64,000 nucleotides of DNA from Cunninghamella blakesleeana (taxonomy: Eukaryota; Mucoromycota; Mucoromycetes; Mucorales; Cunninghamellaceae). Below are positions 1-64,000 of this stretch, piece by piece; the stretch's first letter is position 1; each line of letters starts with the position of its first letter. Both the position numbers and the translations under genes were made by a program. Location: contig JAFCIZ010000002.1 in assembly GCA_017871115.1 (NCBI GenBank), forward strand, positions 744,001 through 808,000. The letters are read 5' to 3'. The notes under the pieces were generated by a model. It ran no database searches. It was not told where the DNA came from and saw nothing but the letters and a program-made list of their open reading frames with translations.

Positions 1-1400
1 TTAATAACAGGTGTAACCCAAGCCAGGACTTGCTGAGGACCATAAAAAAGACATAAATGGGCCATTGGGAGAATACCAGAAGAAGCCAATGCAACAAAGA
101 AACCAATGCGAATCCATCGAGAATCTATTTATTTATTCAAAAACAATAAAATAATACATTAATGATCAAAAAAAAAAGCACAATTTTTTTTTTAATTTGA
201 CTTAATTTTATTATTATTAATATTATTATTACCTGGGCGATCAAACCAAGACATAAAAGGCATGGAAACTCCAACAAAAGCCAAAGAACCAGTACCAATA
301 AGATAAGTATTCCTCCACATATCATTACAATAAAAGCCATAATATTCACATAATAGAACACTTGCACAAATTAATGTACTAATACCAACATAATCCAAAC
401 AAGCCATTCTTGTGAAGGTGTGATAATCATTGATTCCTGATAGAGTGTGCCATACTGTTGAACACATGAGACATTTGCAAGCTGCAACAAAAAAGATGGC
501 AAAAATGATTTTATCAAAAACAGGTACATCCGATAATAATGAAGAATAAAATAATTCATAAATCCCAACACTAAGAAAGAAGATGAAGCCAATCAAATGT
601 GTATAAATGTTGCCTGACTCATTATGTAAATAGAGCCATGAATGAAAACAATCACCAGGTGTTGATAAAAATCGATAGCCAGTATGAATATACTATTCAA
701 AAATAAAATAAAATAAATAAATAAAAATATAAGACTTTCTATTTTTATTATACAATTATTCTTATTTTTCTATTTATATTATTTATTGTTATTATGATTG
801 TTATTCATATTTTACCATATTATTTCTCCAAGGTACAGGTAATTCTTCATAATGAAGTAAACGCATAGCTCCATAAGTGATAGCCGCTTTTAAATGATCC
901 ATTTGTTCATGAGCCATATCAGCAAAATCATTAAATTTATCATGTACTCTTTGTCTCATTTCTGTTGCACGATCAATGGTATCCGCAATACAAGTATCCA
1001 TTTGTTCAATAGAAGCCATTAAAGAGTCTGTCAATGCATCAATGGTATCATCGATAGTGTTTTCAATATTTTGTGTTTGTTCTAGTTCTAGTTGTCGATA
1101 TTTATCAGATAAGTCGGAAAAGGTTTGTTCTAATTGCTGTAAAATATGTTGTTTATATTGACTGGTTGTATCTTCTAGCTGTAACGAATGCCATTGTTTA
1201 TCTATAGTTTCTAATATGGAAGTAGCTTTTTGTATTCTATTGCGTGTATAATCTTTTAATCGTTTTGAACTTTCCATATGTGAAAGTCGAAACTTGACTT
1301 TATGTAAAAGTGGTGTTAATCTGTTTCGAACAAAATCATCTAAATCCAATACTTCATCAGCACAAGTGGTTGTTTTGTTTATAGTTAATAAGTTTTCCAT
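1..1400 (-). CDS. IZH3: IZH3-like PAQR family membrane receptor, 3' end cut by window start
   Basis: Seen: three exons on the minus strand, 1400-816, 692-233 and 124 to beyond position 1, giving about 390 residues before the window cuts the C-terminus. Residues 1-195 form a hydrophilic, coiled-coil-like region ending in LLHYEELPVPWRNN. It is followed directly across the intron by YIHTGYRF and YLHNESGNIYTHLIG, the classic PAQR entry motif. The S-x3-H motif (STVWH) and LDYVGI follow, with several hydrophobic helices. Known: PAQR/IZH proteins are seven-helix membrane proteins. In yeast they affect zinc, sterol and lipid homeostasis, and Izh3 has a long N-terminal extension like this one. Inferred: the extension plus PAQR core makes an IZH3-type protein more likely than Izh1/2. 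The HxxxH metal ligands near the C-terminus lie outside the window. The first ATG of the long open frame is taken as start. The gene is divergent from the hexose transporter. Confidence 0.85.
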
Positions 1401-2944
1401 TTTGAAATATAAATATATATGTATATAAATACAAATTATATGTATGTATATATATATTTAATTACAACAAAAAAAGAAAAAGTAAACTGTTTAATAAAAA
1501 AAATAAAGGAATGTATACAAAGAAAAGTGTAGAAAAAAGAAGAAAAGATAAGAAAAAAAAATTGACTCAAAAAATTATTTTTACTAAATTATTTGTTGGT
1601 GTAGTTCAAACTCAGTTTTTTTTAGCAAATTAAAATCCACCAATTTGAAGAATGGTTAAAAGAATTAATAATAATAATAGTTAACACATGCTCTTATTAC
1701 TGTTGAAAACCTGAGCAAATAATAATAGCAATAGTAATGATAATAAAAATTATAATTCTTATGGTTATATAAAAGTAATATTAAATACTTTTTCTTTATT
1801 ATTATATAACAATGAAGGAATATATTTTAATAAGTGTCATATGTTATTATTACATGATGTACTAATATAAAATTTTAAGTATAGAAAAATATAGTTTTTC
1901 CATTATAGTGTAAAAACTATAATAAGAATCATCCAATAAAATTAAAGATTTATTCTGGGATATGAAAGTGATTAAAAACCTACCGTTTTTTTTTCTTATA
2001 AAAATAATATACATATGAAATTCATACTTTACCTATAAATTCACTTTTCAGTCCAGTTTAATTATACACATTCATATATATCACATAGAGGAAAGAATAA
2101 TATTAAAATGAAAAGAATTTTTTAAGTTTTGAAATACTTTCTTTAATAGGAAAAACCTTATTAATAGTATTGGTATTATTTATTAAAGTCATTCTTTAAA
2201 AAAAATCGTACAAAGGTAATAGAAATTTTCTATTTTTTTTTTTTTTATTATATATATAATTCTTTCATCCTTGAAAATACTTTTTTGCTTTTTTTCTTGG
2301 AGAGCATTTTTTCAATTGAGATTTTTTTGTTATATTTATTTTTTGTTTCACTAAAAAATCTCATTTTCATATTTAACCGTAATTTTTTTTTTACCCGCCA
2401 GGTACAAAAAAAAATTGTATGCTGAGCGACCCTTTATGTCTTAGTAATAAAATATAATTTAGGAAATCCCTTTACTTTTTTAATTGAACTGTATATAAAT
2501 GAAAAATAAAAATAAAAAATTAAAGTCTTTGCAAGTACACATGCTTTGATAAATATATATGTATATATATGTGTGTGTGTATATGCTTTGATGCTTTCAT
2601 GATCAATCATCCCCAATAATTTTCAAGTGGCCTAAATAGGTATGTTTCGATGGTTTCTTTTTTTTTTTTTTAAAAAAAAAAAAAAAATACGCACTTTCCC
2701 CATAATAAACAATAACTATTTAAATTTCTCCATATCTTTAAAAAAAAATGAAATTAATAGAGTAATCGATTACTTAATACATGCGATACTCTATTAAGTA
2801 AAGACTGATTCATCTTATCCTTATTACGTATGCAGGAACATAATATAATAAAATGATACGATGATATATTTGATAAAAGTACCTTGCGTAAAAAATATTT
2901 TTAGTATTAGTTATAACGAAGGAGAAATAATTATGGTTCAGATC

Positions 2945-2980
2945 TGGGAATATCCTTTGTTATTGTTATCGATATTCCCA
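2945..2980. repeat. Perfect 10-bp inverted repeat in the divergent promoter region
   Basis: TGGGAATATC (2945-2954) is followed after 16 bases by its exact reverse complement GATATTCCCA (2971-2980). The GGGA core stands out against the A/T background. It could be a binding site for a dimeric regulator or a small hairpin; function unknown. Confidence 0.5.
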
Positions 2981-3740
2981 TAAAATCAAAATAAAGTTAT
3001 CACATTTATAGATATAAATATAAAATAAACGAATGGATGAGATCAATAGATGATATAGAATGATGGTAAAGCTGGATTGTTCTTTTACTGTTAGAAAAAT
3101 CAAAAAAAAATCTGTCGTTGAAAAAAAAATCTTAATATATCTAACTTTCCGTTTTGAGCAATCCGTTAAGTTCTATATTAGGAATAGTTTCTAAAAATCA
3201 ATAATCTTTCAAATTCCGTAACTTGCCATATTCTTCCTCCGATAGCCATTTCTAGCGAAAAAAGAAAAAAAAAGAAAAAAAGTTATGATCATATCCAGTC
3301 AAAGCTTTTTTTTTTGAAAAAAAACTTTAAACGTTGAAACAAAATAAAATACAAAAATATAAAAATGAAAAAGGTTACATACGAAACTAATTAATAAAAA
3401 TCGATAAAAGATAAACCTAAAAAATAATAATAATTAAAACTGGGAAGAAAAGGGAAAAACTGAATAAACGTCATAATAATAAGAATCATAAAAAAAAGAA
3501 AGGATGCGGAGATAGTTTAGTTATATAGATGAATAAAAAAAAATAAAGGTCGAAGAAATAATAATAAAAAAAAAGTCGGGATTCTTTTTGCTCCATATCT
3601 TCCCAACCAATCATCAATCGTAGAAAATATTTCTCTATGTGGAGAACTATCAATTTCACTTGGGAAAAAGTGGGGATGTGGGTTTATTGGTGCAACCTAT
3701 TTTTTTTTTTTTTTTTTTTTTTTGATTTCAATTTTTTAAG

Positions 3741-3750
3741 ATATAAATAC
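3741..3750 (+). promoter_or_regulatory. Possible TATA element of the hexose transporter gene
   Basis: ATATAAATAC lies about 100 bases upstream of the transporter ATG, just after a long T run (3702-3723), in the arrangement expected of a highly expressed fungal gene. In such A/T-rich DNA chance matches are common, so the call is weak. Confidence 0.3.
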
Positions 3751-3846
3751 TAACCCTATTTTTTTTTTCTTTTTTCTTCTTTTTATTCTTTACTTATTTT
3801 TTTTATTTATTTTTATTAAACTATACATTTATATATAAAATAAAAT

Positions 3847-5786
3847 ATGAAGGAAACAAATGAATATAATGATGAAGTGGTCCCTAGCAAGGAATATCGT
3901 GGATCCACTGGTATTAAAGGATTGACTGAAAATTATTATGTATTAGCTACTGCCCTTTTTGCTTCTCTTGGTGGTGTATTGTTTGGTTATGACCAAGGTG
4001 TTATTTCTGGTATTCAAGAAATGAGTGTAGGTTTTCTTATAACTAATATATTTTATTTTTATTTATATATATAAGATGATTAATTTAATTATTATTTTTT
4101 TACTCCAAAAAGACTTTCAAAGAAAGATTCCCTGAATTACAACACAATGAAACTTTAAATGGTTTTGTCGTATCTATCTTAACTCTTGGTTGTTGGGTTG
4201 GTTCACTTGTTGTTAGTTATTTCTCTGATAAAATTGGTCGTAAATATTCCATTGTTCTTTATACTATTGTTTTTATTATTGGCAGTGTTTTCGTAAGTAT
4301 TTTTTATTATTTTTTTTAAGGAGCAAAAAAGGAATAGGCGGATTGACATCTGAGCTTTAAATATATGCGTCCCGTATTAGTGATACATTTATTTATTAAT
4401 TTATTACTTTTTTATTTGTTTATTATTCAATAGCAAGGTGCTGCTCAAAATGTTGACTATTTATTAGCTAGTCGTTTTGTCGCTGGTTTGTCTATTGGTG
4501 GTTTAAGTATGTTGGTTCCCCTTTATCAAGTAAGTTTCTAGTTTTTTCTTTTTTAAAAAAAAATAAAATACGGGAAGATATTGAATAGCTGAGTTCTAAC
4601 TTATTTTTTATATAATCAATAGTCTGAAATCGCTCCACCCAATATCCGTGGTTCTCTTGTTAGTTTACAACAATTATCTATTACCTTTGGTATTTTAATT
4701 TCTTTCTGGATTGATTACGGCTGTCAATATATTTCTGGTGAAGGCCAATGGAGAGTTCCTTTCTGTATTCAAATTGCTCTTGGTGTCATTCTTATTATTG
4801 GTATCTTTTTCTTCCCCTTTTCCCCTCGTTGGTTAATGAGTAAAGGTCGTGATGAAGAAGCCCTCCAAGTCTTATCTAAACTTCGTCGCCTTCCTGTCGA
4901 TCATCCTCTTGTCCAAGAAGAATACCGTGATATTAAAGTAACTGTTGTATTTGAAGAACGTATTGATCAACATCGTTTCCCTGACCTTATCAACGGTGGA
5001 GCTGCTGCCAGTTTCAAAATGGGTATGTATGGTTATATGGATTTATTCAAACCTGGTATGTTCATCCGTTTATTTATTGCCTGTGCTATTCAATTCTTCC
5101 AACAATTTGTCGGTATCAATGCTATTATTTACTATGCCCCTAAAATCATGCAATCTGTCGGTTTAACCGGTACTTCTATCTCTTTATTGGCTACTGGTGT
5201 CATTGGTATCATCAATTTCTTATCTACATTTATCACTGTTCTCTTCTTGGATAAATGGGGTCGTAAAAACTTCTTATTGACTTCTGCCACTGGTCTTACT
5301 ATTTCTATGGTTATTGTTGCTGTTATTGTTGGATTATTTGAACATGATTGGCCAAACCATACTGCCGAAGGTTGGGTTGCTGTTGCTTTCATTTATATCT
5401 ATATCATTAACTTTGCTTACGCTTGGGGTCCTATTGGTTGGGTTATTCCTTCTGAAATTTTCCCCTTACGCGTACGTTCAAAGGCTATGTCCATCAGTAC
5501 TTCTGCCAATTGGATGTGTAACTTCATTGTTGGTCTTATTACCCCCATCATGTTGAAAAATATTGGATATGGTACTTACGTCTTCTTTGCTGTATTCTGT
5601 GTTTTAGCTTTCCTCTTTGCTTACTTTGTCATTCCTGAAACTAAAGGTCGTAGTTTGGAAGATATGGATGCCCTCTTTGGTGGTCAAACTGCTGCTGAAG
5701 ATGCTGTTATCTTGGATCAAGTTAAAACCGAAATCTATGGTAAACATGATGCTACTAAACCTTCCGTCACCGAAGAAAAGGCTTAA
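3847..5786 (+). CDS. Hexose transporter, MFS sugar porter family
   Basis: Seen: four exons (3847-4026, 4113-4292, 4434-4529, 4623-5786), all joined in phase 0, give 539 residues. Sugar-porter signatures appear in order: GYDQGVISG in helix 1, DKIGRK after helix 2, PPNIRG and QQLSITFG around helix 5, QFFQQFVGINAIIYYAP in helix 7, DKWGRK, and PETKGRSLEDMD after helix 12. Known: this is the 12-helix proton- or facilitator-type hexose carrier family of the plasma membrane (HXT/HGT). Length and motif spacing are normal and the protein looks complete. Inferred substrate: glucose or a related hexose; the sequence does not decide affinity or coupling. Codon choice is more C-rich than in neighbouring genes, consistent with high expression. 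The first intron ends in an unusual AAG acceptor (4110-4112). Confidence 0.95.
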
Positions 5787-7923
5787 ATTTTGTGTTTGGC
5801 TTTAAACTTGTAATTTAATTATCTATTTTTCCTACTATTTATATATTAACATATATATTATATCATATCTATTATTACGTTTTACTTTTTTATTATTTAT
5901 TTTTATTTTGTCAATATTGTATGTATTAGTTTATTACTTTTTTTTTAATTAATATTTTGCCAAAAGTTTGCTGAGCAAATTAAATAAAATCTTCATCTTT
6001 TTTATTAAATTTGATTTCTTGGATATTAAGAGTAAGCTGACTATTGGATATCACGTGTTATCATTTATTGTTTCCATTATAATTTTATGTTTCCTTCATA
6101 TCCATTCATTGATTTCATTTTACTGCTTTTATGATATTATATAGCCATTTCCAATTATAATTAAATCTGATAAGATATGATCAAAGATATGATTACCCTG
6201 GAATATTTTAAGTTTATCTAATTTTTCCAGTATTTTTCCCTTTTTTTAATTGTCCTTCGCCAAGTTGGTTTTTTTTTTAAATTAATTTTTATAACATTTT
6301 TATCATTTTCCCTGCCATAGCTTGAACTAAGCTAATGATTAGTCAGCCTGCATAATTTCTCAAATAAATTAGAGTAATGCAATGCATATACATATGAATT
6401 TAAATACTATTTCAATAAACATATTATCGCCATTGTCTTTGTATGCTTGAAGACAAAACGTTATGTTCAAAATAAAGTACTAATCATATTTGTATCCTAG
6501 AAGATGTTCATATTTATATATCATTGGCTGTTTATTTTTTAAAAAATGAATTGTTGAATACTATCCACTATAGAATAATTTTGAAGTACACCATGAAAAA
6601 AAAGAAAAAAAAAGTAAATCAAATCATTATTTCAATTATTTTTTTTGTAAACTTTTGAAATAATACTTTTAAATCGGCTGTATCTTCTATTCCTATAGTT
6701 TCTTTTATCATTATATGACATCTATTCTATTCAATTAAATGTATTTACAAAGTACTTTTTATACCATTCAAGTACCTATTATCGAAGTGTAAAAAATGCA
6801 CATATAATACCAGATAAAACTTTTCTTTATATATGATCATTTCATGTCCACTGTGTTTTTTAATTTTATTTTAGGAAAAATGAATACTTGTACATTTTTT
6901 TTTATTTTTTTGCAAATACTATTAAAAAATTTATCACAAATCAATTTATATATATTAAGTGTATTTTAATTTATATTCACAGTTAAATTTTTTTGATAAA
7001 TTAAAACTCCATTTTTATGAAAAAAGTTTAATTGTGTTCCATAAAATAACTATTTTTTTACTTTTTAGTAAAAGGAAGGAAATTAATATAAACTGCTGTT
7101 TATAATAAAGATTATTTTCAGCATCAATTTTTAAAGACAAATGCTCATATTATCTTTATAAAAATTAATTTACAAATAAAAAAGAGTAAGGTTTAAAATA
7201 CTTTATTTCAACTCGACTGCTTTATTACCTGTAGAGTATATGAGTTTTTTATATGTTACTCTATAAATCAGGAAGTATTCAAGATCATTGTGTAAAAATT
7301 AGTCTGAATATAGAGCATTGAAATATAATTATTCTATTAAAATTACAAACCATTTGGTTTATTACCCGTAGAGATATTTCAATCTTTAATTTGAATTAGT
7401 AATCTGTTCAGTCTCTTTTTAAAAAGTAAGAATTCTATTTTATGCTCCCGCAATTATTCGTAAATTTATTTTAATATAGTTATAAAGTTGATAAATATAA
7501 AGAAGGGTATTAATATTACTATTATTTTAAAAAAAAGGTATTTGGAAACGAATAATTTATATAAATATATATATCTGCGAATTTTTATTGCTTGAATATA
7601 TATTAATTTTTTTCTGCACTTTCTTTATTAATAATTTGACGCTCATGTATTTATATAAATTAGCTTGATATTTAAAAATGATTCTATCATATCATTATAT
7701 TTTAAGAATTCATAAATCTCTAAAAATAAATATGCATCAAAAATTAGAGGAGGGGGTGTAGTTATATATATGTTTATGTATTTATATATATAATAGAGGG
7801 AATATGTCAATAAAAACGTTAAAAATACAATTATAAAATAAAAAAATATAGAATAAAATATTATATACAAAATAGTAAAGGAATAGTAAGTAATGTAATA
7901 AAAATAACAATAATAGATAATAA

Positions 7924-7954
<31 letters not shown>

Positions 7955-8019
7955 GAAAGCAAATGATATTATCATAATCTTTTTTTTTTAAAAAAAAAAA
8001 AGTAATTTTTTAATCCAAT
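5787..8019. other. Intergenic region between converging transporter and isomerase genes
   Basis: About 2.2 kb, extremely A/T-rich. Apparent open frames here (for example 7643-7975, minus) are simple-sequence Phe/Ile/Tyr strings without family resemblance. A TTATTACC(T/C)GTAGAG motif occurs twice, near 7223 and 7359. I see no gene. Confidence 0.7.
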
Positions 8020-9141
8020 TTAAAAAAAGTCTTGTAAATCTTTTAAAGTAACCACACCTTGCCATTGGTTATCTTTAGTAACTACAGGTAATAAGGGTAT
8101 CTTTTTGTTGAGAGGAGAGTGATCCGTCATTAATTTTAAAGCATCTAGAGCTAAACTGTCAGCATGACAAGTAATAGGATGTTTTGTCATGATATCACTT
8201 GCACTAATAGTAAAAATACGATCCTTATCGGCCGATTTCAAAATACGATGAATATCGCCATGAGTAATCACACCGACAACTTGACCATTGTATTCATCAT
8301 TAGTATCGGAAATAATAGAGGAGGGAGGAGTTAATAGCATTTTATCTTCTTCTTCATCGATGGAATCCACAACAATCACACCACCTGCCTTTGGGCGTTT
8401 CGTCATTTCCATGATTACTAAATCCAATGAAGCTTGAGGTGACACGGAAGCGGCTACAGAGGTCGTCATCATCGTATCAGCAACTTTTAATAATAAGCGG
8501 CGCCCCAAAGATCCTCCAGGATGGTTCATAGCAAATCCATCTGTTGAAAATAGTCTTAATTTTGCTAATGATAAGGCCAATGCATCTCCTAAGGCTAAGG
8601 CTAACGTTGTTGAAGTAGTAGGTGCTGGTATAATTTCCCCTGCTTCTTTATCCACATAAGCATCTAACCAAGCTTGACAATCTTTTGCTAATCTACTATT
8701 ATAGTTGCCACCCATACCAATGATAGGTACTTGTCGTCTCTTAATACTAGGTACCAATGATAGTAGTTCTTCCGTATTTCCGGAAAAGGATAATGCTAAA
8801 ACAACATCGTTGGATTGAATCACACCTAAATCACCGTGTAATGCTTCCACTGGGTGTAAAAAAACTGCGTTGGTTCCTGTTGATAGCATGGTGGCTACTA
8901 TTTTTTCTCCAATTTTTCCAGATTTGCCTACACCAGTAACAACTACTTTTCCACTGTTATCTAGCGCTTTAAATATTATTTCTATGGCTTTTTCATAGCC
9001 TTCTCTTGATTGACTTTGCGTTTGTAATCTTTCTGCGCAAGCTTGTAACGCATAAGCTTCTTCTAATAATACCCTTGAAGCATCCTGAAGTATATCTTTT
9101 GTATTTGTATAATTTATCGTCACCATTCTGTTTTCTTTCAT
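8020..9141 (-). CDS. KdsD/GutQ-like sugar-phosphate isomerase with SIS and two CBS domains
   Basis: Seen: one uninterrupted 373-residue frame. An SIS domain spans about residues 45-195, with GVGKSGKIGEK (70-80), HPVEALHGDLG (96-106), SFSGNTEE (118-125) and APTTSTT (173-179). HPGGSLGRR follows at 207-215. Two CBS domains follow at about 218-300 and 312-373; the first carries an acidic insertion. Known: bacterial KdsD/KpsF/GutQ enzymes interconvert ribulose 5-phosphate and arabinose 5-phosphate with this architecture. The Lys, Glu and His residues equivalent to their catalytic set appear to be K73 or K76, E99, E166 and H207. Inferred: an active aldose-ketose phosphate isomerase, possibly controlled by nucleotide binding to the CBS pair. 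Fungi do not make Kdo lipopolysaccharide, so the substrate in vivo is unclear. Start: first Met, with a second at residue 6. No introns, unusual for this window. Divergent from PPCS. Confidence 0.92.
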   Translation of the reverse strand: MKENRMVTINYTNTKDILQDASRVLLEEAYALQACAERLQTQSQSREGYEKAIEIIFKALDNSGKVVVTGVGKSGKIGEKIVATMLSTGTNAVFLHPVEALHGDLGVIQSNDVVLALSFSGNTEELLSLVPSIKRRQVPIIGMGGNYNSRLAKDCQAWLDAYVDKEAGEIIPAPTTSTTLALALGDALALSLAKLRLFSTDGFAMNHPGGSLGRRLLLKVADTMMTTSVAASVSPQASLDLVIMEMTKRPKAGGVIVVDSIDEEEDKMLLTPPSSIISDTNDEYNGQVVGVITHGDIHRILKSADKDRIFTISASDIMTKHPITCHADSLALDALKLMTDHSPLNKKIPLLPVVTKDNQWQGVVTLKDLQDFF

Positions 9142-9877
9142 GTCATAACACCCTCTTTTTTTTATTAGTATTTTAAGTTACAATAGAAAATAAAAAATAA
9201 AAACTGAAACAAGAAAAAAAGGAAAGAATAAAAGAGAGAGGAAGGAAGAAAGGAAAAAAAATTAGGAAATTCTTTATAAATTTGATTTTTTTTTATTAAT
9301 TAAGGAAAAAAAAAAAATTCAACCACCGGCCGAATTTCGGAAACGGCAATAAATAAGCCACTAAAGTTAGGGAAAAAGCAAAAGTTTATTTATGTGTTCA
9401 ATAATAACATTTCTTAATAACGTATTTTATACAATTAAATACGCAATCTGATAATGATATTGATTATTATTTGTATAACTATTTTGATTTTTTTTTTTTA
9501 CAGAAAAAAGCGATTGTCATGTTATTTTCTATATAAAGTAATTTCTATCTTATATTTATTGATGTTCAATTCTTTTTTTTTTTTTAAAAAAAAAAAAAAC
9601 AGGCACCTTCCCTTTCTTTCTCTTTTTTTATATTTTTTTTTTTTTTTTTTTTTTTTATTATGTATTATATTAATGATAGCATTAAGATAGCCATTTATTT
9701 TTATCATATGTATACGGAAAAACATATCAAGAATCCATAACATGAAAAAGAGAAATTAAAACTCAAATTTATCCGTCCAATAATAATTAAATATTTTATT
9801 CACAATTACAAATTTTTTTTTTTCTTGTGCTCACTTTTTTTATCATATTATCTCATATTTTATACTTATCTTTTTTC
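9142..9877. other. Divergent promoter region between the isomerase and PPCS genes
   Basis: About 735 bases of A/T-rich DNA with long T runs. The only G/C-rich island is at 9324-9346 (listed separately). No coding region is seen. Confidence 0.65.
9324..9346. promoter_or_regulatory. G/C-rich element in the isomerase-PPCS promoter
   Basis: The stretch reads CCACCGGCCGAATTTCGG followed by AAACGG, with CCGAATTTCGG forming a near-palindrome. It is the only G/C-rich island in this divergent promoter and resembles CGG-containing islands upstream of VTA1, the F-box gene and CLPP. A site for a Zn2Cys6-type (CGG-binding) regulator is possible but unproven. Confidence 0.35.
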
Positions 9878-11276
9878 ATGACAAATATCCCAGTTCAACA
9901 AACATATCCAATGCCAGCTGCTGATCAGCAACTTCTTGATAATGGTCAAGGAGTAATTGATCCTGATGTCTTTTTTGAAATGAATGCACCTCCTACTAAT
10001 TTGTCCGAATGTGAACAAAAACTGGAAGCTTTTGTGGATTATCATCAACAGAATAAAAGTAGACTCGTTTTTATAACTGTAAGTTTATTATAGTATATAT
10101 ATATATATATATATATATGTAAATATAATACGCATAATAAAAGTAAAAAGAAAAAAAAGAGAGAGAATATTTACTATTATTATTATATTACTATTATTTT
10201 ATATATAGAGCGGTGGAACAACAGTTCCTTTGGAAAACCAAACGGTACGCTTTATAGATAACTTCAGTAATGGTCACCGTGGGGCATGTTCGGCTGAATA
10301 TTTTTTGGAAGCGGGGTATGCGGTTGTTTTTATGCATCGACAATTTAGTCTTCAACCTTATCATCGTCATTATACTCACAATGCTTCAACTCGGTTTTTA
10401 GACTATTTAGTACCAGTAGAGGATGATCGCGTTGAAGGTAATACTAATAATATAATCATCATCATTATATACATAAAATGAAGAGAAGAAGAGTTATAAG
10501 GATAAAGGATGTATTTTAATGATGATTATTGTTATTTTATTTTCTTTCTTTGATAATCCTTTTCAGTGAATCCTATATATAGTAAAAAGATGAATCAAGT
10601 GTTGCGTAAATATCAAGATGCTACAAAGAATAATCGATTACTTTTATTGGATTTTGTTACCTTATCGGATTATTTATTTAAATTAAAAAGTTGTACCCGG
10701 ATATTAGCAAGGTTACAAGAAAACGCCATGTACTATTTAGCTGCTGCTGTTAGTGATTTCTTTATTCCTTCTGAAAAAATGGTAAAACGAAAAAAAATAA
10801 AAAGTAATTTAAATAAAAAGAAAAGTAGGTGAATGGTGCATTTAGAATCTTTATGCTAATTTATTATGTTTTATTTATTTATTTATTTTGAAAAGCATGA
10901 GCATAAAATTCAATCAGGCGATGGAGCATTGACTTTAACTTTAGATCAAGTACCTAAGTTTTTAACACCATTAGTTAGTGTATGGGCAAGTAAAGGATTA
11001 ATCGTCTCCTTCAAATTGGAAACAGATGTGAATCTATTAGTACCAAAAGCCCGTAATGCATTAACGCGGTATGGTCACCAAGTCGTGGTAGCAAATATGT
11101 TGAATACTCGTAAACAAACAGTGACAGTCATTACAAAAGATTCGGAAAAAGTTGTTTCTATTACTCCCGAAGAAATGAATAATAATGTAGAAATTGAGAG
11201 TAGAATCATACCTCAGCTTGTCCATATTCACAATGAATGGATTCATTCTGATGCAACTAGTACAACCCAATCTTAA
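9878..11276 (+). CDS. CAB2: Phosphopantothenate-cysteine ligase (coenzyme A synthesis)
   Basis: Seen: four exons (9878-10078, 10209-10437, 10567-10781, 10896-11276) give 341 residues. Family motifs: [13 protein letters not shown] (about residues 63-75), [22 protein letters not shown], and MHEHKIQSG formed exactly across the last intron. [22 protein letters not shown] and a VTVITKD strand follow. Known: this eukaryotic-type enzyme joins phosphopantothenate and cysteine in the second step of CoA synthesis, acting in the cytosol as a dimer. Length fits the family (yeast Cab2 and human PPCS are slightly over 300). Start: Met at 9878 is preferred over an in-frame Met at 9827, because the extra residues are a Phe/Leu-rich run read from T-rich 5' sequence. 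The last intron ends in an AAG acceptor (10893-10895). Confidence 0.93.
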
Positions 11277-11782
11277 AAAAGTGAAAATAAAATAAAATTA
11301 AATAGAAAAATGTATATATATATGTATGTACATATACATATATTTCATTGCTTTTATATATGTCTTTTTTTTTATTATTTAAATAAAAATATTTTGTATA
11401 CGTAAATAAAGAAATCATCGTTTCTTTACTTTTTTGTGTTTTTTTTAAAAAAATACCAGTACCTTGGGTTATGCAGCTTTTAAGGAAAGTATGTACATAC
11501 TTATTTTGAATTATTGTTTTTTAGCATACATATTATTAAAAAATATTATTACTATCAAAAAATTATTAAATGTTATATATTTCTGTTTAAAAATTTTAAT
11601 TTGTATTAATATAAACGGGAATAGTTCTTATTACTGTTAAAATGATCAAGCATTTTTTAAAAATGGTAAAAAATGCACACCAAAAAAATTAATTATCGGG
11701 ATTTTAAAATATAAATAAAGTTTTTAGAGTACAAGCTTATTTTTTTCCCTTCTCATTTCTTTTTCCTTCAATTTTTCTTATT

Positions 11783-11814
<32 letters not shown>
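11277..11814. other. Intergenic region between PPCS and the PP1-docking LRR gene
   Basis: About 540 bases, A/T-rich, ending in a long (TA)n run (11785-11812) directly before the next ATG. No gene seen. Confidence 0.6.
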
Positions 11815-11816
<2 letters not shown>

Positions 11817-12635
11817 GACATCCACAATTGAACCTCCATTCAATTATAATCCAAGCTGTAAACCTAAAAAAAGCATTTTGAAACAGAAAATACCCACTGC
11901 TTCAAATTCATGGTTGTCTAAATTTTCTTCACCTGATAGTACCACCTCGCTTAATACTACTACTACAACACAAACGCAGCAACAAAAAACGTTTGGCCTT
12001 TTAAGAAAGTTTATAAGTAATGTAAATAACTCTCAAGCAACAACAGGTGTATTTGACCCTTTATCAACAAATAATAATAATAATAAATCGAATAATCAGG
12101 TATCTCAACCAACGAATATAGACAATGAGGAATTATCATCTACGGAATTAAAAAGAGTGCGTTTTTCAGTGAATAAATTAACTGTTGAATACTTTCCTTA
12201 TGTAGCAACTGATATTACATCCATTGAAGATAATCAAATAACTATACCTGATATAAAGACCGATGAAAATAACAACGACAGTAGTTCTTGTAAAAATGAT
12301 ATTAAAACTACACCAAGAAAAGTGTTAGCATATTATGAACTTGCCTGTAAAAATAAAGAAGAACCAATGATAGGACCACTTGTATCAACTTTAATGGTAA
12401 TAATATAACGTTCTTATAGAGTATGAATATGTATATAGAAAATTTTATTATGTATATTTATATTATATTGTATTAAAATAGATGCATCAGCAAGCTACAT
12501 ATCTTACCCATATTGATTTAACGAATCATGCATTAAATAATCGTATATTAGAGCCTTTAGCTGATGTACTATGTCTTGATTTTGGTTTAGAAAAGTTAAC
12601 TTTAAAAAATTGTAATTTGGATGACGAAGTAAGCA

Positions 12636-12674
<39 letters not shown>

Positions 12675-15279
12675 TAAAAAAATAGACGGTTTTTCGTTCT
12701 TTCTAATCATTTCAATTTCATTTTTTTTATATCAGGGAGTTAAAATATTGCTTCATAGTTTATTAATCGTCAATACCTTACAACATTTAAATTTGGCTGA
12801 TAATAGTAATATAAGAACGAATGGGTTCAAGTATATATCTATATTTGTTAAAAATGTAAGATAAATTTAATTTTTTTAAACTTATATATAATAACATATA
12901 TATATATATATTGTTGTAACTTTTTTTTATATTTAAATAGGCAGTAAATCTTGAATCATTAGATCTTTGTGGAACCCTTCCTGATAAAAAGTCAATGTAT
13001 TATTTTTCTCAAGCTTTGAATTCGCTTGATGCTAATAATCAATTGAAAACATTACTTATGGATGATTGTCAACTTCGACCACCACAATTAGAGTATCTCA
13101 GCAATGCCATTCGAAAAACAAAAATTACATACCTTTCATTACGTAAAAATCGATTTCTTAATCAAAGTGCCATCAGTATTGGTGTTATGTTAAGAGATTA
13201 TGATTCGGTAATGGATTATTCTCATGGTTTACAACAATTGGTATTAGATTATAATGAAATTCGTCAAGATATTCAATATATAGCCCAAGCTTTACGTAGA
13301 AATCGAAATTTAAAGAAATTGTCAATGGTAGATTGTAAATTGGATGCGAATGGGTGTGTATTAATTTCAGAAGCTTTGGTAAATAGCATATATATATAAC
13401 TCAAAATTTGTATTGCCATTTATGACTTTTAATTCACATCAGGTTATCTAATATTCTTATTTTTATTTATTTTATTGTTTCCAATATATTAATATTATAT
13501 ATTACTATAGAAATATAATCAATCACTTGAAATCTTAAATCTTTCATCCAATCCATTATGTACACAACAAAATATAGAAGGGGTAATCTTATTAAGGATA
13601 ATATCGTTACCGTTGTAGTGTTTAATTCCTCCCATTAATTTTTTATTTTATTTTATATAATATTATTTTTATTATTTTAGATTTATACATTGAAACAAGC
13701 TCTCTATGCCAACCAAACTCTAATTGAATTAGATCTTTCTAATATTAACATCAGTACGGAAGGTAATGTTTTTATATTATAAAAATGTATCAAGATTTTG
13801 TTTATATTTAGCTAATTAAATATATCTACTTGTCTATCCATTGTATATCATAGGTATAATTACATTAGCTGAATGCCTTACTGAAAATAAAGTCTTGTGT
13901 AAACTTGATTTGTCTCAAAATCCTGATATTGATATAGCTGGTTTAATGGCACTTTTATCTGGTATGAAGCTTAATTCCAGTTTAATGTTTTTAGATCTAA
14001 ATGTTCCGGTAAAAATAGAAATAAATAGTTATATATATATATATCTACATATTAATATGATATTGATTTTAATGGTACATATCATATTTTGTTTTATCGG
14101 TTTAAAAAATAAACAGGCATTAGATCGCGATATGGTCAAGATACAAAATGAAATTATTGCTTTATGTACTAGAAATACACAGCATAATGACCAGAACTTA
14201 ATAAGAAATTCATCAATAAATTCCAATGATAGCCATTCTGTTATTACTACCACGCAAGCTACTGCAAGGTTATCTTTACAAGAACGTTTGGCTGCTGTTA
14301 CAAAAGGGACGAGTTCAAAACCTGGATCCCTCAAGTCAGTAGATTCAAATGATAATTTAAGATCATCCCCAACACCAACACCGCCACAACTACCCGTTCG
14401 TGAATTAAGAAGTAGTATCAATAGTAATAATAATAGAACAGCTGTACAAACTAATTTCGAATCAGAAACTTCTCAGGTTGAATTGCTAGAAGATATGTTG
14501 CATTCAGAAGTACAAATTATTCAAACCAAAAATAACATAAATCCTACTCCAAATGAAATAATTATGGTAATATAAATAGTAGTGATCATAGTAACGATAG
14601 AAAATAGAAAATCAGAAAATAAAAAATGATGGGTTAAATTACTGATTATTCTATTTCTTTTTTTAAAAAAACGACAATTAGCAAGTATATTTCCAATGTA
14701 GAAAAGCGCTCTCATCATTGAACAATAGTATACCACACCTAATGGATAGTGATCAATTATGTATGTAGTAAATATTTTTAAAAAAAAGAAAACAAAATGA
14801 TGATGATAGCATGTTATCCAATCACTAAATATTTATATATATATATAATAATATCAATGGTTTTAGGCGATCTTCTGGCATTAAATGACCGTTTAACATC
14901 AGCCATAGCTAGATATGAAGAGATTTATTATTCAAAAAAAGGCAATATATCACAAGCACCAGAAACTGTTACATCAAATCGTGTAGAAGAAAATAATGCT
15001 GAAATAGAAACTACAACAGCTGCTCTAACAGAAGAGAGCAACAATGAATCAGTTCAATCATTCGAAATAGGTGAAGATGAAGACGCAGATGGAGATGACA
15101 TATTAGTATCAGATGATGATAATAATGATGTCGATGTTAGTACGAATAAGAACAATGTGGATAAAAATACAGACAATGCAGACACAAATACAGATATACA
15201 CGAATTAAGAAAGAAGATAGAAATAGAAGAGGGCGAAGCATTTAAACATTCTAAAGATACGGATTTGTCAGAAATATAA
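11815..15279 (+). CDS. Leucine-rich-repeat protein with SILK and RVxF PP1-docking motifs (PPP1R37-like)
   Basis: Seen: ten exons (11815-12396, 12482-12628, 12736-12855, 12941-13378, 13511-13582, 13681-13762, 13854-14008, 14117-14566, 14682-14760, 14867-15279) give 845 residues. The N-terminus is Asn/Thr/Gln-rich and contains SILK (20-23) and RVRF (114-117), the two classic docking motifs for protein phosphatase 1. About a dozen ribonuclease-inhibitor-type LRRs follow (for example LTKLTLKNCNLDD-like and LDLSQNPDIDIAGL units) over residues about 195-530. The tail is Ser/Thr-rich, then helical (LCDLLALNDRLTSAIARYEE), then strongly acidic. Known: animal PPP1R37 combines LRRs with PP1 docking. Inferred: a PP1 regulatory or targeting subunit; substrate and location unknown. 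Introns fall between repeats, as expected of an LRR gene. The last two exons are the least certain. Confidence 0.82.
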
Positions 15280-15540
15280 TATATTTTTAAATTTATCATT
15301 ACTTTTTATTAATTTTTCTACTTATATACGTTTATATCACCGCTTAATTATTTGACTTATACCAAATAAATACAACATCATCATCATATACATGTTTGCA
15401 TTTCCATTATTTTTTATTCGGTTATTTAATTTTTTTACTTTCCATTTTGGAAATATGGATCGGACACTGAAACTAGTATGTATCCCATTATGGAACTTTA
15501 ATCATAGAACAATTTCTCCTTCTCTCTTTTTTTTAAAACA

Positions 15541-16342
15541 ATGGCCCCTCAACAAAAGTCAGGTATCGCTGTTGGTCTCAACAAAGGACATATCACCACT
15601 CGCCGTGAATTAAAGCAAAAGCCTTCTTACCGTCAAGGTGTATGTATTAATCGTTTTAAAAAGATATAGAAATAAATGGATGGATGGATGGATGGATGAA
15701 TTTAATCTTTTTAAAAATATACGAAAAATGAAATATCGAAAAATTGTTATAGTAACAGCTAAAAATGGAATATGTGGATATATGAAAACTTGTAAAAAAA
15801 AAAAATTATGCTTGGATTGGATTTCAATATATTAAATAAAAATAAAAATAAAATAAAAACAATCATAAATATACTTATTTATATCACCACAAAAAAAATT
15901 GAAGATATTATGTATATATTGAGTATATAGATAAAAAAGGAAATAGGAAAAATAAATGAATATTTTTTTTGGAGATTCGATAAATATAAATAAAAAACAT
16001 AACGTATTTACCAACAATTTTTTTTATATATTCACATGTTATTAGGCTACTTCCAAGCGTGCTACTTTTGTTCGTAGCATTGTTCGTGAAGTTGCTGGTT
16101 TTGCTCCTTATGAACGCCGTGTTATGGAATTAATCAAAAACTCCAAGGATAAGCGTGCTAAGAAACTTACCAAGAAGAGAGTAAGTTGTATAAATAATCA
16201 TTTTTTTATTCTATTTATTTAATCATAAAAATTTTATACTTATTTTATTTATTATTTTTAACACTAGCTTGGCACTTTCCTTCGTTCCAAGAAGAAAATC
16301 GATGAATTAACATCTGTTATTGCTTTAAGCAGAAGATCTTAA
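15541..16342 (+). CDS. RPL36: 60S ribosomal protein eL36
   Basis: Seen: three exons (15541-15639, 16046-16180, 16268-16342) give 102 residues, a normal length. It starts [16 protein letters not shown] and continues with [35 protein letters not shown] and a basic tail ending ALSRRS. Known: eL36 is a surface protein of the large ribosomal subunit. The first intron is long for this genome (406 bases) and contains a (TGGA)5 microsatellite. Introns of ribosomal protein genes often host snoRNAs, but I could not find a convincing pair of C and D boxes. The coding sequence is richer in G and C than its surroundings, as expected of a highly expressed gene. An AATAAA-like signal lies about 35 bases after the stop. 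Confidence 0.96.
15677..15696 (+). repeat. (TGGA)5 microsatellite in RPL36 intron 1
   Basis: Five perfect copies of TGGA followed by TGAA, shortly after the 5' splice site. Likely length-variable between strains; no known function. Confidence 0.8.
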
Positions 16343-16690
16343 ATTATCCATTTGATCCACTTTTAAATGTTTATGTGAAATAAAAAAAAAAAAAAATTGA
16401 TATACAACCTGTCAACTTTTTTTTTACTTCTTGATTATTCTTTTTTTAATCTTTTAAAATTGTAAATAAATTATTTAAATATATTAAAATATATATATAT
16501 ATATATTTATATATAAATATATGAGGTTTTTATTAAAGCAAAAAGGTTTGCATTAAAAAAAGATAGGCGTGTCCAAAAAAGGAACGCGCGGATATTGAAT
16601 TTCATTTTTTTTTTGAAAAAATTTGATCATATAAAAAATAACTTTTTTCTTCCTCACCTTTAAATTTTGTTTTTAATTTTTTTTTTACAG
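16343..16690. other. Short intergenic region with VTA1 promoter
   Basis: About 350 bases between the RPL36 stop and the VTA1 start, with a poly(A)-like signal at its left, (TA)n tracts and a G/C-rich element at 16585-16592. A TTTTTTACAG directly before the VTA1 ATG could be the acceptor of a 5'-UTR intron. Confidence 0.5.
16585..16592 (+). promoter_or_regulatory. CGCGCGGA element upstream of VTA1
   Basis: A rare G/C-rich octamer 106 bases before the VTA1 ATG, followed by TATTGAATTTC. Similar CGGA-containing islands occur at comparable distance before the F-box gene (30936-30945) and CLPP (40543-40552). Candidate core-promoter or transcription-factor site. Confidence 0.3.
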
Positions 16691-18236
16691 ATGGATATCC
16701 CTGAAGAATTAAAATATTTAGCGCCTTATGTTCAGCGTGGTCAAGAACTTGCAACTAGAGAACCTATAGTATCTTATTTTGGTAAAAATAGCTTATTCAT
16801 TCATTAATATACTCACTCCCCTTTTTTTGGATGAATAATGTAAATTCTTATAATCTCTGTCTTTTTTTACTATAGCCCAATACTATGCTGTCAAGTTAGC
16901 TATTAGTAAAGGTCCAAGTAATAAAACAACAAATGCTTATCTCTCTCATCTTTTAGACACTTTAGAAGAGGTACATATTTTTTTTTTGTTTTTTTTTTTA
17001 TTTTTTGTTTTGTTTTTTTTTTGTTTTTAATAATAATACTGATAATATTAATAATAATAACAATAATAACAATAGTAATAATATTAGTTTTAGCTTGGAA
17101 ATATATAACTCATAACTTATTTTTTTTATTTTTATTTTTATTTTTGAATAATAGAAAAAAAAAACTTTAGGTGTGGATAATGAAGTTATTACAAATGACT
17201 TGGTAGGCTATGCTCATGTTGAAAATTTTGCTCTCAAAGTATTTTTAAGTGCGGATAATGAAGATAGAGCTGGGAATGCATCAAAGTAAATCAAATAAAT
17301 AATAAAATACACTTAATGGATATATACTTATATAACTATCAAATACATATTCATATATTTATTATCTATTCATTGATATATATCATAGAAAAACAGCTAA
17401 GACGTTCTTGGCAAGTTCAATCTTTTTAGAACTATTAAAAGTGTTTGGTGAAGTTGATGCAGAGGTAAAGAGATATATAAGAGATATAAATCTATGGGTA
17501 TAGGTATAGGGTTATTATTATTATTATTATTTTAAAAAAAAAATACTTATATTTATTACAATCACAATTATTATTATTTTAGATTGAAGGAAAAATTAAA
17601 TATGCCAAATGGAAAGCAGCTGATATCATGAAAGCGATACGTGAAGGACGTACACCTACTCCAGGGGCACCAGGTGAAAACGAAAATATTGAACAACAAA
17701 CAGGATTACCAGATTTATCAACAACTGCTGATGTGGATAGTGAAGGGATAACAGCAACATCATCACCAACGTTACAATCACGACCACCACCTGCTATTTC
17801 TGATTTTCCTAGTCCTCCCGCCAATTTTACAGAGCCTTTTTCACCATCACCTAAAGTTGCAAATAATGAAGATATTCATATACCACCACCACCAGCGGTA
17901 ACTTCCTCATCTTCCTCATCATCTGTTTCTCCAAATATATCAACAACTACTCCTGTTCACCCTGTAAATCAAAATAACCACCCTTCTACTATATCGCCAA
18001 CACACTCATCATCACGTGTGCCTACTATGGTAGCAACACCAACAGCTGATCCAAGTGTTTCATCTATTACTGTAAATCAAAAAGCAATTGGTCAAAAAGA
18101 AATTGACGCTGCCCAAAAAAGAGCAAAATGGGCTATTAGTGCTTTGAATTATGAAGACGTGGCCACTGCTCGATTACAATTATTGGATGCTTTAAATGAA
18201 CTTGGTTTTAATTTGCAAAATAATTTTGGATATTAA
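16691..18236 (+). CDS. VTA1: VTA1/LIP5, regulator of the ESCRT ATPase Vps4
   Basis: Seen: five exons (16691-16781, 16876-16970, 17155-17285, 17389-17464, 17583-18236) give 348 residues. The N-terminal half has the two tandem MIT-like helical bundles: PEELKYLAPYVQRGQEL, QYYAVKLAISKGP, then ENFALKVFLSADNEDRAG and FLASSIFLELLKVFGEV. KIKYAKWKAADIMKAIREGR precedes a Pro/Ser/Thr-rich linker. The C-terminus (AQKRAKWAISALNYEDVATA) is the VSL domain. Known: Vta1 dimers bind and stimulate Vps4 through the VSL domain and bind ESCRT-III tails through the MIT domains, promoting multivesicular-body formation at endosomes. Length and domain order match the family. The split codon at the third intron could shift by one base, but only the reading given keeps the frame. 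Confidence 0.95.
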
Positions 18237-18574
18237 TCATGTAAACTAGCGTATATATATATATATTAATTTTATTTCATATATTAAGTATCTATGATTT
18301 ATTTTGTTCTGATTATAATTATTAAATATATATTTATAATATAATGAAGAGTTAAATTAAATAAAGATATAATGATAAGTCATAATAAAAGCATTCAACA
18401 TGCAAAAAATAATAATAATGGTTTATTTAAATATTGTAATCAATACTAACCTTTATATTCTCATATACATTCAGTAAAATAACAATAATAATAAACGAAA
18501 AAAGATATTTGATATATATTAAAAATAAAATAAAGGATAAAAATATATTTTTTTACGCTAAAGGGAATATTTAT
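18237..18574. other. Intergenic region between converging VTA1 and CSN2
   Basis: About 340 bases of A/T-rich 3' sequence shared by two convergent genes, with AATAAA-like signals on both strands. Nothing else is seen. Confidence 0.6.
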
Positions 18575-20471
18575 TCAAGTGGATTTGCCTATTACTGTTT
18601 TACTGATTTGTGCAATATTTGTTGACCACTTATTCATCACTTCATACTTAAGATCATCTGTTAATCTATAAAAAAATAAAACATAAAATAAGAACAAAAA
18701 ATGTGCTCTTTAATCATACTATATCATATAACAATAATAATAATAATATTTATAAGATCATAAATAAGATATGTTATTTTACCTTTGATCTAATTCTAAC
18801 CTTTGATTCACTTGATCAATTTGTCCTGCAATTTTACCGTCCAAAATTAAACCTACTAACAATTCTTCTACATCATCAATAGATATATTTAATTGCTATT
18901 TCGATAATAAAAATAATGATATATAAATATAAAAAAATGTGGATGAGTAAAAATAATATATATATACATACATACATATATATGTTAATGTATTAGTCTT
19001 AAATCATATTACTTTTGAAATAAAGCTAATGTTTATCATAGTATATGGTTTAATAAGCTTGATTAACACTTGTGTCCGTATATTTTTAAGAACATCATCA
19101 ATATAAGTTCGAATAAATGAATCATCCATAATAGAAGCACGATTTACTATTTAAAATATATATATAAATAAATAAATAAAAGACATATTATGAAAAATAA
19201 TTATCGTTATTTATTTTATCATTTACTTTGCATTATCTTTCTTTTTTATTTACCTTGTAATATTTTTTCAAATTCTTTAATTTCTTTTCTTTGGTAAGCA
19301 GCAACTAAGTTTGTCATTGCAGCAATTTCTTTATCATTTTTATATCTATATACGTATATATATACCATTAATAACATATCTTTTCTTTTTCTTTTTTTTA
19401 TAAATAATTATAATAATAATAATAATTCATATACTGATGAACAAACTTACGGCTTTGTTTCTTGTGAATCAAAAGGATTAATTTGAGACTCTGTCAACAT
19501 ATTGGCCAATACTAAGTATTTTAGGACTTGAATACGTTGTGGGCTACCAGCTTCATCATAATTTTTAAATGATTCAAAAAAATCGGTTTGTGCTTTATCC
19601 CATTGTTCTATGGCGTAATAATTAAAGTATATAAAAGTAAATACATAAATATATGTTATTATATATAAATATCATAATGGTCTTTTTTCTTCTTCTTTTT
19701 TTTAAAAAAAAAGCAAACCTACTTTCACTCATATGCATTTTTCCACCACATTCACGAATGACACCCATAATACGGGGATGGGGAATAGCTGATCTTACAT
19801 GTAGACATTGCTGATAAAGTTCTTTTAATTTTTTTGTATTTTTGGTTGCTGTGTGCATTTGAATTTCTAATGCGAGAATTTCTAATAAATGTGTTCCTTT
19901 TCTTTGATCATCGGTACCATCATCTTTTTGACATGCTGTACGTAATTGTCTTAGAATCTATATATATATGTATAATTTAGTCATTCACTTGAATAAATAT
20001 ACACATGTATATAAAATGTCTTCATAGATATTACCTTATTTAATCGTCCATACTCTTTACGATCTAACCAAAGTTTGGCCAGTTTAAGATTCGTTTTTAC
20101 CCATAATCTTTCATTTTTTGTTTCAACCAAAGAATCTAGTGTTGTTTGATAAAATGCTTCCATAAATGCCATATCATCTGCGGTGGATGCATAATCCAAA
20201 ATATTATTGATAGTTTTTTCACTATAATTCCGCGTAACTGCTGATTTTGTATATAAAAGCAATTCTTTATAATATCGCAATGTCTAAATAAATATACACA
20301 AATGCATAATGAATAAAATAAACATAATATACATATATTGTATGTGCATAATGGTACTAATAATAGTTTATCTTACATCGTTGTGCCTATTAAGATGGAA
20401 TGATATTTTTGCCATTTGTTTTAAAGCCTTAAATCCCCTATTGCAGTTATATTATATATTTTTATTATTAC

Positions 20472-20510
<39 letters not shown>

Positions 20511-20975
20511 TGATATTGTTATTATTCCTATTTGTTAATAAATAAAATATATCAAAAGTCATTATCAATTATAAATGTTTATATTACCATTCTCCTTTTT
20601 CTTCTTCAGTATCTACTACGCTTTGGAATTCAGTAATAGCACCCTCGGGATCATCTTCTTTCCTTGCTATTTATAAGATAAAAAAAATTATTTAGCATAA
20701 GATATAAAGAGGTATACGTATGTATATTATTACTAGTAGTATTGTTTAATTTATATATTTCAAAAAAATAAGAAATTTAACCTTTAGCGTTATAATATTT
20801 ATTTTCCAAATCAACATCGGGTTCTTCGTCTTCGTCGTCTTCATAATCAAAATCGTAATCCTAATATTAAATATATACATTTAATAAAGGTTTCTCTTCA
20901 TGAAATTATATAATAAAATAAAAATTAACTTACTTGCTCATCGTCTTCCAACATAAAATCATCGTCGTCACTCAT
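18575..20975 (-). CDS. CSN2: COP9 signalosome complex subunit 2
   Basis: Seen: eleven exons on the minus strand (20975-20934, 20860-20782, 20666-20588, 20437-20377, 20283-20035, 19957-19723, 19607-19451, 19345-19254, 19146-19013, 18895-18783, 18665-18575) give 443 residues, the same length as human CSN2. The acidic N-terminus starts [14 protein letters not shown]. Later stretches include [57 protein letters not shown] and [18 protein letters not shown]. The C-terminal PCI/winged-helix part holds [13 protein letters not shown] and [17 protein letters not shown]. Known: CSN2 is a PCI scaffold subunit that positions cullin-RBX1 for removal of NEDD8 by CSN5. Inferred: the organism keeps a canonical signalosome, as baker's yeast does not. 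The second intron uses a GTTAAA donor, the least standard in the gene. Divergent from KOG1. Confidence 0.97.
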
Positions 20976-21411
20976 TTTTTATTTTGTATTGTTATATTAA
21001 TAAAATGAAGAAAAAAAAAAAGTAGAAGAGAAAAAAAAAGGTGGGTCAAAAAATAAAATTAAGCGCGATTTTTTTATAAAAATTAAATTTAAACTCAACT
21101 TTTTTTTCCTCAAACGTTTCCTTTTTCTTTCTCTTTTCTTTCTCTTTTTTTTCTCCTAGACTTTTTATTATTATTATTATTATTACTATTATTATTATTA
21201 TATATTTATATCCTATTTTCATTTTTGTTATAAAAATATATTTTTCAAGATTTATAATTTATTTACGGTAGGTTTAAAAAATGTTTGAGCAATATACATA
21301 TATATATATATATAAATAAATAGAATAATTACTTATTGGTTTAATATACATATATATATATATATATATACTCTTTCCTTTTCTTTTGTTGATAGTTGCT
21401 TTCTTTGAATC
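20976..21411. other. Divergent promoter region between CSN2 and KOG1
   Basis: About 435 bases with pyrimidine-rich stretches, ATT repeats and a (TA)n tract just before the KOG1 start. AAGCGCGA at 21061-21068 is the only G/C-rich motif and lies 86 bases upstream of the CSN2 ATG. Confidence 0.6.
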
Positions 21412-24400
21412 ATGCCCGTAGCAACACCAAGATCAACTCTAGAGACAGTTGAAGATTCACAAAATACGAATAGCGCACTTGTCAACGGTAATAATAATAA
21501 TATTCGTTCAGCAAATGAAGGAAACATACAACAAGATTATAATAAGTCAACAATTAGACATGGTTTCGATCAAGAAGTATTTGAAGAAGATATTATACGA
21601 TTCTTATATTATTCAGAAAAACGGCATGAAACTAATGCCAAACCTCATTCTATACCTCGTGGTACACTATTAGATTGGGTAAAGAAAAGATAAATATAAT
21701 AAACTGAAAATATATTATATATGACAAATTTGTATATTTGTATATATATACATATTTTATTTAAGAACAAATCATTTTTATCTATTACTAATAATAATAC
21801 CACTTTTTTCCTTTTATTTTATTAAAAATAGAGACTTCGTGAAAGGATTAAAACAGTTTCAGGTATACATGATATTTTTTTTATAATATAGTATAGTATG
21901 ATATATTATACTATATTATACTACGTATAACTTATATTGACACATATTGGTTATTGTTATTATTATTTATGTTTAGGTTTACTTGTGGTATGTTTAAATA
22001 TTGGTACTGATCCTCCTGATGTCGTTAAAACTAGTCCATGTGCCAAGCTTGAATGTTGGATTGACCCTTTTCTTGTCATTCCCCAAAAATCTTTGGAAAC
22101 CATTGGAAAAAATTTACATACTCAATATGAAAACATCAATAGTAGAACACGGTTTAAACTCTCTTTGGATCCATCGGTAGAAGAAACAAAAAAATTAAGT
22201 TGTCAAACTCGTAGAAATGCTAAAGAAGAACGAATTCTCTTTCATTATAATGGTCATGGTGTACCAAAACCCACAGCAAGTGGTGAAATCTGGGTGTTCA
22301 ATAGAAACTATACTCAATATATTCCAGTTTCCTTGTTTGATTTACAATCGTGGTTAGGCTCACCTGTGATTTATGTTTGGGATTGCTCTTCTGCTGGAAA
22401 TATTGTCAACGCATTTAATCGCTTTGCAGAACAACGTGATAATGAAGCTTTACGGCTTGCTCAACAACATCAAGGTAATGCACCTTCATCATCTTGGAAA
22501 GATTGTATCCAGCTTGCAGCTTGTGGACCTACAGAAACATTACCTATGAATCCCGATTTACCAGCTGATGTGTTTACTTCTTGTTTAACAACACCAATTG
22601 AAATGTCTTTAAGATGGGTGATTATGCGTAATCCTTTATTAACTTCTAATATAACTATGGATATGGTATTAAGATTACCTGGTTGTGCAAAAGAAAGAAG
22701 AACACCATTAGGGGAATTAAATTGGATATTTACAGCTGTAACTGATACAATTGCTTGGTGTGTTTTACAGGATCAACCTGAGTTATTTAAACGATTGTTT
22801 AGACAAGATCTGATGGTAGCTTCCATGTTTAGAAACTTTTTATTAGCTGAGCGTATAATGCGATCCTATCAATGTACACCAATCTCAACACCAAAATTAC
22901 CTGACACACATGATCACCCTATGTGGCAAGCATGGGACTTGGCAGTAGATATGTGCCTTTTTCAATTACCTGCTTTATTGGCTGCGGAAAACGGTGGAAC
23001 ACCTTACCAATACCAACCTAGTAGCTTTTTTGCGGAACAATTAACAGCTTTTGAAGTGTGGTTATCAGAAGGTGCAGTTAATCCAAAAATACCTGAGCAA
23101 CTTCCAATCGTATTACAAGTTCTTTTGAGTCAAGTGCATCGTCTCCGTGCTTTAATCTTACTTAGTCGATTTTTAGATCTTGGACCATGGGCAGTCAATG
23201 CAGCCTTATCAGTTGGTATCTTTCCTTATGTACTCAAATTATTACAAAGTCCCGCGGCCGAATTGAAACCTGTTTTGGTCTTTATTTGGGCTCGTATCTT
23301 GGCAGTAGATCGATCATGTCAAAACGATTTATTAAAGGACCATGGATATGCTTATTTTATCAATATTTTGACACCGAATAATGCTATGCTTAGTATTCCT
23401 CATGTATCAGAACATCGTGCCATGAGTGCCTTTATCTTATCTGTATTTTGTACGAATTTTAAAATGGGTCAACAAGCTTGTTTACGCGGTAATGTAATTG
23501 CAGCCTGTTTAGCCCATGTCAAAGACGCCGATCCATTATTACGTCAATGGGTATGTTTATGCTTAGCTCAAGTATGGATGAATAATAGTGAAGCCAAAGC
23601 TGCAGCCATTGCAGAAAATGGCCATGAAAAATTATGTGGTATGTTAACAGACAGTGTTCCTGAAGTGCGTGCCTCTGCTATGTATGCTCTTGGTACCTTC
23701 CTTGGTGATACAAATAAAACGGAACAAATTATTAATATTGAACATAATATCGCCATTGCTTCTTTAGTGGCTATGTCAGATGGATCACCTGTTGTTAGAA
23801 AAGAATTTGTTATTGCTTTATCACATGTAGTACATCAAGTTGGCCCTAATAAATTTTTATTAGCAGCAAGTCAAACTATAGATGAAGATCATCACCGTTC
23901 TATCAATGAAAACAATAGTCATGGGAAACCAAGAAAATTAAGTCGCCCCATTTCTTCTATGTTGGCGGAATTAAAAGCAAATAATGAAAATAATAATCAT
24001 TACAGTTCAACTAGTTTTGATTCAGTTTATGCTGTTATTTGGAAAGCTTTATTAAATTTATCGGTCGATCCTTTCCCAGAAGTAGCCAAATCGGCCGCTC
24101 TTGTCATTGATCATATCAATGCTATATTGCTTAGTACACCAACTATTGGCGAATATGCTTCTTCCATTGTACGTGAATCATTACAACAACAATTTAATAA
24201 TAACGACTCATTAAATTCACTTGGACAATTGGAAAATAATAGTAATAACAATAATAATACCCAACCTTCATCTTTATATAATAACCCGGATGATTCATCG
24301 TCTCCTAATCGTCCTACTAAATTAACGCGATCCGTCTCCTTTGCATCTACCCTTAGAACTATATATAATTTTGGAAATGCTACTGGACCTTCAGATCAGC

Positions 24401-26413
24401 CAGGTGTTGCAGCAGCGCCTAACACTGCTTCTTCCACATCAAACCATAAAGTTGTACCTAGATCAACTTCATCAGGATCACCACGTATAAGTAATTTAGG
24501 ATTAAATTCTGGTTCATCAACTGGTTTTGAAAATACAACTGCAAATAATGAAAATAGTGTTTTACCATTAACTTCGGAATTCTACGATTGGAGCTGTGAA
24601 TATTTCACTGAACCTCAAATGAGAGTAAGTTAATAATGATATAATATAATAAATAAACACATTGCAATATTTTTCGGAATATTTATTAAACCAAGTTGTA
24701 TATATATGATCATTACATAGGCTGCTGAATCAGATGAACCTGGAAGTATTGTTTATACCCAACGCAAATGGCGTCGTGGACGCAATGAAAAAATTTTAAT
24801 GGAAACAAACGCTACCAAGGTGATGGCAGGATCCAGCCGATGGGAAGAGCAAATTATTTCTGTGCATAATGAAACTGAAGCAACACATTTACTATTCCAC
24901 CAATATGAACCTCATCTTGTTGCATCTGATGCATATAATTGTTTAGTGTAAGTCTTTCCTTCTAATTATTTATATATTGACCTGATTTTCTTATATTTCT
25001 ATTTTCTTGTTTTTATTTTTGTAAATAATAGTGTTTGGAATTGGAAAACAGGTGAACCATTAAGTGTCATTGATAATCACAACCCTTCACAAAGTAGTAT
25101 AACAGATATGAAATTTATTAATGAAGATGATGTAGCTTTGTTATTAACAAGCTCAGGTAATCATTTTAAAATAATTTTATTTATGGATATGTACATACAC
25201 CCATATACATATATGAATGGCATTATTAATTTTTATTATTTATTATTTAATTTTATTTTTTAAAAAAAAGATGATGGAGTCGTTAGATTATATAAAAACT
25301 ATGATGGTAGTGAACAGGAAGAAGCTATTCTAGTTAGTTCATGGCGAGCTTTGAAATATATGGAAAAAAGTAATTCAAGGCAAAGTGGCCTTATTTGTGA
25401 ATGGCATCAAGGACGTGGAACCTTATTTACTGGTGGTGATGCAAGAGTGATTAAAGTTTGGGATGCACATCAAGAAATGTCAGTTATGGTAAGTCTTTTT
25501 CTTCTAACTTAAATATATATATATTTATTTATTTATTTTTATTATTTATAGGATATTGTAACTCAATCAACAGGATGTGTTACAAGTCTTACAAGTGATC
25601 AAATTAGTGGAGAAATTCTTATAGCTGGTTTTGGGGATGGATCAGTAGGGGTATATGATCGACGTTTAAGACCATCACATGCGTAAGCTTTAATATATAT
25701 AAATACACAAATAGTGGATATATTTATATTCAAAAAAAAAAAAACCACATTAATTATTTGACATTATTACTTTTTTTTTAAAATAATAATAATAATAATA
25801 ATAATAATAATTACAGATTGGTACGTCGATGGGATGAGCATGATGCCTGGGTTACTGGTGTTCATTTACAAAAGGATGGAAATCGTGAGCTTGTATCTGG
25901 TAGTTCAAATGGTGATATAAAAATATGGGATATTAGAGAATCACAATCAATTCGAACTATAGATGCACATAGCGATATGACTTCAATAGCTATACATGAT
26001 CATGCTCAAGTTATTGCTAGGTAATTAATATAAAAAAAGAAAGCACAAAATAACAACTGAAATTTTAAAAATATTATTGCTCATTTACTCGATATTAAAT
26101 ACTAACATATATTTATTTTATTTATGTAGTTCTGGAGATGATCATGTTATTAACTTTTGGAACATTGATGGAACAAAATTATCATCCGTTCGACCTTCAT
26201 CTGGATTTTTAGGCCAAAAAGGATCTTGTACAAGAGCATTATCATTTCATCCTAATCTTATGGTCTCTGCTGCAAGTAGCGATGATGGTTATATCACTGT
26301 AAGAAAATTAAAACTGTTAGAATATTAATGATAGCATATATCTAATAATATTTACTAATAACAAAATTATTCTAATTATTTTATTTTATTTATAGTTATA
26401 TGGAACTCATTAA
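21412..26413 (+). CDS. KOG1: Raptor/Kog1, TORC1 scaffold subunit
   Basis: Seen: ten exons (21412-21678, 21832-21862, 21977-24624, 24721-24947, 25032-25156, 25271-25488, 25552-25682, 25817-26020, 26130-26298, 26396-26413) give 1345 residues. The Raptor N-terminal conserved (caspase-like) domain is near residues 90-265, with LVVCLNIGTDPPDVVK, FHYNGHGVPKPT and YVWDCSSAGNIV. HEAT-type helical repeats follow to about 700, then an Asn/Ser-rich linker with SRPISSMLAELKA. A C-terminal seven-blade WD40 domain includes GGDARVIKVWDAH and GSSNGDIKIWDI. Known: Raptor recruits substrates with TOS motifs to the TOR kinase on vacuoles or lysosomes and is essential for TORC1. The His and Cys of the caspase-like dyad are both present. 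The last exon is only 18 bases (LYGTH stop). One intron ends in an AAG acceptor (25268-25270). Family length is usual for a fungal Raptor. Confidence 0.97.
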
Positions 26414-26849
26414 TCCTCAATTATATATTTTTTTTAATTTCTAGCCAATGTAAATTTGTATACTTTTTATTTTTATTACTATTCATTTACTTGTTCAATT
26501 CATAGAATAACTTATTCTACTATCAATTTATTATTATTATTTTTACTATTATTATTGTTACGATATATCTTTATTGGAATTACATTATATTAAACATAAA
26601 AGGTTTTTACTTATTTTTAGTACATCCTTAAAAACTTAAAACTGTTTCGACAAAGAATAGCATAGAAACATTAATGTGGAATTGAGATTAAATTTTTTTT
26701 TTTCTGCAACAATTCAGGAAATTTAATAAGGAGAATTTTTTTTGATCATTTCCTTTTTTTCTCTTCTTTTCTTTTCTATTCTAAAATAATATAGAAATCA
26801 TTATTTATTATTATTTGTTTGTTTTTATTTATTCATTTAATATAATATA
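26414..26849. other. Intergenic region between KOG1 and the MFSD6-like gene
   Basis: About 435 bases of A/T-rich sequence with T-rich pyrimidine tracts close to the next start codon. No other feature seen. Confidence 0.6.
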
Positions 26850-29059
26850 ATGGGGACAACTTTTATCCTTCCCAAACTGCTCTTTGTCAGTTTATATATG
26901 CTCTATGGGTCAGCAATTGGATATATAGCTATTTTCTACAGTGAATCACTAAAAAGATCTGCAGAACAGATTGGATTTATTTTAGCAACACCCTATTTTA
27001 TACAGGTAATATATACTAACTTATATATATACGTATCTACATACACAAATATATATAAATATATGCATATATATATATTTATATATTTATATATAACCAA
27101 GTATTTTATTTAATACTTGTTTTATTATATATATTATTCTAGGCTATTTCTTCACCATTATGGACATCTATTGTTGACAAACATCCAAAATACCATGGCC
27201 TATTGACAGCTTGTCTTATTACTATTGGTGGGTCAAGCATTCTTGCTCTTTTACCCTTATCTGATCAAGTAGATAATTATAGCGACTCTGTTATATTAGC
27301 TTTTACTATGGTATTAACTTTTATATTTGCCTTCTGTGGAAGTCCTGTGGTTGCCCTTATTGATAGCGCCGTCTTAAAATTATTGGGTGATCAGAAAATT
27401 CTATATGGTAAAAAAAAAAAAAAAAAAGGAAAAGTTCAGGGCGGTTATGTATATAAGAAAAAGTGAAGAAAGAATTAGAAACTAATACTTTTTTTGTTTT
27501 TATTTTTATAATTATAATTTAATTTTCTTCAGGTAGTCAGCGATTATTTGGATCTCTTTCTAATGGAATTTGTTTATCCGCCGTCGGTGTTTTAGTTGGT
27601 GAATATGGCATTCGATCTTCCTTTTATATTTTTGCTATTGGTACTATATGCCTGGTGATTTTTTCTCTGTGTATACGATTTGATGAAGGGGCTTATTCAA
27701 CAGAAGAAGCTCAACGATTACTTAGCAAACCTGATGTACGTGGTAACTATGCATATGATCCACAATTACAAGCAGATGGGGGTGATCAGGATGATAATGA
27801 TGAAGAAAATTATTCTAGAAGAACCTCTTTTGCAACAGAGCATAATGTACCATATTATTCTCAACATTCCAACCTGAACTTAAGTAGTACTAATCAACAA
27901 CCACCTCAGGATTACCCTAATATCTGGCGTCGTGATAGTATTGCTAGCCATGCCAATACTTTATTAATGGATGAAGAAGACAGCCGACGCTACTATCAAC
28001 TTTTACAAACAATCACCTCCTCAACTACTTACGCCGCCATGGATGCTCAATCCGAAGCTAATCAAGCACTTTCTCATACAGATGAATTGCCTTCTATCGG
28101 TTTGGCTTTATCACGTATACCTACTGTAGAAACTTCATTGGCTGCCTTTGCAACGGTAGGACAGGTCGACGGGAATCAGCCTTTGGAAAAATCAATTGTA
28201 CTGACATTTAAAGTACAATGTTTTTTTATCACTATTTTATCCTTTGGTATCGCCTATTCCATGATCAGTCAGTTTTTATTTATTATCTACAGAGATTTGG
28301 GAATGAGTCCTTCCTTAATGGGTTTAACAGGTGTCATAGCTGGTGTCTCTGAAATTCTTACTTTTTATATCTCAACAAAGGTAAGATAAAAAAAATTAAA
28401 AAAAAAAAGTGTTATCGTGGAAAAGGAAATAGAACAAAAAAGAACTAACATAGAAAAAAAAAAGACCTGTCATAAGAATTATCATAAAAAAAAAAAAAAG
28501 ATACTGACTTTTAATTTTTGCGTAGCTTTTTAATAGATATAGTGTTGTTGAAATGGTCACTCTCCCACTTATTTTATTTATGATTAGAAATTCAGTATTT
28601 TTATTTTTAAAAGAAAATGACCCAATTTCAATTTGTATTGCATTAGGATTTCAAGTTGTCAATGGTAAGTATATTCATATTAATATGGTTAAGATGATTA
28701 TTAAAACAAATAGAAAAGAAACAATAAAATTTATATTAAAAAAAGTAAGATAAGGTACGTTACAATAAATTTCTATTATTTCTATTATTTATTTATTACT
28801 ATATATAGGTTTCTGCTATGCACTTCTTTGGTCGACTTTTGTCAAAGCCGTTGGTTCCTTCTTTCCCGATAATCAAAAAGCGATGGCCCAAGGTATTTTG
28901 GCAGCTCTTTTCTCAGGGCTTGGCTATGGTATAGGGTCTGTTAGTAGTGGATATATTTATGGATTTTATGGGTATGAAGCTTTATTTAATACTTCAATCG
29001 GTATAACCTTATTTAGCTTGTGTGTATTTTTGATAGGATGCAGAAAGATGACATGGTGA
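26850..29059 (+). CDS. MFSD6-like major facilitator (MFS_1_like) transporter
   Basis: Seen: five exons (26850-27005, 27143-27407, 27533-28380, 28526-28664, 28809-29059) give 552 residues. Two sets of hydrophobic helices flank a central acidic, Gln/Ser-rich hydrophilic loop (about residues 195-310). Diagnostic stretches: YMLYGSAIGYIAIFYSE in helix 1, SSPLWTSIVDKHPKYHG, SPVVALIDSAVLKLLGD followed by YGSQRLFGSLSNG, and the C-terminal FCYALLWSTFVKAVGSFFPDNQK. Known: these motifs typify the MFS_1_like family that includes animal MFSD6 and bacterial sugar or nucleoside permeases. Inferred: a membrane carrier of unknown substrate. The loop length suggests cytosolic regulation. The first and last exons are well supported by helix continuity across introns. 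Confidence 0.85.
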
Positions 29060-29938
29060 TGATGGATTTTGTCCAACATATAAAATAATAATAATAATAA
29101 TAAAAATAGAAATTACCTTCATTTTTTCTTTTCTTCTATTTTTCCATTCTTCTTTTATAATTTATTATTTTATATTTGTGTTCATACATATGGACATGTG
29201 AGCGTTTATATTTACATATGTAATTACATATATTTACATATATTAATATATATTTTTATATAATTGTATAGATAGAATAAATTAATAATGTCTGTGTGTA
29301 CTAAGGAGTTCAAATATAATATATATATATATATATATAACTATTAAGGAGTTGAGTTATTTGTTTGGTTACATAAAAATTTTTTTATATATTTTATCGA
29401 TAGCATTAAAAAGTTTTTTTATATATAATATATATATATATATAAATATATATAAATATATTTTATATTACTATTATCAATGTTTAAAAAAGATCAGCAT
29501 TCTATTTAGTTCACTTATCCGATAATGATCCAATGTTTTTTCCCCCTAAGACCCAAGAAATTAAGCCAAAAAAAATAATAATAACGTGATGAACCCTTTT
29601 TCTTTATTTGCTAACCTTAATTTCGCCATCACTTTGCCTCTTTCTTTCTTTCATTTATCTATTTTTTTTTAAAAAATATATATATATAGATAAGTTGAAT
29701 TAATAATTATATAATTATATAATAAAATTAAACATGATCCTACTTAAAATCACTAAAAGCACTCAATTTTTTTTTTCTCTCACTTTTTTAGATATCAAGG
29801 AACAATGAAAATAAGCTTTAAGGTTCCGCCATATGTATATAAAATCTAAGATTCTTTTTCATTTTTTTTTTCTTTCTTCCTTCAATTTTTTTATTTTTTT
29901 TAGAAATAATAAATAATAATAATAAAGAAATAAACAAT
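29060..29938. other. Intergenic region before the C2H2 gene
   Basis: About 880 bases with several (TA)n and T-rich tracts. An isolated GATGAACCCTTTTTC motif sits at 29588-29602. I see no coding exon. Confidence 0.6.
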
Positions 29939-30519
29939 ATGAAAACTTTATACTCAAGTCCTGCAAATGGTTCCTGTGCTTTTTTAAAATCTACTATCTA
30001 CACGAAAAATAAGAATGACCAACAATACACTTGTGAAATCTGTCAAAAAAGTTTCAATCGTCCCAGTGCATTACAAACCCATAGTTATATCCATACAGGT
30101 GAAAAACCATATCAATGTACTGTGTAAGTTTATATCCCTTTTCTCATACATTATTATCTTTTTATTATGATCGATTATAACGAATGAAAGGTTAATTTTT
30201 TTTAATACATAGATATGGCTGTGGAAGACGATTTTCTGTAATAAGTAATTTAAGACGTCATTCAAAGGTACACAATAGAGCTAATTTACAAAGGACTCGG
30301 TTATCCTCTTATGAAAGACATCATTATGTCCAGAAATTAATTGATAGAACCTCCTTACATAAAAACATTCCTTTACAACCAAAAGTTTCAACTCATGATT
30401 CGGCAATTCATTATAATCATCAACAACCACAATTGCATTCACAGACACAACAACATAATAAAAATGATTCTCATACTTTTCCTTTGTTATCTATCCAATG
30501 GCTCATTAATCATGAATAA
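29939..30519 (+). CDS. Small two-finger C2H2 zinc-finger protein
   Basis: Seen: two exons (29939-30123, 30213-30519) give 163 residues. Finger 1 is CEICQKSFNRPSALQTHSYIH (C-x2-C-x12-H-x3-H), joined by the canonical TGEKPYQC linker to finger 2. Finger 2 starts with that Cys and a C-x4-C spacing (through YGCGRRF) and ends SNLRRHSKVH. The intron lies inside finger 2. The C-terminal 70 residues are His/Gln/Asn-rich with no domain. Known: the linker and spacing mark sequence-specific DNA-binding fingers of the Krueppel type. Inferred: a small transcription factor; target unknown. The mutually compatible half-fingers on each side make the splice convincing. Confidence 0.88.
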
Positions 30520-30988
30520 TTTTAATAATCATATATATATTTTTATTTCTTTCTTCTATTCTATTCGATTACTTTTTTTGTAAAAAAAAAAAAAAAAGAG
30601 TATCGCTTTTATTTATTTATTTATTTATTACTATTATACTCATGCTCATTTGTTTGTTTACACAGAGCTTTTTTTTATCCATATAAAAAAAAATAGCTTA
30701 TTTTTATAATTAAAAAGTCTTATCTTTTTAAAAAAAACCTTCCCCCCTTCTCTATTTATCATAATTATTTTTATTTTATTTTTTTAAGAACAAAAAATTA
30801 TTTAATAAATAAAATAACGATTTATGCTTTTCTAAAAAATTGTATAGTATGCATTCCTTTTTTATTAGTATTACGCAGGTGTAGTAACTAATTACCTTTT
30901 TTATTTTATAAAATTTACATTGTGAAAGAAATAAACCCCGGCGGAATTTTAATCCTTCTGCTTAAAGCTTTTGTATCATTTTTTTGTT

Positions 30989-31019
<31 letters not shown>

Positions 31020-31075
31020 CCTTCACTTCCTAGTTTTATATATATATTTATATCAAACAATAGTATATATTAAAC
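30520..31075. other. Intergenic region before the thioredoxin-like/F-box gene
   Basis: About 555 bases, A/T-rich, with a long pure T run (about 30990-31019) and the G/C-rich element at 30936-30945. No coding region seen. Confidence 0.6.
30936..30945 (+). promoter_or_regulatory. CCCCGGCGGA element upstream of the F-box gene
   Basis: A G/C-rich decamer about 130 bases before the ATG, followed by ATTTTAATCC. It shares its CGGA end with islands before VTA1 and CLPP. Candidate regulatory site only. Confidence 0.3.
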
Positions 31076-31494
31076 ATGAATATTGGAACTTTTGATACGT
31101 TTAATATGATGACTAGTACACCACGTCAATTTCCTGATATTGAATTAAAAGATATCAATGTAAATAATAGAATACAACATAAAAAAAAATATAGATAAAG
31201 AATATATATAGACTAATAAATATAAATATAGAACATTAATAAAAATATTATATATATATATATAAATATATATATTATTATTATTATTATTGTTATTATT
31301 AGGGGAAAAAAATAAATATAAAACAACTAGCAAACGACTATCAACTTATTCTTATTACACTTAAAAGTACTGTTTGTATGGTTTGTCCACAGCTTTTACT
31401 TATTTTAAATATGTATGGATTAAATCCTAATTGTACTACCTATCAAGATATTTTTACCCAAGAAGAATATGTTATTAGCGAAACTCAAAAGAAG

Positions 31495-31540
<46 letters not shown>

Positions 31541-32514
31541 GTATATATATGTATATACATGAGATTATTAAAACGTGTTTAAAACTAATTACTATTATTA
31601 TTATTGATGCTTTATATCAATAGTTTTTTAGTTTAATACTTTCCAAAGATGCCTATTTTATAGTAATGTGCCCCGGTGCTAACGATGATGATATTGCAGA
31701 AATTCAAATCAAATCAGACTTTCGATATCCTTTTATTGCAAGCCATCAAGTTATGGAATTAGGGAAAGCATTAAAATTAAATATGTCAGAGAATGAATTA
31801 TGGCCAGCCATCATGGAAATAACTAAAGATCAATTGGATGTCTACCCTATTTATATCGGGAGAAGTCCTGGACATTACCATCATAATGAATTATTAGAAT
31901 TATTAATAGGAAAAAGGAATCAGTGTGAATCATACGGGTTTAAATTAATAGGTGATGCTTACGATAGGATGAGTCCGTTAAAAAGAAGAATTACTAAATG
32001 TGAAACAAGATCATTGATACCAAAATCGTTTTCTTTTATAAAAAAATCAACAGCAGCTACAACAGAAAATGAAAATACACAACGTACTACCATACCTTTA
32101 ACATCATCAGCAACCACCACGCATAGTGATACTCAATTACCACCTGAATTATTAGATTTAATATTTTCTAACATTACAGACATCAAATCGCTTATACGAT
32201 TATCAAGAACATCACGTCATTATTATATATGTGTGTGCAATGCTTTGATTTCTCGTTTACGATCATCCATTCATCATTTACAAAATGCTTTACCTGAAGA
32301 TTATGAAGAACATGGTAAAATTAATATTTCTTTAAATCGCTGGAAGGAAAAAGAAGAAGGGATTGGGTATAGAGAACTTGAACAGAGGGTATACCAATTG
32401 AAAATGTTACTGGATGATATTGGATTATGGACAACCAAATGGTCAAATAAAAAAAAAATTACACCAGGTAACACTTTTTTAAGTGGTCCAATACCTCCAT
32501 TTTCATCTTCGTGA
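31076..32514 (+). CDS. Thioredoxin-fold-like protein fused to an F-box
   Basis: Seen: three exons (31076-31159, 31303-31494, 31624-32514) give 388 residues. Residues about 32-110 read as beta strand, CxxC, helix, beta strand: LILITLKSTVCMVCPQLLLI, with the cysteines at 53 and 56, then DAYFIVMCPGAND. This is the layout of thioredoxin/AhpC-TSA folds. A helical region follows (LGKALKLNMSENELWPAI). LPPELLDLIFSNITDIKSL at about 264-282 is an F-box, then a helical C-terminus. Known: F-boxes bind Skp1 in SCF ubiquitin ligases. Inferred: a substrate adaptor whose N-terminal module may sense redox state or recruit a partner. The redoxin assignment rests on motif layout and is moderately sure; the F-box is firmer. 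An (AC)n run starts at the second 5' splice site. Confidence 0.72.
31497..31537 (+). repeat. (AC)20 microsatellite at the 5' end of an intron
   Basis: About twenty AC units begin two bases after the GT of the second F-box-gene intron (donor GTACAC). It is the longest AC run I noticed in the window and is likely length-polymorphic. Confidence 0.9.
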
Positions 32515-32834
32515 ATTAATGTTTATTTAAATTATATACTTTTTTTAATATTGTTGTCTTTAATATGCTCTTGACTTTGTGTTATTTATTGAATAAAAAT
32601 AAAAATAAAATATTATGTTATTCCAATTTTTAAAAAAAATTGAGTTTGCTTAAATTAATTTATGCAACCGTGATAAAGCAAGTGGCTTTTGTATTTGACT
32701 GTTAGATGCTTTTAAAAAAATGGATCGGCAACTTAATTTTTTTTTTTAAAATTTTAAATTTTGACATTTTTTTTATTCTACTTTTTTTTTTTTTCTTTAT
32801 TTTATTTTAAATATACATATATTAAAAAATAAAA
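32515..32834. other. Short intergenic region before PWP1
   Basis: About 320 bases, with AATAAA-like signals after the F-box gene and T-rich tracts before PWP1. GCAACCGTGATAAAGCAAGTGGC near 32663-32686 is less A/T-rich than the rest but not a recognised element. Confidence 0.5.
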
Positions 32835-34660
32835 ATGATTTCAGCTATACAATGGATTAGACAAGGTGTTGCAGCTAGACATCCTGAAAAATACGAATTA
32901 GATGATGAAGAATATGATCGTATTAATAAATTAGCAGCTGATCAACTTGACGATGCTAAGGAAGAACTTAAAGAAGCTGAATCTATGGCTATTGATCAAA
33001 CTGACTCTACTACCAGTGATAAGATTAAAACCGATGAAGAAGAAGCTTTAGCTATCTATAACTTGGATACTTATGATGAAGAAGTAGAAGCTTCTAAAGA
33101 TAAAAGTAAGTTTTATTTTATTATTATTAAAAAAAAAGAAGTCTAAGGAAATAAAGAAGGTTGAATATATAAAAGCGAAAGAGAGAGGATAGAAAGAAAA
33201 ATTGAATATAATATATATATATATATATATATTTCGATTTCCTTTTTTTAAAACTATTATTATTATTATTATCAGAAATTGGTGTGTTTTCCAAAATCAA
33301 CAACTTGACTGTATATGAAGACGAAGATGATGATCCATATATTGTAATGAAAGACAATAAGGATGAAGAAGAAGAAAAGGCAGAATTAGAAATATTACCT
33401 ACTGATAACCTACTTTTATCAGCTAAAACAGAAGATAACATTCCTCAATTAGAAATTTATGTATTTGAATCTGATCAAGATAATTTATATGTACATCATG
33501 ATATATTATTACCTGCTTTTCCTTTATGTTTGGAATGGTTGGATTTTCACTGTGGAAAAAAATTGGGTCAAGAATCAAGTGGAAATTATGTCGCAATTGG
33601 TACCTTTGAACCTGATATTGAAATTTGGAATTTGGACACTGTAGATGCTATGTACCCTGAAGCTATTTTAGGTCATAGTGATAAAACTAAAAAAAGATCA
33701 AAAAAAGTAAATAGCAATTATCATGTGGATGCTATTATGGATATTTCTTGGAATAAAAATCATAGGTAATAAGAAATGATCATATATATCATAATAATAA
33801 TAACGACAGTAATAACAAAAAAGATATATATTTACTCACAAAACATACATCTTGTTTATTTTATTTTATTTCTTAGAAACTTTTTATTGTCCTCATCAGC
33901 AGATTCAACTATCAAACTCTGGGATTTAAGTACTTCAAAATGTGTTCAATCTTATACCCATCATTCAGATAAAGTACAATCCGTAACATGGCATCCAACC
34001 GAACCAACAGTATTTATTTCTGGATCTTATGATAAAACAGTGTGTGTATTAGATGCTCGCTCTCCCAACCAAGTAACAACATGGAAATTGGATAGTGACG
34101 TTGAATCAATTCGATGGGACCCTCACCAACCCAACAATTTCTATGTAGCCTTAGAAAATGGATATATTCATTATTATGATGTACGTAATGCAGATGGAAA
34201 TAAAGGAGGCAAACCATTGTATATTTTACAAGCTCATGATGGTGCAGTAAGTGCTTTAGATATCAATCCTTTAGTTCCTGGATGTATTGCTACAGGTGGT
34301 ACAGATAAATTGATCAAAGTATGGAATACAGCAGAAAATCGCCCAAGTATGGTAACCAGTCGTAATTTTGATTTGGGTAGAATTTTCTGTGCTCAATTCT
34401 GCCCTGATGCTGCTTTCCAATTAGCTGTCGCTGGGTCTAATGGTAAACTTCATATTTGGGATATCTCTTCTAATGCTGGTGTTCGTCAATCATTTAAACA
34501 TGTTCAAGCTTTATCTGGCCCTGCTCCTGCTGTAGAAAAGGCTCCTATTACCATTTTGGATGATGGCGAACCTGAAAGTGATAATGATGAATCTAATAAT
34601 ATTGGTCATGATGAAGATGATGAAGATGAAGATGATGATGATGATATGGATGACGTATAA
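32835..34660 (+). CDS. PWP1: Periodic tryptophan protein 1, WD40 ribosome-biogenesis factor
   Basis: Seen: three exons (32835-33105, 33276-33765, 33877-34660) give 514 residues. The N-terminus MISAIQWIRQGVAARHPEKY is characteristic of Pwp1, followed by acidic segments. WD40 repeats fill residues about 150-460: LEWLDFHCGKK, VAIGTFEPDIEIWNLD, SSSADSTIKLWDLSTSKC, SGSYDKTVCVLDARSP, SGSNGKLHIWDIS-like units. The C-terminus is a run of Asp/Glu. Known: Pwp1 is a nucleolar factor needed for 25S/28S rRNA maturation and, in animals, for growth control downstream of mTOR. Length and order are as expected. Intron positions split WD repeats cleanly in frame. Confidence 0.96.
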
Positions 34661-35698
34661 ACCACTCTTTTTATTATTATTAGTATCATTATTATAATTA
34701 TTACTTTCCTTTTATATATTAGACTATATTATCATTTTTATTTTTTCTTTTTTTTTTGCATGAATTTAAACACATTTACAAAAGAAAAAAAGAAAAAAAG
34801 CATTTCTTTTTTTAACCGATTCATTGTATATCATTATTAACCTTTTATTTCTACTTTATTTTATTTATATAAATCAGCTATTTACTACTATTCTATTTAT
34901 TTTCTTATCTTTTTCATTATTTTTATTTTGATTCACTTTATTTATCTGATATAAAGTATTAAAAAACAGCAATAATAAATTTCTGTAGAATTGTTTAATA
35001 CCATGTTATAATTAAAATGAAGGGTCAAAAAATAAAATAAAATAAAATTAAACGTTATTGGAAATTTTGTTTGAATATTATTAAAATTAAATTTTCTTTA
35101 ATATATAATAAGAGAAAGAATTTCATTAAAAAGCACTCTTTTTATATATACATTTTTATCAATTCTACACTGAACAATAATTAATAATTTTACGCTACCT
35201 TTATAATACAAGTAGTGAAATACTTCCTCTGACTTTTTTTTTGTTATAAACATTAGTAATTTCATCTTACAACTATACAAAAACCAAGATGTCAAAAAGG
35301 TGTGATTTTACTCTTAGAGCTGTTTTTTACTATATAATTACATAGTTTAACATTTGCTTACAAATTAGTTGGAAAAAAACTGGGGAAGATAGCTTAATAA
35401 AAAAAAAAATTAGATAGATATATAACAATAAAAAGTATATTGAACTTATATAATATAATCACGATATTTTTTCTAAATTGAAACTATACTAATTACTTTT
35501 TTTTTACATTGAAAAAATCTCAATTTTTTAACTAACCCATAGATGAGTAATATATCACAACATGAATGAAAACCATCCGATTCAAATGAGCTCTTTGTGA
35601 CTATACTCTAAATAAATATTATTATTAATTTTACTTATCTGTATTTATTATTCATTAACAAGTGTATGATATACTACAACGTATTAGCTTTTCTTCAG

Positions 35699-35734
<36 letters not shown>

Positions 35735-36024
35735 AAATCTCTTATTCAACATATTTAAATGAAAAATTGAAAATGCGTGCATAGTATGATTTTATTTTTA
35801 GAAAATGGATCAAAAAAATCTGACTTTTAATTTACTTTTTTCAGCTTGAATTTCATATTTTAAAAAAATTCCAACTTTAACCTTTTTTATTCCCTCTCTT
35901 TACCTTTTTTTTTTATTTTTTATTTTTAATAATAATATTAGTTTATTATATATACCTACCTTCATTAAACCTTTTTTATTTACTTTATTTAAACAATATC
36001 AGTACTGGATATTATAAAAAAATA
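34661..36024. other. Intergenic region between PWP1 and the SLC45-type gene
   Basis: About 1.36 kb, A/T-rich, with a (TA)n run at about 35707-35731 and many homopolymers. No exon chain or RNA gene could be recognised. Confidence 0.65.
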
Positions 36025-38401
36025 ATGCATACGGAAAAAGATAATGTAGATAATGATATACCCTTAGCTACTAATACTAATACAAATCGTATTGATGAAG
36101 CTTATGTTCCAGACTTTGACGAAGGCTTTGATGATGAACAGCCCATGTTAAATTCAAATACAATATCACCTAAACAAATGACTACTATACGCGGCAATTC
36201 TTTATTAATAAAAATACTACTACTTACTCTTAGTCTTGCTGGGTAAGTATACACATATATGAATATATTTTTAATTAAATTATTTATTTTTGGCGCGAGT
36301 ATACATTTAACTATACTTATACTTATTCCTATTTAATTCTTATTCTATTTCTCATAGGCTGCAATTTACCTGTATGTATATTAATATTAATAATAATAAA
36401 AGCAATAGCACCAATAGTTTATTGAAAATTTTATGGGAACTAATTTATACTCTGGTATTTTTTACTTCCATTCATTTTGAATTGTTTTAGGGAGCGTAGA
36501 AATGGCTTATGGTACTCCATATCTTTTGTCTCTTGGATTGTCTAAATCACATATGTCTTTAGTTTGGATTGCTGGACCTCTTAGTGGTAAGTTGAGATAA
36601 AAACGAAATAATATATATAATGTGCTTTAATATATTTTAATAATTTATTTTCAATATTAATGATAATGATAATTATAATAATAATATTATTATTATTTAA
36701 AGGTTTAATTATGCAGCCTATTGTTGGTATATTTTCTGACAAATGCACATCAAAATGGGGCCGTAGGCGACCATTTATAATTGGTGGTAGTATCTTAGTA
36801 GTACTTAATCTTTTAGCTATTGGTTGGACACGAGAACTTACAGCATTATTTGTTGATATAAGTGATACCTCTTCAGTAAGTAATTGTATCTCCATTCAAC
36901 TGTATTCAATATATGTATGTATATAATATATGTACGTGTTAATTTTTTTTATTTTTTCTTTTTTGATTAGTAGTATAAAAAAGTATCTATTTTTATTGCT
37001 ATTGCTTGTATTTATTTATTGGATTTTAGTATAAATTGTGGTAAGTTAAACATTTCATTTCTGTTTATAATATTATCCACAAAATAGTTTAATATCCGCC
37101 GCTTATATATACTATACTTATAATTTTATATAGTACAAGCGTCTTGTAGGGCATTAATTGTGGACGCATTGTTACCGACGCAACAAGCTAAGGGTACAGC
37201 TTTGGCTGGAATTATGATTGGAGCAGGAAACGTCATTGGTTACTTTATGTAATTGAGCAGTAATATATATATATATATAAACTTATGGTATTAATTTATT
37301 TTTTTTACTTCTTTATCTTATAGGGGATACATAGACTTGGTTAAAGCATTCCCATTTTTAGGTGATACTCAATTAAAAGTACTTTGTGTTTTTGCATCAG
37401 CTATTCTTTTAACGTGTGATGCTATTACCTGCTTTGCTGTAAAAGAAAAAGTTTTACAAAATAACAAAAGGTAAAAATATATAATTTTTATTTATTATAA
37501 TTAATTTATTTTATTTAAAAGATCTAAATACAAGTATGCATGTATTAATTTTTTTTTCTTTTTTTCTTTTTTTTCGTCTAATATAGCTCTGATGAAAAGA
37601 ACTCGGCTTTTAAAACCTTCAACGATATTGCATCAAACATATGGAATTTGCCACCAAAGATTAGACAGATATGTAATATTCAATTTTTTTCTTGGATTGG
37701 TTGGTTTCCATTTTTATTTTATTCTACAACTTGGGTTGCTGAAATATACGACAACACAAACTTAAATCAACAAAAACCAGAACAAGGAAATTCTGAGGAA
37801 GCTACTAGGGTAGGGTCATTAGCCTTTCTCGTTTACTCCATTATATCTTTGGCATCATCATTTTTTGTACCTCTCCTTGTAAACACAACTTCATCTTCGT
37901 CATCATCACCATCATCATTAAATAATAATGGTCACCAAAATTTAGAAAATGGGCTTCATAATTCTATTCGTGATTATCGATCTATTTTATTGTCATTAAA
38001 ACATATCAACTTAACTTTACCTAATATTTGGACAATTAGTCACTTTATATTTTGTTTTTCAATCCTCAGTTCTATATTTGTAAATGATGTTGTGTCAGCC
38101 TCGATTATTATTGGAATATGTGGTATTAGCTGGTCTATAACAATGTGGGCACCGTTTTCTTTATTAGGAGAATATATTTCTCAATATGAACAACCAAATA
38201 ACGATGATTTTGAATTTATTTCTCAACAACAACAACAACAACAGAGAGTGCCAAATGATATTATTGAAATGGAACCTTATGAATCAACAACAAATAATAG
38301 TAATATAAATCCATATCCCTTACATTCGTCCTCCCCAAATCAAATTCAACATCGATCTACATCATCTGTTTCTGTTGATAATTATAATGATGAGCAAATA
38401 G

Positions 38402-38442
<41 letters not shown>

Positions 38443-38772
38443 GACAACAACAATAATAATAGCAATGATGTCAATTTTATGAATGATAACGAAATGAATC
38501 ATCAACAACAGCAAATTAATAATGAAGAAATAAATAATCCTACAATGCCATCAGCTGGGATATTATTAGGCATCCACAACATCTATATCGTATTACCTCA
38601 ATTTTTAGTTACTTTTTGTAGTAGTGTACTTTTCCATTTTTTAGAAAAAAAAGAATCTTTGGATGAAGAAAATGTATCTCCTGATACAATAGGTGTCGTG
38701 TTACGATTTGGTGCTGTTATGACTGGTATTGCTGGATTACTTAGTTTAAAGTTAAATAAAAACAATAAGTAA
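36025..38772 (+). CDS. SLC45/sucrose-transporter-type MFS carrier (GPH family)
   Basis: Seen: eight exons (36025-36242, 36358-36371, 36491-36586, 36703-36875, 36974-37040, 37134-37248, 37324-37470, 37587-38772) give 671 residues. After an acidic cytosolic N-terminus come LQFTWSVEMAYGTPYLLSLG, LVWIAGPLSGLIMQPIVG and SKWGRRRPFIIGG, then SCRALIVDALLP and FFSWIGWFPFLFYSTTWV. These are hallmark motifs of the SLC45/plant SUT group. Exon 2 is only 14 bases, and its inclusion is required to make the conserved LQFTWS. A Gln/Asn-rich hydrophilic loop (about residues 530-600) splits the last helices and contains a pure Asn run. Known: relatives such as fission yeast Sut1 carry maltose or sucrose with protons. 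Inferred: plasma- or vacuolar-membrane disaccharide carrier. The exon 4 acceptor is AAG (36700-36702). The exon 5 acceptor must be the second of two adjacent TAG triplets, since the first puts a stop in frame. Confidence 0.9.
38398..38465 (+). repeat. Asn-codon (AAT/AAC) repeat in the SLC45-type gene
   Basis: An almost pure run of AAT with some AAC codons encodes about twenty Asn with interspersed Asp and Ser in a hydrophilic loop. Probably a length-variable microsatellite tolerated in a disordered loop. Confidence 0.85.
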
Positions 38773-39094
38773 ATAAATAAATATTAAAAAAAGGATTTTA
38801 TTTACTATTTAATATTAATAAATAAATAAAAAATGAGAAGACTCATAATAAAGCTATAGAGAAAAAAAAACAGTGAAGAATAAATCATTTTTCGTAAATT
38901 GAATAAGAGGATAAAAACGCTTGTCATAAATAATATCTTTAAATATACAATATAAAGGATCATATTAATGCAAAAAATGGTTTTAAATCCAGTGGCTTAA
39001 AAATTTTCTCAATTTAAAAAAACTATCTGAGCTAAATTAATTTTTTCGCACTCTTTCTCACTTTTTATTTTTTAAAAAGAATAATATATATACC

Positions 39095-39871
39095 ATGGCA
39101 AAAAAAGTAGTGGAAAAACCAGTAAAAATTACTAGAAAAAAACAAGAAATATCAGAAGATTCAGAAGTTAGCAGTGATGGAGAAGCAGATGTTGAATCTT
39201 CTGATAACGAAAGTATAAACGACAGTGATAATGATAGCATGGATTTGGATGAGGAAAGTACTGAAAAACAAGGTAATAAATATAAATTATATAAATAACC
39301 TATTTTAATTAGAGAAATAAAGAATGATATATATTTATTTATTTATTTATTTTTACAGATAAAGTAAAAAAAGGCAGTGCACAAGCTTTCTCTGAAGCTA
39401 TGACCAATATCCTTGGAAGTACATTAACAGGTGGCGATCGTAAACAACCTATTCTTGCAAGATCCAAAGGTGTAGAACGAAAGATTGAGGATGAAAAATT
39501 GGAATATAAGGCCAAAAAAATGTTATCAGCAGAAAAAAAGAAAATCAAAAATCAAGGTCGTATCATTCCCGATTATACAACTTTTGAATATGAAAAACGA
39601 TTAAGAAAAGTAGCAACTCGTGGTGGTAAAGTTGGATAACGATCATAATTATATATAAAAAATTAGTCTTTAACCAAATTAATAATCATAAACGTATGTA
39701 TTTATATTTATATATATATATTAGTGGTAAAATTATTTAATGCCATTCGTACACAGCAAAAAGTAACAGAAGTAGCCGTTCAAGAAGCTGCCGCTACAAG
39801 AGGAACTCAGTTAGCAAAAGAAAAAGCAAAAAATGGTAAAATAACATAAATATCAAAAAAAAAGGGAACTT

Positions 39872-39914
<43 letters not shown>

Positions 39915-40033
39915 AGGGTTTTATTTATTAATATGGTTTAATTTTATATCTATTATTATTATTATATATAGTATCCACAATGTCAAAGTCAAGCTTTTTG
40001 GATCTTTTAAAATCTGGAAATGTCAAGGCATAA
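39095..40033 (+). CDS. RRP15: RRP15-like pre-60S ribosome-biogenesis protein
   Basis: Seen: four exons (39095-39272, 39359-39625, 39725-39835, 39972-40033) give 205 residues. A basic start is followed by an acidic Ser/Asp/Glu region (20-58). The conserved Rrp15 core comes next: AFSEAMTNILGSTL, KQPILARSKGVERKIEDEK, LEYKAKKMLSAEKKK, then LRKVATRGVVKLFNAIRTQQ formed across the second intron. It ends in SKSSFLDLLKSGNVKA. Known: Rrp15 is a nucleolar component of pre-60S particles required for processing of 27S pre-rRNA. The joined phrase RGVVKLFNAI across a phase-1 intron is strong support for the splice. Length is close to that of small fungal homologues. Confidence 0.93.
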
Positions 40034-40653
40034 AAAAAATCAATTTCTTTCATCTAATTTTTATTATTTTTTGGTTGTATATTATCATAATTTCATTCTC
40101 ATTTTTTTTTTTTTTTTCCTATCTTTTCTATTACATATCAATTCACTATTATCAATTAATAAATCAAAGCATTAATAGTTTTTTTTATCAGCATCAATTT
40201 TTATATTGCTATGAAAACTATGATAATAAATTTATTTTAAATAAAATAAAATAAAATAACAATATTAATCAGAATGACAGGTTGAACTTCTTCATTAATA
40301 AATTGGTATATTGTAATGAGTAGCATTCATATTACTTTTAATATATTAAGTAAATAAAAATAAAAATAATACGATCAGCCTCTCTTTTTTTTATTAAAAT
40401 AATAATAATAATAATTCTATGTATAGGGTTTTAATGACTATATAGAATTTTATTGAAAAAATAAAATAAAATTATATATATCATAGTAAGTTTACTTTGT
40501 ATATTAATAAAGCATGAAAAAAAGGGGCATAAAAAAAATTTAGCCGGGCGGAGCTTTTAAATCTTAATACAATTTTACTTTTTTTTATTTTATTCTTTCT
40601 CACTCTTTTATTAATTCCTCTTAAAACACTTGTTTAGAATACTTTAAATAATA
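40034..40653. other. Intergenic region before CLPP
   Basis: About 620 bases, A/T-rich, holding a G/C-rich island at 40543-40554. No coding region seen. Confidence 0.6.
40543..40554 (+). promoter_or_regulatory. GCCGGGCGGAGC element upstream of CLPP
   Basis: Twelve G/C-rich bases in an A/T desert, about 100-110 bases before the CLPP ATG, followed by TTTTAAATC. The position and CGGA core match islands upstream of VTA1 and the F-box gene. Confidence 0.3.
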
Positions 40654-42113
40654 ATGTTATCTTCATTGTTAAAAAGACCTTTATCCGCTTCAATTAAATA
40701 TAGACGTGTAAATAAATAAATAAAATAATAACAATAATATTAACATAATTGATATATAAAAGTATAAATGTTAAAAAAAAAGGGGAGAAGGAGTACGCGT
40801 AAACTAATACCAAGTATACCTATAAATAGTCGTACTATACACTACCTGAAATAACCATGGGCTGGACAAATCCTCCACAGGCTCAAGGTTTAATTCCTTT
40901 TGTTGTAGAACAAACAGTAAGCTTATATTTATATAAATAGATAATAATAAATATAAAAATATAACAAGATGGATTATAATTTAATTTTTAAATATATAAA
41001 TAAAAAAAAAATAGGGACGAGGTGAACGATCATACGATATATTTTCTAGATTACTTAAGGAAAGAATTATATGTTTAAATGGACCTGTAAGTACATATAC
41101 ATATATATATAAGAAAAAATTGCTATTTTTTAAAGTTTATGATCGAGAATATTTATATTGTGTATATATATAGATGTATGTGTATGTGTTTATGTACTTA
41201 TGTGTGTGAAATTCATACCCTAATTTTTCTCTTTTATTTTTTTTAACAAACTTGATACTAAATACTAAATAGATAAACGACGGTATGTCATCAGTTATTA
41301 TTGCTCAACTCTTATTTTTAGAAGCTGAAAACCCTGAAAAATTAGTTCATTTATATATTAATTCTCCTGGTGGAAGTGTTACTGCTGGAATGGCTATTTA
41401 TGATACAGTAAGTATAAAATGACAATAATATTAAGCATCATCATGTTTAAAAAAAAAATCGAATAAATGATTACAAAGGGAAAAAGAAATGGTTTAAAAT
41501 CTTTAAATGCTTATAATTACTTTATTTTATCCTTTTTTATTATTATTATTATTTTAGATGCAGGTAATCTTTAACATTCAATTTTAAAAAATCACATGTT
41601 AAAATATATAATTCTTGGTATTCACATTCTATTATTTAATCGGATAGTATATTCAATCACCTGTATCTACACTTTGTAATGGCCAAGCTTGCTCCATGGG
41701 ATCTCTTTTATTGGCGGCAGGTAAAAATCAACAATGACAATAACAACAAATATAAAAAATAAAAATAAAGATCAACATATATCATCATGTGAAAAAAAAA
41801 AAAAGTAAATTAAAATAAAATAATAATAGGTGAGCCTGGGAAAAGATTTGTTTTACCTAATGCATCCATAATGATTCACCAACCTTCTGGAGGAGCCGCC
41901 GGTCAAGCATCCGATATTGCCATTCATGCTAGAGAAATATTAAGAGTACGTGAACGATTAAATAGAATATATCAAAAACATACAGGAATAAGAGATTTGG
42001 AAACAATTGAAAAAATGGTAGAAAGAGATTATTTTATGACGGCGGAAGAAGCAGTGAAATTTGGTTTGGTGGATCAAGTGTTAGAAAAAAGATCCAATAA
42101 AAAGAAGGATTGA
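40654..42113 (+). CDS. CLPP: Mitochondrial ClpP protease
   Basis: Seen: seven exons (40654-40707, 40830-40916, 41015-41086, 41273-41407, 41558-41563, 41648-41720, 41830-42113) give 236 residues. The short basic N-terminus [18 protein letters not shown] looks like a mitochondrial presequence. The core follows: [54 protein letters not shown] (catalytic Ser), [16 protein letters not shown] (catalytic His) and [14 protein letters not shown] (catalytic Asp). The whole triad is present. Exon 5 is only 6 bases, ATGCAG, supplying the Met-Gln of the conserved DTMQY. Known: ClpP forms tetradecamers that, with ClpX, degrade proteins in the mitochondrial matrix. Baker's yeast lacks it. Length is slightly below that of human CLPP because the tail is shorter. 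Confidence 0.95.
41558..41563 (+). other. CLPP: 6-nt micro-exon of CLPP
   Basis: ATGCAG lies between TTTTAG (acceptor) and GTAATC (donor). With it, the protein reads IYDTMQYI, as in ClpP proteins generally. Without it, two highly conserved residues are lost while the frame is kept. Confidence 0.85.
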
Positions 42114-43033
42114 TTATTAATAGTAAATAATAATAATAATAATAAACTTTCTTTTTTGTTTTTTATATGTTTATTTATGCATTATTTTGTAACTTTATTA
42201 TACTTTTTATGTCTTGTGGTTTTTATAAATAGAATTCTTATTATTATTATTATTTAACCTTTTCATAACCTATGACTTAGCGTTCACTTATATATATTTA
42301 TATCTATGATGTGTTGCTGATGTATGAATCATATTCATACTGTGATCATACTTATTACTGATATGGTTTAATAGATTTTATGTACTCACAAAAAAAAATA
42401 TGTCATCAGGGTTTCACCGTTTTTTTTTTTTATTCTTTTTTGTAAGCTTATACACACACCTCCCCACTTTTTTTTTTATTATTTTGGACAAGAGAAAAAA
42501 AAAAAAAACTCGTTTAAAAGCTGATCGACTAACTAACACAATTGTGTGATATATATATATATAATTTTTTTTTGTACGCCATTAGTTTATAATGATACAA
42601 AGTCTTATTTTATTTATTAATATTATTACTTAATTATTGATGATACAACTTTTTTTTAAAAAATTTTAATTTTTTTTTAAATATAGATAAATAAAATAAA
42701 ATAAAAAGGATACATAAGGGAAGCTAATAAAATATAATCATATTGAATAATAAATAAATAGATAAAAAAAAAGCTTAAAATGTGGTTTTTTTAAAAAATA
42801 TATAAAATGTGTATATGAATTTTTTTTTGTGTATGTGTAATATAATATTTTTTAGGATTAAAAAAAAAGATCAGATGATATGAGATTACGGGGAAGTCTT
42901 GACCAATTGAAATTATATTGTTAAAAAAAGCATAAAAAAAAGGAATGAAAGAAAAAATAAAATGATGTGTGTATGTATATGCGTATATGAATTGTTTTAA
43001 AGGATCTTTTTTTTTTTTAAAAAAAAAAAAAAA
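42114..43033. other. Intergenic region after CLPP
   Basis: About 920 bases of A/T-rich DNA, with a pyrimidine/purine-rich stretch and a mirror-like T(n)A(n) block near 43005-43033. No gene recognised. Confidence 0.6.
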
Positions 43034-43280
43034 TTACCATGGTCTATTAAAAGAAAAAATGAGAAAAGTTAAAATCAATTTTTAACTATTATTATTAGTA
43101 TCTATTATTATTTTAGTATGAGCAATGGCCTTACCTTCCACAAGCACAATCAGGACACCAGCTAGTTTCGTAATATCTTTTATGAGAAAGACAATAATTC
43201 TTCCCCCGTGCTTGATTTATATTTTCTTGTAATGATGATGAAATTTTATTTACAATAGAGTTGATTTTCAATAAAGCCAT
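43034..43280 (-). CDS. Small Cys-rich protein of unknown function
   Basis: Seen: an ATG at 43280 opens a frame giving MALLKINSIVNKISSSLQEN, then NYCLSHKRYYETSWCPDCAC. A good donor (GTAAGG) and an acceptor (TTTTAATAG) allow a second exon: exons 43280-43135 and 43043-43034 give 51 residues ending CACGRPW. Without splicing the frame stops after two more bases and ends CACGR (49 residues). The CxxCxC cluster with an upstream Cys and His could bind a metal. I do not recognise the family, and homology evidence is lacking. The reasons for calling it are the clean splice pair, the non-low-complexity composition amid A/T-rich DNA, and the position downstream of no other gene body. Confidence 0.42.
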
Positions 43281-43901
43281 GATGATGATTATGTGTGATT
43301 GATTACTTTTTTTTTTATAATATTAATATTTATATAAAGTCTAAATGGATGATCAGTTTTTTTTTTTTAGATTAATGGATAAATGTTTTTTTAAGAAAAA
43401 AAAATTAGAAAGAAAAATGATTGAAAAAGAAAAAAAAGAAAGAAAAAAGAAAAAAAAAATGCGTTTTTTTTTTAAAAAAAAAAAAAGATAGAAAGGTAAA
43501 GTGACACATGGACTGGTCTGTGTTCTCTTCCCAAATTTCCCTTTTGGTTGTGAAAATCTTACTATTATACTTCCTCCCATGAGTCCTCTACGTTATCTCC
43601 AAAATCTAGTACTATTCAAGTGTATTTGTACCACACCCCATGATCATTTTTCATCGATAGGATTCTATTTTTTTGACTTTTCTTTAACCTCTTATTATTA
43701 TTTATTATCATAATTCCTCGGCTTAATATCTAATAAGTACATGGCTACCTTGTTATCAAATATATTTGGTAATGAGAAAAAATATATAATAATAATAATA
43801 ATATATAATGTAATGAATATGTAAAATGTATTTTTTTATAGGTTAATATATAATAATAATAAGCAATATATATGAAAATAATCTAATACTAAAAACTTTT
43901 C
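43281..43901. other. Intergenic region between the small Cys-rich gene and the SPF1 3' end
   Basis: About 620 bases. Both strands of 43500-43710 have less A/T-biased open frames (about 70 residues), but neither has domain resemblance or consistent splice context. Part may be 5' sequence of the small minus-strand gene. Confidence 0.45.
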
Positions 43902-44979
43902 TTAATCACGACGAGCAATTGGTTTAGCTTGATTGTCTGCAAATAAACTCTTGCTAACGATTTCAATTAAATAAGATACGGAAAAATCTAAAATCATGCA
44001 AAGAGTTAATCTATCACGGAACTATTGTGAAAAAAGAAAAATATATGTTAAATGTTAAATAATGTTAATTAGTATTTTTCCGAAATTTTCCTTATGTTAA
44101 TAATTATAAAAAAAGAGACTTACCGCACTTGGGAATGGGACTAAATTAATATATTCGTTAACTTCAGGGAAAAGCTCGGTGGCACCAGCAAATGCAATAC
44201 CTCCAACACTCATTAATCCATAGTACAATGTCTTGTTATCTTGAATGCGTTCACGGAATGGGTGACCCTATATAACAATGATAATAGTAATAACCAAAAT
44301 GTTTTAATGATTAATATTATAAGTAAAAAACAAACTATATTTATCATTTCTATATATATACTATTTATTCTTACTTGGTAATTAATAGCAAAAGTAGATA
44401 CTTGCATAGCTAATTGAATTAAATATACACCACTGTTTAATAAACTAGGTTCAAATTCACCTTCTAAATCAACTTCTTTTGGACTATAAAAGGCATATAA
44501 ACAGATATTACAGTGAGTAAAAAAAATATAAAAGCTATTTTAAATTTAAATATAAATAAAAATAAACTAATACTTACGGTTCATAGAATTTAGCAAGGTT
44601 ATTAATATAAATCAAAGCGGCAATGTGAACAGCAAATTGTCCAAGAACTGAAAGAATAATATATGGATTGAAGATGTTTGGTTGAGGACGCTCTTTTGAT
44701 AAACGCTCGATTGGTTTTCCACGAGAAATACATAAAAAGCAAACGGCCATTAATACACCAGAAATTGTCATTTGTGTATCACTAGATTTAATACCATCCA
44801 AATACAATACTGATAAACTGTAGGCTGTGATTAAGCAATTTAATGCTAAAATCTTATACATTTGAATAGTTGCTACAAGAGTACATCGACCTTGACGAAT
44901 GATATTATTAACTAAATAAATAAATAAATAAAGCCAATATTAAAAAATTGATATCTATATTATAATCATTGTTGATATC

Positions 44980-45013
<34 letters not shown>

Positions 45014-48000
45014 TACCTGCTACAACATTGCGAAGTTTTGACGTGAAAGGGGCAGCTACAGAGGCATCACCAAATTTGATAGTAGGAGGTTCTTCCATAT
45101 CCATATCTTCTAATAATTTATTAGCCATATTTTCCATCTTTTGTTTATTTTCTTGTGTTCGTCGTTGTTGAGGAGTCAAATTTTGTTGTTGTAATTGGTT
45201 ACGGTTGGCAACATAATCAGGGAAAAGATGAGCAATAGCTGGAGGAGGTGGAGGAGGTGGAGCATTGAATCTAGCAGCCATTTTCTTTTGTTGTTCATAC
45301 ATAGCTTTCAAACGTTCAATTCTATTTCTTTCAGCAATCTTTTGTAAATCTTCAGGTGTACCATCAAGTAAAGCAACTCCAATATGAGCTTGTTTTAAAG
45401 CACCAACATCATTTGTACCATCACCAGCCATTAAGGTAGTATATCCATGCTCTTTAAGACCGGTAAGTAAATATTCCTATATTAAATATATATAAAATAA
45501 ATAATAAAAAGCACATATAAATATATATTAATCCCACTATACTATATTTTTTATTATTGTTTCATTCATTAAACATTACCTTTTGAGATGGTGATACACG
45601 AGCATATACCCAAGTATGTTCTAACAATACATCCATAGTTGGCTTATTCATAAATAAGGACATGGCGGATCCAGCTAAACAAAAATCATATTTTTGTAAT
45701 AAAGTAGTATCCAATGGATCATTAGGGTTGATTTCCATATGAATAGTATCATCAATAGAATGTAATATAACACGGTTTTCATCAAGGTCACCTTCATCTT
45801 TGTCTATGATTAAAACATCGCGTTCCACAATAGCAACGTCACGGGCAACAGCACATGCAGTCAAAGGATTATCACCTGTAATCATAATACAACGATGGGA
45901 AGATTCATTTAATTCCTTGATAGAAGCAATAGCATCATCCTTTAAGGGACAAGTAAATACGATAAAACCGGCAAAAGTGAGATCAGATTCTACATTATTT
46001 CTTTCAAGATTATTAATCTATATTCAACCATGTGTTTAAAATATATATTAAAGTAAGTAAAAAAGTTTAAAAAAAGGGAACATTTTAATAGCTTAATATA
46101 GTATGTTACACACTTACTTGATCGGTATTTAATCCATCATCCAAGAATTTGTAGCCAAGAGCAAGGACACGACTTCCTTTACGAGTGAAGTATCGATAAG
46201 TATCAATATAATCAGTAGGAATTTCCTTATACATGGTTCTTAAAGTTTCGGGAGCACCTTTAACACTAACAAATGTTTTTGGTCTAGAAAATTCAGGTCG
46301 ATTAATATATGAGACAGATGATTGACGTTTTAATGCTGAAGAGAATTGGAAACGTCGTCGAATTTGTAAATTTTCACGATGATTGTTTTTTGCAGATACT
46401 GTATCATTTTTTCCAAGTTGCCAATCTAACGCTTTTAAAGTTTCTTTTTCCATAGGATCACCAACAACACCATCTTCTAATTCTACTAAAGCATGTGCTG
46501 TAGCAAGAACCCATTTTGTAGTTTCAAGCACTTCAGTTGCTGGTATTAATTCATTTAATGGTTGACCAGGGCTTTTTTAAAATTAAAATAATAATGATAA
46601 AAAGATTTATAGATAAGTATAAATTATTTTTAGAAAAAAAAATATTAATTAATTATCTTAATTTATATATATTTACATTGCAGAAGCCACACCATCAAAT
46701 AATAAATCCTCATCAGTTAAAGTACCGGTTTTATCAAAACAACAAACATCAACACGTCCAGCATATGGAATACGGAAAGGCTCGGTACAGAAGATAGCTA
46801 TAAAAAGTTATAAATGAATGAATAAATAAATAATTAAATAAAGATTACATCAGCAATAAATTTCTTCTTTTTCATGAATTTAAAAATATTAAGGCTTACC
46901 AAATTTTGATAACGCAACCAAACTACTATTAACAGCCAAACTAAGTTCCATTGGTAATTCAGGGGGCACCACAGATGTAATGATAAGAATACAATCCAAT
47001 AATAATTTTGAACGTTTGCGATCATTTTCAATACCTTTAGTCCAAACATACCAGGCGGCAGCAATAGCGAAAATCAATAAGAAAAGAATAAATAACAAAG
47101 CTTCAAAGTTATTTGCTGAGACACGTTCTGTTGAAAAAATCATCGTACGTACCAATTCACCTTGAGAAGTACCGAAACCAGTTCGTGCAACAATACAAAT
47201 ACATCCATTATCAGGAGCACCCCCAGATGTAGGGCCAGTCACTTGAAGAATCTTAGTACCACCATATAATACATTAAGCTTATCAGTGTTAGCTAAATCA
47301 AAATCTTCATTAGGATTTCGTAATGCAACGGATTCCTAAAAGTGAGTAAAATTAAAAAAATTAACAAAAATATTAAGCCACTTCTTTATATTACGCTCTG
47401 CATAAATTTACTTTATTTTATTTTAATTATTTATTTATTTATTCATTTGTTTTTTATTATTATTACCTTAAGTAAAGGAGTGGATTCACCAGAAAGCATG
47501 GCTTCGTTAACAATACAAGTACCATCAGCAATAACCATATCACAAGGAACACCTTCATCATCTTTTGTTCGCACTATTAGTAAAAAAAAAAAAAGAGAGA
47601 GAGAAATAAAAATGATTAAAGTGAGTAATTTTATTATCATACATGCTACTTCTTTTTCATTATATATGCGTAACAATAATGATTTCACTTACCAACTGAA
47701 ATCACATCGCCTGGGAGTAATTCATCTGTTTGAACTTGGATCCATTTCTTTTCACGTTTAACGTAAATAGTAAAAGGTTTTTGGTTCATTCCTCTAAATT
47801 CACCAATGGTTTTAAGACGTTGGAATACTACTGTACATTCAAAGACAACAAGCATGAATAAAGTAAATAAAGAATAATACCAGTATTCATCTAAACACCA
47901 TAAACCGACACAAAATATTTGGAACACGAAGAATGGTGCAACTGCATGTTCTTTAAATAATTCAGTAAAAGTTGGCATAGGAATTTCGAACCTATTTTTT

Positions 48001-48773
48001 TTTAAAAAAAAAAAAAATGATTAATATCACCTATCACATATTTACAAACATTGGTTTCTTTATATATATTATGTATAAATATGTAATTACTTATTATTTC
48101 CGTAAGTCTCTGTTGCTTCTTTAATACCATTTTTATCCAAACCTGTCGTATTTTGAAAGGTTGATACAGATGGATGTAAATCGGAGGGATACAAAATCAT
48201 TCTAAATTGTTTTTTATCTTCGTCCCAGATATATTTCTTTTGTTGGAAAATGAATGAAATTTCACCATCAGGATGTACAGAATTAGGCTCTCCATGATGT
48301 AAGTCGCAAATAGTTCCAGTTCCTTGGTAACGATATGGGGCAATCATAATTTTAGTTGCCTTACGTATATCATTTTCCTATTATAGAATTATATATTAAA
48401 AAGAAAGAGAAAGAACGAGCACATTTAATATTACAATACTTGACATGATTTTGTTTTTCTAGTACCCTTATCATTACTAATAGTATACTCTTTTTTTCTT
48501 TCTATATTTACCTTCAAACAAGTGATTTTTGCCTTAATTTTGATATTCCATTGACCTGATAAAAAGATCATAGCTTGAAGTACGATGATAGTAGTTAAAG
48601 TAACAAAAGTCCATTCTTCAGAGCCCAAATAGGTTTCATATTCAATATAATACATATACATAAAAACGGGATAAATAATAGTGAAAGGCCATATGTAAAG
48701 ATGCCATTGTCTTGACAATGGCCTTAATAAGGCTGCAGCTGCAATCCGTGGCGATTGAATCAGTGTTTGCGTC
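43902..48773 (-). CDS. SPF1: P5A-type ATPase Spf1/ATP13A1 (first short exon not resolved)
   Basis: Seen: thirteen exons on the minus strand: 48773-48512, 48377-48091, 47991-47693, 47573-47467, 47335-46900, 46797-46677, 46571-46118, 46017-45580, 45476-45017, 44911-44578, 44483-44375, 44267-44124, 44021-43902. They give 1189 residues. The first visible codon is split, so a short upstream exon with the start is missing; family length (about 1200) suggests 5-20 residues. Motifs: [46 protein letters not shown] (the P5A helix-4 signature), CFDKTGTLT with the phosphorylated Asp, [32 protein letters not shown] and APFTSKL. Known: Spf1 extracts misinserted transmembrane helices from the ER membrane. 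Its loss disturbs calcium, sterol and glycosylation homeostasis. One intron has an AAG acceptor (46572-46574). Upstream, a reading IALCAIIILVFNV near 48895-48935 is in no proven exon. Confidence 0.95.
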
Positions 48774-49475
48774 CTAAAATAAATTCATAATGAGTAAAAA
48801 AAAAAAAATAAAAAAAAAGATGACAGTTAATAGATGATACACAAGTATACATATATATATATATATTATTTATAAACAAAAAGTTTTCGGTTACATTAAA
48901 CACTAAAATAATTATTGCACAAAGAGCAATCTAAACGGTTAAAAAAAAAAAAAAAGAAAGAAAAGGAAAGTGAGAGAAGAAAAAAAGATTGGTTAAATAA
49001 AATTTTTACCAAAAAAAAAAAAATTAACTGAATTTAAAAATGATCAAATCGTTGGCCTACACCTGTTTTTGCTATAATTTTTTTTATGTACATCAACTTC
49101 AATAAACACATAAATGAAAGCTATATAATATGTAGACTATACCATTCAAAAATCAAATATTTTACCATCTATAATATAAATTAATGTAGACTATCAGGTA
49201 TATATATACTTACGAATAGAAAATGTATGGTTGTATTTATTTTAATAAAATAGAATTAGATAATAATGAAAAGATGAAGATATACGTTTATTATTCTTTA
49301 TTGATATTCTATTTAAAGTTTAGTTGATGAACAATCATAAAAAAAAAAGTATGGCCCCGTGATGTTTTTAAAAAATAAAAAATTCATGACAATTATTTAT
49401 TTAGCATTTTGACACTATTTTAATAACGAAACAAATTGTATTGGATTATTATTATTATATATATATATTATTATT

Positions 49476-49501
49476 ATGATGATGATGATGATGATGATGA
49501 T
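49476..49501 (+). repeat. (ATG)n microsatellite
   Basis: Eight or more ATG units directly after ATT and TA repeats, in non-coding DNA. Probably length-variable. Confidence 0.85.
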
Positions 49502-50149
49502 TGCTATTTCTGGATTACATAATTTTATACTATTTCCCCACAATAAATGAATTCCCTAGATGCACAGAGAAGTAAAAAAAAAAAGTAGACTGAGTTTCAA
49601 CTATTTTTATTTCATTCTAAATATTTTTTTAAAAAATTTAATCAACCTGTCCTTAACCGTTGAGTGATTTTATATAACAGAAAAAGTGTATTCAGTATGG
49701 TTAAAAACAAGCTAGAAACATTTGGTAAGACAACCCCATTTTATATCCCCGATATTCAGTTGGATGGATTTTTTTCAGAACATAGCGAACTTAAATCATT
49801 CATATACCAAAGGGGCAATCTAAAAATGAAAAAAGAAAATACATATATATATATAAATGTTATTAACATTTATATTAAAATATGAATAAACAAAACTATA
49901 TAATTTATTATTGTTTACTTTATTATAGAACATAATATGTAATAGCAAATCAAGTCAAGTTGGAACGTAAAGATATATAAACCAGGCACACATAAGAAAC
50001 ATGACAGTAAAACATATGCATAGCCATCATGAGAGTAGACCATTTAAATTTTATTATATTAATATAAAAAATAAAGAGAAAGCAAAAGAAATATAAAGAG
50101 TATTATATATACTCTTTATTACGTAGTATTTTCACTTCATTATATTTTT

Positions 50150-50340
50150 TATAATGACAAAAATAAATAGCTTCATTTCAGAATATAAATAAAAAATGAT
50201 CATCATTATTCTACCTATTTTTTATTTACTATTATAAATTAATAGTGTCGTGTTATATAGCATTTTATAAAAAATTTGATTAGTCGCTTGTTACCTGTGT
50301 GTTACCCTGTGTGCCTAACATGCCAGTATTTAATATAATC
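50150..50340 (+). repeat. Relic copy of the 3' flank of the HNH-repeat genes
   Basis: CATTTCAGAATATAAATAAA (around 50174-50193) recurs after the second HNH-repeat gene (around 57364-57383). In both places further similar pieces follow in the same order: a CTATTATAAA block, a TGTTAT block and a GTTAC(C/T)CT block. This suggests that a unit ending here once stood upstream of the present two genes. The alignment is by eye and gapped. Confidence 0.4.
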
Positions 50341-50655
50341 TAAATTTGATTAAAAAAGAAATTGAATTATAATACCAATGAAGTGGGTGGCATGAAAAAA
50401 GATGAAAAAATGATGGTAAAATAAATATATCAGATATAATAATTTTATTGATTAAAAAATATTACAAAATTAAAGAAAATTCTCAATTGTAACCTGCTCA
50501 AATTTAAAAATCTGAAGAAAAAAGACTGTATTTAAAAATATACGTGCTTTATATTTTTTAAATAAGCTTTATTCAATTCTCATTGTTTCTTTCAATTTTT
50601 TTAAAAATATATTACAATCATTACCATTGTTATTGTAGCAATATATTAGTAAATT

Positions 50656-50687
<32 letters not shown>

Positions 50688-51177
50688 TACTATAATAGCA
50701 ATAATAACAAATTAATTTTATTTACTGCTACTATTATATTATTTGTTTTTAAGCGATTTATTCTATTTTTATTAAAATATATTTATATACATATTGAGTA
50801 TTTTTATATTGGAAATAATAATACTAATAATTACAAGTCATTCAAAGGCGATATTATATTACAAGCGGACAAGGTACAATATACACAATAATAAGTAAAA
50901 TATATGAAGTTTGTTGCTATTATTATTAATATTTTGGTATAAACAGAGTAATGCCCATTATTGAGTACATTAATACATAAATAAAGACACAATGGTTTTT
51001 TATCCTTACCTATTGTTTTTTCAAACAATTGTTTATAAAAAACAAAAATTATTTTCTTTTTTATACATTCTTTTGTTTTTGTTATTACTATTATCATTAT
51101 TACTTTTCAATAACTTTTATCGACTATATCAATTATATTAAAGATAACTTTCTATTAAAATAATAATATTATCGTAC

Positions 51178-51455
51178 ATGTTCAACTACAAGCGATCAAT
51201 ATCTCGAGAAAATGTTTTTTCCAACCACAATAATAATTTTAAATTACCTTCTATATCTTCAACAAATCTTAAGCGTCAACGAACCAATTTTTGGCCAAGG
51301 TCAAGAATCTCAGTAATTGGTACAAAAAGAACTATTTCTCAACAGATATCTTCTAATAAACGCCATCTAATAAATAATGAAATAAATAATCAGTCAAAAG
51401 GTCAACCAAATAATATTCAACGTAAATTATAAAATAAAATAAAATAATATTTAGT

Positions 51456-51491
<36 letters not shown>

Positions 51492-53518
51492 CAAATTTCA
51501 ATGCTTTTATATTTAGGCTCTATCGCTTCTTCTTCTTCTCATTCTCAATCTGTTTCTGTTCCTCAAGCTATTAATAACACCTATAACGACACTTCTTTTG
51601 GAGCTTTTCAACATTTTACCAATAATAACCAAGCTAGCCCTCCTAGCAGTGGTGATACAGATGGTAAAGTAAAATATATAAATATAACATGCATATATGA
51701 CTATATAATTCAAAAATAACTAATTGATCTTTTATTTTATTTTTTATTTCGACTATAGATAGTGTTGATTTGGAAGATGATGGTGACTATTTTAGAGGTA
51801 TATTAATCTGATATTTTTTATTTATTTATTTATATATTTATATAACCTTATTTTATTTTAAAAAAAGAGCACACTTACTAACTTAATAAACTTTAGTACC
51901 TCTTAATTCTAGGAGAATTCGGGGCGTTCATGGCTTTACAATAAATACTGATGGAATTGTTTACACTGCAACTGGCATAAAAGCTGATCTTGATATTATT
52001 TGTGGAATTCCTTATGTATCCTTAGTAAACAATTATGATGAACAACGTGTTCCTCTGGAAGAAATTATGATAGATACTTTTATGCGTACTTTAGTTGATC
52101 ATGGCACTTTGAATAATTACGTACTAATACACCGCAATGGAGATAAAACGAACTGTAGTCTTAGTAATCTAGAACTACGTGAACTATTTCCACTTCAATC
52201 AAGAATTGATGTACCAGAGACACTCCCAGATGCATTTAAAATTGATATTTATGGAAATATTTATAAAGATAAACAACTTATAGAATCAATACATCATGAA
52301 ACTGGCCATTTTATCATTCCTTTCCAATACGACGATAATAAATACGATATACCTTGTAAACAATTGGTAATAGATTCTTTCTCTAATGGTTTTCAGCAAA
52401 AATATTATCGTATCGCTCATATAGATGGTGATGTACAAAATAACAGTTTATCTAATTTACGTTTTATGGATTCCGATAGTTTCGTAAAACATATGGCGCA
52501 AGTTTTTCAAAGGTTATACGGTCGTCATAAAGAAGAATTTCGATCTTTTATTGATATAGAATTTGATGATTATTTATACTCGTTTTCTAAAAAATACATT
52601 ATTACTAATTTGGGTGCAATTTACAATATCGAAGAAAATAGAATGGTAACGCCAATAACATTACCTTGCGGTTCCCTTGGTGTTGAATTGATTAGTGAAT
52701 CTAGAAGAAATAATGAATCAAAAAGTAAGGTGCTCCCTATTGATGAATTGGTCACTTTACATTTTATTGGGGAACAGCCGAATTATCATCGTATTCGCCA
52801 TATAAATAATAATGTAACAGACAACTCTATCACTAATCTGGACTATATTCCTGAATCTGAAGAGGCTTTCCTACCTACACCTAATGATATTCATTTGACA
52901 ATACCTACACCAAAATGGAAAACACCTAATTATCAAGTACATAATAATCTTATTATTGATAATAGGTTGCAACCTGACATATTTCTTAATGATGGTTGGA
53001 CAACACTTGACACTGTTCACGGCCTCACTTTTGAAAATTATTATATTTCGGCAAGAAAAGCTATCGTAATGAGTTTTGATGGAGAAACTGCATCATTATT
53101 ACCTATTAAACACCTTGGGAAAGGCTATAAAATAATAGAATTGTTTGATACTGAAGGAATAAAACATAAATTCTATGTTCATTTACTAATGGCCTGGAAG
53201 TTTTGTGAAGGCGAAAGTAACACCCGAAATATTATTTATTATAGGAATGGAGATAGGAATGATAATAGCTCAAGAAATTTAGAATGGCAGTCAATTAATG
53301 ACAATAGAATTGCAATTTTTGCAAGGCCTATAGTGATCACAGATGTAAACGATCCCCAAATAACTCAAACATATTCAACCATTGGAAAAGCTCAAGCTGA
53401 TCTCCCTTATAATTGCATTTATTATTGGCTGGGTGAAAGAGAATTTATTGCTACCATTAGTCGAGCATTTTGGAAGAATAAATGGAGAGTACTTTCACTT
53501 CAACGCCTAGATGAATAA
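51178..53518 (+). CDS. Tetra-repeat HNH/NUMOD-like protein, copy 1
   Basis: Seen: four exons (51178-51421, 51517-51663, 51759-51797, 51897-53518), all with phase-1 introns, give 683 residues. Residues 1-140 are basic, Ser/Asn/Gln-rich and end acidic. Then come four diverged units of about 85-95 residues. Each has a beta-hairpin part (GFTINTDGIVYT, AFKIDIYGNIY, KYIITNLGAIYN) followed by an HNH-like segment: IHRNGDKTNCSLSNLEL (H222), AHIDGDVQNNSLSNLRF (H318), RHINNNVTDNSITNLDY (H445) and, after FYVHLLMAWKF, YYRNGDRNDNSSRNLEW (to 607). Residues 618-660 (ITDVNDPQITQTYSTIGKAQ) resemble NUMOD1. Known: NUMOD4-HNH-NUMOD1 is the layout of many homing endonucleases of phages and organelles, normally with one HNH. 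Inferred: a nuclear, spliced, multi-unit derivative, either DNA-binding or nuclease. The upstream His is missing in units 1-3 and present only in unit 4. Function unknown. Confidence 0.8.
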
Positions 53519-53606
53519 CAAAAAAAAATTTAATATAAAGGTAATTTTTCGTATATTTAACTTTTTTCTATTCATTTTATATAAATATAAATATATATCA
53601 TACAGT

Positions 53607-53653
<47 letters not shown>

Positions 53654-54657
53654 AACTAAATAAAGGACATGAATAATAATATAAAAACATTATACATAGT
53701 ATATGAAACCAAATAATATCCATTTTTTAACGAGATCTACGTTGCAATTATTAGTTTTTTCAGATAAACGAAAATTCTACAATTAGTTGTTTATCTTTGT
53801 AACTAAATTGTAATATAAAAATAACAGTAGTAACAAAAATACTCTACCAAAAAAAATACCATGAAATCCTCTAGTACAAATACTTGTAGTGTTGAATAAT
53901 TACTCGCAAGTTAAAAAACATATTAATAAAATATAGAATAAAATCAATCAAATTATTCATTTTATATGACCCTATACGCAAGAAAAAAACAAGAATTATT
54001 ATTCTTTCTCTTTTACAAAAAAAATAGCAAATAATTATGTGCACATAAAATAAAAGAAAAAAAAAAATTTTTTTTTTAAAAAAAAAGGTATGCAGAGAAA
54101 AAAAATATGCAGTTTTTACTAGAAAGGGAATGTTTCCATAAAGTTTCGGTGCTTAAATCTTTATGCGCTTAATTTTTTTATAAAAACTCTTTTTCATTGT
54201 TCTTTTCTTTAAGTTTTCTATAAATATATTTCCATCATTGTTATTTTTATTGTTATAGCATATTATTATATATACTATTGTTATAATAACATTAGTCTCT
54301 TTTCACTCACTGTTATCAATCTATTAATGATCTTTAAAACAATATATTTTATTTACTTATTTTTAAACATAACTTTCTAATATATATAAAGTACTTTCAC
54401 GTTAGAAAATAACGATAATGGACTTTACGAGATGTTCAAAATGAAGACTAAATTATATTACAAACTCACACTATATATTATATACTATAACAATTAAGGA
54501 ATATGACGCTTATTATTATTGTTTTTATTTTTGTATAAACAAAATGATAAAAACGTAAATATATATAAAAGCTCACTGTTTCTTTATTTAATCAGTATTA
54601 AGCTCAATAATGAACCCCAAATAGTTATATATATAAACAATATTCCTTTATCGTCTT

Positions 54658-54700
<43 letters not shown>

Positions 54701-54800
54701 TATAAATTCACTTTTATTATTATTATCTACACGTTTATTCAGTAGATTTTATTAATTATAACAATTTTATTTTACTTTATTTAAAAAAATATAACTACAC
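53519..54800. other. Spacer between the two HNH-repeat genes
   Basis: About 1.3 kb, A/T-rich, with a T(n)A(n) block near 53608-53656 and a (TA)n run at 54661-54694. Its right half parallels the promoter of copy 1: similar blocks around ATTGTTAT(TG)TAGCA and TTTGTATAAACAAA occur in the same order. No coding exon recognised. Confidence 0.55.
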
Positions 54801-57234
54801 ATGTTCAACTATAAACGAGCAAGACCACGTTCACCATTATCTAGTAACTCAAATAGTCGACGACATACATCATCTAGTAAACGCAAATATCAACAATGTA
54901 CACCAACTAATAATGCAAGTCTCCAAAAAGTATCATCAAATAATAATCTAAATCATCAGCAGCAGAGTTTGCTTAACAATACAACACAGCAATCACTCCT
55001 ACTATCTAGTAATTCACGTGGATATGAAAATACCCCAGTTCCTATTGACACCCATAAAGATTATTTTAAAGGAGGACCTCGACCTATATTAGCAAGAAAT
55101 AGTCTTTATTTTGCCTATACTTCAAGAGCAATCACTCCAGGGGGTAGTTTAAAAAGAAAAACTATTGAATGTATAAATATTTCCAAACGACGTAGGCTAT
55201 ATCAAAAATTAGCTGAATCATATATCTGTGATGGTAACTTTTATAAAACAAAATAGAATAAAAACAGCATATATATATATATATATAATGTTGTTAATAC
55301 TAATAATTCATATCATATTATAGCCAATAGCTAATACTAATATGAATACCTTTCTTTTAATACTATCCAATTTCATTTATAGCTAATCCGCCTAGTCCTA
55401 TTGGTAAAATGAATTAAATAATCATATTTCATTATTATTATTAATTTTATAAATAAAAATTACTAACTAATACACTTTATAATATTTTTATATTTTATTT
55501 TAGGTACTCATGGCTTTTATGATAGAATGCATCGGAGAGGTATCTAAATTTATGCACACACACACATACATACTAATATATAATAAAAAAATAATAACAA
55601 ACTTATTAATATAAAAAATAGTTCCTGTTATTTCTAGAATCTTTAACAACACTTATGGCTATTTAATTGACACAAATGGAAATGTTTACACATCTAATAA
55701 AGAGTTACTTCCTCGTATTGGTACTGGACTTGCTACTGTATATATAAGAGAACATAATGTTCATGTGCCTATTGATGAAATGATGGTGGACACTTTTTTA
55801 TACAACCATTTTGAAGTAGCCAGAGCAGATAATTATTACATATTACACATTAACGGGGATCCAGCTGATTCTACACTTAATAATCTACAACTACGGCAAC
55901 TATTTCCAATTAAAACTAGACGTGATAAAACTGCACCAACTATAGCAGATCATGAGCGACAAACAGCAAACCATTCAATTCCTGGACATTATAGAATTGA
56001 TAAATTTGGAATTACCTACGATCACAAATGCCCTGTTACACCACAAATCACTGATAATGGTCACTTTGTGATGGTTTTTAATTATATATATAATGGGACA
56101 TACTATAACTATTCTATACCGATTAAAGAACTAATGGCAGATACTTTTTTAAATGGAATTCAGCATCAGCATCAAACAATTGTTCATATAGATCGCAACA
56201 TAGATAATAATAGACTAACTAATTTATGTTTGATGGACCATGTTAGATTTACTCATCAAGAATTAAAATATTTACAAGAATTATATGGCCATAATGGAGA
56301 AGAATTTCGTCGTATAGAAAATGTAATCCTCAAAAATAAACGGCTAAATTACGGTGACAAATATTTAGTATCAAACAAAGGGAAGGTCTACTCGCTGCTA
56401 TCATTAAGATTGCTATCATCCTTTGTTTTGAAAGATGGGTGTCTTGGCGTTACTTTAACAAGAACTAATGAATATCAAGAACTAATAAAAGACTATATTC
56501 CTGTTGATATTCTAGTTGCTTCAACTTTTATTGGGACAATTCCTCCTGATCATCATGTTCGTTATATTACTCCTAATTATCTTAACCCTTCATTGGACAA
56601 TCTGGATTATTTTCCTAATTCTGAAGTAGCTTACATGCCCCGAGATACTGATCGTTTACAAACAATTCAAGAAAGTGTTGCATCTAGAGATTGGCCTAAC
56701 GAAACAAATCAATGGGTAAACCTTGGATATTTAAATAATCATGATTTTACACACTATCGACTATCAAATCAAGGACAAATCATAGATACTAGAATTCAGA
56801 ATGAATATCATGTTTATACAAAATATAGAAACGGATATATCACGTGTAATTTATATGACAGCACTAATACTCTTCATGAATTTTATATACATCGATTAAT
56901 AGCTATCTATTTTTGTCGTGGTCGATCCTACTCTTGTAATACAGTTCAACATCTTGATGGCAACCCTTCAAATAATAACTCATTAAATTTATTATGGACG
57001 GGTATCTCTGAAAGTTCAACAGCACCTTTAGGAATACCTCTTATCATTACTGATGTCTACCAAACTGATTTATTCCAACGATACAATTCTATTGGGCGCG
57101 CTCAGGCAGATTTCCCTTGTAATAATCTTTATTTTTGGTTATTTAGAGTTACTAAAGAAGTTATTATTAGGAATGCTTTTTGGAAAGATCAATGGAGAAC
57201 TGTAAGAGTCAATTTAATCGTAGAAGATTTATAA
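54801..57234 (+). CDS. Tetra-repeat HNH/NUMOD-like protein, copy 2
   Basis: Seen: four exons (54801-55233, 55383-55403, 55504-55539, 55622-57234), all phase-1 introns as in copy 1, give 700 residues. The N-terminus MFNYKRARPRSPLSSNS starts with the same six residues as copy 1, is Arg/Ser/Gln-rich, and holds basic clusters (SSSKRKYQQ, SKRRRLYQK) that could be nuclear localisation signals. The two central exons are only 21 and 36 bases. Four units follow from about residue 164: LHINGDPADSTLNNLQL, VHIDRNIDNNRLTNLCL, a degenerate RYITPNYLNPSLDNLDY, and QHLDGNPSNNNSLNLLW (to 622). The last unit is preceded by FYIHRLIAIYF, giving H587, H607, N615 and N619 in near-canonical HNH positions. IITDVYQTDLFQRYNSIGRA near 639-658 is NUMOD1-like; the end AFWKDQWR is shared with copy 1. 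Inferred: paralogue by old tandem duplication, kept intact, so probably under selection. Confidence 0.8.
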
Positions 57235-57637
57235 TTTTTTTTATTGTTATACATATATACACAAGTTTATGTATTTACATTTATATCATCTATATTTATA
57301 TTTTATAGTTTTTTATTTTTAATCTTTTTTATTTCTACTTTTATAATAAAAATGGAAAATACTGCATTTCAGAATATAAATAAAGAGCATACTATATATT
57401 TGCTATTATTATAAACCAATAATATTTTGTTATTACGTTTTATCACTATAATGTTACTCTTTACCTACATCATCTTGAAACATAAACATTGTAATTTTTA
57501 TACTAAAAAAAAGAAGAGAGCCTTTTTACTTAATTTATTATAGATAAGTACGTTACATGATTCATTCGATTTTTAAAAAAAAATACACGAGTTTTTTTCT
57601 TTTTTCTTTTTCTTTTTCTTTTTTTTTTTTAATTGCT
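57235..57637. other. Intergenic region between copy 2 and CCH1 3' end
   Basis: About 400 bases of A/T-rich 3' sequence between converging genes. It includes the flank segment (57340-57480) that recurs upstream of copy 1. Pyrimidine runs near 57597-57630. No gene. Confidence 0.6.
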
Positions 57638-60600
57638 TTATTCTACTGATAATTCTTGAAGTAGATCTAGTTTATATATAATAGGAAAATAAAAGTTAAT
57701 ATGTAATGGTAAAAACATTCATAGACTACATTTAATTTCCTTAAATGAAAAAATTAAAAAAAAAAAAAACCTACCACACCATTCATTATCTTCTAGTTTT
57801 TTAACAATAGAAATTACATCTGAAAAACCCATACTGTCTACATTTGATTCTTGTGCATAATAAACGGTAAAGGCATCGACAGGGCCGCTAATAGTATTAC
57901 TAATAATATTTTCACTTCCAGCTTTCATTTTCCCTTTCAATTTTGAAGTTGGTTTTGATTCATATAAAGGAGCCTCATTTGAATATGATGATGTTAATGT
58001 TAATGGATTATTGAAATGATTTAAAGAAGCATTGCGTTTATGATTTGATTGAGATAAGTTTACTCGATTACCATTGGATGGAAAAACGAATGGTGATGAT
58101 GACGATGGTGATGATGATGATGATGAAGCCGTGTTTGCAAATTGATAATGACTCCCATCATTAAAACCTGAAAGGTGTTCAAATACGCCTGAAGGTTGTA
58201 AAAGAGAAGGGTTCGAATGACTTGAATTTTCATATTTAAGAGTTTCTTCTTTATTATCTTTTTTGTTTGGTGATAAATTGATAACAATGGCTGGTACAGG
58301 TGAACCAGATGGAGATATAGATGAGGTCGGTGTTTGGGTCCGTACTAAAAATTTATTTGTTAATTCATGACTTGGTAATTCTTGAAGTGATTTATTATTA
58401 TTTTGATGGTCAATGTTATTTATATCATATATGTTATTATTATTTTGGTTAATTGTTTCAATAATAACCGAGCTACGTTTTAATTCATATTCATCCGATA
58501 TATCTGATATACTATCACCACTTGTTGATGTCGAGCTAGTACCATATAGTTCCTCATTTATTATTTGTTTGTCACGGTATTGCTGCCGATATTTGATATA
58601 TTTTTGACGTTGTTTAAGCATCCTAACAACATTTTCAATCTTTTCCTGTGCTAATATTTTGTTGATATTTTCTTGTTGTCGCGAATATTGTACAAATCTA
58701 TCGAATCTATTATTATTATTATAAAATATAAATAATATAATATAAAAATTTTAATCATATGTAAGTACCAGAGTATAAATTATATCATTCGTGTGAAATT
58801 TAAACTTACGTAAGTGCCTTTGTTGGATCTACAAGACGTAATGTAAGAATTTCAAGTGTATCATGAAAGGAAATACCTCTTGAAGTATTTGATAATAATA
58901 GCTCCTAAGTTATAAATATATATTTATAATTATGTATATATGTACGTATTAGTTTATTATTTTACAATAATTATTTATTTCCTATTATCATAATTATTCA
59001 ATTTTACCTGATACAAATGATTGTAATTATCCTTATTTTTTCGTATAGCTGATAAATCCATTGTAGAAAGCTCTTTGTTGACTTCATAAAAATTATAATA
59101 ACGTTCACCCAAAATATTATTAGATGCGAATTGATGGTAAAGTCTAGCTGAACATAATGGTACTGATGCTAAATGATTGACATCAATATCTTCACGATCA
59201 CTTGCTTTTAATAAATTATCTAAGGTATGAGGTTCACTGTATATACGAACACATAAATTTCCTTGTAGATTCTAAAGTAATTTAAAATGAAAATGGAAAA
59301 GACCTTATATATATTAATAACCAAAATAAATTATCGTCTTTTTTTTTTATATGCACTTTATTATATTTAAAAAAAAGTCTTACACGTAAAAACCTAGGTA
59401 TATCTTGTTTCTGGATATATCCTGTCGCCATTGGATCATATTCTGCCCATGCATCCTTAAAACTACATAACAGCATCATAAAATATTATAAAAAAAAAAT
59501 GATCAGACATAATTGTATTAGTCTTTATATATATATATATATATATTTAAAAAAAATGCGTATTATTTTACAATCGTATATCTTTTCGTGTTATGATTGT
59601 AAGTTGACTTTGCTTATCAATAGTAAATGAAAAATTGTTTATAACAATCTAAATAATATAAAAATATAAAAAAAAATATTATTATTATTATTAATACCCT
59701 CATTAATATAATGGGTTATTAATAAAAACCAAAATAAACTTACCACCGTAAAAAGATTAACAAAAATGTAGGTACAAACGACATAAAACAAAATAAATAA
59801 TATATAGGCAGCTACATGTGATCCACAGTCTTTTCCTTCTACACAATTTGGAGGTTCTTTTGAAAAATCATGCATCAGAAAATCCTAAATCCAGTTGATA
59901 TGAAGAGTATTCTTATAAGTTTATCAGTACCTTTATATATTTATATTTATTACTCCTGTCATAATTTACCCAGTTCTCGCCAGTAGTCATTCGAAACAAA
60001 GTCAACACTGATATTCCAATAGTTCTAAAGTTTGCATTATGATGCCCATATGGCCCATAAGATGTATTATCAAACAATTCTTGAAATATAACTGCGAATA
60101 TAAATATCACAAAAGTAAATACACCTGTAGTATAGGCAATGGATGGAAGCGCTTTCCTATATAATAATATTAATAGATAAAAAAAAAATACTATTAAATA
60201 TCGCTCTTTATATTTAGTTTATATTTATGTTTTTATAAATTTTTAAATTTACTTAATTGCTTTAAGAAGAGTATCTAGAGATTCAATCCTTCTAGCTAGA
60301 CGGAAAGCCAAAGCAATTTGAGCAAGATGAAAAATCACGTCAAGTAAAAACTATACAAAGTTTTTTAAAAAAAATGGAAGAAAAAAGTGAAAATGAAAAA
60401 ATCAGCATATCAATTTTAAATTATATATTATTTGTGAGTAAATTAATAAAACTTACTGAATCATTGATCAAGCTTCTTAATATACAAGTAGTAATAGCTA
60501 TTTAAAAAAAAATGAAAAACATATATATATATATATATGCGAAATTGAATATAAAATAAAATTAAATAGCCTTATAAACTACGAATGAAAACATATATTG

Positions 60601-62896
60601 ATCAATACCTATAGGTAAAACTATAATATCATATATATTCCACCATAAAAAGATAAACTATATAAATATATAAAATAAATACAAAGTATGAATTACATCC
60701 CATTTTCTACTTGATATTGTTGATACCACTGATACTATTGATTTACCTTATTTATACCCATACCAAAAGCTTTGATAGCTATCTCAATGGTATACAACAC
60801 TAAAAATCCATAGTACATGTTGCCTATTTTCGCAATAATTATTAATAAATATATTTTTATTATTATATATATTAAAAGTTATTTAATATATATTTAATAT
60901 ACGATAAAAAATACCCTTACCTAATAAATGGGCCAACCAAGCCGGTTTATCCAGAAAATCAGTAGCAAATACAGCTAGAAAAAAGAAAAAAGAAATCTAT
61001 TAATATACTAAATAATGACTTTTCTTTTTCTAGTTATTATTTATATTTATTTATTTAAAAAAAAATTACCAATATTTGCTAAACTAATATACATCATTAT
61101 ATAGGAAAACTTTTCACGTTTATCGACTATTAAATCATAGCACATTGCTTTTATTTCACTTTCAGGACGATCCAATATTGGTGTAGGCTTTTCTAATGAT
61201 AATTGTTTTTGTAGATCTTGATATTGTCGTTGAGGATTAGTTAATGACGATATCCCATTTCTTTGTTTGAAAGTTTCCAAAAATACCTAGCAAATCAGTA
61301 AATAAATGTATAAAAAATTTAAAAAAAAGTATATATATATACATCATATAAAATATTTTTAAAATTCTTTTATGAAAATTATATAAAATCTTACTTACAC
61401 CAATAAATAGCTGAATTGTACAAAGAGATGCAACAAACATAAATACAATGTAATAAAGAGAATACCATATTGATGAAGAAGCCCAATTAAAATTAGGTTG
61501 AGCATCAGCTTCTGAAGTGATACTCATTGCTGAAAAAAGCGACAGTATCTAATAGATTAAGAATATAGATATATTTATTTATTGTCATTTATATTAATAT
61601 TAGAATATGATTTCCTTTATAGTCTAGTAAAATAATATATTTTAACCTACCCAGCCTTCACCAGATGATATTTCGACCAAGTGTAATAAAGCTTTACCAA
61701 AATTATCAAATGAATATTCATAAGGATTTTTCCAAGTACGAGGAATGAGTATATTTAAATTGTCGTCATCATCAGATCTATATTCACCATAACAATTATA
61801 CTTGATATCAATAGTGTCGTCATTACAGCTAGTAAATTTACCACCAAAAAGAAAACATCCATATATAGCAAATGATATAAACACCAAAAGATTAAGCGCA
61901 ACAGCATCCATCATTTTTGGTACACCGTGCATCAGATCAAAAAATAAAACCCGCATTCCTTCAACATGGTGAACCAAATTTAAAATTCTAAAAGTTCTTA
62001 AGCATCGTAATATAGACTGACTTCCAAACTCTTCTTCTTCTACTACAATTCCTTTGCTTTTAAAAAATAAAATTATACAGAGTTGAGCTAACAAAACTAT
62101 CAAGTCTACTACATTCCATATCTTCCTCAAATAAGATTTAGGTAGCATGATTATACCAAAAGCAATCATTCTAAAAAGCACATCCATAAAATAAAAACCT
62201 AATAAAACATATTGAATATACTCAACTACCTGTGTTGCAACTGGATAGTTGATTCGAAAATATCTATCAGTGATAGTAGCCATGGTGAAACTTGCAAAAA
62301 CCATTCCTACTACTATTTGGTTGTATATAGAAGAATTGATTGTATTCAAGCACCATACACGTATTGCATTATTTGAGTTTATAAATCCGAAGCTTTTAAA
62401 AAGCCTCAAGTTTTCTATTACAACAGTTTTGTTTTCCATTGCTACATTGTTTTCATATTCATCACCATACTTTACTGGATTAGCTTTGTCAGGCTTTTCT
62501 CTAAAATTTTCATTAATATCTCTAAAATTTAATTTAAATGATAATTATAATAGTAAATTAAATATATAAATAAGTACATGATAATACTACATATATATAT
62601 ACCTTTTTTTTTTTTTTTTTCATTTTATATTAAAAATTAAAAAATAAACTTACTTAGATGACCCAAAATTGGATAGGATAGTAAGTACCAAATTATCCTT
62701 TTGTCCATTTGGTCTGGAAGAGTCATTCGTAGTGTGATTCTTATTTTTTAAAAAGTCCTCAAGTAGATTAGAGTTAATTGAAGCAAGTAATGATTTTGGA
62801 ATAGTTTTAATATTTGCTTTGCGCTGCTCTTGGCTAATAAATATTGGTAATAAAAACCTGTAGCAATATAAAAAGCAAAATATATATAAATCAATA

Positions 62897-62935
<39 letters not shown>

Positions 62936-63938
62936 TAATTTTACATTTATTTATTTTTTATTAATTAAACAAAATTTACCTACTAACAACATCCAATTGG
63001 AAATATTCTGGTTGCCACCTATGATATCGTATATACTTTTTAATTTGAAGATTTCTAATTTCATCTTCATCTAAATCGAAATTTTCCATAATAACAGCAA
63101 TAAAAAGATTCATCACAATATCTATGTATATTCATATATAATAGAATATTAATAATTATTAGGGTAATGGCGATTAATATTATTTATTGTAAATAAAAAG
63201 ACTTACAATGTATTATAAAATACAAGGTAACCATAAAAACTCCAGCAAAAATAACTGTTGAGTATGCTTGACTATGCATTGAATCATATAAAATATCCTA
63301 TATAATTATTGATATTTCGAGAAAAAAAAATTATCAGCATATATATGCTCATCGTCTAGTGTTTAAAATTTTCAAAATACTTACAGTCCAATTTTCACCA
63401 GTCATCACCTAATATTGAAATATAATAAAAGCATTACATAAATATAAATGTAAAATAAAATAGGTTGTAAATAAAATATGCTATTTATTAAAATTTAAAA
63501 TCTAATACTACCTGATATAACGAGAGAAATGACTGATAAAAATTGTCAAATTTCATAGCAGGATCATCCCAATCACTAATATCTTGAAAATCACCACCAA
63601 AAAATTGAGTAACAATAGGACAAAACAGAAATAAAACCATAAAAGTAAAGAATGTAAGATTAATTATTCCCTGACCATCACCGATTATATCAGACTAATC
63701 ATAAAATAAAAAATGAAATAAATGTAAGAATAACGACATGTAAGAATGGAAGTCATAACTAAATAATGTGTTGCATGTAAATTATATTCATACCAATAGC
63801 TGAAGGACACTAGGAAAGAAATAAACAATTCTATAACACTTGGAGACTGATAGTATTTGTAAAATCCTATACATTTGACTATTGTGATCAACAATAAATA
63901 TATTGAATAAGCTTCCAATGCAAATTAGAGCATCAAAC
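57638..63938 (-). CDS. CCH1: Voltage-gated calcium channel Cch1, 5' part beyond window end
   Basis: Seen: 22 minus-strand exons: 63938-63794, 63694-63512, 63408-63385, 63297-63207, 63121-62980, 62857-62654, 62521-61651, 61548-61399, 61286-61070, 60974-60921, 60823-60747, 60657-60609, 60497-60457, 60350-60253, 60156-59970, 59884-59744, 59648-59572, 59462-59384, 59271-59008, 58904-58810, 58706-57775, 57666-57638. They give 1382 residues covering part of domain II, domains III and IV, and the cytosolic tail. Pore loops: VMTGENWTDILYD (II), EISSGEGWILSL (III), RMTTGENWDFLMHD (IV), each with a Glu. S4-like helices: LRCLRTFRILNLVHHVEGMR (III) and FRLARRIESLDTLLKAIKKA (IV). ETFKQRNGISSLTNPQRQ is the fungal III-IV linker. 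Known: Cch1 with Mid1 is the high-affinity plasma-membrane calcium channel. The tail is Ser/Asn-rich with an EF-hand-like remnant (AWAEYDPMATGYI). Upstream frames near 63950 contain stops, so the next exon lies outside. Confidence 0.94.
62903..62930. repeat. (TA)14 run in a CCH1 intron
   Basis: One of many long TA runs; others of similar size are at about 10092-10117, 12638-12669, 35707-35731, 39875-39910, 44989-45012, 51461-51487 and 54661-54694. All lie in introns or between genes. Confidence 0.8.
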
Positions 63939-64000
63939 CTATTTCGTATGAACACGATATAAAAAAGAATCAAGCAACAAGGAGAGAGTTAAGAATAAAA

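Follow-up and report, generated by a model that had tools for sequence, protein, structure and literature searches.

I-HmuI (PDB 1u3e; PF13392 with PF07463) was the only solved relative found by sequence. It is a 174-residue chain with a single unit, whose catalytic residues are D74, H75, and N96 according to PMC12724721. HNH and NUMOD4 are mentioned together in PMC12220804 and PMC11878797, and searches of the open-licence PMC literature turned up no paper describing arrays like those reported here. A precedent for the domestication of a homing element in the fungal nucleus is the HO endonuclease of yeast (PMC7282813).

We analyzed a window of 64,000 nucleotides from Cunninghamella blakesleeana, meaning the whole stretch of DNA, and profiled two neighboring genes within it, g1 and g2. 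Their products resemble I-HmuI in predicted fold, motif order, and spacing. However, each has four units, none of them complete, and both genes belong to the nuclear genome of a fungus and are predicted to contain introns. The features are given below by position in the window, with the residues at I-HmuI positions 74/75/96. Position 96 was read by eye at NL+9 wherever the profile left the residue unaligned.

51178..53518, + strand: gene g1, 683 aa; modelled exons 51178-51421, 51517-51663, 51759-51797, and 51897-53518, with three phase-1 GT-AG introns
51178..51913, + strand: g1 N-terminal extension, 149 aa, Ser/Asn-rich, net charge +6; holds the three introns
51914..52177, + strand: g1 unit 1, I/H/L, 25.2 bits; position 96 by eye at NL+9
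52235..52471, + strand: g1 unit 2, A/H/F, 36.9 bits
52589..52861, + strand: g1 unit 3, R/H/E, 42.0 bits; position 96 by eye
53030..53305, + strand: g1 unit 4, Y/Y/N, 37.6 bits; phmmer to 1u3e E 0.0012
53306..53515, + strand: g1 C-terminal tail, no Pfam match (53321-53515 searched); not NUMOD1 by profile
54801..57234, + strand: gene g2, 700 aa; modelled exons 54801-55233, 55383-55403, 55504-55539, and 55622-57234, with three phase-1 GT-AG introns
54801..55644, + strand: g2 N-terminal extension, 171 aa, net charge +21, KRAR/KRK/KRRR clusters; holds the three introns
55645..55893, + strand: g2 unit 1, L/H/I, 26.3 bits; position 96 by eye
55990..56232, + strand: g2 unit 2, V/H/F, 27.2 bits; position 96 by eye
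56060..56191, + strand: possible in-frame 132-nt retained intron (exitron) of g2, GTCACT...ATATAG; the stretch missing from C. echinulata P0060
56356..56619, + strand: g2 unit 3, R/Y/V, 29.4 bits; position 96 by eye
56743..57003, + strand: g2 unit 4, Q/H/S, 50.8 bits
57004..57231, + strand: g2 C-terminal tail, no Pfam match (57028-57231 searched)

The gene models bear out an earlier sequence-only reading of this DNA, which had proposed two tandem, nuclear, intron-bearing genes. Both are free-standing on the same strand, flanked by other frames. Splicing, also proposed, is predicted from the three GT-AG phase-1 introns modelled in each gene, and for g2 an annotated protein of C. echinulata (P0060) supports the splice model: it aligns without gaps (656 aa, 91% identity) once the 132-nt in-frame stretch is omitted. 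The last exon of g1 is open, with a GC content by codon position of 0.44/0.32/0.21. A search of positions 50000-59000 against Rfam at gathering scores gave no match, and therefore no recognized self-splicing intron.

Profile searches confirmed that both proteins have an HNH-derived architecture of four units. Pfam HNH_3 (PF13392) matched four stretches per protein above its cut-off of 24.8 bits (g1, 64.2 bits, E 8.5e-18; g2, 54.7 bits, E 7.8e-15), and PHROG 959 (HNH endonuclease) likewise matched four per protein (E 2.1e-40 for g1 and 9e-41 for g2). Four units were also found with a unit HMM built solely from non-Cunninghamella proteins (P0004-P0059, 114 units), for which the top domain among 1,000 shuffled copies (500 per protein) scored 8.5 bits. 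The proposed NUMOD4-like hairpin is weak in these two proteins: NUMOD4 (PF07463) scored 16.1 bits in g2 (E 0.014), under the cut-off of 23.4, and had no Pfam match in g1, whereas a third family member in this genome, the C10 paralogue (L003), exceeded the cut-off (33.2 bits, E 6e-8). The NUMOD1-like tail of the earlier reading was not recovered, as the tails of g1 and g2 had no Pfam match at E <= 10, NUMOD1 (PF07453) included; the C10 tail matched NUMOD1 at E 0.13, under the cut-off. An NCBIfam search of both window proteins gave no match. Structure models of middling confidence (pLDDT 64.9 and 73.7) predict the beta-beta-alpha-metal fold of 1u3e, as anticipated, with I-HmuI as the top fold match. 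The HNH fold is thus apparently kept.

The D74/H75/N96 triad is complete in none of the eight units of g1 and g2, and position 74 is lost in all of them. Descent from HNH_3 holds for these units, described earlier as HNH-like, but the active site does not. At least one complete triad was present in each of 56 relatives outside the genus, although this comparison is biased towards complete triads because the relatives were collected in one search whose query, the less decayed C10 protein, has complete sites itself. We also compared net charge, a crude proxy for DNA binding. It ranges from -6 to +1 in the g1 and g2 units, against a median of +5 in relatives, and 17 of the 23 degenerate units of relatives have a net charge of at least +2. 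The conserved H56-R57 pair is missing from seven of the eight units. The idea that these arrays could read a long DNA target loses weight, since the positive net charge typical of relatives is missing from their units; judged on sequence, they look like pseudonucleases instead.

The two proteins are 34% identical and both frames are open. Units within either protein share just 16-34% identity and pair between g1 and g2 by position, which rules out a recent internal repeat expansion; the four-unit array predates the g1/g2 duplication. A protein from another source (P0001) is 98% identical to g1 over 483 aa, with differences more frequent inside units (8 of 279 positions) than outside them (3 of 204). 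Avoidance of conserved positions was not significant for either g1 versus P0001 (1,781/20,000) or g2 versus P0060 (5,255/20,000). In a tree of 129 units (P0001, P0002, and short rows omitted), units 3 and 4 of g1 and g2 had no well supported relative outside.

Searches across the 32 Mb genome revealed at least three family genes and at least one relic, a short one on contig C7. The C10 paralogue shares the four-unit plan, as do C. echinulata P0002 and P0003, so that this plan recurs within the genome and genus. C10 differs from g1 and g2 in its length (550 aa), short N-terminus, and two modelled introns, and is 24-26% identical to them; it aligns to P0003 without gaps (550 aa, 83.5%). Its D/H/N triad is complete in two of four units (units 3 and 4), although the protein is not basic (pI 6.7). 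A NUMOD4 search of the same genome gave three matches, of which C10 alone was over the cut-off. On contig C1, a weak match to HNH_3 (L010, E 0.016) was taken for chance.

From sequence and structure models, we consider it probable that g1 and g2 are retained host genes, conserved in fold and catalytically dead, that derive from a multi-unit homing-type nuclease. This suggests that the fungus turned a former nuclease to a new use. They would be tandem paralogues of four I-HmuI-type units (NUMOD4-like hairpin plus HNH_3, beta-beta-alpha-metal), with C10 as the surviving, less decayed paralogue of their multi-unit ancestor. DNA cutting would be gone and DNA reading through the HNH units probably lost. 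The products are most likely non-catalytic nuclear proteins, in which the HNH-fold array may act as a scaffold or protein-binding surface and the basic Ser/Asn-rich N-terminus may serve nuclear import or nucleic-acid contact. A domesticated nuclear family, one of two origins entertained earlier, is likely. The other, a selfish family, is unsupported, given the three genes and one relic found in 32 Mb (lower bounds), the lack of an Rfam match, and the similar gene annotated in another Cunninghamella.

Domesticated nucleases sometimes become DNA-binding factors, and the dead array could now be a sequence-specific one. The kept predicted fold and the basic N-terminal extension with its KR clusters fit such a role, but we find it unlikely, as none of the eight units has the positive charge still seen in most degenerate units of relatives and seven have lost the H56-R57 pair. 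Slow decay of selfish-element leftovers with no present function is likewise doubtful. The lost triads, the C7 relic (which suggests that family members die), the 44 aa missing from the annotated C. echinulata protein, the few copies in the genome, and the comparison of g1 with P0001, without sign of unit constraint, are all compatible with decay. However, the frames have stayed open with non-random conservation over a deep paralogue split, and the C. echinulata protein is 91% identical to g2 and gapless apart from one in-frame stretch.

That g1 and g2 are selfish homing endonucleases, active and equipped with multiplied recognition modules, is scarcely credible, despite the I-HmuI homology, the four units, and the two full triads of C10. 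We reject this reading, already largely refuted, because the active-site residues are missing; the units also lack positive charge, the region has no recognized self-splicing intron, and the copies found do not make a spreading family. In one genome, two paralogues without a complete site stand beside one that has two, all on a shared four-unit plan, so g1 and g2 might instead be dominant-negative decoys, partners or competitors of a C10-type or viral nuclease; we regard this as very unlikely, with identity to C10 at just ~26%. A longer scenario, to which we attach a small probability, is that a Cunninghamella ancestor acquired the four-fold HNH array from a multi-unit carrier such as a giant virus, and that it was duplicated and turned into nuclear pseudonucleases that regulate host chromatin or protect against an active relative (dominant-negative to C10-type or viral nucleases).

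The earlier statement that no described system has this architecture is too strong for sequence, as NUMOD4-HNH_3 arrays outside the genus have five (P0048) or three units (P0033 and P0049). Their N-terminal units are incomplete, but unlike g1 and g2 each of these multi-unit proteins has at least one complete unit. Some of the best viral hits in the fold search with the g1 model were HNH proteins of giant viruses (Marseillevirus LCMAC101, 513 aa; Klosneuvirus KNV1, 527 aa; Pithovirus LCPAC401, 703 aa). Their full-length alignments are loose (474-559 columns including gaps), and at best individual units are matched, since TM-scores are 0.12-0.19 and rmsd 25-38 over the whole array. On these models, a giant-virus origin of the array is suggested. 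Phage-type viruses are unsupported as donors of a ready-made array: among 150 viral frames with a unit (stop-to-stop, >=80 aa; 131 viral loci, including the best 80 of one scan), 148 had one unit and two had two. Twelve of the 150 also had no complete unit, in some cases because the catalytic positions failed to align. When the C10 exon alone was used to scan viruses, none of 16 stretches was confirmed.

To our knowledge, few domesticated homing nucleases are known. HO belongs to another fold family and has kept its catalytic activity, and plant AP2 is thought to retain only the DNA-binding module of a homing nuclease. In g1 and g2, the whole array persists minus its catalytic residues and basic charge, with the fold apparently kept. 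A possibly live C10 beside dead g1 and g2 in one genome offers a ready comparison, which may also be relevant to the exchange of genes between large DNA viruses and early-diverging fungi.

Splicing out 56060-56191 would remove part of g2 unit 2; the 132-nt difference from P0060 could also reflect a deletion in C. echinulata or an artefact of its annotation.

The two loci that the sequence-only reading had described as tandem four-unit genes are real, and the four-unit reading of their proteins is correct. They lie on a 4.1-Mb contig of a 31.9-Mb genome in 12 contigs, and each gene model places three phase-1 GT-AG introns in the 5' part and ends in a single long exon.

51178-53518, plus strand: g1, 683 aa (gene model)
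54801-57234, plus strand: g2, 700 aa (gene model)
56060-56191, within a g2 coding exon: in-frame 132-nt stretch with GT-AG ends, without counterpart in annotated P0060

P0001, a near-identical protein, shares 98% identity with g1 across 483 aa. The C. echinulata protein P0060 (656 aa) aligned without gaps to the g2 model minus the 132-nt stretch (91% identity); this stretch is possibly an exitron, a deletion in C. echinulata, or an annotation artefact. Judging from their translations, the minus-strand frames adjoining the pair on the left are P-type ATPase-like. On the right lies a minus-strand frame with no Pfam match, followed by a frame whose translation resembles a cation channel.

The catalytic residues of I-HmuI are given as D74, H75, and N96 in PMC12724721. 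At these positions, units 1-4 carry I/H/L, A/H/F, R/H/E, and Y/Y/N in g1 and L/H/I, V/H/F, R/Y/V, and Q/H/S in g2, where position 96 was aligned by the profile in g1 unit 4 and read by eye elsewhere, counting nine residues on from the N in the NL motif. The triad is complete in none of the eight units and H75 alone is retained in six. The structural positions F63, N87, and L88 are retained in all eight. P0001 likewise has no complete unit. In P0060, units 1, 3, and 4 show the same incomplete motifs as in g2, and unit 2 is interrupted by the missing stretch. Among the 56 relatives outside Cunninghamella, 93 of 116 units are complete (D, N, or H being accepted at position 74) and every protein has at least one complete unit, a count biased towards complete sites by the use of the C10 protein as query and leaving out P0061 and P0062, matches of the g1+g2+P0001 profile. 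A complete unit was found in 138 of 150 fetched viral frames; three of the other 12 were unaligned at the triad positions. Neither g1 nor g2 looks like a working homing endonuclease. We take them to be retained host pseudonucleases, whose putative role would be non-catalytic and probably nuclear.

Searches of the same genome recovered g1, g2, and two further loci, which is a lower bound; a weak additional match on contig C1 was treated as chance.

Contig C10, minus strand, roughly 359.9-361.8 kb: L003, a third gene with four units, 550 aa, two introns (gene model)
Contig C7, L012:1477-1596, minus strand: HNH_3 relic, E 4e-4, 40-aa frame

The C7 relic is probably a dead family member. The C10 model is gapless against annotated C. 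echinulata P0003, and that species has annotated proteins 93% and 85% identical to C10. These two and the g2-like P0060 are the grounds for taking the organism to be a Cunninghamella (Mucorales). Units 3 and 4 of C10 have the complete D/H/N triad and units 1 and 2 are incomplete; C10 is the likely active relative.

Each g1 unit is most similar to the g2 unit at the same position (35, 38, 37, and 29% identity; other pairings 12-29%), and the unit tree recovers the four same-position pairs as groups, with support values of 0.48, 0.93, 0.93, and 0.81. The four-unit array therefore predates the g1/g2 duplication. In C10, too, units 1 and 2 lack a complete triad, so the loss of their sites is probably ancestral; the sites of units 3 and 4 would have been lost on the g1/g2 branch.

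Several observations bear on constraint. Both last exons are open for about 538 codons (chance for a random frame, 2e-21). The two proteins are 34% identical, and their differences shun positions conserved in the relatives (0 of 20,000 permutations), as do those of C10 against P0002 (8 of 20,000) and P0003 (7 of 20,000). Avoidance of conserved positions was not significant for g2 versus P0060 (5,255 of 20,000) or g1 versus P0001 (1,781 of 20,000). The proteins g2 and P0060 differ at a lower rate in the units (15/279) than elsewhere (44/377; p 0.006), and g1 and P0001 showed the reverse tendency on few changes (8/279 versus 3/204).

It had also been suggested that the array could read a long DNA target. 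Net charges of units 1-4 are -4, -3, -3, and 0 in g1 and -6, -1, -1, and +1 in g2, against a median of +5 in the relatives (n=114; complete units, n=93, +5; incomplete units, n=23, +2). The g1/g2 units are lower than both complete (p 5e-6) and incomplete units (p 8e-5), related units being non-independent. This low charge argues against such reading, net charge being only a proxy. The positive charge is held by the N-terminal extensions (+6 in g1, +21 in g2). In C10 (-1, -2, 0, and +6), unit 4 alone is basic.

Many of the best viral matches to the predicted fold were giant-virus HNH proteins, with model-long alignments and low TM-scores, and phage proteins, too, ranked among the first. Giant-virus DNA is recorded in the early-diverging fungus Rhizophagus in PMC10640383, whose main text mentions neither Cunninghamella nor HNH. 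A viral source is thus a possibility.

Protein searches gave one match among 4,667 candidates for g1, 58 among 1,670 for C10, and three among 3,809 for the g1+g2+P0001 profile, including the g2-like P0060; none of these matches was a C. echinulata protein with g1 as its nearest counterpart. Several relatives have three units. The 637-aa P0048, encoded on a contig of 7.5 kb, has five NUMOD4-HNH_3 units, with units 1-3 incomplete and 4-5 complete: N-terminal decay of this kind also occurs outside the genus. P0061 (546 aa), whose match to the profile covers 7% of the query at 53% identity, contains by eye a stretch resembling g2 unit 3 and an apparently complete HNH unit.
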